In this document: piece by piece, positions 1 through 39,867 of the stretch
Position numbering within the stretch: position 1 is the stretch's first letter
How the letters are laid out: each line of letters opens with the position of its first letter
Source of the DNA: a virus
Strand: one strand, 5' to 3'
Virus record (IMG/VR): IMGVR_UViG_3300044712_000678
Span: 1 to 39,867 of that record
Length of the DNA: 39,867 nucleotides
Program-made: the position numbers and the translations under genes
Notes under the pieces: model-generated
The model's input: only the letters and a program-made list of their open reading frames with translations
Database searches by the model: none
What the model was told of the DNA's origin: nothing

Positions 1-127
1 CAATATCGCCCTTATTTGAATATCGAATAATCAAACGTTTCACAAGGTCGAGCTGTAAAGGGCAGATGTGCATCGAGAGGTCTTTTCTTTTTTGTTCAGA
101 ATTCAATGTAATCATTCTGTTGATATC
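1..127. repeat. Left copy of 127-bp terminal direct repeat
   Basis: These 127 bases recur without mismatch at the right end of the window. A gene crosses the join in frame, so the molecule is circular or circularly permuted and the repeat is most simply the overlap left by an assembler. 127 is a common k-mer size. A genuine short terminal repeat is possible but less likely, because the repeat lies inside a coding sequence. Confidence 0.95.
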
Positions 128-2323
128 GTCCCAAATATCAGGCGACCATGACCCTGGCGCAACGACTGAAAAAGAAGCTGGCAACTTTCCATCTTCTTCA
201 AGTTCCTCTGATAGCGAAATATGATCATCATAATCATAAATATTTTCTCTTGAAAACTCTCTATATTTTGCCTGAAGGTCTGATACCTGCGTCATTCTTA
301 ATTCTTCCATCGTCAAAAGACGATCACCGGATGATCTCCAAAATGCATTTGCGTCAACCTGCCATCTGGCGCGTGTATAATCCTTTTTCGATTTTACAAC
401 CGGATCATCCGCGTAAGCGTTCGACAAATCAGATGATAGTTTTCTAAAAATACAAACATATTCAGGGCAGCCGACTCCCATCTTTGAGCCGTCCTTGCAC
501 TGCTCCGTCCATCCTAATCGATATGTCTGATTGTTTTCCCTGACTACGTCCGTCAATACCGTAATGATCCCGACCAATTGAAAACCGTGCTTTAAAAAAT
601 GGGTAATCGTTAGGCAATGAAACGGATCCAAAGTCGGCATTCCAGTCCCTGTTGCATTACCGAACAAGATTCTATCTTTTACATGGACGGCGGCAATCCT
701 TCCAGGTTTTAGAACTCTCAAAAGTTCAGGTGTCAAATAATCCATCTGTTCAAAAAACGTGTCATTATTCGTATTATGTCCAAAGTCGTTATATGTCGGA
801 GTATATTCATAATGATTCGAGAATGGAATTGACGTTAAAATCATTCCGACGGAATTGTCTTCAAAGTTCTTAATCTCAAGAACGTTATCATTCAAAATTG
901 ACCTGTATTTTTTCGATGATATTTCCATACGATCAATAAAAAGTGAACGTTTTAATTTCTCTTCGATGTTCGTCAAAGACAACCCGTATTCTTTTATGAT
1001 CTTTGTCATTTGACTTACAAGCTTATTATGCTGATCCCATTTTTGAAGTAGAACATCATAAATAGATCTTTCGCTCTCGGCAAATATGATGTGGATTTCT
1101 ACTTCTTGAGATTGTAAAAATCTATAAATGCGGTGAACGGCCTGTAAGAAATCATTGAACTTATACCCGATGCCAAGGAATATGGCTTTATGGCAATGGT
1201 ATTGGAAATTGCATCCCTGACCGCTTATGCTTGGCTTTGTTGCCAAGTATTTTAGTTCACCTTTTTCGAATGCGGTTGTGATTTCTTCATTTTTTTCTAA
1301 ATCTTGAGAGCCAAATACTTCAACGCTATCAGGTAACGCTTTTTTGATTGCTTTTCTTTCAGCTTCTAAATCGTGCCATATAACAAAATGATCATCTAGA
1401 TTGTCGCCGATTATTTCCATCATTTTATTGACGCGAAGATCTACGGAATCCCGTTTTTCCTTTGCCGCATCTTTTAACCCATTGGCCGATTCTCTAAAAA
1501 GTTTAGTCTGTCCATCGTCATCCGGTCGAGCTGATGAATGGTCAACTGCTACTTCATGTTCGATGATTTTTAATTCCGGCAATGAATAGCCGGTATCATC
1601 AAAACCTAGGTCTGAAGGTTTATCAATAAAAAGCGCCCACGTCGATAACCAAAAAAAGAATTCTTTTTCCTTGTGAGGATATAAAGTCAGATTATTGGCT
1701 TGCGTAGAATCGCGATGAAAAAACCTTGTCAAAGCCTGGCCGGTATCCATTACGTCAAGATATCCAGCATAATGAATAAGCTCTTTAAACTTGTTCGGAG
1801 AAGGCGTTGCTGTTGCTACATATTTATATTTTACACCTTTGAATAATTTTAAAAACTCTTGATATGTCTTCGATCCGTAAGACCTCAAGATAGATGCTTC
1901 GTCAAGTGTTGTTACTGTAAAATATTTCGGGTCGATATCGCCATCTCTCACGCGCTCATAATTTGTAATTAAAATACGTTCATCGGATGATTCGATTTCC
2001 TGCATTGTTCGAACATATTTAATATCTATTCCAAGATACTTTTTCGCGTCTTCTTTGAAAACATGACGGACGGCCAATGGTGCGACAATCAAAGCTTTGC
2101 CAGATTCTTTTGATAAAACGATCCGCAAAACTTCGAGCTGGGTTAATGTTTTACCAAGTCCAAAGCTGGAAAATAGAGCTCTCGATCCGCCTTTAACCAT
2201 CCACTTGACGGACGCTTTTTGATGAGGCTTTAAGCAATCAGAAATCTCTGATTCGTCAATGTCAAATCCCGACTCTTTCGCAAGTGCGATTTTGTCTTTT
2301 AAAAAATCAATGTACTCTTTCAT
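1..2323 (-). CDS. SF2 helicase-DNA methyltransferase fusion (N-terminal 774 residues; C-terminus at other end of window)
   Basis: Read by eye from an ATG at 2321-2323 with an AGGAG site just upstream, open to base 1; across the circle join it continues to the stop at 39562, giving 833 residues. Helicase motifs: FGLGKT (about 54-59), LIVAP (78-82), LDEAS (140-144), TATP (171-174) and a motif VI-like QAVHRIYRF (394-402). A methyltransferase follows: TSIPF (497-501, in the place of the usual PPY/F motif IV), then VMDPFAGLGT (SAM-binding motif I) and GIEIN near the C-terminus, the permuted order of beta-class N4/N6 amino-MTases. It may translocate along DNA while methylating, either to protect phage DNA from restriction or to mark replicating DNA. 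No nuclease domain is seen, unlike Type I or ISP restriction enzymes. The isoleucine in TSIPF is unusual. It sits 12 nt after an 87-residue gene. Confidence 0.88.
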   Translation of the reverse strand, partial: MKEYIDFLKDKIALAKESGFDIDESEISDCLKPHQKASVKWMVKGGSRALFSSFGLGKTLTQLEVLRIVLSKESGKALIVAPLAVRHVFKEDAKKYLGIDIKYVRTMQEIESSDERILITNYERVRDGDIDPKYFTVTTLDEASILRSYGSKTYQEFLKLFKGVKYKYVATATPSPNKFKELIHYAGYLDVMDTGQALTRFFHRDSTQANNLTLYPHKEKEFFFWLSTWALFIDKPSDLGFDDTGYSLPELKIIEHEVAVDHSSARPDDDGQTKLFRESANGLKDAAKEKRDSVDLRVNKMMEIIGDNLDDHFVIWHDLEAERKAIKKALPDSVEVFGSQDLEKNEEITTAFEKGELKYLATKPSISGQGCNFQYHCHKAIFLGIGYKFNDFLQAVHRIYRFLQSQEVEIHIIFAESERSIYDVLLQKWDQHNKLVSQMTKIIKEYGLSLTNIEEKLKRSLFIDRMEISSKKYRSILNDNVLEIKNFEDNSVGMILTSIPFSNHYEYTPTYNDFGHNTNNDTFFEQMDYLTPELLRVLKPGRIAAVHVKDRILFGNATGTGMPTLDPFHCLTITHFLKHGFQLVGIITVLTDVVRENNQTYRLGWTEQCKDGSKMGVGCPEYVCIFRKLSSDLSNAYADDPVVKSKKDYTRARWQVDANAFWRSSGDRLLTMEELRMTQVSDLQAKYREFSRENIYDYDDHISLSEELEEDGKLPASFSVVAPGSWSPDIWDDINRMITLNSEQKRKDLSMHICPLQLDLVKRLIIRYSNKGDI

Positions 2324-2335
2324 TCTTTTCTCCTG

Positions 2336-2599
2336 TTAATTTTGGCTTATAGTATTCGTAAAAACCAATATGACATCTGCATTCCTGAAGTCATCGCATT
2401 TCATATAGCCGTCACATATCTTCCTATCTTCATCCGACATATTCCTGCATTTAGCTATACGGAAATTTCCTTTTTTAAAATAAATCGGGCCATTCTGGCA
2501 CATACTCCCAACGGAATATCCGTTTTCTTTTAGATGTTTTTCTGCCTCATAAAAAGCCGAAAAATTATCTTCATACGTTCCCTTAAAAAATAACTTCAT
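2336..2599 (-). CDS. Hypothetical protein, 87 aa
   Basis: Between primase and helicase-methyltransferase. The 16-bp block around its start (2595-2610) is identical to the one before the downstream gene (2319-2334), so both have the same SD-to-ATG spacing. Four cysteines (CQNG, AKCRN, KICDGY, MKCDD) are spread through the chain without a clear zinc-finger spacing. Charged and probably cytosolic. I do not recognise a family. Confidence 0.75.
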   Translation of the reverse strand: MKLFFKGTYEDNFSAFYEAEKHLKENGYSVGSMCQNGPIYFKKGNFRIAKCRNMSDEDRKICDGYMKCDDFRNADVILVFTNTISQN

Positions 2600-2611
2600 T
2601 CTTTTCTCCTC

Positions 2612-5284
2612 TTAAAATGGAATTTCCTTTTCTTGTTTCAATTCGTCATCTGACAAATAGTTTTCTTTGAACTGATACCAATCCAATAAATACGCTTGAA
2701 CTTGCATCCCTGCCATTCTGACCTGGACTGCCTTATCATTTATGCAATACCTATGCCGTCTTAACTGTGAATCGTAGCTGTATTGGTAAGGCGTATTTTT
2801 CAATAAGTTTTTTATTTGATCCGATTTTTTCGCAATGGCCAGAAATTTTTCTTTATCTTTTACGGTTATTTTTATTCCGTACCTTGCCAGAGTTTCGGTA
2901 TATTCATTATTATTTAAAACAAATCCTAAATACATTAATTCTGCGATTGTTTTTACTCCGTCTTTGGTGTCGTTTATTCTTATGTGAGATGATAAAATAT
3001 GATTAATAACTTCTTCCTCATCGTCCATTGACCCGCCGTCCGGACGCTCTAAATCGATTACATATTTACTTAACCAGTCTTTTCCTTCCTGTGAACTCTC
3101 AATAGTCTCTTCTGATTGCACTGCCCATGCGGCGGCAAGCATCGGGGCGAGCTGGTCAATTTTTCTCTGTTCTCCGAAATTCTTTAGCAGGATTTCGCGT
3201 AAATATTTAATATCTGAAATTATCCTGTCGAGTGATTTAAATATTCGACGTGTAAACCTTTGGGGATCGATCATTATTTTTTCACGGATCGGATCGGACT
3301 TTGAAATCTTGTCTTTCATATTTACGACAACGCGCATTTCTAGCCGTGAGATTCTCGACGCGATGGCCGCGTCATCTTCTAGCATGTGTACCGATCCAAA
3401 ACAAAAACATGATCGGATTTTAAACTTTTGAACGCCTGCCCCGTCTGTAGCTGCAAGAGTAATATTTCCAGAGCCGTCCGAGCTGGCATTTCTGGCAAGC
3501 TCTAAAATCGCCATTACCTTCTCGCGAGCGCGTTGATTTTTTGGGTCCATTTCGTCAAGGATAACAGAGCGGGCATCCATATTCAAAGCGCGCCTGATCC
3601 CGGCTTCGGAGTCCTTCCCCGATCCTACGTGAGCGAATGACCCCGTTATCGGATTTATCAGATTCTCAAGAACCCATGTTTTACCTGATCCTTGTTTTCC
3701 CGTCGGCCAGATATGTGGACGCCATTTCAAAATTCCGCCAAAGTTAGCAATCAGCGCCCAACCCATCGCTAAAACAGAGTGAGCCGGATTTACAAAATCT
3801 TGAACATAAAAAAGCTCTTCAAGAAGTCGCCCCTCTTCGATGGTTGAAATATCGCCTTGCATTTCTGGAAACTTAACTGAAGACGAAATATAAAAATGTT
3901 TTGACTTGTAATCATTGTATGATATTTTTTCACCGTTGTATTTTATTATACAGTTTCCATCGTTGATTATAAATTCCCCGTTGTCTTTCCAAACTCCCGC
4001 GCCTCTTATTTTTTCAGGATCATAACGCCCGGCGCTCCGGCTCATGTGTGTCAAATCATCTTGAGCCGTTGCCAGTTTAATTCCGTTTGAATCCGTAACA
4101 TGTCCGGCCACTGCCCAGAATGCAAGTTCCGCAAGCTCTCCGAGTTTTGACGTTGTAAAATGTCCCATCTCAATCGAATAGATTAATCTAATATCGCGCC
4201 TCATAAACCAGTGACGCGAATCATCATAGCCTAAACAAATAAAAGGTGCGCCCGGATTATCTGGCCGAGTAATTTCAATATCCGGTTTTATTGGCTTAAA
4301 TTTTTGAAGCAGCTCTCCGATATTCATCCCGGATTCTTGCGCGTCTGCTATGTCCCATCCGTTTTTTACCTTTACCATCTCACTAGTATCTAAAATAACA
4401 GATTGCGGCAATCGCTTTGCAATTTCAAGAGCGGCCTTCATTCCGGGCTGTTTTTGCCACGGAATCAATTTATCGTTTTTATCGAGTTGATTATCAGCGT
4501 CCGGCCAGATTCTTATATTTTTAAATCTCGAAAGAGGCGCCCAATCTGTTTTATGGACTGCATTAGTGCCGCCCGTCCATGTGATTAAAAATAAATCAGT
4601 TTCTATTGAAGCGCATTTTTCGCCTTCAACAATGTCAATTTGTGCATCGTCCGGCAATGCGGATAATTCGTCTAGTCGATAAAGTGGACGGCCAGAATCA
4701 AGAGGTTGACCAGGATGCCATTTATCATCTTCACCGTAAAACCACGGGACTACGTCTTTTTGTATTTTTTCGTCAATTACTTTTTCGTGTCTTACTGTGA
4801 GATATAATATTTCACCTTTTTCGTTTTTCCATCGCCAACCCCTGACTGCTTTTCCATATTTTTCTACGGCCCAGTTTTGGGCGCAAGTATCTTTTAAAGT
4901 GCAGGCGATTTCCTCGCTTATCGGCATTTTCGGTTTATATTTATCTTTTGATTTTACTTTTGTATGTGATTTTTCGGCAGGTTTAAAATCTTGTCTGTCA
5001 TCGTCCGGAGACTGCCCAGCCATGGAAATGATTTCTTTTGCCGCTTCTACTTTTGTAATATTTTTCCATTCGACAAGCAGGTCAATCAAATCACCGGAGT
5101 CACTGCCCGCGAAATCATGCCATAATCCTTCATCGGTAATTGAAAAACTCCCGACGTTAGAATCTGACCGTGTAGGATTGAGAGTCCAAAACTCACCGTT
5201 TTCCCAATAAGACCCAGGACATGAAAACAGGTTTTCGATGATTGTAGAATTGATTAATGATCTGGCCTGCTCAAATAGTTTCAT
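2612..5284 (-). CDS. Phage primase-helicase (TOPRIM domain plus P-loop ATPase), 890 aa
   Basis: Likely the replicative primase/helicase. The N-terminus has the phage/plasmid primase signature GLWHDFAGSDSGDLIDL (about 53-69). A TOPRIM-like section follows: IVEGEKCA (about 216) and IRIWPDAD (about 258), which supply the Mg-binding Glu and Asp residues. The C-terminal half is a ring-helicase-like ATPase with Walker A TGKQGSGKT (about 531) and a Walker B-like VILDEMD (about 575). No classic CHC2 zinc finger is visible, so initiation may differ from DnaG. First large gene after the leader promoter, separated from the preceding small gene by 6 nt. It should prime and unwind during theta or rolling replication; no phage DNA polymerase is visible, so it would recruit the host replisome. 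Confidence 0.9.
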   Translation of the reverse strand: MKLFEQARSLINSTIIENLFSCPGSYWENGEFWTLNPTRSDSNVGSFSITDEGLWHDFAGSDSGDLIDLLVEWKNITKVEAAKEIISMAGQSPDDDRQDFKPAEKSHTKVKSKDKYKPKMPISEEIACTLKDTCAQNWAVEKYGKAVRGWRWKNEKGEILYLTVRHEKVIDEKIQKDVVPWFYGEDDKWHPGQPLDSGRPLYRLDELSALPDDAQIDIVEGEKCASIETDLFLITWTGGTNAVHKTDWAPLSRFKNIRIWPDADNQLDKNDKLIPWQKQPGMKAALEIAKRLPQSVILDTSEMVKVKNGWDIADAQESGMNIGELLQKFKPIKPDIEITRPDNPGAPFICLGYDDSRHWFMRRDIRLIYSIEMGHFTTSKLGELAELAFWAVAGHVTDSNGIKLATAQDDLTHMSRSAGRYDPEKIRGAGVWKDNGEFIINDGNCIIKYNGEKISYNDYKSKHFYISSSVKFPEMQGDISTIEEGRLLEELFYVQDFVNPAHSVLAMGWALIANFGGILKWRPHIWPTGKQGSGKTWVLENLINPITGSFAHVGSGKDSEAGIRRALNMDARSVILDEMDPKNQRAREKVMAILELARNASSDGSGNITLAATDGAGVQKFKIRSCFCFGSVHMLEDDAAIASRISRLEMRVVVNMKDKISKSDPIREKIMIDPQRFTRRIFKSLDRIISDIKYLREILLKNFGEQRKIDQLAPMLAAAWAVQSEETIESSQEGKDWLSKYVIDLERPDGGSMDDEEEVINHILSSHIRINDTKDGVKTIAELMYLGFVLNNNEYTETLARYGIKITVKDKEKFLAIAKKSDQIKNLLKNTPYQYSYDSQLRRHRYCINDKAVQVRMAGMQVQAYLLDWYQFKENYLSDDELKQEKEIPF

Positions 5285-5290
5285 AGGTTT

Positions 5291-5611
5291 TTATTTTATA
5301 TCACCGTTTAAAGCATCGGCGATTATTTTCCCGGATTTTGGGAAGAGTTTTGTTATTTCTTTTCCAAGCTCATATTTTAATTTATATCTATCAAAATTTG
5401 ACATTGGCCTTTTTAAATATTCGATGAAACAAAATGTAAAATCTGACAAATCATTATTTTCTATATTTTTTTGACTTTCAATTTTCCGTCTTTTCTCATC
5501 CAATAACATCGCATTCCCTTGCCACATTCTAACCATGCGCGGATCGCTGGCATTAATCCCGGCGATAATGCATTTTTCTTCCCTGTGTTTTAACTGCTGG
5601 TAAACTGTCAT
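5291..5611 (-). CDS. Hypothetical protein, 106 aa, first gene after the structured leader
   Basis: I chose the ATG at 5609-5611 because AGGAG lies 8 nt upstream; the longer frame to 5680 would run through the hairpin leader. Sequence is charged, with DPRMVRMWQGNAMLLDEKRRKIESQKN likely helical. It precedes the primase by 6 nt. No family recognised. Its place directly behind the leader makes it the first product of this transcription unit, a usual place for an early regulator or replication accessory protein, which is inference. Confidence 0.75.
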   Translation of the reverse strand: MTVYQQLKHREEKCIIAGINASDPRMVRMWQGNAMLLDEKRRKIESQKNIENNDLSDFTFCFIEYLKRPMSNFDRYKLKYELGKEITKLFPKSGKIIADALNGDIK

Positions 5612-5636
5612 TTTGAGTCTCCTATTAATAAAATAA

Positions 5637-5745
5637 AAAGAGGTTTCAACCAGAGATCCCCGATGGAGCGGGTAAGGCAAAACTAGCGGCGGCTAATCAT
5701 GCCCGATCTCTGATAAAAACCTCTTTATTTTCTTCGTGCCGCCGC
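5637..5745 (-). ncRNA. Structured 5' leader, candidate transcription attenuator or RNA switch
   Basis: Read on the minus strand, the leader can form a 10-bp helix (5717-5726 with 5637-5646) stacked on an 8-bp helix (5705-5712 with 5651-5658), both perfect. They enclose two hairpins: 5659-5672 (CCCG/CGGG), and 5676-5703 (GGCA/TGCC then TAGC/GCTA), making a three-way junction. The basal helix is followed by a T-rich run (TTTTTATTTTATT), like an intrinsic terminator. A competing 8-bp all-GC helix can form between 5738-5745 (GCGGCGGC in the RNA) and 5686-5693 (GCCGCCGC); it encloses the 5' strands of the two basal helices and so opposes them. I do not recognise a known riboswitch, ribozyme or tRNA. 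Confidence 0.6.
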
Positions 5746-5758
5746 ATCGATTTAATGA

Positions 5759-5787
5759 ATACTAAGCTCTGAAAATCTATTTGTCAA
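5759..5787 (-). promoter_or_regulatory. Sigma70-like promoter for the early/replication operon
   Basis: On the minus strand TTGACA (5782-5787), 17-bp spacer, TAGTAT (5759-5764). It starts 8 bp beyond the end of the last late gene, so transcription would begin near 5751 and pass through the structured leader into the primase operon. Confidence 0.65.
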
Positions 5788-5794
5788 GAGTTAT

Positions 5795-6409
5795 TTAAAA
5801 TCTTTTTAATACTTCTTGAGATATTCTTACGAATTCTTTTTCGATGACTGAACCTTTCATGTAGTGCTTCATAGCCTCAGTATGCCAGTGAGTTGGTTTT
5901 ACTTTTGCGGTTTTTTGTGCCAAGTTTCTAATCATGCGGATTTTATTTTTCTTTTTTCCGTATCTCTCAAAAATACCTAACTTTGCAGTTTTTCCGGCTT
6001 TTCCGACAAATAGCCCGCCCGATAACTGGCCAGCGTAATAACGCTTTTTTATTCTTGAGGCTTTATTTCCACCCCTGGCCCTGAGTGTCGGAATTGCCAA
6101 TGACTTCCCTTTTTTCGGTTTTCGTATCCCGCCCTCTTCCTGCATTCCCATAAACGGCGTGATTGATCCCGTGACCGCGTTTATTTTTTCGATCTTCGTT
6201 TTCGGATTCGCTTTCCAGAATTTTAGTCCGCCTTCTACATAGCGATTTCTTAATGTGAATTTAGTTCTAAGATTTTTTTGACTAGCATAATGGGCAAAAC
6301 CGGCCACTTGATTAAGAGTTTCCGCTATCACTATAGGATAAACTTTGTCTCCTAATGTCTTGAGTTGCTTTTCGTATTTTGCCCATTCTTTGCTATATCC
6401 AAGGCTCAT
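5795..6409 (-). CDS. Lambda gpZ-like tail/neck completion protein, 204 aa
   Basis: Very basic protein with a mid-section EEGGIRKPKKGKSLAIPTLRARGG (split motif: EEGG, then KGKSLAIP, then ARGG, about 91-114), which resembles the core of minor tail protein Z / HK97 gp10-like tail completion proteins. In that family the protein acts at the head-proximal tail end. Its place at the very end of the late operon, after the lysis genes, is unusual for that role. Gene starts 3 bp after the preceding small ORF. Assignment is by motif resemblance only. Confidence 0.55.
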   Translation of the reverse strand: MSLGYSKEWAKYEKQLKTLGDKVYPIVIAETLNQVAGFAHYASQKNLRTKFTLRNRYVEGGLKFWKANPKTKIEKINAVTGSITPFMGMQEEGGIRKPKKGKSLAIPTLRARGGNKASRIKKRYYAGQLSGGLFVGKAGKTAKLGIFERYGKKKNKIRMIRNLAQKTAKVKPTHWHTEAMKHYMKGSVIEKEFVRISQEVLKRF

Positions 6410-6412
6410 GGA

Positions 6413-6649
6413 TTACTCAAAATAAATAGCGAAATGAGCCTTTAAAAAACGGATTTCAAAAACAAGAATAGTGTCCATTTCTTCACGAGTCATAATTTTT
6501 AAGCCAAGTAAAATGAACTCGAAGTTGTTTGTCCATCCGGCGGAAATCGTAAACCGTTTAAAAAACGATCTGATTTTTCTACAGATGAAAATAAGCTTGT
6601 CACGAATCCAGATAAAAACCAATCTCAACCATGATAAAATAAGTTTCAT
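6413..6649 (-). CDS. Small basic membrane-associated protein, 78 aa
   Basis: The start overlaps the o-spanin stop by four bases (ATGA), so the two are translationally coupled. The first 35 residues alternate hydrophobic/aromatic with basic residues (WLRLVFIWIRDKLIFICRKIR), suggesting an amphipathic or membrane-inserting helix. It may help lysis, for example as a pinholin or holin partner, given its spanin neighbours. No family recognised. Confidence 0.6.
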   Translation of the reverse strand: MKLILSWLRLVFIWIRDKLIFICRKIRSFFKRFTISAGWTNNFEFILLGLKIMTREEMDTILVFEIRFLKAHFAIYFE

Positions 6650-6948
6650 TCGCTCCCTTCCTTTGCAGCCTTAGCCGCTTCAATCTCTAGTCTTATTTGT
6701 TCAATTTCCATAACATAATCAACAATCGCAAGCCATAAGTCAAGCGGCATGCTCACGATATCTCCTGTCAATTCCGCGCTTCCCGGATCTGGAAATTCCG
6801 GGAACTCGACGGCCTCGACGACGACAGCAATAGGATCAGGACTTGGATTTTTTGGGCAGGTTACGCAACTCTGAAACTGACTTATCAAAATCAGCGCGAT
6901 TATCGCCAGTATGATAAGATTCTTTTTTCTTTTCGGTTTCATTTTCAA
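6646..6948 (-). CDS. Outer-membrane spanin (Rz1-like lipoprotein), 100 aa
   Basis: Basic N-terminus, hydrophobic stretch (about 11-24), then Cys28 in FQSC, an imperfect lipobox, followed by a proline-rich segment (CPKNPSPDPIA). This is the o-spanin layout: a lipoprotein of the outer membrane that joins the i-spanin to fuse inner and outer membranes at lysis. The N-terminal third overlaps the 3' end of the i-spanin gene in another frame, as in Rz/Rz1. Its C-terminal acidic helix (IEQIRLEIEAAKAAKE) is longer than typical Rz1. Confidence 0.7.
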   Translation of the reverse strand: MKMKPKRKKNLIILAIIALILISQFQSCVTCPKNPSPDPIAVVVEAVEFPEFPDPGSAELTGDIVSMPLDLWLAIVDYVMEIEQIRLEIEAAKAAKEGSE

Positions 6949-7129
6949 TCCTTTTTAAGTCGGCTATGAGCTTGTCCCGTCGATCTAAAGTTGCGCGTAA
7001 ACTGGACGTTTTATCCATTTCAGAGCGCAATTCATCGGATATCTTACTGTTGCGCTTCCATAGCCATACGCAAATCAAAGTCATGATCACCGCGTAAATT
7101 ATGGCAATGGCGATAATCCAGGGGATCAT
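6836..7129 (-). CDS. Inner-membrane spanin (Rz-like), 97 aa
   Basis: One N-terminal transmembrane helix (about 3-24, WIIAIAIIYAVIMTLICVWL) followed by a charged coiled-coil-like segment (SDELRSEMDKTSSLRATLDRRDKLIADLKR). This is the usual architecture of Rz-type i-spanins, anchored in the inner membrane with a periplasmic helix. The o-spanin gene starts inside its 3' end in a different frame. Coupled to the upstream 60-residue gene by ATGA. Confidence 0.7.
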   Translation of the reverse strand: MIPWIIAIAIIYAVIMTLICVWLWKRNSKISDELRSEMDKTSSLRATLDRRDKLIADLKRIENETEKKKESYHTGDNRADFDKSVSELRNLPKKSKS

Positions 7130-7308
7130 TCTTTTTTCTCCTTCTTTTCTTTTTCTTCTTTTTCGACGATTTCAAGCGTTGCTAAATTATCAGGATTATC
7201 ATGATTCCAGCTTTCGAGAGTGGCCTTTGCGGCGGCCACGTGGATCGGATCTGGATTATCGATCACTGTTTTTTTACCGTCTTTGATAAAAATTATTTTT
7301 TCTATCAT
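7126..7308 (-). CDS. Small hypothetical protein after tail fibre, 60 aa
   Basis: Overlaps the fibre stop by four bases and the i-spanin start by four. Sequence opens with MIEKIIFIKDGKKTVIDNPDPIHVAAAKATLESWN and ends in a lysine/glutamate-rich tail (EKEEKEKKEKKE). Small proteins encoded just behind fibres are often fibre chaperones, but this one has no recognisable signature. Confidence 0.65.
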   Translation of the reverse strand: MIEKIIFIKDGKKTVIDNPDPIHVAAAKATLESWNHDNPDNLATLEIVEKEEKEKKEKKE

Positions 7309-8351
7309 GCTAAATACCTCCCGACATGTCGATAGATATGAGATGCAACCAACGGCGAATGCGTTTCAAGTCCTATTCGAGGAGTACCATTTGATCCGTC
7401 ATCTTTTGGCGCTCTTATTTCGTTTAAACCTGGATGATCTGCATAAGATCCACCACCCCCAGTACCTGTTCCAAGAAATGCATTTACTGATCCCGATATA
7501 AAGTGTCCAGCATTATGATAGTGACCCTGCATAAACCCGCGCCTACGCAGTCCATTCATCATGTAGAAATTCCCATCGCCTTGCCCTGATATCGACAATC
7601 CGCGCATCGAAAATTCCCGCGCTGTTGTCGTCGATCCAGGTATTCTGTACGGATAAAACTCAACGGCAGCAGTCACAGAACCTGATGAATTCCCGGCGGT
7701 CAATGCAAATTTTATATAACGGTTTACTGAATCAATTTCAGTTATCGCATAAGTACCAGCCGGAACGTTTCCAATGGCTGATGCAAGAGTAACCGTGCGC
7801 CAATTCGTATATGAACCGTGAACGTTTTTATCTTCGATAAGAGCGTTTAACCACGCAATATTGGCCGCCGTGTTCGACGCCGTCAATGTAACAATATTTG
7901 AAGCAATCGCCCAATTGGTAATTGGTAATTCTGTCAGCTCACCTGTCAGCCCTTCCATGAATATTTGCTTTCTGGCGCGCAGCCATGGCACAAGCAAAGG
8001 ACAATTTGCGACATCAAGAGTTGCCACAGAATCAAAATTTGTCAAACAAAATCCTGGGAAATAGGTATCTTGATTTGCGACCGAGAATTCAACAGGTGCT
8101 TTTTCTTCTTGTAAAAAAAACAATTCCCCGAGTTCTTTACCGTTTTCTTTTGAAATTCTTTTTATCGCCTGTAAAACTTGCGTTGCATCAACAGATGACA
8201 GCGTTAATCCTGCACCCTCTACGGCGTTGCACAATTCGTTTTTTTCTAGATTTCTATCAGCGGCAATTAAAAGAGTCCCGACGATACCACCTGAAGGATT
8301 ATCGTCTACGTAATTTCCGCCAGATGATCCCGGCGCGATTGTATGATTCAT
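7305..8351 (-). CDS. Tail fibre / collar-type receptor-binding protein, 348 aa
   Basis: Directly follows the gp48-like gene with a TAATG overlap, the usual fibre position in Mu-like tails. The middle is Thr/Ser/Ala-rich beta sequence. The C-terminus (about 260-348) carries MQGHYHNAGH, a glycine run (GTGTGGGGS) and THSPLVASHIYRHVGRYLA, like the trimeric collar/knob tips of short fibres, in which His-x-His motifs bind metal. It should bind the host surface. At 348 residues this may be the whole adsorption apparatus, since no second fibre gene is seen. Confidence 0.75.
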   Translation of the reverse strand: MNHTIAPGSSGGNYVDDNPSGGIVGTLLIAADRNLEKNELCNAVEGAGLTLSSVDATQVLQAIKRISKENGKELGELFFLQEEKAPVEFSVANQDTYFPGFCLTNFDSVATLDVANCPLLVPWLRARKQIFMEGLTGELTELPITNWAIASNIVTLTASNTAANIAWLNALIEDKNVHGSYTNWRTVTLASAIGNVPAGTYAITEIDSVNRYIKFALTAGNSSGSVTAAVEFYPYRIPGSTTTAREFSMRGLSISGQGDGNFYMMNGLRRRGFMQGHYHNAGHFISGSVNAFLGTGTGGGGSYADHPGLNEIRAPKDDGSNGTPRIGLETHSPLVASHIYRHVGRYLA

Positions 8352-8977
8352 TAGTCATCCCTCCCTGTTATTCCTAATCCAACGCGACCAACGCCGCATA
8401 TCGCAATTTCTCCATCAGTCGGAGAATATGAAGTCTCACCTCTTCCACAAATAGCACGTCCAGTAGATCCAATATAGCACCGCGCAATGTCTCCATCGTA
8501 AACAGGCCTCACATTATAAATCGGTTCACAATGTAATGGAGCTATTCTCGTCAAAATACTTTTTACTTGAACAATATCAGATGAAAAAGGAAAAAATCCT
8601 AGAACGGTAAACGATGCCACAAGTTCCCCGGATTCTTCATTTTCTTCGATATAAACATCCGGGAAAGCCTTTTGAATTACACCGTTGATATAATCAATAG
8701 ACTGGCCACCAATCGATGTATACATTGCATCGGCAAGTGATCTTTTTTCCCATAATGTTGAATCATCATTAGCCTTTATTCCAAGAGCATCGAGCCATTC
8801 ATCAATCAAATTAGTTGCCGTCAAAGGATCGGCTTCTATTAAAGCATTTTCAAGATAAAGCTTTGCGCGTTCTTTATTTAAAGATGCCGCTTCAATCGAT
8901 TTTTTTTCATCGCCGACAAATCGCCAAGCCTCGCCTTCCGGTAATAGCGATTCAATCGCCTTTAAAATTACGGCCAT
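8351..8977 (-). CDS. Mu gp48-like baseplate/tail protein (DUF2313 type), 208 aa
   Basis: Starts MAVILKAIESLLPEGEAWRF, matching the LPxGxAW opening of the Mu gp48/YmfQ family that bridges baseplate wedges and fibres. Order (gp47-like, this, fibre) supports it. The C-terminal 40 residues are glycine-rich with three cysteines (CYIGSTGRAICGRGE, GEIAICGVGRVGLGITG), an odd extension that may dock the fibre. Overlaps the J-like gene by 10 bp. Confidence 0.8.
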   Translation of the reverse strand: MAVILKAIESLLPEGEAWRFVGDEKKSIEAASLNKERAKLYLENALIEADPLTATNLIDEWLDALGIKANDDSTLWEKRSLADAMYTSIGGQSIDYINGVIQKAFPDVYIEENEESGELVASFTVLGFFPFSSDIVQVKSILTRIAPLHCEPIYNVRPVYDGDIARCYIGSTGRAICGRGETSYSPTDGEIAICGVGRVGLGITGRDD

Positions 8978-10056
8978 ACGATATCCGCCAATTTTACAAT
9001 TTCGGAATCTTGCAAAGTATAAGCTTCGATATCCCCAGGAACGCCGTCAATCGTCATAGTCATAGAAATACTATTTGCCCCGGCTCCTCTTGCTTCTGCG
9101 TAAAGCGTCGAAAGTGAAATGATATTTGTCGGATTCGATTCATCAGGATATTGCAAAGGAAAACACGTCAACAAATAATCGTTAATCGCCAATTCAATCG
9201 CGGCTTTTGTTGCTACGTTATCAGGATTAATCGATGATACAGTCAATGTGATTTCACGTTCTGTCATGGCTTCGGCTGATACATTCGCGCAAAGTGGTTT
9301 TCTACCTGTATCGTTTAGATACGTTTCAACTTCTGCCAGTTTTGGAGCGGCTGGAATCCGATCAGTTGTCAAAGATTGAAGAGGATAAACAATCACATTG
9401 TTCGGCCCATCGTTAAAAGCAAACGCCTTGACGATCCCGGCGACTTCAAGCGCCCATTGTATGTAGTCTGGAGTTGCCCCGCCTTGCGGCTGTTGAGACA
9501 TGCGAGAAATTACCCTTGATCGGTAATCCTCGATTTCTTCGGCGTCTTCCCCTTCTGTTGTCGTGCTTGTAATTGTTGCATCATCGTCAACGCCAGCCAA
9601 TGGAGAGACTAAAGAAACAGATCCGCCATTATCAATATTTCCATCCGATCCTAACGTCAACGATTCTATTTCAATTGTAGCCGTTCCAGTTGCAATTATT
9701 ACGTCATCTGACTGACTATAAACAATTCCATTAAATTGCCAAAGCGTACCGGCTGGAATTATGGTATCGTTTTCACCCGTTGCCGTTGCTGCTAAAATTG
9801 CAGAAGTAGCCGCCGTCCTGGTTATTCCAAAACGTCCGCCCAAATACATCAAGGCCTCTTCATCTTGAGTTTGTGGGAAAATCTGCTTATAAAGCCATTT
9901 TGCATATTCATAAATTCCGGCCTCTGATAATGAGTCCGATTTTGCCCATGTCCTATAAAATGATTTCGAGACAGATGGCATCGTTTGCGCAAGTGCTGAT
10001 TCAAAATCGGCTATTTTTTGCGCGTAAATTTGCGCAGGCGTCGGAGTTGTAATCAT
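8968..10056 (-). CDS. Baseplate protein J / Mu gp47-like, 362 aa
   Basis: I place the start at the ATG 10054-10056 (ATGA overlap with the gp46-like stop and a GGGGCGGC site upstream) rather than 11 codons earlier. It contains the J-family segments YLGGRFGITRTAATSA, IPAGTLWQF near the middle, and EDYRSRVISRMSQQPQGGATPDYIQWA (about 190-216 after trimming), the last being a hallmark of baseplate J proteins. Forms the baseplate wedge of the contractile tail. Confidence 0.9.
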   Translation of the reverse strand: MITTPTPAQIYAQKIADFESALAQTMPSVSKSFYRTWAKSDSLSEAGIYEYAKWLYKQIFPQTQDEEALMYLGGRFGITRTAATSAILAATATGENDTIIPAGTLWQFNGIVYSQSDDVIIATGTATIEIESLTLGSDGNIDNGGSVSLVSPLAGVDDDATITSTTTEGEDAEEIEDYRSRVISRMSQQPQGGATPDYIQWALEVAGIVKAFAFNDGPNNVIVYPLQSLTTDRIPAAPKLAEVETYLNDTGRKPLCANVSAEAMTEREITLTVSSINPDNVATKAAIELAINDYLLTCFPLQYPDESNPTNIISLSTLYAEARGAGANSISMTMTIDGVPGDIEAYTLQDSEIVKLADIVWP

Positions 10057-10487
10057 GCCGCCCCCTCTCTTATGATCATTTCTGTCCAATTAATCGTATA
10101 AATAAAACTAACTGATTTCTCATTTTGTTCAAGATTGATTTCAATTGCAAGGAATCCGGTTTTTGGAATTTCGGCAATTACAGAAATTGACTTTACAACC
10201 TTTTCGGCAATCATCCAATCAAGGGCTTGTTTAGCGTAGGATATGGCGTCAAGTCGTGTTTGATTATCAAGACGACGTGTTAGAATCTGCTGAAAATCAG
10301 CATTATATTTTTCGGAATCCGATTCAGCCAATGCGTTTCCGATCCAATCAGGCCGCGTAAATAGTGACAAAAAAACCGCGTTTTGAAGTCCTGTATCCAT
10401 TTCGGGCTGTCCGTTGATCACGTTAAAATCAACGCCGTCCTGTGTTTTTATTAATTTAGGATCTCCTTCGCAACAGATCAATTTCAA
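10053..10487 (-). CDS. Mu gp46-like baseplate wedge protein (gp25-like), 144 aa
   Basis: Contains GLQNAVFLSLFTRPDWIGN (about 33-51), typical of phage GP46/W proteins, and ends in a beta strand with aromatic residues (SFIYTINWTE). It sits between spike and J genes as in Mu. Expected role: small wedge subunit tying sheath to baseplate. Overlaps the spike gene by 4 bp and the J gene by ATGA. Confidence 0.85.
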   Translation of the reverse strand: MKLICCEGDPKLIKTQDGVDFNVINGQPEMDTGLQNAVFLSLFTRPDWIGNALAESDSEKYNADFQQILTRRLDNQTRLDAISYAKQALDWMIAEKVVKSISVIAEIPKTGFLAIEINLEQNEKSVSFIYTINWTEMIIREGAA

Positions 10488-11002
10488 CCGCCTGTTTTTA
10501 TCGTGCTTGTAGCTGCCGACGATATATCTACTGATAATACACCGGGAGCGCCTGCCCCGTCAAGTTTTGTTCCAAAATTTATATTTAAAGCCGTAATAAA
10601 TGTTTGTAATGCCGTGTTTAATTCTGCATGAGTGACGAACGTTTTTGATGATCCATTTAATTCGATTGTTCCATCCGGTTTTAGATATATTTTTGATTTA
10701 AGCGTTTTACCGTCCGGAGTGGTTGAGTATATTACCGTCCCGCCCTTAGAAACTGATATATTAAGTGAATAATTATGCCCGCCAATACAAACAGAATACC
10801 GACCACGCCCGACTGGTATCATAATAGTTCTTACATCGTCTCCGGGCGAAGACAATATTCCGGGTCCTTGGTAAAGCTCTTTTTCTACCGTCTGACCTGG
10901 CACGCCTTCGCCAGTAATAACAATTGAAGCCCCAGGAGCGTTTCCTAGAGTTTTTGACGTTGCATTTTTAATCTTTAAAAGAGTATTGCTAATTATCCCC
11001 AT
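10484..11002 (-). CDS. Mu gp45-like baseplate spike (gpV family), 172 aa
   Basis: Follows the hub gene with a 10-bp overlap, as gp45 follows gp44 in Mu. N-terminal OB-like part, then beta repeats with LKPDGTIELNGSSKTFVTHAELNTAL (about 107-132), matching the beta-helical stem of gp45/gpV spikes that pierce the outer membrane. No HxH apex is visible; the C-terminus is Ser/Thr/Gly-rich. Confidence 0.85.
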   Translation of the reverse strand: MGIISNTLLKIKNATSKTLGNAPGASIVITGEGVPGQTVEKELYQGPGILSSPGDDVRTIMIPVGRGRYSVCIGGHNYSLNISVSKGGTVIYSTTPDGKTLKSKIYLKPDGTIELNGSSKTFVTHAELNTALQTFITALNINFGTKLDGAGAPGVLSVDISSAATSTIKTGG

Positions 11003-12030
11003 GGCATCGCCTTTGGCATTTCTCCGGAATATGTTGATAATAAAACAAGCCGCATTGAAGTAGTTTTACCGGATGGATCGATTGAGAATGTATCTTCGGC
11101 AATTAAAAACGGAGTTTCATTATAAATATAAATTGATGGAGCTTTTAAAGTAACAATATGGCCGGGTGAATATAAGACACCGGACGGAGTTCTAAACCCT
11201 GCCATGATTACATTTATTCCAAAGCTTGCGGCTAACATTTGAGCGCGTTTCCATTCGGCAGCTTTTATTATATTTTGTCCATCGGTCTCCGATCCGTTTA
11301 TAATTATAGGCCTATATTTCGTAATAAAATTATCAATAGCAATTCCTTGAATACTATTACCGCCATCCTGTTGAGTATTTACTTTTATAATTGAGTGCCT
11401 TGACTGTCCATCGAATGATGATGATCCTGATATAAAATTGTCTTTTCCTTCGATTATATTCTGAACTGGAGCGGATAAAATATCAGGCTTAAATATCAAT
11501 AAATTACCGTTGATGTCGTTTGAAATCAATAATGAATTAGCCTGCGCAAGTCCTGATAAAAATTCAAAAGGCGTCTGCCCTGGCTCTAAAATCGCCTCGA
11601 TGATATTTCCTGAGTTATTTATACAATTTACAGAAATTCCAAAAGGTGAGCAAACAGCCGACGCGATATCTTTTAAAGTCATATTTCTGAATTGATAACT
11701 TTTCCCATCATAAGAACAATCGATCAAAACGCCTGTTTTGCTTCTACCCTGAATATTAACGTTATTTCCTGAAATAGAAATATCAAATGCAGGTGTATCG
11801 ATATTACCTGTAATTATTAATTCATCATCAATTTTTACCTTACATTCTTGATATTCATAAGGCTTAAAAGATGTTTTTATATCCTGATTATTTGAATCAA
11901 AAGCGGCCATGAATGAAAAACCATCGGCCCCGCTTTCCAATGCTCTTGTAATGGTTAATTGTTCCCATCCTTGAAATATTTTGCCGCCTGTTTCAAGTGT
12001 TACAATGTCAATTATATTTAAATTAGACAT
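10993..12030 (-). CDS. Mu gp44-like baseplate hub (gpP/gpD type), 345 aa
   Basis: I choose the ATG at 12028-12030, with AGGTGG 6 nt upstream and an 8-bp overlap with the preceding stop, over the longer frame to 12072. Opens with a tail-hub beta barrel (ETGGKIFQGWEQLTITRALESGADGFSF); FEFLSGLAQANSLLISNDINGNLL (about 165-188) matches the hub fold. Central hub of the baseplate carrying the spike. Confidence 0.88.
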   Translation of the reverse strand: MSNLNIIDIVTLETGGKIFQGWEQLTITRALESGADGFSFMAAFDSNNQDIKTSFKPYEYQECKVKIDDELIITGNIDTPAFDISISGNNVNIQGRSKTGVLIDCSYDGKSYQFRNMTLKDIASAVCSPFGISVNCINNSGNIIEAILEPGQTPFEFLSGLAQANSLLISNDINGNLLIFKPDILSAPVQNIIEGKDNFISGSSSFDGQSRHSIIKVNTQQDGGNSIQGIAIDNFITKYRPIIINGSETDGQNIIKAAEWKRAQMLAASFGINVIMAGFRTPSGVLYSPGHIVTLKAPSIYIYNETPFLIAEDTFSIDPSGKTTSMRLVLLSTYSGEMPKAMPWG

Positions 12031-13243
12031 AGAAAACCACCTGACGGCCAACTGGTAAAAGTATAATTTCATTTCCCTTTAGTTTATTATCAGTAATAAA
12101 CTTTTGAAGCTTTGAAACATCTTTATAATATAACCAGCACATTTTTATAGGCGGAATTTCAGATGCTATCGTAATGACTATCTCAGTTTTTAAATTATAT
12201 AAATTATCTAAAATGTATCTTCTTGATGTTATTAATGATTCATTAATTCCTGACATTCCTTCAAAATCAAAAACATATCCGACGTAATTACTGGCACTAG
12301 AAATGCAAGCGTTGACGCTTTGTTGTATTGAATCAAGATTTTCTTCGATTGCAATCGAATCAGGCCTATTCTCTAAAATACCATCTGTTGAAGATTCAGA
12401 AGCCCCGGCGGATAATCCAAATAATATCTGGCAAGCCATCACTGTTTCATTCCATGTAGTCCCGGCAGTAGATACGGCTTCATCAATTATATTTTTATAC
12501 GATTGTATTTTTGACGCAACATAAGAAGACGCCGCCCAAGGCATTTGAAAAATCTTATGAACATTATTTATAAACTTTTCAGGATCTGAAAAAATAAGGT
12601 CTAAATCATTATTAAAAACCGTGATTGCTTTTTCAAAATCTGCCGCTAATGCAGGATCGGCAGTGGCATATTTTCTCATTTCATTTGCAAACTTATCAAC
12701 GATATCCTTAGTGTATGTTTTACTAGTCGATAGAGCCGTTGCCGTTTGAGTCTGTATTGATGCAACAAAATCCTTGACCGCTGTGATTACGGCCCATTCC
12801 GTTATTTGATTTATTTTATCTTTTTTCGATTCCGTACTTGTTAGGCCCGTACTTGCATCGGTTGACTTAAATGGAAAAAATTGAATCTGAAAATCGACTC
12901 GTCCAATTCCATCGGTCATGCTTTCTTTTTGTGCCCACGTCATAGGAATGACTTCTATATCGCCCCATCTTGGATGCTGCAATATTCCAGAGCCTTTTTC
13001 CGTTAAAGCTAAGGCCAAAGAATCGCCTATTTCATCGCTATCGTCTCCGATTAAATAACACGAAATAGAAAAAGGAGCCGGAGATTCACCGAGATCCTGA
13101 ACAATTGCGCGATCCTGTTGCGGTAAATCGTGAACAGCTATCTTTTTACTTCCAGAGCGTTCGACATCTGAATATAAAAGAGTAAACTCAATTCCTGAAG
13201 GTGATTTATATTTTAATTCTCTAATCCGATTAATATTCGGCAT
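12023..13243 (-). CDS. Mu gp43-like DNA circulation/tail protein N, 406 aa
   Basis: The N-terminal part (LKYKSPSGIEFTLLYSDVERSG ... LQHPRWGDIEVIPMTWAQKE) resembles the DNA-circulation N-terminal domain of Mu gpN. It lies between tape measure and hub as in Mu, and begins 9 bp after the tape-measure stop. The family is needed for tail assembly, perhaps with a role in circularising injected DNA. Confidence 0.85.
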   Translation of the reverse strand: MPNINRIRELKYKSPSGIEFTLLYSDVERSGSKKIAVHDLPQQDRAIVQDLGESPAPFSISCYLIGDDSDEIGDSLALALTEKGSGILQHPRWGDIEVIPMTWAQKESMTDGIGRVDFQIQFFPFKSTDASTGLTSTESKKDKINQITEWAVITAVKDFVASIQTQTATALSTSKTYTKDIVDKFANEMRKYATADPALAADFEKAITVFNNDLDLIFSDPEKFINNVHKIFQMPWAASSYVASKIQSYKNIIDEAVSTAGTTWNETVMACQILFGLSAGASESSTDGILENRPDSIAIEENLDSIQQSVNACISSASNYVGYVFDFEGMSGINESLITSRRYILDNLYNLKTEIVITIASEIPPIKMCWLYYKDVSKLQKFITDNKLKGNEIILLPVGRQVVFYV

Positions 13244-13252
13244 AAATTCCCT

Positions 13253-14938
13253 TTATTGTAGCCATGCAGGCTTTCCCATATTTACATTAATATTAGGAGC
13301 CGTCGGGCCTGTTGCTTTCATCGAAGTCCCGACAGGAGTATTATTAAAATTGACATCAAGCGTATTTTTAGTTGTCGAATTCGATTGTATTGTTTGCGTT
13401 TGACTCCCTACCGGGAAACCGTTCGCCGCCATTTGAGATTCAAATTTCTTATTAAATTCGTCTCTTTGGGCTTTATAATCAACGCCGAAAAACATTCCGA
13501 CTTTATCCTGGATTCCAACAAACCAATCAAATACACCTTTGAGCATATCGACGGCGGCCTTTGCGCCTTCTGTCATTCGATCCCATAACCAATTGGCCCC
13601 GGCGTCTATTCCTTCCCAAAGACCAGAGAAAAAGCTTCCTACGCCTTCCCATGCGGCCACAATAAGACCGGCGGCAAACTTGGCAACGGCAACAATCCCA
13701 TCCCATACAAATTGGGCGGCGGCGACAATTCCATCCCAAATACCAAAAAGAGAATCTTTTAGAAATTTAAAAATACCGGTCAGCATATTGATTAATGGTT
13801 TTATAACAGATGATAACATCCTAACAAGCCACGAGACGGCCTTTAATAAACCGGTAATTAATCCGAAAGCTATATCCAAAACCGGGGCCAACAATTCAAA
13901 GGCTGGCCCTAATAATTCTCCGACTGTCATGGCGATATCAATTACAATCGGCAAAAATTCGGCAAACGCGGCCCCGATTTTATTAAGTAATGGCGCAGCG
14001 TCCGATAATGCTTTTGTCAATATTTTCCCCAATCCTTGAACTGCATTCATCATCGTAGGAAGTAAACTTGACGCTATCGGCCCAAGTCCTCCAAATACAC
14101 TAACAAGAGAATCGACAACGCCGGAAATAGTATCACGATTCGCAACCATAAAATCAGTAATATTTACTACTGCATTAGTTACCATCGGCATAAATTTTGA
14201 CGCTATCTGATTTCCGATTGCTTTGAAACTTGTTTTCATATTCAGAATTTGATCGTTTAATTGTTCAGATGCATCGAGTGTTTCGGTTCCCATGACATAA
14301 CCGACGCGATGAGCTTCTTCCGCCAATTGCGCCATTCCGTCTTTTCCTTCGCCTAAAACGTTGACCATTTTAATTCCAGACTTTCCGAAAATATCAACGG
14401 CAATTTTTGCTTTTGTTGAAGGATCGGTAATTCCTTTCATTCCTTCGGCAATCATATTAAGAGCCTGATCGGGCCCGGCGGCTTTTATTTGTTCAGCCGT
14501 CAAGCCCATCAATGCGAGGCTTTCTTCAATTTCGCTTGAGTCTTTCGACAAGTTGACCGTCAATTTTTTCAGAGCTGTATCCATTTCATCAACGGTAAGC
14601 CCTGAACGTTCTCCGATATATCGAAATTCTTGGAATGCGTCCGTACTCATTCCAAGATATCTTGCAGTCTTTGCCACTTCATCACCTGCGGTCGATACCG
14701 CTTCGGTCAATTTAAAAATTCCAATCGCGGCTGCCCCTGCGGCAGCTCCGATTGCGCCAATTCCTACCGCTATCGGTTTTGCCACCTTACCAACTGCGGA
14801 AAAACCTTCTTTCATTTTTTTTGTCAGATCGTTGACTTTGGTTCCGGCTTTAACTACATTTTTTGTCATTAATCCTATAGGGCCAGTCATCCCGTCGAGT
14901 GCTTTAAACATTGTAGAAACTACAAACTTTGTAGCCAC
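13253..14938 (-). CDS. Tail tape measure protein, 561 aa
   Basis: Starts at a GTG (14936-14938) with AGGAGG 8 nt upstream. N-terminal TMP domain with AARYLGMSTDAFQEFRYIGERSGLTVDEMDTALKKL-type sequence (about 93-127), a long hydrophobic helical middle, and a tryptophan-repeat section (IWDGIVAAA, VWDGIVAVA, LWEGIDAGA, LWDRMTEGA, about 400-460). Sets tail length; at roughly 0.15 nm per residue a short tail near 80 nm would be expected. Follows the frameshifted chaperone, as in nearly all long-tailed phages. Confidence 0.9.
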   Translation of the reverse strand: MATKFVVSTMFKALDGMTGPIGLMTKNVVKAGTKVNDLTKKMKEGFSAVGKVAKPIAVGIGAIGAAAGAAAIGIFKLTEAVSTAGDEVAKTARYLGMSTDAFQEFRYIGERSGLTVDEMDTALKKLTVNLSKDSSEIEESLALMGLTAEQIKAAGPDQALNMIAEGMKGITDPSTKAKIAVDIFGKSGIKMVNVLGEGKDGMAQLAEEAHRVGYVMGTETLDASEQLNDQILNMKTSFKAIGNQIASKFMPMVTNAVVNITDFMVANRDTISGVVDSLVSVFGGLGPIASSLLPTMMNAVQGLGKILTKALSDAAPLLNKIGAAFAEFLPIVIDIAMTVGELLGPAFELLAPVLDIAFGLITGLLKAVSWLVRMLSSVIKPLINMLTGIFKFLKDSLFGIWDGIVAAAQFVWDGIVAVAKFAAGLIVAAWEGVGSFFSGLWEGIDAGANWLWDRMTEGAKAAVDMLKGVFDWFVGIQDKVGMFFGVDYKAQRDEFNKKFESQMAANGFPVGSQTQTIQSNSTTKNTLDVNFNNTPVGTSMKATGPTAPNINVNMGKPAWLQ

Positions 14939-14949
14939 GTGATAACCTC

Positions 14950-15536
14950 CTATTTTTTTTCAGGATGAAGAGCTTGAAACTCTTCTTTACAAATTACCGT
15001 ATGACCTTCATACCAAAATATCAATCGCGTAATTTTCATATTACGGATTTCAGAATCTTGGAAATGGAACCGTGAAGCTACGGCCCATTCCATTATTTCT
15101 AATTTATTAGGCCACCTTGAATGCCAAACCGCATTAGATGGCCCAGTTAGAAAAAAAATCCTACTAGCGCCCCGACTGTTGAAAAATCTCTGGACTTAAG
15201 ACGCTCGATAACTCCAACAGGCTGGCCAGTCATTAATGAAATCATGAAAGCCGTCATCTCGAATTCTTTTGATCGATCCATCTTGTCCAGATTTTCCATT
15301 TGCCTGACATCTGGCTCTTTGATTTCCAGCCTATCAATTGTTGATCCGTTTTCAAGTTGAACCGGCTTAATCAATTCGATAATCATGATTTCATCATCTT
15401 CTTTTAGCGTAATCCGACCGTCAGAAATTGCCGAAATCAATTTATTTTTAAATGAAGGATCGATATTCTCGACCCTCCAAAATTTCAGCATTCTGTTTAG
15501 TTCTTGTTCCGCCGCTCTCTTTTCAATTTTCGCCAT
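14950..15536 (-). CDS. Tail assembly chaperone, -1 frameshift fusion product (195 aa)
   Basis: The gp41/E-like frame ends at TAA 15147-15149 just after an 8-T run. A -1 slip on T TTT TTC (15150-15156) enters a frame that stays open for 66 codons to TAG at 14950-14952, with no start codon of its own in good context. The added part (LTGPSNAVWHSRWPNKLEIMEW and so on) resembles the second half of P2 E+E' and Mu gp41/42 chaperones. Expected: the short form is made in excess and the long form binds the tape measure during tail assembly. Confidence 0.75.
15147..15536 (-). CDS. Tail assembly chaperone, short form (Mu gp41/P2 E-like), 129 aa
   Basis: Acidic protein with MIIELIKPVQLENGSTIDRLEIKEPDVRQMENLDKM (about 50-85), the core of phage tail assembly proteins E/41/14. 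Lies between tube and tape measure genes. Ends in VGFFF right at a slippery T run. Confidence 0.88.
   Translation of the reverse strand: MAKIEKRAAEQELNRMLKFWRVENIDPSFKNKLISAISDGRITLKEDDEIMIIELIKPVQLENGSTIDRLEIKEPDVRQMENLDKMDRSKEFEMTAFMISLMTGQPVGVIERLKSRDFSTVGALVGFFF
15150..15156 (-). promoter_or_regulatory. -1 ribosomal frameshift slippery heptamer
   Basis: T TTT TTC in the zero frame, followed at once by the UAA stop. Both tRNAs can re-pair after a one-base slip (TTT TTT), fitting the X XXY YYZ rule. The position between tube and tape measure genes is where tail-chaperone frameshifts are known. Confidence 0.72.
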
Positions 15537-15546
15537 AAATCACCTT

Positions 15547-15927
15547 TTAGATTTTTTCTATTTTTGATCCGCTTACGGACAGATCAATTGATCCGTCCGA
15601 TGTTTTTTTGACTACCGGCCCGGTAATAAAAACCGATCCAGAATAGACGATTCCATTGGCTTGAGTCAAAGACATCGGAACGGTTTTCCCGCTGTCCGAT
15701 AAATCTTTGAGCGCTTGAAAATCTCCGTTTTCATCATCGGCAATTATGGCAAGACCTGTCATGCTTGCCGGGACTCTCTTTTGAGTTGCCCCGACATTTC
15801 CATTTCCTGACGTGATCGCTTCGTTTTCAAAACCGCCGAGATTGATTTCAACTTCGGATTCCGATTTGACATCATAATTTCTACCCTCAAGGGTGAACTG
15901 TCGAATGTCTCCGCCTTTTACTGTCAT
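15547..15927 (-). CDS. Tail tube protein (Mu gpM-like), 126 aa
   Basis: Small beta-rich protein opening GGDIRQFTLEGRNYDVKSESEVEINLGGFENE, like Mu-type tail tube proteins, which stack as hexamers inside the sheath. Directly downstream of the sheath gene and upstream of the chaperone, the standard order. Confidence 0.85.
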   Translation of the reverse strand: MTVKGGDIRQFTLEGRNYDVKSESEVEINLGGFENEAITSGNGNVGATQKRVPASMTGLAIIADDENGDFQALKDLSDSGKTVPMSLTQANGIVYSGSVFITGPVVKKTSDGSIDLSVSGSKIEKI

Positions 15928-15940
15928 GATTCACCTTCCA

Positions 15941-17410
15941 TTAAGCGGCCTGAAAGGCCCAATTGTATTTGATTGCAACAATCCGCAATCCGACGGAAAT
16001 AATATCCGGAATCAAAATGTCGATCCGTCCTGGATTAAGAGCATTGATTTCCGTAACGATACCGGCGACAATCGCATCGCGTTCTTTGCTCCATCCCTGG
16101 GAAATCCAGTAATCGACAAGAGAAATCGCGTAGGCTTTCGCTTTCGTCGGACTGATCGCATATGGTTTCGACGTTATCGCATTGTCATCGACAACGATCC
16201 CGCGATTGAACGGATCGGCTCCGAAAACGGCATCCATGCTGTAATACTTCGCCTGGATATTTGTAATCGTCACGGCATAACGCCAAGAATCATCGGCGGC
16301 CCCGTATTCGTTTGTGGTATAGGTATTTAAAAGATCATGGATGTAAACTGCTCCATTGATCAATTTGAACGCCGACCCGCCGATCAATTCGATGGCGTCT
16401 TTTTCCGATCCTGTCCATTCCGCGCCAGATCCCGGCATAATATCGTAAAGCAGTAAATCCTTGAACGGACGGGCCGGATCGCGTTGAGCCGAAGCCGCGC
16501 AAGCACCTGCAACCGATGCGGCGATTTCTGCCGGATGGTTCGGGCTTCCTTCAACAGGCATCGAAGTTGACCAAGGCGAATTCCGACTACCGAGCCATGT
16601 GATGTAGTTCGCTTTCGTGTCATTGTAACCGATAACGCCGACAAATGGCTTCTTGACGGAATCGCCAATTCTTACCGCGCCAGCGGCTTCTAGAAGATCG
16701 ACAGATCCATCTTCGTTGAACGGGCAGACTACGAAAGTATAAAACGTGTCTCCGAAGTTTGCCAGAGCCGTTGCGATTGAAGGATTCGCCGATCCGCCCG
16801 ACATGTCCACGATTGCAAACGTGCATCCGCCGGGGGCTATGCTGGAATCTCCCGATCCTAAATCGGCTTCGATGGTAATCTGATTCGCTGATAGACCCGT
16901 CCATTTCGCGGTAAGAGTAACCACGTTATCTACGGCGGCGGCAGTAACCGGCAAAGACGTATCCGCGTTTACGGCGGCAACGATCAAAGCGGCGATTGCG
17001 TTTGCACTTAAACCGGCGGCGATAATGACGGGGACTTTCTTCCCGGCAATGTAAAAGTTTTTTGTTCCTGCCGTGACAGTTGTTACCGCGACAGTAATAG
17101 TTCCCGTGCTTGAGCCAGTACCTGCGGCCAAAGGAAACCAATAGAGATCAATCAGCGCCGATCCGATTGCTCCAAAAAGTTTTTGGAACATTCGATGCGC
17201 CATTGATCCAAGCCCGGCGCGATCTGCGGCATCGTCAACGCTTTCAATTTTTACGCCGACATTTTCCGTAGGAGTTTTCCCGGCATTGTAATGCGCGAGA
17301 ACTGCCACCTTCTGCGGAATAGGGCCAGATACTCCGGTTTTGCGAAATTTATTTTCTATAAATGTCGCCGATGCGATTGCGTTGTCATTCACAGTTTCAA
17401 ACGTAATCAT
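15941..17410 (-). CDS. Contractile tail sheath protein (Mu gpL-like), 489 aa
   Basis: Length and position match Mu gpL. Contains a variable alanine/threonine-rich domain (about 115-215), then the conserved sheath core with FVVCPFNEDGS, TKANYITWLGSRNSPWSTSMPVEG and PFKDLLLYDIMPG (about 230-325). The C-terminus (LIPDIISVGLRIVAIKYNWAFQ) fits the strand exchanged between sheath subunits. Its presence defines a myovirus-type tail. Confidence 0.92.
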   Translation of the reverse strand: MITFETVNDNAIASATFIENKFRKTGVSGPIPQKVAVLAHYNAGKTPTENVGVKIESVDDAADRAGLGSMAHRMFQKLFGAIGSALIDLYWFPLAAGTGSSTGTITVAVTTVTAGTKNFYIAGKKVPVIIAAGLSANAIAALIVAAVNADTSLPVTAAAVDNVVTLTAKWTGLSANQITIEADLGSGDSSIAPGGCTFAIVDMSGGSANPSIATALANFGDTFYTFVVCPFNEDGSVDLLEAAGAVRIGDSVKKPFVGVIGYNDTKANYITWLGSRNSPWSTSMPVEGSPNHPAEIAASVAGACAASAQRDPARPFKDLLLYDIMPGSGAEWTGSEKDAIELIGGSAFKLINGAVYIHDLLNTYTTNEYGAADDSWRYAVTITNIQAKYYSMDAVFGADPFNRGIVVDDNAITSKPYAISPTKAKAYAISLVDYWISQGWSKERDAIVAGIVTEINALNPGRIDILIPDIISVGLRIVAIKYNWAFQAA

Positions 17411-17411
17411 T

Positions 17412-17999
17412 CTACGATCCTCCGTATGTGTATTTTGCGGCCCATAAAGAAGCCGTTTCTTTTGTCACTGAAACCTGTATTTGATTTAATGGAACGCCTT
17501 CAATATCTTCGGCTTTCCAGTCATTTCCTAATTTAAAAATCCATCTACCAGCGACAACGGGAGTTTCTATTTCATCCTCTTTAGGATTAAAGAATTGCCA
17601 TGAGGGCCATTCTTTAGATGATATAGTTCCCATTGGAAAATTTAAATCCGCATTAATTAATTTAAATAATCCATATTTTACTTGTTCTTTTAAATAATAA
17701 AGACGACTCATAGCAACGGAATCATCAATGATCGAATCGTCGCCCCTTGTATAAAGATCAGCGTAAAACGTTGTAATATCTTGGCTGTATAATTTTGATC
17801 CTTTTGATGCCGTATCCGTTGACGGTGAATAAATATTTACAAAAGGAAACATCCGGCTTTCAATAGCGCTGATATGATCGCGGGCGACATTAAAACCGAT
17901 CCCCGCTTCTTCAAGTTCTTGTTCAGCGGAAAAAATCTGCAATGCAATCAAGAGATTATCTAATGCTAAATCGTCGAATCCTCTTGATATTTTTGCCAT
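17412..17999 (-). CDS. Tail terminator/completion protein, Mu gp37-like, 195 aa
   Basis: Just upstream of the sheath gene, where Mu gp37 and other tail terminators lie. Opens with DLALDNLLIALQIFSAEQELEEAG and later SRMFPFVNIYSP, a pattern of tail-terminator folds. Expected to cap the tail and dock to the neck. Starts one base before the preceding stop ends. Confidence 0.6.
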   Translation of the reverse strand: MAKISRGFDDLALDNLLIALQIFSAEQELEEAGIGFNVARDHISAIESRMFPFVNIYSPSTDTASKGSKLYSQDITTFYADLYTRGDDSIIDDSVAMSRLYYLKEQVKYGLFKLINADLNFPMGTISSKEWPSWQFFNPKEDEIETPVVAGRWIFKLGNDWKAEDIEGVPLNQIQVSVTKETASLWAAKYTYGGS

Positions 18000-18364
18000 T
18001 ATCCCCTCTTGAAAAACATAGTCACGCAGCCAAGGCTTCGATCAAATAGAGGCTTCATCGGTTTCCCGGTAATTGTTGCCCCTGTAATATCTTGAACTGA
18101 TATTGTCCAAGTTCCATTTGGCTCATGCGGTGCAATCGAAGAAAGCCTTACCGTCACCGCTGAAGTATCGCCAGGAACCTGTATGCCAGTATCTGGATCA
18201 AAAAAAACACCGATCCGATTATAAATCCCGTTGACCTGCAAAACTACCGGCTCAGAATAAATATCAACGGCGGGAATCGTGAGAGTAACCGGGACGGCAA
18301 ATCCATCATCCGCGTCTTCAAGTACGATTGCGCCGTCAGCTTCGGCCAGTGTTTTCAGATTCAT
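17999..18364 (-). CDS. Probable head-tail joining protein, 121 aa
   Basis: Beta-rich small protein (FAVPVTLTIPAVDIYSEPVVLQVNGIYN, then FDPDTGIQVPGDTSAVTVRL) in the slot where lambda gpFII-like head-closure proteins lie, between head and tail terminator genes. Starts within the preceding stop (ATGA-type overlap). Function is inferred from position and fold. Confidence 0.6.
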   Translation of the reverse strand: MNLKTLAEADGAIVLEDADDGFAVPVTLTIPAVDIYSEPVVLQVNGIYNRIGVFFDPDTGIQVPGDTSAVTVRLSSIAPHEPNGTWTISVQDITGATITGKPMKPLFDRSLGCVTMFFKRG

Positions 18365-18549
18365 TTCCTATCCCTAATTTTAGTTTCGGCTTCGTGCTTT
18401 ACGGTTTCGATTTTCTCGATCATGCCGCAATCAAGGAAAACTTCGAGTTCATTTTTTGGAATTACTCCGTCGGGAATAATAACTCCAGAATTAAACCGTT
18501 GTTTTCTTCGAGTCAAAGTTGTATTTTTCGCGACCCTGTAGGAGCTCAT
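18361..18549 (-). CDS. Small hypothetical neck-region protein, 62 aa
   Basis: Overlaps both neighbours by four bases. Starts MSSYRVAKNTTLTRRKQRFNSG and has PDGVIPKNELEVFLDCGMIEKIE. It may be a small head-completion protein by context. No family recognised. Confidence 0.65.
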   Translation of the reverse strand: MSSYRVAKNTTLTRRKQRFNSGVIIPDGVIPKNELEVFLDCGMIEKIETVKHEAETKIRDRK

Positions 18550-19373
18550 TTTCCGGCCTTCGCTTTTGCTTCAGCTTCTGCCTTAGCTTTGGCCTCTTCC
18601 TCTTCCTTCGCTTTTGCTTCAGCTTCTGTCTTAGCTTTGGCCTTTAAAGATTCAACATCTCCGATCTTTTTAGCCTGACCTTTTCCGATCATGATATTTG
18701 CAACGGATTCGCGGAGTTCGGTTTTGTATCCATTCGGGAATTCTACCTTGATTCTTTTTTCGTCTGTTTTTGGAACTGCCATATAAAACTCCTCATATGT
18801 TTTTTTGAAAGTCTCATTTTCAAAATGAGGCTTTCTTGATCTGTAGAGCCTTGAATATTCCTTGGCAACGTTTTGATTCTCGATCACTTTGGAAATAAAT
18901 TCCTTGTGATCATGCCCCCAAAATGTTATGGAATCAAGCCCCCACTCTTGCGCAATTTCTGCCCATCGAATAACCCAGTTTGTTTTATCAACATATCGAT
19001 GTTCGGGCGCGTAAACGTCCGGGCCGCCAAGGTCGAATCCGACAACTTCAATTTTTAATCCCAAGTTTAAAGCTTCACAGATTAAAGTTGTCCCGGAATC
19101 TCGATGCCATTTCGCCCCGACGGAAAACGATTTCCAATCAGGGCGTTTTTTAGCAATTGGCCCCGCGTAAATATCGAAAGTACATCCGTGTTGATCCTTC
19201 CAGTTTTGCGCTTCGGCCAAGCATTTATCATGCCCGTTTAATCGCGTCAGCTTTTTGGAAAACTCTCGGAATGCGTAATTACTGGCCCAAACTTCGCCGT
19301 CAAAAGCGAGAATCTGCTTTGTATACGCAAGCCGAGAAATCCCATTCCCGACAATCAACACGGATGATTTCAT
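18546..19373 (-). CDS. Head-module protein with Rossmann/glycosyltransferase-like N-terminus and FI-like C-terminus, 275 aa
   Basis: Residues 1-180 start SVLIVGNGISRLAYTKQI and contain WASNYAFREF, SGTTLICEALNLGLKIEVVGFDLGG (about 92-116) and ITFWGHDHKEF, resembling MptE/sialyltransferase-like Rossmann proteins that use a nucleotide-linked substrate. From about 200 the sequence changes: KRIKVEFPNGYKTELRESVANIMIGKGQAKKIG resembles small head-assembly domains, then an Ala/Lys/Glu repeat tail ends the protein. It sits directly behind the capsid gene, the slot of lambda gpFI. An enzyme-like domain fused to a head-assembly domain is unusual. A capsid-linked sugar transferase or a disused enzyme fold are both possible. 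Confidence 0.55.
   Translation of the reverse strand: MKSSVLIVGNGISRLAYTKQILAFDGEVWASNYAFREFSKKLTRLNGHDKCLAEAQNWKDQHGCTFDIYAGPIAKKRPDWKSFSVGAKWHRDSGTTLICEALNLGLKIEVVGFDLGGPDVYAPEHRYVDKTNWVIRWAEIAQEWGLDSITFWGHDHKEFISKVIENQNVAKEYSRLYRSRKPHFENETFKKTYEEFYMAVPKTDEKRIKVEFPNGYKTELRESVANIMIGKGQAKKIGDVESLKAKAKTEAEAKAKEEEEAKAKAEAEAKAKAGK
18557..18643. repeat. Two direct repeats of 39 bp, period 48 bp
   Basis: Copies at 18557-18595 and 18605-18643 differ at one base and encode the Ala/Lys/Glu tail (AKAKTEAEAKAKEEEEAKAKAEAEAKAK) of the head-module protein, a likely flexible helix created by in-frame duplication of 16 codons. Confidence 0.85.
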
Positions 19374-19374
19374 T

Positions 19375-20274
19375 TTACGAGTTCACCGTTTTAACCGCAA
19401 GGTGAGGTAAACCGTAACCAACATCGCCGCGATAATCAGCGGACCAAATCCAAGTCTTCGTATTGTTCTTTTTCTCAAATCTGTTTTTGGCCTGTTGTCT
19501 TACCGATGCAACTATCGGCTGCATGATTTCGTTTGTTGCCAGAAGATACCAATTATTAACGTCTACGGCGTCAAGTCTTGGATCTCCGATTACTTCAAAC
19601 TTTCCAGCAAACGGATTATATGTATCCGTTCCGCCTGTCGCTGATGGATCGGCTTTTGAGTTTACAAGGCGCAAAAAATTGTCTTCCATGGCAACAGGGC
19701 AAACAATCATATTGCCTTTGATGTTCAAAGCTTCGCCCTGATCATCGGTGAATTTTGCCATGGCAACTTTTGCTGCCGTAAGGTCAGCGGCCATTTGAGC
19801 CAATGACGTACCAGTTCCGGCAAGCAAGTTGTCGATTTTGCGAACGCCTGAAGCATTCGAGAAGAATGCAACACCGTCGAATGCAAGTCCGCTTTCACCG
19901 CCATTCAAAAGCGCAATTGCTTGAGCTTCAGCATGGGCGAGTAAACGTTTGACGAGCATTGCCGGAAATTTTGCATAAACTCCAAGCTGATCATCATCGA
20001 TGTCATTTTCGTTGACGAGAATTGCGGATGCCCAGTCTTTGTTTTTGATCTGGTATTCGTAGTTCTCGAATTCTTTTGCTTTAAGCTCACCGAGCCACTG
20101 TTGAACAGTCGGCATTGCCCCGACCCATCCGAGTTTCTCGTAAGCTCCATTTGACATGATTTCAAAAATCGCCCTGGTAAGTCCGGGGGATAATTGACGA
20201 GCGGCAAGGAACTCAACCATGGCCTTTGCAAAATTCGCATTAAGGCCTTTTTCAATTACAATAGGATTAAACAT
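19375..20274 (-). CDS. Major capsid protein, Mu gpT-like, 299 aa
   Basis: Length and segments GAMPTVQQWLGELKAKEFENYEYQIKNKDWASAILVNENDIDDDQLG (about 50-97) match the Mu major head subunit family, which has the HK97 fold. Followed by NNGGESGLAFDGVAFF-type sequence (about 129-143). Cement-like gene lies upstream and head-completion genes downstream. It forms the icosahedral shell. Confidence 0.92.
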   Translation of the reverse strand: MFNPIVIEKGLNANFAKAMVEFLAARQLSPGLTRAIFEIMSNGAYEKLGWVGAMPTVQQWLGELKAKEFENYEYQIKNKDWASAILVNENDIDDDQLGVYAKFPAMLVKRLLAHAEAQAIALLNGGESGLAFDGVAFFSNASGVRKIDNLLAGTGTSLAQMAADLTAAKVAMAKFTDDQGEALNIKGNMIVCPVAMEDNFLRLVNSKADPSATGGTDTYNPFAGKFEVIGDPRLDAVDVNNWYLLATNEIMQPIVASVRQQAKNRFEKKNNTKTWIWSADYRGDVGYGLPHLAVKTVNS

Positions 20275-20288
20275 TTCGCCAAACCTCC

Positions 20289-20720
20289 TTATGCGATTCT
20301 GTCGGGATTTCTGAAATCAAACAGTAGTTTTCCTGTTTTGAAATCAAGTGCGCGATAACCTACAGTTTTTGAACTGGCGGTTTTTGTCATTGTGGAATCG
20401 TCAAGGACATAGTGAATTACGCCGACATCAGTCTGAGCGCAATTTTCGACCGGAATCCAGACTTTGCCACGGCGCAATTTTTGGCGAGTATAAGTTGACG
20501 CGGCGATTGTTTTTGCATCGACACGGTCCCCATCTTCCCAGATTCCGGATTCGACTCCGGCAACTTCAAGATTTGCGGCATCGCTTGGAGCGGCGGCATA
20601 ACCTGAAGTGTAAACAAGAATCCCGCCCTTATAGTAAATATCAGAAGCGGCAACTTTTGGGGAAATTTCTTCTTGTTCCCCTTCAAACTCGACATCGCGA
20701 GCGGCTGTAAGTGCGGCCAT
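20289..20720 (-). CDS. Probable head decoration (cement) protein, 143 aa
   Basis: Starts one base beyond the protease stop and precedes the capsid gene, the slot of lambda gpD. Beta-rich with VASDIYYKGGILVYTSGYAAAPSD (about 23-46), as in phage capsid-cement proteins that trimerise on the outside of the shell. Confidence 0.72.
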   Translation of the reverse strand: MAALTAARDVEFEGEQEEISPKVAASDIYYKGGILVYTSGYAAAPSDAANLEVAGVESGIWEDGDRVDAKTIAASTYTRQKLRRGKVWIPVENCAQTDVGVIHYVLDDSTMTKTASSKTVGYRALDFKTGKLLFDFRNPDRIA

Positions 20721-21116
20721 TTATTTTGCCCCCTTATAATTTCCAGATTCGGCAAGCTTAGAATATTTTTTATATTCTTCGATTGTCATTCCGGCAGATT
20801 TTGCGGCTGTTTCGTCGTCTACAGATGCAACCCATTCGTAGGTTGCGCTTCCAACATCCGGCGCGTTTTCAGTAGCCGCAATATCGGTTTTCTGTTTTGC
20901 CCCGGCTGCCTGTAGACGTGCAGCCATTTCGTCATATGATTTCCCGCTTGTGATTGCTTCTTCTGCAATAGCGGCTGTTTCGGCGTTGACGTTCTTCCAG
21001 TAGGAAAAATCATCCCGTCTTTTTCGTTCAGCCTGGATACCTTCTTCACGCCCTGCTTTTAATGCCAGCGCGTAAAGTTCGGGATGTTCGGCTTTGAGTT
21101 CTTCAAGGGTATTCAA
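20721..21116 (-). CDS. Possible nested scaffold protein (Nu3-like) from an internal TTG start, 131 aa
   Basis: In the same frame as the protease, codon 305 is TTG (21114-21116) with AAGGGAGA about 8 nt upstream, an unusually good ribosome binding site inside a gene. The product, from NTLEELKAEHPELYALALKAG onward, would be a mostly helical scaffold. Lambda Nu3 arises in the same way within gene C. Inference from position and the internal SD. Confidence 0.45.
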   Translation of the reverse strand: MNTLEELKAEHPELYALALKAGREEGIQAERKRRDDFSYWKNVNAETAAIAEEAITSGKSYDEMAARLQAAGAKQKTDIAATENAPDVGSATYEWVASVDDETAAKSAGMTIEEYKKYSKLAESGNYKGAK

Positions 21117-22028
21117 TTTTTTTTCTCCCTTTGTTTTTTTCGCCGGTGATCCGGCTGCCTCGTTAACAACGAGGATATCTTGATTTGCGCGTCGATCTAT
21201 TCTTTCGTTTTTCACGGCGTCAATCATTCCAACTTTAACGGCATCGGCGGCCATGAGTAGCCCGCCTTTACCAAATTTCTTATTGACTGTTTCCTCTGAT
21301 ACATTTCGTCCGGTGGATACGCGGGAAACAAATACTTTATGTAACTGGTCAAGGTCGGCAACGATCTTTTTTCTACCTTCAGGAGTATTTGTATCTGCGT
21401 ATTTTTCAGGCGCATCGGTCGAAGTATACACATTATGTTTGATTCCTTGCGCGGCTAGATTCTCATCATCGTTATATTCTTCACAAATAACGCCGATAGA
21501 ACCAATCCTTGACATCGGCCCAAATGCTTCGAGTTCATCCATCTGTGACGCAAGCCAGAATGCAGCAGAGGCGCACATATCAGCGATGTATCCTTTTGTC
21601 GGTAACGAAGTCATGGCAATTGCTTGAGCAGCGGCATCAACTCCATGAACATAACCGCCTGGAGAATTAATCAAGAAATCGATTCCGGTAATTTTATCAT
21701 CAGATTCGGCGGCCTTAATCGCGGCCTGAATAAATCCGTATTCCGTCAAGGCGTTTGCAGTGTACCCGCCGCAAATATCTTTTTCAGCAATTGGAGTCAG
21801 CTCTCCCATGATCGGAATCTGAGCGCGTCCATCGACTACGGATAATTTGACAGTTTCATTTCCGTGAGGGGTCAAGAAAATAGTACCGGCGGCGGCCATA
21901 GAATCAAGAAAATCTTTTTTCGCTTTGAGCATTTCATCATGAAGCATTGAACCGGCCATGAGTTTAATTTCTGCGCTGTCGGCCTGGAGTTGATCGAAAT
22001 ATGATTTTTCCATCAAGTACAACTTCAT
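20721..22028 (-). CDS. Prohead protease, S49/SppA family (lambda gpC-like), 435 aa
   Basis: Contains DFLINSPGGYVHGVDAAAQAI (about 117-137), catalytic-site segment YIADMCASAAFWLASQ with candidate nucleophile Ser154, and SRIGSIGVICE (about 173-183), all hallmarks of S49 signal-peptide-peptidase-like phage proteases. The last 130 residues are charged, helical and Ala/Glu-rich, like a scaffold, as in lambda C/Nu3. Expected to degrade scaffold and trim capsid proteins in the prohead. The start overlaps the upstream stop (TAATG). Confidence 0.9.
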   Translation of the reverse strand: MKLYLMEKSYFDQLQADSAEIKLMAGSMLHDEMLKAKKDFLDSMAAAGTIFLTPHGNETVKLSVVDGRAQIPIMGELTPIAEKDICGGYTANALTEYGFIQAAIKAAESDDKITGIDFLINSPGGYVHGVDAAAQAIAMTSLPTKGYIADMCASAAFWLASQMDELEAFGPMSRIGSIGVICEEYNDDENLAAQGIKHNVYTSTDAPEKYADTNTPEGRKKIVADLDQLHKVFVSRVSTGRNVSEETVNKKFGKGGLLMAADAVKVGMIDAVKNERIDRRANQDILVVNEAAGSPAKKTKGEKKLNTLEELKAEHPELYALALKAGREEGIQAERKRRDDFSYWKNVNAETAAIAEEAITSGKSYDEMAARLQAAGAKQKTDIAATENAPDVGSATYEWVASVDDETAAKSAGMTIEEYKKYSKLAESGNYKGAK

Positions 22029-22294
22029 TATTTGCCCCCGAATCTAATTTCTTTTATCTTGTCCATAATAATCGAAACATACACCGGCGAGAAACTAGAT
22101 GCAATACCTACGCCAGAAAATATAATATCATCGATCTGTATTCCGGTCGGGTTCGTGATAAACTTATAAGCAGACCATCCGGCAATCCATAATGCCATAA
22201 TAATCTGGCCGATCAATGACAATGTTTTAGCGCGTCCTGGTTTTTCTTCAGTGGTTTCTAAAACTTCGCCTTTAATTTCTGTATTATCTGACAT
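22028..22294 (-). CDS. Small two-helix membrane protein, holin candidate, 88 aa
   Basis: Charged N-terminus (about 1-24), hydrophobic segment LSLIGQIIMALWIAGWSAYKFI (about 26-47), then IDDIIFSGVGIASSFSPVYVSIIM (about 54-77) and a short charged tail. Two membrane passes with charged ends fit a class II holin, but it sits in the head module between portal and protease, so a membrane-anchoring or superinfection role is also possible. Confidence 0.6.
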   Translation of the reverse strand: MSDNTEIKGEVLETTEEKPGRAKTLSLIGQIIMALWIAGWSAYKFITNPTGIQIDDIIFSGVGIASSFSPVYVSIIMDKIKEIRFGGK

Positions 22295-22304
22295 AAATCA
22301 ACTC

Positions 22305-22865
22305 CTATACTTCGTTAAAAGTTCCATCAAAAGTAAATACTGCATCATTAGCGGCTGATGTTGCTCTTAAAAGATATTTTGTATTTGCTTTCAAAACTCT
22401 TTCCGCTGATTGTCTTGCCACTGAATTAATGCGGGATACTCCGCCTGAATATGCAAGTATTTGTCTTTTTGCCCCTGCAATTTCTGTCCCGTCCGCTGTT
22501 GCTGTAAATGTTGCGTATATTTTTGAAGTCAACGCAACTGCAGAAGCGGCCAAAGCTCTATTAAGATTTGACGGAACTATTTCAGCCGACTCACTTGCGG
22601 CTGTAATAGTTGGCCCTTCAAATATTTGAAATTGAACCCTTGCGCCAAGTGCTTGCAATTCATAAAACAAGTGGACTGTCTTTGCGCCTGTTTGTAATAA
22701 TATTGTTTTAGGTGTTGCGGTATCAAGGTCGAGTGATTCAAAATGAAATTCGTATAATACGCCCTCGTGAACTCTAGCGTGAGCGTATTCTATTTGTCCT
22801 AAGAATCCGCTTTCGTCAACGAACGCTTCGACATTTTTATTTTGGCCATTTCTAAATCCAGTCAT
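22305..22865 (-). CDS. Probable structural protein in head module, 186 aa
   Basis: I start at the ATG 22863-22865, with GGAG 5 nt upstream, not 10 codons earlier. Beta-rich; ARVHEGVLYEFHFESLDLDTATPKTILLQTGAKTVHLFYELQALG resembles a recurrent phage head-module protein of unproven function, perhaps an outer decoration. Lies between a coiled-coil membrane protein and the holin-like gene. Confidence 0.65.
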   Translation of the reverse strand: MTGFRNGQNKNVEAFVDESGFLGQIEYAHARVHEGVLYEFHFESLDLDTATPKTILLQTGAKTVHLFYELQALGARVQFQIFEGPTITAASESAEIVPSNLNRALAASAVALTSKIYATFTATADGTEIAGAKRQILAYSGGVSRINSVARQSAERVLKANTKYLLRATSAANDAVFTFDGTFNEV

Positions 22866-22873
22866 AGTATCTC

Positions 22874-23146
22874 CTATAGTTTTTCCATCGCACAATTATT
22901 ATTACCAGAAGTAATATGATTATGAGATGTAACAAGGTCGGATAGTTTTGATCCTATTAAATCTAATTTTTCAAGAATACGATCCATCTTTGCATCGGTT
23001 TTATCAGCCCTGACCTCAAGGTCGACAACTCTTTGCTTTAAGGCTCCCCGATCTTCTGCGTCTTTTATACGGCCAAGGAAAAACGCTGCTATGCTTAGTG
23101 TCACGGTAATTACGCTAAATAATATGGCAATCTCAATTGTCATCAT
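22874..23146 (-). CDS. Single-pass membrane protein with coiled coil, 90 aa
   Basis: Start at ATG ATG (23141-23146), just after a GGGGGC site and inside the portal 3' end. One N-terminal helix (MTIEIAILFSVITVTLSIAAFFLG) and then a coiled coil (LKQRVVDLEVRADKTDAKMDRILEKLDLIGSKL). Resembles XhlA/DUF2730-type small phage proteins often paired with holins. The downstream neighbour but one is the holin candidate. Confidence 0.65.
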   Translation of the reverse strand: MMTIEIAILFSVITVTLSIAAFFLGRIKDAEDRGALKQRVVDLEVRADKTDAKMDRILEKLDLIGSKLSDLVTSHNHITSGNNNCAMEKL

Positions 23147-24728
23147 CGCCCCCGTCTTTTTTTGTTTCGTCTTCGATGTCGTCTTTCGTGTTTTCAATAA
23201 TCGGAATTTGTTCTTTCGGCTGTGTTGATTTATTAGCTTCTGCTAGTTTTTCATTTTCCATTTTCAGCTTTGCACAATTATCATTAAAATCTGATCCGTT
23301 ATATATTTGGGCTTCACGCTCTCGCGTTGTTGCACCTGCGGCGATGCGAACATCGGCGGCATCGGCTTCTTTCTTTGGATCAATTGACGGGTAACTTCTG
23401 CCTATCCATGAGCAATCAAGCCAAGCATGACGGATAAGAGCGTTCCCTTCTTTATATCCAGGGAGTTTAATTTTATTCAGTCGCACTTCTTCATCAAGCC
23501 ATGCTTCAAATATCACATTTAAAAATTGACTTTCAAAATGTGCGCGGTCTTTTATGACCTTATTCCAAAATAAAAGTAGCGATGCCCTTGACGCCGAATA
23601 ATTGGCATTGAAACTTTCGCGCAATACTTCAATTGGAATACTTAATGAGGCTGATACGGATTCCATGACAGCATCTATAAACCCTTTAAAGTTTACATTC
23701 GGCCTTGATGATGAGAAGCTTGAAATCTGCTCACCGGCTTTTAAGTTTTGAACAAACCAGCCGGGCTTTGAAAATGTAGTTTGTGAACTTTCGGTATTTG
23801 GCGAATCATTGGCCGCTGTTTTATTTGCATTCTTAATTCCGTCAAGCACTCTCGATGCATTCTTGTCAGACGATGGAATAATCCATGTAGCAATACAAGC
23901 ATTTAAAACTGCGGCTTCGATTTCGGCTACTTCGTAATCTGTTATCTTTTCGAGTTCATGGACAACTGGCGCGAGTATTGGAGTACCGCGCATCGATCCG
24001 AGAATATCGGATATCATCGGGTGAACTACAAACCGGCGAGTCGTTCCAAAACAGGGAATACGTTTTGATTTAAAAGTGATCGGGTCCATTACGTGAATAG
24101 CGATTTCTTTTCCAGCCGAATCTATTTCTATCCCGTCTTCAATTCTGCGCCCTGCGGCTTTTGCGGATTCGATAGCAGGATTATCTAGCGGAGTCTGTAT
24201 TTGATCCGGCAAAATCAACTGGCAAGATAACGGCGACATTCTTTTGGAGTCATCCTGATATCTTAAAATCCCGATTATTTCGCCTTCTTTCATTTCGTTT
24301 AAATTTACAAATCCCTGGAACTCGTATCCACTTTGTTTCCCGGATGCGTCCAGTTCTTTTGACTGCATGAATAAATGAAATCTCAATTCAATATCTCGAA
24401 CGATTTTCATTTTATCTTCAGGTCTTAAACTTAAACCTTCCAAGAGTTCCCATATTGGAGTTGATTGTAAAACTAAACCGTCATTAATTACGTTGTCATT
24501 TAACCGGCCAAGCATAGCGCGGGCATGTGAACTTTCAAAATATGATTTCTTGCTTCGATCTCTCAATACTTGGTTATCCATTCCCCATGTACTAGGATAA
24601 CTCATCGCGCCTTTGTACTTCGATCCGTCGAATAATTGAGAGTTTTTATATCCACCGTTTGAACTCCAGCCTATGGCTTTATCTGTCATAACGGCGGCGG
24701 CAAGTTTTACTTTTTCCGTAAACTTCAT
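23133..24728 (-). CDS. Portal protein (lambda gpB family), 531 aa
   Basis: I prefer the ATG at 24726-24728; the longer frame begins at a TTG inside the gpW-like gene. Segments SSHARAMLGRLNDNVINDGLVLQSTP (about 65-90), IGILRYQDDSKRM and FNANYSASRASLLLFWNKV with ESQFLNVIFEAWLDEEV (about 395-440) are typical of lambda-type portals. Forms the dodecameric vertex through which DNA is packaged. Follows the gpW-like gene by 13 bp. Confidence 0.92.
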   Translation of the reverse strand: MKFTEKVKLAAAVMTDKAIGWSSNGGYKNSQLFDGSKYKGAMSYPSTWGMDNQVLRDRSKKSYFESSHARAMLGRLNDNVINDGLVLQSTPIWELLEGLSLRPEDKMKIVRDIELRFHLFMQSKELDASGKQSGYEFQGFVNLNEMKEGEIIGILRYQDDSKRMSPLSCQLILPDQIQTPLDNPAIESAKAAGRRIEDGIEIDSAGKEIAIHVMDPITFKSKRIPCFGTTRRFVVHPMISDILGSMRGTPILAPVVHELEKITDYEVAEIEAAVLNACIATWIIPSSDKNASRVLDGIKNANKTAANDSPNTESSQTTFSKPGWFVQNLKAGEQISSFSSSRPNVNFKGFIDAVMESVSASLSIPIEVLRESFNANYSASRASLLLFWNKVIKDRAHFESQFLNVIFEAWLDEEVRLNKIKLPGYKEGNALIRHAWLDCSWIGRSYPSIDPKKEADAADVRIAAGATTREREAQIYNGSDFNDNCAKLKMENEKLAEANKSTQPKEQIPIIENTKDDIEDETKKDGGDDDN

Positions 24729-24741
24729 TTTCGCGCTGATA

Positions 24742-24978
24742 TCAATCCCTCTCAAACTTTGGAAATTCAATTCCAGATGATCCGCTTTCTTCAGCTAATG
24801 CGGTTTCTAATTCGGATTCTAGCAGGTTTATTGTTTTATTTATTTCTGATAAGTTCGCACGGGTTACTGACTGCTTGCCCTGGCCGCTGTCATGCATGTA
24901 GCTCTGCGCGTCCATAGCTTTTAAGCGGATGGAATAAGCGGCGTTAAGGTCTGCTTGAATTGCCGTGCTTGATCTCAT
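24742..24978 (-). CDS. gpW-like head-tail connector, 78 aa
   Basis: Lies between large terminase and portal exactly as W does in lambda. Helical N-terminus and LSEINKTINLLESELETALAEE (about 45-66) fit the small alpha/beta gpW fold, which completes the head before tail joining. No clear SD lies ahead of the ATG; a candidate promoter ends about 8 bp upstream, so the message may be leaderless. Confidence 0.72.
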   Translation of the reverse strand: MRSSTAIQADLNAAYSIRLKAMDAQSYMHDSGQGKQSVTRANLSEINKTINLLESELETALAEESGSSGIEFPKFERD

Positions 24979-24985
24979 TAATCGG

Positions 24986-25015
24986 ATAGTACATCTATAA
25001 GTATAATCTTGTCAA
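24986..25015 (-). promoter_or_regulatory. Candidate promoter before the gpW-portal genes
   Basis: TTGACA (25010-25015), 18-bp spacer, TACTAT (24986-24991) on the minus strand at the terminase 3' end. Start point would fall at or next to the gpW ATG. Confidence 0.4.
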
Positions 25016-26910
25016 GTTTTATTTGTCGATTCGATTAAATCCCAAAACGTCGGCCAGTCAAGCCGCTCTTCATCCGGCATAATCTCAGCTTGCAACGTGT
25101 CTGCAATAAACGAGAGCGCGGCCATATTATAAACTCTGATATCAAGAGCCTCATTTCTATCTCGCACCTGTACCCATGCAAGTTTCGTTTGTCCCGTCTT
25201 TGTTCGCACTGGTATTCTTTTCTCAGCCGTGAGCATTTGAAAATACTTTTCCCCATACTCTACGGGGAAGTGACAATACCCAAGCGGATAACTATTCCCT
25301 TCTTCTGGTTTCCCTTTTTGTAAATATCCGTAAAGCTCTGATTTAAAAATACTAGTCTGAATATCTACGCGCTTGACTGAAAACCCGGCAACGTCTCGCA
25401 ATGTAAAATATTTTTTCCCGTAAGCGTTCGATGATTCTCCCATTACTGGAAATACCCCGGCCGGGAACTGTTCACAAAATTGATACACTGTCGAAGTTCG
25501 ATATCCCGCGTCAATAAATGCCATCGTTACATTTTTCCCGCAATACTCCGAAGTCAACGCCTCTGATAATCCTTGCCATGCATCGGACATCAAATCGTTC
25601 GTATCGCCATAGAATACAAAATAATTAATTGACCATGATTCTTTATCCCTTCCCCATGCTACTACTTCGGCCTCTATGCGGTCGGATTGTACGTCTGCCG
25701 CCATTGTTATCAATAACGGTTTTGATTCTTCTGGCAACGTCCCGACTTTGTAATCTTCGCGCTTTAGCATGATCATAGCAAAAGGCGGAGCCTCCCCGCG
25801 CTCCTGGTATGTTTCACCTAAAACAGTATTCACAAAAGTTCTGAGCCTCGACTGATCGCCTTTAATTCCAATCCACTCCTGGACAATCGACTCCCATGAT
25901 CTAAACCCTACCGGAGAATATAACGAGCTTAAATGATATGATCTGTAATTTGGCTCTATCGCTTGCGATGTTGGCCGCCATTCTCCTTTTCCTAGAAAAT
26001 GGATCTTATCATCATTCTTCCATGGCTTGGAACAATACTCACATTCATACCGGACGGAATCCCAAATCAAAATACCTTTTTCATCTTGTTCATATTTAAG
26101 ATTATCAAACTTTAATTCTTGCATTTCTCCGCAATGCTTGCATGGTACAAACCACTTGCGCTGATCTCCGTTTTCGTAAAGCGTTTTTATCCGGCTTGAC
26201 CCGTCGACTAGAGGAGTCGAGATATATAATATTTTCCTAGTCCTCTCGAATGCGTCCGTTCGTCTTTCGGCCAAAATAAGAGGATCGCCTTCTTCCCCGA
26301 CTTCCGCCGGATATGCATCGACTTCATCGAATAATATTTTTTGAACTGAAAACTGGCGAAGCTTCGCGCCTGTATTTGGACCGACTGGCAAAAGAAACCC
26401 GCCGGGAAATTCTTTCTTGCTTTTTGTATCCCCTGTTTTCCTGCCGTGTTTTTTTTCTGTCTGTGAAAATATCTTATGCGCAATTCCGGCTGATTCAAGC
26501 ATGCGGTCAATTCTTAATTCGATGGCAGTCTCCGCCATTTCCTTATCGCCTGATATAAACATTGTCGGCCCTGGATCGTGGTCTATGGTATATCCTAATA
26601 TATTTTCCAAAACGCCGACGGTCATGGCAATTTGTGCGCCTTTCATGATCGCTACTTTTTGAATAGGTGAGTCTTCAGAAAAACAATCCGCTATCTCTTT
26701 TGCATACGGGACAACTTCCCATCGAAACGGGCCAGGATATGGAGTTAATCCTGGAAGTAATATTCTTTTATCTGTAGCCCATTGAGAAACTGACTTTCTA
26801 TTTATTTCACGCGGGCATATATCAAGAAGGTCTTTTAACCATTCGATTTGATCTTCTTTATCTTCGTGACTTATTATATTTTTGAGGCTCTTATTTTTAT
26901 TCTGGTTCAT
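25012..26910 (-). CDS. Large terminase subunit, GpA family, 632 aa
   Basis: GpA-type ATPase with KGAQIAMT (90-97) as the Walker A-like loop and ILFDEVD (192-198) as Walker B; a zinc-ribbon-like CKHCG and CEYCSKPW pair (about 252 and 289); and the nuclease region with MAADVQSDRIEAEVVAWG (about 403). Packages DNA into the prohead with the upstream small subunit, whose gene it overlaps by 14 bp. GpA-family enzymes usually cut at cos sites. Confidence 0.94.
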   Translation of the reverse strand: MNQNKNKSLKNIISHEDKEDQIEWLKDLLDICPREINRKSVSQWATDKRILLPGLTPYPGPFRWEVVPYAKEIADCFSEDSPIQKVAIMKGAQIAMTVGVLENILGYTIDHDPGPTMFISGDKEMAETAIELRIDRMLESAGIAHKIFSQTEKKHGRKTGDTKSKKEFPGGFLLPVGPNTGAKLRQFSVQKILFDEVDAYPAEVGEEGDPLILAERRTDAFERTRKILYISTPLVDGSSRIKTLYENGDQRKWFVPCKHCGEMQELKFDNLKYEQDEKGILIWDSVRYECEYCSKPWKNDDKIHFLGKGEWRPTSQAIEPNYRSYHLSSLYSPVGFRSWESIVQEWIGIKGDQSRLRTFVNTVLGETYQERGEAPPFAMIMLKREDYKVGTLPEESKPLLITMAADVQSDRIEAEVVAWGRDKESWSINYFVFYGDTNDLMSDAWQGLSEALTSEYCGKNVTMAFIDAGYRTSTVYQFCEQFPAGVFPVMGESSNAYGKKYFTLRDVAGFSVKRVDIQTSIFKSELYGYLQKGKPEEGNSYPLGYCHFPVEYGEKYFQMLTAEKRIPVRTKTGQTKLAWVQVRDRNEALDIRVYNMAALSFIADTLQAEIMPDEERLDWPTFWDLIESTNKT

Positions 26911-27502
26911 TTCCTAAATCTGCTTTTTGTAGAACTTCATAGGCTGCATTTAATGCTTTGGATATTTCATCCTCTAAAAGACTTTGAACGGTATTATTCT
27001 TTTCCCCTGATTTTACCATGGCAACAATTCGCGGGGCCATAATTTTCGGCATTCCCAAGAGCCGCATTTTAATTTCAGCGGAAAACTTACTGAATACCTG
27101 ACGGACCAATTCCCTTTCGATAAGCAAGCCAAGGCTTTCTAGTCTTTTCTGCTTAACGCTTCGAGTCTGTTCCCGCTTATATCTCAATTCGGCATCGGCT
27201 TTTTTTAGATATACAAGAGAATCATCGTCCAGGTCATCGTCATTATTATCAACTAGAACTCTTTTTGTTTTTACTTTTTCTTTTACAGTTTTTTTTTCTT
27301 CAGGCTTTTTTACTTTTTGTTTTTTTTTAACTGGATGGATCTTTTTATCTTTACGCGATGAAATCCATTCTTGATTAATCGCATGGCTTTCATTTATGTT
27401 TCCGTCTTGTGTGGTTTTTAATCTCCCCTGCTTCACGGCCATAGTCACGGCGGCGCGGGTCACTCCATATCTTTTTGAAAAATCCGATTTCGTTAGTGTC
27501 AT
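26897..27502 (-). CDS. Small terminase subunit (Nu1-like), 201 aa
   Basis: Start placed at ATG 27500-27502, with GGGAG 5 nt upstream; the ATG 12 bp earlier has no SD. N-terminal winged-helix DNA-binding domain (LTKSDFSKRYGVTRAAVTMAVKQGRL), a lysine-rich linker (about 50-85), then a helical segment ELRYKREQTRSVKQKRLESLGLLIERELVRQVFSKF that resembles terminase-binding parts of Nu1-type proteins. Should bind the packaging site, probably in the adjacent AT-rich region. Confidence 0.85.
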   Translation of the reverse strand: MTLTKSDFSKRYGVTRAAVTMAVKQGRLKTTQDGNINESHAINQEWISSRKDKKIHPVKKKQKVKKPEEKKTVKEKVKTKRVLVDNNDDDLDDDSLVYLKKADAELRYKREQTRSVKQKRLESLGLLIERELVRQVFSKFSAEIKMRLLGMPKIMAPRIVAMVKSGEKNNTVQSLLEDEISKALNAAYEVLQKADLGNEPE

Positions 27503-27947
27503 ATTGGCTCCCATGTTGGATAGTAAAACAGATTTATTGATTTAACAAGTCAGCCTTTCTATTTAACTATATATGAAATTCTATATGATGTAAGAGTTTC
27601 GGGGTCATGCAGACAACCCATTTAAAGTAATATTTGAGCACAGTACCTTTTGTATGATTTATTATACATATATATTTTTATATATATGCTTATTTTTTAA
27701 GCAGCATTTAAGCACATTTTCTTACACATGATGTCTATATATTATATAGAGTTGCAAACAATAAACGGCGTTTGTCAGCAGTGCTTACAAAAACATTCGC
27801 TAAATCATGGGGAACGATATAAATTTTTTAGTAAATAGCTCCCTCGCGCATGTGGAAAAGTGTATAAGCACTTTGACACTTAGTTGTAGTATATTACCTA
27901 TTTATATATATTACTTAGAATTAGTATGTTGTATTAGGTGTCAAAAT

Positions 27948-27987
27948 GGTGTAAGAAGGTGTAAGAAAAAAGGGGTGTGTGTAAGAA
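27948..27987. repeat. Iteron-like GTGTAAGAA repeats
   Basis: Two abutting copies of GGTGTAAGAA (27948-27957, 27958-27967) and a third GTGTAAGAA at 27979-27987. An inverted copy, TTCTTACAC, lies at 27719-27727. Spacing and orientation fit protein-binding sites. Confidence 0.6.
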
Positions 27988-28015
27988 ATGACATTGCTTA
28001 GATAATATACCTTTT

Positions 28016-28029
28016 ACATGTTAACATGT
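28016..28029. repeat. 14-bp perfect palindrome ACATGTTAACATGT
   Basis: Perfectly self-complementary, in the AT-rich region upstream of the AbrB-like gene; a possible operator for a dimeric regulator. Confidence 0.65.
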
Positions 28030-28055
28030 TTATATATAACATTTTCTGCATTGTT

Positions 28056-28094
28056 AAAATGTCTGAACAAGTTAATATATATTGTAGACATTTT
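28056..28094. repeat. Inverted repeat with 9-bp arms
   Basis: AAAATGTCT (28056-28064) and AGACATTTT (28086-28094) separated by 21 nt, then a T-rich run. Could be an operator pair or a weak hairpin. Confidence 0.55.
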
Positions 28095-28147
28095 TTATTA
28101 AATTGTTACCGCTTTACATCATACATATATAAATGTTTATAAAATGG

Positions 28148-28176
28148 TTGCTATATTGTTTATATTGTGTTACAAT
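28148..28176 (+). promoter_or_regulatory. Promoter of the AbrB-like gene
   Basis: TTGCTA (28148-28153), 17-bp spacer, TACAAT (28171-28176). Transcription would begin near 28183, about 26 nt before the chosen start codon. Confidence 0.55.
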
Positions 28177-28208
28177 GTGTTAGAAATTGCATTTTTAAGG
28201 GGGTTTTT

Positions 28209-28442
28209 ATGGGTCGAAATTATGGAGAACTGAAAGCGCGGGTAGGAGTGTCTGGAAAATCGTCACTATGCGTGATTATTCCAAAGGCGTTTGCCAACCA
28301 ACTGCATTTACGAAAAAAGGATGATGTGATCGTCTGCTTAACAGAAAACAATGAACTTTTGTTAAAATTCATGCTCTCAGTAAATGATATTAAATCAAGG
28401 GCTTATAATGAGGACAGGAGAAATGATTTTGAAATTACGTAA
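28209..28442 (+). CDS. AbrB/MazE-like transcription regulator, 77 aa
   Basis: The only plus-strand gene. Start at ATG 28209-28211 with AAGGGGG upstream; the longer frame from 28167 begins before the likely transcription start. Sequence KARVGVSGKSSLCVIIPKAFANQLHLRKKDDVIVCLTENNELLLKF is the swapped-hairpin AbrB/SpoVT fold: strand, IPKAFANQL, then the second strand pair. Such proteins bind DNA as dimers and act as repressors or antitoxins. No toxin gene is next to it, so a role in lysis-lysogeny or copy control of the adjacent AT-rich region is my inference. Confidence 0.75.
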   Translation: MGRNYGELKARVGVSGKSSLCVIIPKAFANQLHLRKKDDVIVCLTENNELLLKFMLSVNDIKSRAYNEDRRNDFEIT

Positions 28443-28472
28443 TATATAGTATTTTCTGAATATGAAAAAATC

Positions 28473-28500
28473 TTGACATCCAGCCCGGCCATGATATCAT
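28473..28500 (+). promoter_or_regulatory. Plus-strand promoter of a short transcript
   Basis: TTGACA (28473-28478), 16-bp spacer, TATCAT (28495-28500). No open frame follows; an intrinsic terminator begins about 40 bp beyond the expected start near 28507. Confidence 0.55.
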
Positions 28501-28506
28501 AAAGTA

Positions 28507-28570
28507 AATAAAAGCAGCCGTTGAGCTGACACACAAATTAGAGAAGGGCCCCAAATGGGGGCCTGTTTTA
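28507..28570 (+). ncRNA. Candidate small RNA of about 64 nt
   Basis: Bounded by the promoter at 28473-28500 and the terminator at 28546-28570. It is non-coding and runs toward the 3' end of the oppositely transcribed cysteine-repeat gene. Comparable in layout to small phage RNAs such as lambda OOP. Inferred from signals only. Confidence 0.4.
28546..28570 (+). terminator. Intrinsic terminator between converging genes
   Basis: Stem GGCCCC (28547-28552) / GGGGCC (28558-28563), 5-nt loop, then TGTTTTA. Ends transcription of the AbrB-like gene and the putative small RNA; on the minus strand the T-run is weak. Confidence 0.7.
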
Positions 28571-28571
28571 T

Positions 28572-29099
28572 TTATTCTTTTACAATTAAAGGGATTGATT
28601 TTTCCATCTCCATAATCGTTTTGACGATTTTGATATATTTTCTATATTCGACCCCGTGCAGTTTGTCGCCGTAGATTTTTTCTACGCGATCGACGAATTC
28701 ATAGAGAGTTCCGCGAAAGCATCCACATACAACTTGATTTTTATCATCAAGCCAGTATGTTGTCGTCTGCAATTCTCGACTCCCCATTATTTCGCCGGTA
28801 TACCGGCGGGGGTTTTGAGGAAAATTATCGCACGAAACGCACGAAACGCACGAACGGCACGAATCGCACGAAACGCACGAAACGCACAAAACGCACGAAA
28901 CGCACGAAACGCACGAAACGCACGAACGGCACGAATCGCACAAAACGCACGAACGGCACGAAACGCACGAAACGCAATTTATACAGTCTTTGCAGTTAAT
29001 CATTTTTTTCGATATTTCTTCCGATTCGATTTTGGTGTACAAATCGCAATCCCATTTGTTGCCGTTTTCGTCGACATAATAGCCATCAATCTTTTTCAT
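28572..29099 (-). CDS. Cysteine-repeat protein with C-terminal GSR/CGCF domain, 175 aa
   Basis: Residues 36-90 carry 19 cysteines at exact three-residue spacing (C-x-x repeats, mostly CVS, CRS, CDS, CVL). The N-terminus (about 1-34) is an ordinary charged segment. The C-terminus (about 103-175) has MGSRELQTTTYWLDDKNQVVCGCFRGTLYEFVDRVEKIYG, similar to a C-terminal domain I recall on repeat proteins from gut bacteria and phages. The repeat could form a metal-binding or disulphide-bonded rod. It is last in its operon, behind two very small genes. The start codon overlaps the upstream stop by 14 bp. Biological role unknown. Confidence 0.8.
   Translation of the reverse strand: MKKIDGYYVDENGNKWDCDLYTKIESEEISKKMINCKDCINCVSCVSCRSCVLCDSCRSCVSCVSCVSCVLCVSCVSCDSCRSCVSCVSCDNFPQNPRRYTGEIMGSRELQTTTYWLDDKNQVVCGCFRGTLYEFVDRVEKIYGDKLHGVEYRKYIKIVKTIMEMEKSIPLIVKE
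28829..28976. repeat. Tandem 9-bp repeat array (about 16.5 copies)
   Basis: Units of CGCACGAAA and one-base variants (CGCACGAAC, GGCACGAAT, CGCACAAAA) in strict 9-bp register, encoding the C-x-x repeats on the minus strand. A longer block reading DSCRSCVSCVSC occurs twice, so the array has grown by unequal duplication. Not a CRISPR array: there are no spacers. Confidence 0.92.
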
Positions 29100-29226
29100 T
29101 CGTCTTTTTCTCCTTTTTCGGTCTTCCGCCTTTTTTTCCGTTTTCGCGGGCCGCTTGTGATTTAGCTGGTGACTTTACGCGCCCGCCTTTTGCGCCCAGT
29201 TCTTGAGCCGCTTTATTCTTTGACAT
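29086..29226 (-). CDS. Small basic GKKGGRPKK protein, 46 aa
   Basis: Found by eye; start ATG 29224-29226 with GGGGGATC upstream. Sequence has AAQELGAKGGRV and ARENGKKGGRPKKEKK, a twice-repeated A-x2-x-G-x-K-GGR pattern; GGRPKK resembles an AT-hook. May bind DNA. Overlaps the cysteine-repeat gene start by 14 bp. Confidence 0.7.
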   Translation of the reverse strand: MSKNKAAQELGAKGGRVKSPAKSQAARENGKKGGRPKKEKKTNEKD

Positions 29227-29235
29227 TGATCCCCC

Positions 29236-29415
29236 TTATACTGTCCATTTGTAGGAAAATTCGTTTTCGATTGCTTCGACTACTGTCATTACGCAAAAAT
29301 CGTTGTCCGGGCCGTCGACCATGCAGAAAGTTTCGTTTTTATGGTATTTGACGAAAGCCTGATTTCTTCGTTTTACGCATTCCATGGCTTCTTGTTCTGT
29401 CTTAAAAAATTTCAT
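29236..29415 (-). CDS. Small hypothetical protein, 59 aa
   Basis: Found by eye. ATG at 29413-29415 follows AAGGGGGCAAT, a strong ribosome binding site, and is the first gene after the palindromic promoter. Starts MKFFKTEQEAMECVKRRN and has NETFCMVDGPDNDFCVMTVVEAIEN. Acidic, cytosolic; no family recognised. Confidence 0.75.
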   Translation of the reverse strand: MKFFKTEQEAMECVKRRNQAFVKYHKNETFCMVDGPDNDFCVMTVVEAIENEFSYKWTV

Positions 29416-29446
29416 ATTGCCCCCTTGGCTAATGCCTTATGCTCTA

Positions 29447-29475
29447 AATATAACCAAAGCGCTTTGGTTTGTCAA
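29447..29475 (-). promoter_or_regulatory. Strong sigma70 promoter with operator in its spacer
   Basis: TTGACA (29470-29475), 17-bp spacer, TATATT (29447-29452), driving the three small leftward genes. A 16-bp perfect palindrome fills the spacer, so a bound dimer would block RNA polymerase. Confidence 0.78.
29453..29468. promoter_or_regulatory. 16-bp perfect palindrome operator ACCAAAGCGCTTTGGT
   Basis: Perfect dyad lying wholly between the -35 and -10 boxes. The ribbon-helix-helix protein encoded at 29634-29819 or the AbrB-like regulator are candidates to bind it. Confidence 0.7.
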
Positions 29476-29480
29476 CTTAT

Positions 29481-29533
29481 TTTTATGCTTTTATAGAAGA
29501 AAACGGCATTTATTTTTATAAAAAAGCATAAAA
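29481..29533. repeat. Long AT-rich inverted repeat
   Basis: TTTTATGCTTTTATA (29481-29495) pairs with 29517-29533 except for a 2-nt bulge. It lies between the terminator and the palindromic promoter; a second hairpin for transcription termination or insulation. Confidence 0.55.
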
Positions 29534-29578
29534 AAACGGTATTTTTCGGACTTATTTAAAAACCGCTTGAAATACCGT
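29530..29578 (-). terminator. Intrinsic terminator of the replication/recombination operon
   Basis: 9-bp stem ACGGTATTT/AAATACCGT (29570-29578 with 29536-29544) followed on the minus strand by a T run (29530-29535). Loop is long (about 25 nt). It ends the operon whose last gene is the RHH protein. Confidence 0.6.
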
Positions 29579-29633
29579 CAAAGATATACTTTTAAAATCG
29601 TTTTAAAGACCTCAGGCCGAGCCTGTATTGAGT

Positions 29634-29819
29634 TTATTCTGCTTTTGCGTGTAATTTTGCCATTGAACCGCTAGAACTGTGTTTATTGAGCTTTTCAAAG
29701 ATAACCATCTTCGAGAATTGGGAAGGAGTTAGCCCGCGAGCGCGGGCATTAAGTAATATTTTCTCATATTCTTCTATTGTAACGGTAAAGGATATTCCTT
29801 TTGATTTATTGTTCGGCAT
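29634..29819 (-). CDS. Ribbon-helix-helix (Arc/CopG-like) DNA-binding protein, 61 aa
   Basis: ATG at 29817-29819 has TAGGAG 9 nt upstream; the longer frame starts at a TTG and is rejected. KGISFTVTIEEYEKILLNARARGLTPSQFSKMVIFEKLNK fits strand (ISFTVTIEE), helix, turn (GLTPSQF), helix of RHH repressors, which bind palindromes as dimers. It lies about 160 bp from the 16-bp operator. Confidence 0.75.
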   Translation of the reverse strand: MPNNKSKGISFTVTIEEYEKILLNARARGLTPSQFSKMVIFEKLNKHSSSGSMAKLHAKAE

Positions 29820-30171
29820 CTCTGAGTCTCCTATCAATATTTTCGATCATCTGAACCCCGACGGCTACCATCTGGACCAGTTCGGCGCGTTGCTTTTTAA
29901 AGTCGGATTCCGCGAATATTTCGCAAAACTCCTCGGCTATGATTTCAAGCCATGAAATCGGATGGTCAAGGTCGGGCTTATTATTCGAGTATTTTTGAGC
30001 CTCGGCCTTATCAAAATATAACCGATTAATCCTGTCTATATTTTTTTGATCGCCGTAAATGATCGGGTGATTTTGTTCACCCCATTTGTCATGCTGGTTT
30101 TTGCGCTCTTCTAAAATTTCGTATAGGACGGATTCTGTTTTCTCGATGTTGAGTGGTTTATAGTCTTCCAT
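29806..30171 (-). CDS. MazG-like nucleotide pyrophosphohydrolase-type protein, 121 aa
   Basis: ILEERKNQHDKWGEQNHP (about 18-35) and WLEIIAEEFCEIFAESDF ... RAELVQMVAVGVQMIE (about 74-115) match phage MazG-like proteins, whose EExxE...ELxQ residues coordinate Mg and cleave NTPs or (p)ppGpp-like nucleotides. It may clean up nucleotide pools or blunt host stress alarms. Overlaps both neighbours by about 14 bp. Confidence 0.72.
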   Translation of the reverse strand: MEDYKPLNIEKTESVLYEILEERKNQHDKWGEQNHPIIYGDQKNIDRINRLYFDKAEAQKYSNNKPDLDHPISWLEIIAEEFCEIFAESDFKKQRAELVQMVAVGVQMIENIDRRLRDAEQ

Positions 30172-30556
30172 AGATTTCTACTCCATCAATAATCTTTTTA
30201 ATCCCTTCGATAAACTCCCATTGATAAAGAGCCACAAGCTCCTCTCCTAAGCTGTCAAAATCTTCTTGCACCTTTGTTAATTCTCCTATGGATAATCCTA
30301 TCCGTCTGAAAAAATCCAAAGTCACGTGCATCGACTCATGAACTATTGTTTCAAGCTCAACAGGCTCGCCGATATAAAAATGAACTCCTGGAGTTTTATT
30401 TGTTATATCGTAAAATCCTTTTATTCCTTTTACTTGATCCGTTTCAATAGGTAATTTATGAAGAAATACTTCAAGAAGATAATTTTCAGGATACATTCCC
30501 TCATGAGTATATTCTACTGAAAAACTGCTTTTTATTATTTGGTCATTATTTAACAT
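30158..30556 (-). CDS. Zincin-like HExxH phage protein, 132 aa
   Basis: HESMH at 73-77 followed by a helix and GEELVALYQWEF (about 103-114), a plausible zinc ligand Glu in the downstream helix. This is the minimal metallopeptidase-like layout seen in small phage proteins of unknown substrate. No signal peptide, so it acts in the cytoplasm. Confidence 0.6.
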   Translation of the reverse strand: MLNNDQIIKSSFSVEYTHEGMYPENYLLEVFLHKLPIETDQVKGIKGFYDITNKTPGVHFYIGEPVELETIVHESMHVTLDFFRRIGLSIGELTKVQEDFDSLGEELVALYQWEFIEGIKKIIDGVEIYGRL

Positions 30557-30945
30557 TTTATTTTACCTCCATTAAGTATAAACCCTTGACAAAACTGCCC
30601 AAACCAAATCGGGATATCGTTTTTGTTTACACATCTTTCTTTTGCGTATCTTATTGCTTCATGGTTAAATTCTTTATCATTATTCCAGAGCTGATATAAT
30701 TCTTCCATTGTTTTTTCATTTGTAGTACTTATTTCTTCGACCGATGATTCTTGTAATCCCTCACATTCTTTCCATTCTAGCTTTAAAAGGCTCTTGACTC
30801 TGGTTTCATTTCCGCCTTCTAAATCATCATAGAATAAAACATAAAATACGCTATTAACGAAATCAATTGACGTGACACATTCGTCTTTATAAACTGGATA
30901 ATAATATTTCCCATTCATTCTTATTTTGTGCTTATAGACTTTCAT
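30550..30945 (-). CDS. Hypothetical protein, 131 aa
   Basis: Start taken at ATG 30943-30945 (ATGA overlap with the C39-like gene and GAGGATCGG upstream) instead of the longer frame to 30984. Opens MKVYKHKIRMNGKYYYPVYKDE with VNSVFYVLFYDDLEGG, beta-rich, then a helical acidic half. No family recognised. Confidence 0.7.
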   Translation of the reverse strand: MKVYKHKIRMNGKYYYPVYKDECVTSIDFVNSVFYVLFYDDLEGGNETRVKSLLKLEWKECEGLQESSVEEISTTNEKTMEELYQLWNNDKEFNHEAIRYAKERCVNKNDIPIWFGQFCQGFILNGGKIKC

Positions 30946-31649
30946 CCGATCCTCACTGTATAGCCTTCGACATTCTCCTGCCATTCGGCTTGAGTCAATT
31001 CCCGATTCATCGCCGACGTGCCATAATATCGCGCTGGATAATAATTCCCCGGCCAGGGGTCATTGTAAATAATATTTCCGGTTTGATCGTCGAAGCCGAC
31101 AACGGTAAAAAAATGCCCTGGCACTTTTTTAATATCCGATTCTTTGAAGCAAGCCAAAAACGAGAAATTTTCCTTAATCCATTTTGAAATATATTCATAC
31201 GACTTATCCCATGCAAAAATAGCCGTGACATCGAAAACGTCTTTGACCATCGCGGGATAAAACTGCGGAATGCGATTTCCTGCCCATGTTGCAGGATCTG
31301 TCTCTGGCCTGATTTTACGCATAATAGGATAATTGCGCGGATCGTTAAACCAATCGGCGGCAATTTGTTCAGGTTGTGGACTATAAAATCCTGGACATTC
31401 AAAAGTGCCAAGTTTCCCGATTGCGTGAACTCCCATAGTCGCCGCTGTCGGGCCGCATGTCTCAAGATATCCGCCCATGGCTTGCATCGCTTTTGCGATA
31501 ATCGAATCTGAAATTCCGAATGATTTTAGTGACGCGGTAATTTTTGCGCGGTCTTCGATATCGTCTTTTCGGATCTGCTCTTCAGATGGATTATTGACTT
31601 GAGAATAAACTGCGTCTTGCAATGCGCCGTATTTCGTGAAGTGTTTCAT
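30942..31649 (-). CDS. C39-like cysteine peptidase, candidate endolysin, 235 aa
   Basis: Catalytic layout of papain-like C39 peptidases: LETCGPTAATM with Cys65, VPGHFFTVVGFDD with His179, and IIYNDPW with Asn196/Asp197. No signal peptide or cell-wall-binding domain. It is the only candidate cell-wall hydrolase I see; no lysozyme, amidase or transglycosylase motif is present elsewhere. It could cut peptide cross-links at lysis, or act on a cytosolic protein, since it lies among early genes far from the spanins. Confidence 0.68.
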   Translation of the reverse strand: MKHFTKYGALQDAVYSQVNNPSEEQIRKDDIEDRAKITASLKSFGISDSIIAKAMQAMGGYLETCGPTAATMGVHAIGKLGTFECPGFYSPQPEQIAADWFNDPRNYPIMRKIRPETDPATWAGNRIPQFYPAMVKDVFDVTAIFAWDKSYEYISKWIKENFSFLACFKESDIKKVPGHFFTVVGFDDQTGNIIYNDPWPGNYYPARYYGTSAMNRELTQAEWQENVEGYTVRIG

Positions 31650-31900
31650 TTTGGTAACTCCTTATGAAAAAGTGTATCATTATTAAAAACGCGCCCACAA
31701 TTGACGCATTTTGCCACGGCTACATATCCAGGCAATCCATAAATATTATAATGTTTTTGAATTTTAAAATATCCAATTCTATGAAGATTATGATCTTTGA
31801 AAGCCGGATTGATACATTCTTGACGCGTTCTCTTTGGTGAACTATATCCATAATCAGGGAAATATTTTTGATTCTTTTCCATTTCTTCAATCATCGTCAT
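31646..31900 (-). CDS. Hypothetical protein with one CxxC, 84 aa
   Basis: ATGA overlap with the peptidase gene. Contains GYSSPKRTRQECINPAF and AVAKCVNCGRVFNND (about 63-77), a half zinc-ribbon. Four nt after the stop of the 60-residue membrane protein. No family recognised. Confidence 0.7.
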   Translation of the reverse strand: MTMIEEMEKNQKYFPDYGYSSPKRTRQECINPAFKDHNLHRIGYFKIQKHYNIYGLPGYVAVAKCVNCGRVFNNDTLFHKELPK

Positions 31901-31904
31901 TTCT

Positions 31905-32087
31905 CTATTCTACTTTTATATCACCATAAAAAAGCGCTCTATCATATTGATATTGATCGGCCCTCGCGTTGTAAACTGCCGCGCCAATTGTCAGCCAAAC
32001 GAAAACGACTCCTATCATTACACCGACCACAAGGCCGAAAACTGAACCGATAAAAAATATACTGGAATTTAAAATATATTTTTTCAT
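31905..32087 (-). CDS. Small membrane protein, 60 aa
   Basis: One long hydrophobic stretch (about 8-38: SIFFIGSVFGLVVGVMIGVVFVWLTIGAAVY), long enough for a transmembrane helix or hairpin, then a polar tail. Coupled by ATGA to the upstream gene. May be a holin-like or superinfection protein given neighbours; unproven. Confidence 0.65.
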   Translation of the reverse strand: MKKYILNSSIFFIGSVFGLVVGVMIGVVFVWLTIGAAVYNARADQYQYDRALFYGDIKVE

Positions 32088-32275
32088 CGATTATGTTTTT
32101 TTTGAACTTCCCGGACTTCGGCTTCGGTAACATTCTTTTTTAAAGCAAAATAAAACTGCCACCACCACGGAAGAGCTTTTCCGATTTTAGTAAGCGTCCC
32201 GGATTTGTTCAGGACAAAATATCCGGTTCCGTCGATGATCTGATATTGTCCGATTTGTGCGCCGCGGTCTTTCAT
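32084..32275 (-). CDS. Hypothetical protein, 63 aa
   Basis: Sequence QIGQYQIIDGTGYFVLNKSG and KALPWWWQFYFALKKNVTEAEVREVQKKH; a WWWxF cluster and basic end suggest a membrane-surface helix. Overlaps both neighbours by four bases. Confidence 0.65.
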   Translation of the reverse strand: MKDRGAQIGQYQIIDGTGYFVLNKSGTLTKIGKALPWWWQFYFALKKNVTEAEVREVQKKHNR

Positions 32276-32418
32276 TCAAGCACCTCTGATATTCTGTATT
32301 TTTTACCATCCATCAAAATAGTATCTCGTTTTTCGGCTTTTTCTTTTACCCATGATTTAAGGCTTAATGTAAATAAACAAAAACCAACCATGAGCCCCAA
32401 CAAAAACGCGTCTATCAT
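32272..32418 (-). CDS. Small membrane protein, 48 aa
   Basis: Found by eye: ATG 32416-32418 with AGGGGG 5 nt upstream, stop TGA 32272-32274 overlapping the next ATG. N-terminal transmembrane helix (DAFLLGLMVGFCLFTLSL) then a charged tail. Unknown function. Confidence 0.68.
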   Translation of the reverse strand: MIDAFLLGLMVGFCLFTLSLKSWVKEKAEKRDTILMDGKKYRISEVLE

Positions 32419-32427
32419 AAATTCCCC

Positions 32428-32733
32428 CTAAAATAAATCAGCTTGAGCCGGATCGGTTGCAAAAGATTCTGATTTCATTTGCGCGATCCATGCGCCTTTT
32501 ATGTTTTCAAGTGCTTCTATGAGGATTTTTCTTTTTTCCGATTCTTTGCATTTTGTTTTTAGAAAATCAAACGCATTATTGAATTCCTGCCCTTCAGGGG
32601 CAGAATCAAATTTTAAAACTTTTTTTAAAACAGTAAAATGAAAAACATGGTTTTCAAGATTACTTTCCGAAGCGGTTTCTATCCAGTTTTCAATAATCTC
32701 ATGAAGTTGATTTTTAGAACTCCGTCTGTTCAT
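32428..32733 (-). CDS. Hypothetical protein with C-terminal clamp-binding-like motif, 101 aa
   Basis: Start at ATG 32731-32733 (AAGGAAAAAG upstream) inside the SSB stop region rather than the longer frame to 32811. Helical, with HEIIENWIETASESNLENH early on. The last residues QADLF match the QxxLF beta-clamp-binding pentapeptide, so it may dock on the host sliding clamp. Directly after SSB. Confidence 0.65.
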   Translation of the reverse strand: MNRRSSKNQLHEIIENWIETASESNLENHVFHFTVLKKVLKFDSAPEGQEFNNAFDFLKTKCKESEKRKILIEALENIKGAWIAQMKSESFATDPAQADLF

Positions 32734-33052
32734 CTTTTTCCTTCTTGTCCAATAACTGGACATGATGCGCCAGGATTTTGACCCGTTCTTTTTTTTCTCC
32801 GTGACATTCAAACCGATCTTGACGAAGAGAATAAGAAACGGCGACGCGCTTTCCTTTTGTCAAATATGGCCCGATCCGGCATCCCCAGTCTTCAACATCA
32901 ATGAAATTCGTCCAAGTTGAATTTGGCTCCGATGATTTAAAACTATTTGAAGCAATCGAAAACGATACGATTGTTTTTCCGTCAATTTCTTTTATAGTTG
33001 CATCACGTACAATACGCCCGACCAATACACCGGAATTAATGTCAACGATCAT
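32714..33052 (-). CDS. ssb: Single-stranded DNA-binding protein, 112 aa
   Basis: Start at ATG 33050-33052, with AGGGGAG 4 nt upstream. SVLVGRIVRDATIKEIDGKTIVSFSIASNS (opening GVLVGRIVRD) and TNFIDVEDWG then GPYLTKGKRVAVSYSLRQDRFE form the OB-fold of bacterial/phage SSB. Ends KDEQTEF, a short acidic tail unlike host DDDIPF. Coats ssDNA for RecT-mediated annealing and replication. In an operon with recT. Confidence 0.85.
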   Translation of the reverse strand: MIVDINSGVLVGRIVRDATIKEIDGKTIVSFSIASNSFKSSEPNSTWTNFIDVEDWGCRIGPYLTKGKRVAVSYSLRQDRFECHGEKKERVKILAHHVQLLDKKEKDEQTEF

Positions 33053-33191
33053 GAGACTCCCCTTCGATGATTCCATCGATATAAGCATTTTCTTCGATTA
33101 TATCAATGGCATGGACTATTGACAACGTGGAAGGAATCACGATAAGAAGAAATATTGTAGCCGCAATCGCGGCTTTTGTATTTTTTTTCAT
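33042..33191 (-). CDS. Small exported or membrane protein, 49 aa
   Basis: Found by eye: ATG 33189-33191, AAGGA about 8 nt upstream, ATGA overlap with the previous stop. MKKNTKAAIAATIFLLIVIPSTLSIVHA looks like a signal peptide or membrane anchor; the acidic remainder (DIIEENAYIDGIIEGESHDR) would face the periplasm. Overlaps SSB by 11 bp. Confidence 0.7.
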   Translation of the reverse strand: MKKNTKAAIAATIFLLIVIPSTLSIVHAIDIIEENAYIDGIIEGESHDR

Positions 33192-33373
33192 CGTGCAATT
33201 TCCTTAAGAGTTGAATCGATTTCGACAATTTCAATTTCATAATCATCTTTTACTAATTCAAATATTTTATTAAACGATTCTAATAAAATACTTTCGATAT
33301 TCGATCTTATTGAATCGATTTCTTCTTCAAGTTCGTCTGTATTTCTAAATCGTATTTTTATGTTTAATTTCAT
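33188..33373 (-). CDS. Small acidic helical protein, 61 aa
   Basis: MKLNIKIRFRNTDELEEEIDSIRSNIESILLESFNKIFELV: one beta strand and then helices. Coupled by ATGA to both neighbours. No family recognised. Confidence 0.65.
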   Translation of the reverse strand: MKLNIKIRFRNTDELEEEIDSIRSNIESILLESFNKIFELVKDDYEIEIVEIDSTLKEIAR

Positions 33374-33561
33374 ATTACGCCCATCCTTGAAAGGTCTTTT
33401 TTCATTGACTTAATAACCGCAAGGATTTTTTCGCTTTGTTGTTTATCGGCTACGATGATATTTCTTAGAGTTTCGTTTTCGTTTTTTAATTGCTTATTTT
33501 CTGATTTCAAGCGTGAATTTTCGTTTAGCATTGCGGTAATATCGTATTCTAATTTTTCCAT
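33370..33561 (-). CDS. Coiled-coil protein, 63 aa
   Basis: A single long coiled coil (ENSRLKSENKQLKNENETLRN) followed by a shorter helix. Likely an oligomer or adaptor in the recombination operon. Function unknown. Confidence 0.65.
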   Translation of the reverse strand: MEKLEYDITAMLNENSRLKSENKQLKNENETLRNIIVADKQQSEKILAVIKSMKKDLSRMGVI

Positions 33562-33562
33562 A

Positions 33563-33724
33563 TCATTTCCCCTTTATCTTTTTGATTTCTGACTCTTTAA
33601 TCAGATAGTTACCTTTCCAATCTTTGCGGGCTTCAATTCGCCCGCTCTTAATCATCCGATAAACCGTGATCACGCAACAAGGGACAAGCTCCGAAAATTC
33701 CTTAGGTGATAAATCAGGTTTCAA
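33563..33724 (-). CDS. Excisionase-like/MerR-type HTH protein, 53 aa, TTG start
   Basis: Found by eye; TTG at 33722-33724 overlaps the recT stop and has GAAGGTGA upstream. LSPKEFSELVPCCVITVYRMIKSGRIEARKDWKGNYLIKESEIKK matches the helix-turn-helix of the excisionase/HTH_17 family (SRxTVYR..I..GRI.A). Possibly a regulator or a recombination directionality factor, though no integrase is present. Confidence 0.7.
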   Translation of the reverse strand: MKPDLSPKEFSELVPCCVITVYRMIKSGRIEARKDWKGNYLIKESEIKKIKGK

Positions 33725-34632
33725 AATAAATCACCTTCTTTTTTTTCGCGTCCGATTATTGGCGCTTTTTTTTCTTCTGGATCGGGAATGTCTTCGACGG
33801 TTTCCGCTGGTTTCATTTTTTCAGCCTGATTATTCAGACGGTCGGAAGTCCTGGAAGAAATATCTTCGATAGGCGGTTCATCATAATAATTCGATGCAAC
33901 CATTGCCAGGCCTTTCGCTTCCATGACGGCTTTTTTCAGTAAATACTTGGCCGCCGTTTTTTTCCACATTTCAAATTCTGACTTGGCCCATGCTGGCATC
34001 AAATCGCCTTTTGAAGATTTCATCGTCGAATATTTTTCGTTTATGTCTTTGACTTTGGCCTGTGTTACAAATGGGATCTCGCGCCGTCCGTTGATATAGT
34101 CCAATTCGGCATACCAACCGACCAACGCGCCCCTGTCTTTGAACGGCTCGAAATTGTGAACCGTTATTCGATTTGCCATGTCGATTCGGAATTCATCTTT
34201 ATCGTAGACGGGAATGATTTCTGGCTCATATTGAAGAACCGCGCCATCCCCGTGCGTAGCACAAAAAGCCAGACCTTCCGCCGATGGAACCATGACGGCT
34301 TTGCCTTCTTTTTTCGATAGATAAAAATGAGGATAGAGCCCGCCAGGTTGAAGCCCCATGATAGCCGCATCGGACAGGGCTTTATAAACTGAAAAAAGCC
34401 CGGTCTTCGTTGATATCACGTCTCGGATCACGTCATTATTCGAAATCCAGACAATCGCCCTTTGAGTCCAAGTTGATCCGGCATCCCTGACGCTTTTGGC
34501 GGCAACATGCATAATGTCAGATTCCATTTTCGACATCATTTCCTCAAGGCCTTTTCTTCCTACGTTTGCCAAGGAAAAAAATTCGGCTTCTGTTTGATTT
34601 TCTTTTTTTGCGACCTGATTTTTATCTGACAT
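33721..34632 (-). CDS. recT: RecT family single-strand annealing protein, 303 aa
   Basis: AAIMGLQPGGLYPHFYLSKKEGKAVMVPSAEGLAFCATHGDGA (about 90-130) and later VGWYAELDYINGRREIPFVTQAKV with WAKSEFEMWKKTAAKYLLKKAVMEAKGL are typical of RecT-family annealases. Pairs with the YqaJ-type exonuclease at 35406-36497 to repair breaks and recombine. Ends KKEGDLF, a possible clamp-like tail. Confidence 0.92.
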   Translation of the reverse strand: MSDKNQVAKKENQTEAEFFSLANVGRKGLEEMMSKMESDIMHVAAKSVRDAGSTWTQRAIVWISNNDVIRDVISTKTGLFSVYKALSDAAIMGLQPGGLYPHFYLSKKEGKAVMVPSAEGLAFCATHGDGAVLQYEPEIIPVYDKDEFRIDMANRITVHNFEPFKDRGALVGWYAELDYINGRREIPFVTQAKVKDINEKYSTMKSSKGDLMPAWAKSEFEMWKKTAAKYLLKKAVMEAKGLAMVASNYYDEPPIEDISSRTSDRLNNQAEKMKPAETVEDIPDPEEKKAPIIGREKKEGDLF

Positions 34633-34814
34633 TAAATTCTCCTATAAACGTTAAGCCCGACGACCACATCGCCGGATTCTGTTTTGACTGTTCGATTTCC
34701 ATGAGTGGACGAAATAACATTTGTTTTTCCTGATTTTGAAGGTGATCCTTTTTCGTCAAGGTCAATTTCGATTGTCATTTTGTTGCCGGTAACGGTAATT
34801 TTTGGATCTTGCAT
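34632..34814 (-). CDS. Conserved small phage protein before recT, 60 aa
   Basis: TVTGNKMTIEIDLDEKGSPSKSGKTNVISSTHGN ... VGLNVYRRI: the DLDEKGxPSKSGK and VGLNVYR segments look like a recurrent small protein next to RecT. Its ATG follows AAGGAAATAAA and lies 11 nt after the T-run of an intrinsic terminator. Function unknown. Confidence 0.75.
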   Translation of the reverse strand: MQDPKITVTGNKMTIEIDLDEKGSPSKSGKTNVISSTHGNRTVKTESGDVVVGLNVYRRI

Positions 34815-34825
34815 TTTATTTCCTT

Positions 34826-34870
34826 AAAAAAAATTGTGCGGTCAAAGGAACTTCTGATCGACTCCCGCAC
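34826..34870 (-). terminator. Intrinsic terminator/attenuator just before the recT pair
   Basis: Minus-strand stem GTGCGG/CCGCAC (34865-34870 with 34836-34841), 23-nt loop, then eight T residues (34826-34833) that run into the ribosome binding site of the next gene. An alternative GGTCA/TGACC pairing uses part of the same 3' strand, so the terminator could be switchable. Confidence 0.6.
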
Positions 34871-35112
34871 ATGACCGGATTATATACCCCGGCGTCAGTT
34901 ATAAGGTTTTCCATACAACCCCAGCATGAAACATGGTGATTGTTTTTGTGTCCCTTTATCGCGCTGAGGAATTGCACCTCATTTGATCCTAAAAATCATA
35001 GTAGAACTATCTACACGCGATAGGCGGGCTTTTCCGCCAAATCCACAATCCAAACCATAAAAACAAAGTAGAAACCATGCAACCCATGAATCAACGATTC
35101 ATATAGGCCGCT
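34871..35112 (-). ncRNA. Structured non-coding leader upstream of recT operon
   Basis: About 300 bp without a gene. Minus-strand RNA can form CGCGATA/TATCGCG (35016-35022 with 34957-34963) enclosing hairpins GTAGA-TCTAC (35001-35014) and TGAGG-CCTCA (34965-34981); hairpin GGCGG-CCGCC (35023-35038) is directly next to it. Further down, CCGG-CCGG (near 34874-34892) precedes the terminator. A weak promoter (TTGCAT, 17 bp, TATGGT, near 35050-35080) could start a separate transcript. No known RNA class recognised. Confidence 0.45.
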
Positions 35113-35340
35113 TTAGGCCTCCGCATAAATACTACCATCACGAATATGACGCGCTAAACATTTCGAAGATGGATCGCCAGGAACGTGATATTCAAATTTC
35201 ACAATTCCCAAAAAATCGACGATATCAAATCCGTCCTCGAGAGTTTTTAGGCGCGGCATAGGCTCCAATTTCTGGCCTGGATGACGATTAAAGGCATCTT
35301 GTAAAAGTTGGTTTTTAATCTTGTCGATTTGGTCGGTCAT
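35113..35340 (-). CDS. Hypothetical protein, 75 aa
   Basis: ATG follows GAGAGG and AGAGGAG; first gene after the palindromic promoter. Sequence IKNQLLQDAFNRHPGQKLEPMPRLKTLEDGFDIVDFLGIVKFEYHVPGD. No family recognised. A short AGGCC-GGCCT hairpin straddles its stop codon. Confidence 0.7.
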   Translation of the reverse strand: MTDQIDKIKNQLLQDAFNRHPGQKLEPMPRLKTLEDGFDIVDFLGIVKFEYHVPGDPSSKCLARHIRDGSIYAEA

Positions 35341-35366
35341 CCTCTCGGCTCCTCTCTATACTCTAA

Positions 35367-35402
35367 TATACTATAGTATACACGCAAAAAACCGGCTGTC
35401 AA
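35367..35402 (-). promoter_or_regulatory. Sigma70 promoter with 14-bp palindrome at the -10 box
   Basis: TTGACA (35397-35402), 16-bp spacer, TATACT (35375-35380) on the minus strand. The -10 lies inside a perfect palindrome TATACTATAGTATA (35367-35380), a probable operator. It drives the 75-residue gene and the leader-recT unit. Confidence 0.7.
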
Positions 35403-35405
35403 TAG

Positions 35406-36497
35406 TTATTTTTCACCTTTTAGCCGAATTTCGCGCCATTCTGACTTTTTTATAAGTCCATCGTCTTCTAGCTTTTTTACGATATCTGGAGCCGCTTTCA
35501 AGGCGTTTTTGTATGAAATAGTATACTTTTCTTTTTTGTATGATTTTGCCAAATCATCACCCGAAGCCGAACGCAATACCTCATTTTCTCCGATGAGTAT
35601 TCCAACGGCATTTTTTATGTCTTCTTTTTCTTCATTCAATTCTTTGATCCTTTCAGAAATCCGCCCGTATTTTTGGATCATTTTCTTGACTCTGATTTCG
35701 TCATCCCCGCCGATCATGGCAGAAGTGTCATTTTGATCTGGCCATAGAATCTGGATATCGTTCCAAGTTTCCGGGGAAGGCGGAGTCTTATTTTCAACCA
35801 AACGCCAAAACCGCTCCGCTAAGGCTAAACAATTTTGTTGAGTTTTCAGGTCTTCAATAATCGGCCCATAGATGCGAAAATCGCCCTGGTCGATTTTTAC
35901 GGCAACAAAAGCCTTTTTTATATGATAGCAAAAAAGCTGCCATTGGACCTGTAGATAAACCGCATCCGGGATTCCTTGATAGCTTAAATCGTCGGGATCG
36001 TAACCGGTGAAAATCTGGCCTTTTCGGCGTTTCCCGGCCATGGCTCCTGTAGTTTTGGCCTCGACGATTACCTCTTCAAAAGACGGTTCGATGATTATCT
36101 CGCCATCGATTTCTTTTGTGATTTCGCATGGGTAGTGCTCTGTCACTAAGTCGGCATGTGCAAAGCAAAAAGGCTTGTCTTTTCGGTGCGCCTCTGTGTA
36201 GCTATAATTTCCCATGTAGGATTTTTGCCGCATGTAGTAAGGCAGAAAATCATCGGCCATTTCCTCGCTGATTCTTTGAGAAATAAACTCATGAAGAATT
36301 AAGCACTCTTCTTTTTTTCCCCAGTACGTATTGGCGTTTCCTTCCCATGGTTCGTCTAGTCCGACTTTTTGACGCCATAAAGTCAGCGGAGTTGAATTAT
36401 ATTTTTTTGTAAGCCCGGCGAGAATCGGGATATCCGAAGCGCCGACGCCAAGGCGTCGAGATGCGTGAAAATCTTTTATTTTATCGTATCGTTTCAC
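35406..36497 (-). CDS. YqaJ-type phage exonuclease, 363 aa, GTG start
   Basis: RRLGVGASDIPILAGLTKKYNSTPLTLWRQKVGL (about 15-48), then EEVIVEAKTTGAM (about 146-158, with the E-x-K pair of the RecB/lambda-exonuclease fold) and DAVYLQVQWQLFCYHIKKAFVAV (about 179-201). Degrades dsDNA 5' to 3' to give tails for RecT. Start is GTG 36495-36497 after AGGGGGAAAT. In the same operon region as recT and ssb. Confidence 0.87.
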   Translation of the reverse strand: MKRYDKIKDFHASRRLGVGASDIPILAGLTKKYNSTPLTLWRQKVGLDEPWEGNANTYWGKKEECLILHEFISQRISEEMADDFLPYYMRQKSYMGNYSYTEAHRKDKPFCFAHADLVTEHYPCEITKEIDGEIIIEPSFEEVIVEAKTTGAMAGKRRKGQIFTGYDPDDLSYQGIPDAVYLQVQWQLFCYHIKKAFVAVKIDQGDFRIYGPIIEDLKTQQNCLALAERFWRLVENKTPPSPETWNDIQILWPDQNDTSAMIGGDDEIRVKKMIQKYGRISERIKELNEEKEDIKNAVGILIGENEVLRSASGDDLAKSYKKEKYTISYKNALKAAPDIVKKLEDDGLIKKSEWREIRLKGEK

Positions 36498-36505
36498 ATT
36501 TCCCC

Positions 36506-36706
36506 CTAATCACTGGAATCAATCGACCATGAAATCCCGCACGTATAACAAATAGTTTTTCGATAGCATCGACCTAAAGTGATTCCTTCGATTTCGTGCT
36601 TGTTTCCTTGCTCAATGTCTTCTCGGCATTTTTTATAGGCTTCCGGCGCGTTATCGTATCCGCCCCAACTGTTTACAAATCCAAGGTCAATTATTTGTTT
36701 TTCCAT
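36506..36706 (-). CDS. Small CxxC protein A, 66 aa
   Basis: Has NKHEIEGITLGRCYRKTICYTCGISWSIDSS at its C-terminus. This pattern (His-rich turn, then CxxC-x-ISW) repeats in the neighbouring gene, so the two are tandem paralogues. Unknown function; perhaps zinc-binding or DNA-end-binding adaptors. Confidence 0.7.
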   Translation of the reverse strand: MEKQIIDLGFVNSWGGYDNAPEAYKKCREDIEQGNKHEIEGITLGRCYRKTICYTCGISWSIDSSD

Positions 36707-36709
36707 TTC

Positions 36710-36895
36710 CTAAACTCCTATTTCAGTTTCCCATGAAATCGCGCAATCAAGGCAAACCATTAGAACAACGTTCCCGATTTCCTTTGATTCGACTTTATGC
36801 CTTACATTGGCCGTCATGTGTTTGAAAAACTCATCCGGCTCTTGAATCCATTTTTTCGACTTGCCTAGATGTTTTACTTCGGTAATTTGTATCAT
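36710..36895 (-). CDS. Small CxxC protein B, 61 aa
   Basis: Ends VRHKVESKEIGNVVLMVCLDCAISWETEIGV, matching the neighbour at CxxC-x-ISW and the preceding RHKVE/KHEIE. Its start overlaps the helicase stop by four bases (ATGA). Confidence 0.7.
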   Translation of the reverse strand: MIQITEVKHLGKSKKWIQEPDEFFKHMTANVRHKVESKEIGNVVLMVCLDCAISWETEIGV

Positions 36896-38352
36896 CCCGT
36901 TTTCCTTCTGGTATTATTTACGTAATCCCATGCCCAACGGGCATACCCTTGTTTATATCCGACCGCTTCGGCCAGGGCCTGCAATGTCTGCAATCCTTTA
37001 TCACCGTGGACGGCGAGAGAAAAAGCGCGGCCTAGAATCGCTTTTTGTTTTGTCTTTGAGTCCATCGTCTGACAGTTGCGAATAAAAAGCGCCTCTTGTT
37101 CGGCTTCGTTTTCATCTAGTCCCGCGTCGATCAATTCACCTTCAATAACTTCAATCGGTTTTGATTCTCTACGCGGGGCCTCTTTAAACTCAAAACCGCA
37201 TGCCGGACATTTTGAAATCTTACCGGGCCATATTCCGAAACATTGCGGGCAGGCCGTAGTTTCCGGGTTCTTCATATCCTTAACGGATCGTTTTTTACTT
37301 TCAAGGCTCCAATCCCTATCCGCTAAAACGTGACCATGAAGATGCCAGTTCCCGACGTGATCCAAAATTATCGCTTCCGTTTTTCCTGGACATGGCCGCA
37401 ATGCCCGCCCGACAATCTGAAGATATAACGCAAGTGACGCGGTACGCCTTAATAAGATGACGCCTTTTAAAATTGGAACGTCGACCCCTTCCCCGATCAA
37501 ATCGCAAAAAGTGACCAATTGAACATTTCCATTTCCGAGGCCATTTATCGCATATTCGCGGTCAGCATCTTTCATGTTTCCCCAGACTGCTTTCGCACGA
37601 TATCCGGCGGCGGTAAATTGTGCGGCCATAAGGTGAGCATGTTCGAGTGTTGCACAAGATACGATGCACGGTTCGCCGTCCATGTGTTTTTTATAATGGG
37701 AAATCGCATCGCCGACAATTGATTTTTGACTCATAAAATTTGTCTGCTCTTGCGTGTCAAAATCCCCGCGCTTTAAATGGTAATCAACGGTTATTTCATT
37801 CGGCGGCCTGTATAGCCGCGGATAAGCAAGCCACCCATCGGCAACAAGATTTTTAATTGACGGGCCCAAAACCATCGACTCAAAACAATCGCCAAGTCCC
37901 ACGCCATCTAGCCGTTCAGGTGACGCAGAAAAGCCGACATGAAGAGAATCCTTCCAATAGTTATGAATCGTTTTATAAGTCGGTGATGTGCTATGATGCG
38001 CTTCGTCTGTTATGATTAAATCAGGACGGCGGATCGATCCGATCCGATGGATTAAAGTTTGAACGCTGGCCACCTGGACAAGATCCGATGTCGGATGTTT
38101 ACCGGATGCAATTTGTCCGGCGGTTATTCCATTATTGAAAAAACTTTTCAAAATCTGTCCGATAATTTCTTTTCTATGCGCTAAAACTAAAACACGTTTT
38201 CCGGAGTTTTTCGCTCCGTCAGTCATAAAAGTGAAGCAGGCAGTTTTTCCCGATCCGGTCGGAGAAACGGCGAGAATAGATTTTTTTCCTTTTCGCATTT
38301 CTACACGTATTTTTTCGATTAGCTCTTCTTGATATGGTCGGAGATTAATCAT
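36892..38352 (-). CDS. SF2 DEAD/DEAH-box helicase with zinc ribbon, 486 aa
   Basis: SPTGSGKT (30-37), LAHRKEII (58-65), ITDEAHH (114-120), FSASPERLDG (motif III), GVDVPILKGVILLRR and LYLQIVGRALRPC (motif VI, about 308-325) give a standard SF2 helicase. A zinc ribbon follows (CPQC ... CPACG, about 358-377). Likely unwinds forks or remodels DNA in replication or recombination. Separate from the helicase fused to the methyltransferase. Confidence 0.9.
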   Translation of the reverse strand: MINLRPYQEELIEKIRVEMRKGKKSILAVSPTGSGKTACFTFMTDGAKNSGKRVLVLAHRKEIIGQILKSFFNNGITAGQIASGKHPTSDLVQVASVQTLIHRIGSIRRPDLIITDEAHHSTSPTYKTIHNYWKDSLHVGFSASPERLDGVGLGDCFESMVLGPSIKNLVADGWLAYPRLYRPPNEITVDYHLKRGDFDTQEQTNFMSQKSIVGDAISHYKKHMDGEPCIVSCATLEHAHLMAAQFTAAGYRAKAVWGNMKDADREYAINGLGNGNVQLVTFCDLIGEGVDVPILKGVILLRRTASLALYLQIVGRALRPCPGKTEAIILDHVGNWHLHGHVLADRDWSLESKKRSVKDMKNPETTACPQCFGIWPGKISKCPACGFEFKEAPRRESKPIEVIEGELIDAGLDENEAEQEALFIRNCQTMDSKTKQKAILGRAFSLAVHGDKGLQTLQALAEAVGYKQGYARWAWDYVNNTRRKTG

Positions 38353-38866
38353 TCCTAGGCTCCTGTGATTCTTTTATTAGGTAGTTTTCTGATGATAATA
38401 AAGCTTTGCGAAATTCAGAAGCACAGGCACGAGAACAATAAATTCCTTTTCCGTTTTTTATATTTAATTCACTAACTATAAATGTTTTTCCACATACTAA
38501 GCATATTTTATTAATTTTATTTTTTTCCATAGATTTATTATTACATTTTTTAGAACAATATATACCTCTGTTGTTTTTTATTTGAGATACTTGAGCTTTA
38601 AATTCATTTCCGCAATATTTACATATTTTTTTTAATGTATTTCGTGATATAATAAAGCATTCGTACGAACAATATTTAGCCTTTCCTTTTTTTACATCGC
38701 ATAGTTTTGCTTTAAATTGATTACCACATAAAAGACATTTCCTTAATAAACTAGTTTTTTTCGATTCTCCTGCACATTTTTTAGAACAATATTTTCCCTG
38801 CCCTTTTTTTATTACATTATTATCAACATTAAATTCCTTCCCGCAAGTCTGGCATTTATTTTTCAT
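38345..38866 (-). CDS. Four-zinc-finger protein, 173 aa
   Basis: Four repeats of about 37 residues, each C-x2-C-G ... K-G(K)-x-YCS-x2-C (starts near 5, 42, 81 and 118). Each can bind one zinc. This finger is known as an add-on domain of phage and homing-endonuclease proteins, but here no nuclease domain follows. The gene is clearly more AT-rich and Lys/Asn-rich than its neighbours, suggesting recent acquisition. It may bind DNA or RNA. Confidence 0.78.
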   Translation of the reverse strand: MKNKCQTCGKEFNVDNNVIKKGQGKYCSKKCAGESKKTSLLRKCLLCGNQFKAKLCDVKKGKAKYCSYECFIISRNTLKKICKYCGNEFKAQVSQIKNNRGIYCSKKCNNKSMEKNKINKICLVCGKTFIVSELNIKNGKGIYCSRACASEFRKALLSSENYLIKESQEPRND

Positions 38867-39239
38867 CTATAAACCCTTTCCCCTCTTTGTAAACCGCTGC
38901 ATATCCGCCCGCGTCCTTGACCTGTTTTAGAAAATTCTTTTGATCTTTTGTCAAAGTCGGATATGCTTTTGTTTTCACTTCGACCGCGCAAAATTGCGCT
39001 ATTGTTTTTCCGTCCATTTCTTTTGTGATCTTAACCGGGCGCCATCCGATCAAATCGGACGCGCCATCAGTTAAGCCAAACGATATACGGTGAGCATTTA
39101 AAATCCTAGCAATCCCTTTTACATAATCAATCAATTTACCAACCCAGCCGACGCCGAGAGCATTGCGGAAAAGCCGCCAGCCTTTCGGCGTGGTTAGTAT
39201 TTGAACTTCTTTGATTACTGGATTCTCTTGGTTAGTCAT
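38856..39239 (-). CDS. VRR-NUC domain nuclease, 127 aa
   Basis: GASDLIGWRPVKITKEMDGKTIAQFCAVEVKT (about 59-90) with Asp62, Glu87 and Lys89, then LTKDQKNFLKQVKDAGGYA, is the PD-(D/E)XK core of VRR-NUC proteins, which cut flaps or Holliday-like junctions. In an operon with two helicases and the recombination genes. Confidence 0.85.
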   Translation of the reverse strand: MTNQENPVIKEVQILTTPKGWRLFRNALGVGWVGKLIDYVKGIARILNAHRISFGLTDGASDLIGWRPVKITKEMDGKTIAQFCAVEVKTKAYPTLTKDQKNFLKQVKDAGGYAAVYKEGKGFIDEK

Positions 39240-39565
39240 GCTGCCCGTCTCTCGCTAATCTGTATTTTAATCCGTGGAATATCAAGCCGCCAAGCCGTGA
39301 ACGCTTCAAATCTTGCGCCTTTACTTAGCCACCAAAACGGCATCAAGTAAATGCCGTCCGACATCATAAGCTGAGAAAGCGATATCCTCATAAAGTAATT
39401 CCAAATCTGCTTTTTTGTCATATTTTTTACATTTAATGGGAATGTATTTTTTGCCGGATTTATTATAGTATAGCCAAGGCTTTGTAAAATATTTTCGTAA
39501 TGCTCAAAGCGTTTTTTATAGTTTTTCATATCGCTTGTGATCCTGCCGGATAGTAATAATGTCAT
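39236..39565 (-). CDS. DUF4406-like (nucleoside deoxyribosyltransferase-fold) protein, 109 aa
   Basis: LLSGRIT ... NYKKRFEHYENILQSLGYTIINPAK ... LMMSDGIYLMPFWWLSKGARFEAFTA: matches the conserved layout of DUF4406 phage proteins, related to nucleoside 2-deoxyribosyltransferases. Possibly acts on nucleotides. Start overlaps the methyltransferase stop (ATGA). Confidence 0.75.
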   Translation of the reverse strand: MTLLLSGRITSDMKNYKKRFEHYENILQSLGYTIINPAKNTFPLNVKNMTKKQIWNYFMRISLSQLMMSDGIYLMPFWWLSKGARFEAFTAWRLDIPRIKIQISERRAA

Positions 39566-39867
39566 TTTTCACCGCCTTCGAAGTCAAATAGTTTAGGTGC
39601 CATTACGTTCAATTCTGCCGATTTTAAATAGCCCTTGCCATCATGGAAGGATTCTGAATTGATTTCAATTCCCCATCCTATGCGTTCGTTTTTTATGGCT
39701 TCAAACATGACAGTGCCAAGACCGGCGAAAGGATCCATTACAATATCGCCCTTATTTGAATATCGAATAATCAAACGTTTCACAAGGTCGAGCTGTAAAG
39801 GGCAGATGTGCATCGAGAGGTCTTTTCTTTTTTGTTCAGAATTCAATGTAATCATTCTGTTGATATC
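39562..39867 (-). CDS. C-terminal end of the helicase-methyltransferase fusion (5' end truncated by window edge)
   Basis: This is the last 102 codons of the gene that begins at 2323; the window edge cuts it. It holds the SAM-binding motif VMDPFAGLGT and the following GIEIN acidic strand, preceded by HICPLQLDLVKRLI, the usual helix before motif I in DNA amino-methyltransferases. The internal ATG at 39855 is not a real start, because the frame is open through the repeat and into the left end. The stop overlaps the start of the DUF4406-like gene by four bases (ATGA). Confidence 0.88.
   Translation of the reverse strand, partial: DINRMITLNSEQKRKDLSMHICPLQLDLVKRLIIRYSNKGDIVMDPFAGLGTVMFEAIKNERIGWGIEINSESFHDGKGYLKSAELNVMAPKLFDFEGGEK
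39741..39867. repeat. Right copy of 127-bp terminal direct repeat
   Basis: Exact copy of bases 1-127. Removing one copy gives a circle of 39,740 bp. Both copies lie within the methyltransferase part of the helicase-methyltransferase gene. Confidence 0.95.

Follow-up and report, generated by a model that had tools for sequence, protein, structure and literature searches.

The replication operon of phage P4 is controlled by premature termination. In the P4 CI RNA and the c4 immunity RNAs of P1 and P7 (RF01695), a short complementary element lies upstream and its partner is found in a loop of the same leader. Trp-type leaders and transcriptional riboswitches combine a promoter, two competing pairings, a terminator-like hairpin with a U-tract, a ribosome site, and an operon. 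The Gifsy-1 leader IsrK ends at a terminator, is read through to a longer mRNA, and adopts alternative structures; its terminated and read-through forms interact in trans, and its target is antirepressor translation (PMC4825925). HK022 putL and putR are structured RNAs placed directly behind early phage promoters; put spans about 70 nt in two stems and, through the beta' zinc-binding domain to which it binds, lets RNA polymerase pass terminators, without being a terminator itself (PMC9378689).

According to our analysis, the 39,867-base virus record IMGVR_UViG_3300044712_000678 (the whole stretch analyzed, here called the window) carries on its minus strand, at about 5752-5612, a structured region which we tentatively read, at somewhat less than an even chance, as an undescribed cis-acting folded 5' leader attenuating transcription of the replication operon. 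Like trp-type leaders and riboswitches, it has a promoter, a terminator-like hairpin with a U-tract, a ribosome site, and an operon in this order, together with a second pairing that may compete with the hairpin; here the operon is a phage replication operon, the terminator-like hairpin is branched, and there is no ligand class. The likeness to IsrK lies in the proposed termination, read-through, and alternative structures of a phage leader.

Nearly all recognized genes of the window are encoded on the minus strand. The terminase, portal, head, and tail genes run from 27.5 kb down to 5.8 kb and are followed by the leader, a 106-aa gene, an 890-aa primase gene, and a helicase-methyltransferase gene which runs off window position 1. 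Further replication genes, including those for a second helicase, RecE, RecT, and SSB, occupy the region between 39.8 and 28.5 kb. The record appears to represent a circular genome opened within the helicase-methyltransferase gene, and its two ends are neighbors in IMGVR_UViG_3300044477_000069 (G001), a record of 39,289 bases with a short terminal repeat; since the reading frame stays broken when the window's own ends are joined, a few bases may be absent there. An Rz-like spanin hints at a Gram-negative host. The primase is only 27% identical to its best match among named phages, and a host search with a primase profile over genome contigs returned distant matches only and found no host. Among the few plus-strand genes, a MazE/AbrB-like gene (28167-28442; Pfam PF04014) is located between the early and late regions. 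On the minus strand, a cysteine-rich open reading frame (28572-29099) contains, at 28840-28980, near-repeats of TCGTGCGTT, encoding Ser-Cys-Val and similar units.

The last late gene ends at 5795, and directly behind it begins a promoter composed of TTGACA (5787-5782), a 17-nt spacer, and TAGTAT (5764-5759), from which the leader RNA probably starts near 5752. The good minus-strand promoter that the initial annotation had placed here is thus present, and both of its hexamers are kept in the sole relative with the leader (L002, in G001), where four spacer bases differ. The features of the locus are as follows.

5759 to 5787, minus strand: early promoter TTGACA-17-TAGTAT, seen in the sequence; hexamers identical in G001 (L002)
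5738 to 5745, minus strand: 5' tail GCGGCGGC, one strand of fold B; the sole sense-strand copy in the genome, identical in L002
5705 to 5731, minus strand: 5' strand of the basal helix P1; within a 48-nt run (5682-5729) identical in G001
5675 to 5704, minus strand: P2 arm; L002 has an unchanged 5' strand and an altered 3' strand, and still forms the arm
5686 to 5693, minus strand: GCCGCCGC, the other strand of fold B, equal to the P2 loop plus two closing pairs; identical in L002
5659 to 5672, minus strand: P3 arm, a short hairpin differing in sequence and length in L002
5630 to 5658, minus strand: 3' strand of P1, continuing into the U-tract; conserved in L002 except that one U-A pair is U.G
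5627 to 5639, minus strand: U-tract UUUUUAUUUUAUU at the base of P1; part of the strongest minus-strand hairpin plus T-run
5619 to 5623, minus strand: AGGAG, ribosome-binding site of the first early gene, seen in the sequence; unpaired in fold A
5291 to 5611, minus strand: first early gene, 106 aa, no assigned function; homologue in L002
2612 to 5284, minus strand: primase/helicase gene, 890 aa; phrog_35358, E=1.4e-67

The first of the two folds that had been proposed, a two-part basal helix around a three-way junction followed by a T-rich run, was recovered upon refolding of the leader. In this fold A, P1 comprises 9+10 bp and a single U.U mismatch and can be extended outward by as many as seven A-U pairs; it forms the three-way junction with P2 (12 bp) and P3 (4 bp); the T-run occupies 5639-5627. 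The leader has a minimum free energy (MFE) of -55.1 kcal/mol, whereas its shuffled versions average -33.5 (z -6.48), and none of 200 shuffles matched it. In a G+C-corrected MFE scan of 2,272 segments, each 140 nt long and drawn from both strands, the leader deviates most from the G+C trend, and in a simple search for hairpins ending at a T-run it is the strongest minus-strand site (-47.2), the next independent one scoring -29.6. That no structure in the genome is stronger, and no other terminator-like signal of the coding strand either, argues for attenuation, as does a terminator-like hairpin with its U-tract lying between the promoter and the first gene; however, the hairpin is long and branched, unlike textbook terminators. 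The U-tract sum, a rough measure, is 5.6 in the window and 5.5 in the relative.

Fold A contains five G.U pairs, which on the opposite strand would be A-C mismatches, and that strand folds worse in both phages (-55.1 vs -43.1 kcal/mol in the window, about -51.4 vs -34.7 in the relative). Hence, selection seems to act on the minus-strand leader RNA, and the much better folding of the RNA strand in the two phages also speaks for attenuation. A perfect DNA palindrome or cruciform is unlikely, since the five G.U pairs work solely in the minus-strand RNA. A basal helix of 19-26 bp, with the ribosome site of the first gene free just behind it, would also suit an element for mRNA processing or stability, which RNase III would cut or which would shield the 5' end of the early mRNA, with no termination control involved. 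We deem this quite improbable, because it leaves unexplained the conserved U-tract at the helix base and the 8-bp pairing between tail and loop.

That pairing, fold B, was found exactly at the coordinates given by the initial annotation: GCGGCGGC (5745-5738) pairs with GCCGCCGC (5693-5686) over exactly 8 bp, all G-C, with mismatches flanking both ends. No such helix arose in 20,000 mononucleotide-shuffled leaders. As GCCGCCGC is rather common on the coding strand, with eight sense-strand copies, a fairer figure than that of the shuffles is the chance that one of them lies no more than about 60 nt from the only sense-strand GCGGCGGC, which is near 0.01. Fold B had also been said to trap the 5' strands of fold A; this applies to the P2 loop and the two top pairs of P2, the only parts which it overlaps, while the 5' strand of the basal helix is enclosed by fold B without pairing to it.

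When 70-79 nt of RNA have emerged, the MFE structure is fold B in the window and in the relative alike; fold A takes the lead at about 82 nt and beyond. Converting B directly into A, by a route restricted to pseudoknot-free intermediates, would require about 17-25 kcal/mol for the window and 20-34 for the relative, values that are upper bounds owing to this restriction. Given this order and this cost, fold B would form first in the folding model and could persist, as befits the attenuator reading. However, the description of the two folds as incompatible proved too strong. Since the 8 nt correspond to the P2 loop plus its two closing pairs, both folds can, according to the energy model, be present together in a pseudoknot of loop and tail: with its 8-nt loop left free, fold A amounts to -43.3 and the duplex to -17.5, the sum before any pseudoknot penalty being near plain fold A (-55.1), and the same is true of the relative before the penalty. 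The proposed two-state switch is thus upheld in part, in that the competing pairing is kept in the relative and the folding order fits a kinetic switch, but coexistence is possible. The pairing by which an attenuator would block its terminator is conserved, but may be a pseudoknot contact within fold A and not a competitor.

The reading built on such a contact is a terminator with a built-in pseudoknot which does not switch, the tail and the P2 loop steadying fold A; it would end late transcripts and trim early transcription by a fixed fraction. We consider it unlikely, though a serious alternative. In its favor, the stretch of 8 nt coincides precisely with the P2 loop and its two closing pairs, the following A-U pair of P2 (5694-5685) marking its limit, and the energies before the penalty are nearly equal in both phages. 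On the other hand, the tail must pass a helix of 19-26 bp to reach the P2 tip, which needs P2 to fold back, and a fixed strong stop before replication genes would be costly. Competition and coexistence predict opposite effects of tail mutations on termination.

The only relative with the leader, L002, has a primase 78% and a terminase 89% identical to those of the window. It keeps the promoter hexamers, the tail, P1, the U-tract, and the GCCGCCGC element, and differs throughout P3 and in the 3' strand of P2. Its leader also folds into a three-way junction (about -51.3 kcal/mol, z -5.5), in which a bulged P2 forms again. Pairing survives most of the changes (U-A to U.G, G.U/G-C exchanges), and four pairs are altered one-sidedly and still paired, while some P2/P3 pairs are shifted; under a fixed alignment, two pairs of P2 and a portion of P3 are lost or displaced. 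When the variable arm was replaced at random, it equaled the real arm of the relative in 4.9% of 2,000 trials. The compensatory changes that the initial annotation had called for did not appear: with one relative to look in, none was two-sided. The comparison lends moderate support to fold A, covariation being absent, while the 8-bp pairing, being invariant, is beyond a covariation test. Mostly pair-keeping changes and the order of fold B then fold A in both phages argue for attenuation; against it stands the lack of two-sided covariation in only two genomes.

The leader core is 92% identical between the two phages, compared with 79% for the preceding gene and 61% for the following gene. Identity alone proves little, however, since the 48-nt identical run at 5682-5729 is exceeded by many runs in late genes. 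The farther relatives L003 (primase identity 45-47%) and L023 (51%) do without the leader, which weighs against attenuation. At the position of the leader they have a TTGACA promoter followed by a short gene (L003:4826-5060, L023:4900-5130), the product of which resembles, by sequence, a ribbon-helix-helix protein. Scans of IMG/VR with the primase, a tail protein, the terminase, and leader DNA patterns detected the leader only in L002, the other pattern matches being chance ones; other structured gaps in relatives were not similar to it, and blastn against phages and plasmids gave only short chance matches or none. As a covariance model run over related records found only the window and L002, one searched set having no positive control, the leader family is either narrow or its relatives are absent from the collections searched.

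In agreement with the statement that no known class was recognized, the leader matches no Rfam 15 family at the gathering threshold and nothing credible at E<=10. With two members and data at the sequence level, it is a good candidate and not an established RNA class. Peptide-leader attenuation was rejected: a possible reading frame of 16-17 codons has its ATG/TTG at the same place in both phages, but a 1-nt indel shifts the frame in the relative, and there is no ribosome site.

The resemblance to P4 CI and c4 raises the prospect that the terminated leader is a stable trans-acting small RNA, the P2 loop of which would bind the tail of a nascent leader, block fold B, and so lead to termination. 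This is improbable in our estimate. Short complementary elements, one upstream and one in a loop of a single leader before the replication operon, would fit it, and the trans interaction of the two IsrK transcript forms offers a precedent (PMC4825925). Unlike P4 CI and c4, however, the window has no second target downstream, GCGGCGGC occurring once on the sense strand with no 1-mismatch copy near the first early genes; c4 antisense RNA (RF01695) gave no match at the gathering score or at E up to 10; and, as neither an integrase nor a repressor was recognized among the genes scanned, there is no sign of lysogeny.

The initial annotation had also likened the leader to put. A put-like RNA would bind RNA polymerase so that later terminators are ignored, and the position directly behind an early promoter is that of putL (PMC9378689). 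Yet the leader itself ends in a terminator-like hairpin, whereas put is a non-terminator, and forms a three-way junction of about 100 nt instead of two stems of about 70 nt. In the strict sense, the comparison is therefore unsupported, and we regard this explanation as very improbable.

As to the reach of the leader, the claim that it gates all later early genes was overstated. Conserved promoter-like sites shared with G001 are also found at 35402, 33125, and 29475, from which later early genes could be expressed independently of it. From 5.6 kb to 35.4 kb through the record ends, no other strong minus-strand promoter-like site is shared with G001. Any stop at this place must therefore be passed to make the replication genes, and the leader, as far as the promoter sequences tell, would gate about 10 kb, from primase to RecE. 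Conserved hexamers in the sole conserved strong promoter before this stretch favor attenuation.

Three further minus-strand sites were observed near these promoters. The promoter at 29447-29475 has an 18-nt perfect palindrome, AACCAAAGCGCTTTGGTT, between its hexamers; in its counterpart in G001, AACCCATGCGCTTGGGTT, one of the changes is symmetric, which is the pattern that a repressor operator would show. Behind the promoter at 35402, a noncoding gap of 280 nt holds a cloverleaf-like stretch (34957-35022) with a 7-bp TATCGCG/CGCGATA stem and a T-arm-like hairpin, which was called neither by ARAGORN at default settings nor by Rfam; a similar cloverleaf in G001 has a longer anticodon-like arm and is called a tRNA only under relaxed settings. 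Possibly, it is a decayed or mimic tRNA. At the end of the same gap, a GC hairpin with T8 (34833-34875) immediately precedes the ribosome site of the following gene and is a second terminator-like site standing before a gene.

The attenuator and riboswitch logic of the initial annotation holds as far as a terminator-like leader stands before the replication operon; that fold A terminates, that fold B prevents this, and that the balance is regulated is what we infer. In the attenuation mechanism that we propose, RNA polymerase would start near 5752, and once the first 70-80 nt have emerged the tail would pair with the loop through the eight G-C pairs of fold B. Were fold B to persist, the long basal helix could not fully wind and polymerase would read through to the 106-aa gene, the primase, the helicase-methyltransferase, and onward. 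Were the tail kept off, whether by slow transcription or by a protein or a second RNA, the hairpin with the three-way junction would close beside the U-tract and transcription would stop about 120 nt from its start. Late transcripts arriving from upstream would hit the same stop.

There is also a slim chance of a protein-free RNA feedback gate, in which the P2 loop of the terminated short RNA would bind the tails of new leaders and prevent fold B. If so, the replication operon of the phage itself, or of an incoming relative, would be shut down by an immunity RNA whose sequence has no relation to the P4 and P1 ones. The leader, a short candidate two-state RNA with every part specified, lends itself to study on plasmids and in vitro without the phage. 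If the attenuator works as proposed, RNA folding would gate the replication operon of these uncultured phages, and RNA control and the ribbon-helix-helix protein control of L003 and L023 would have been exchanged at one locus.
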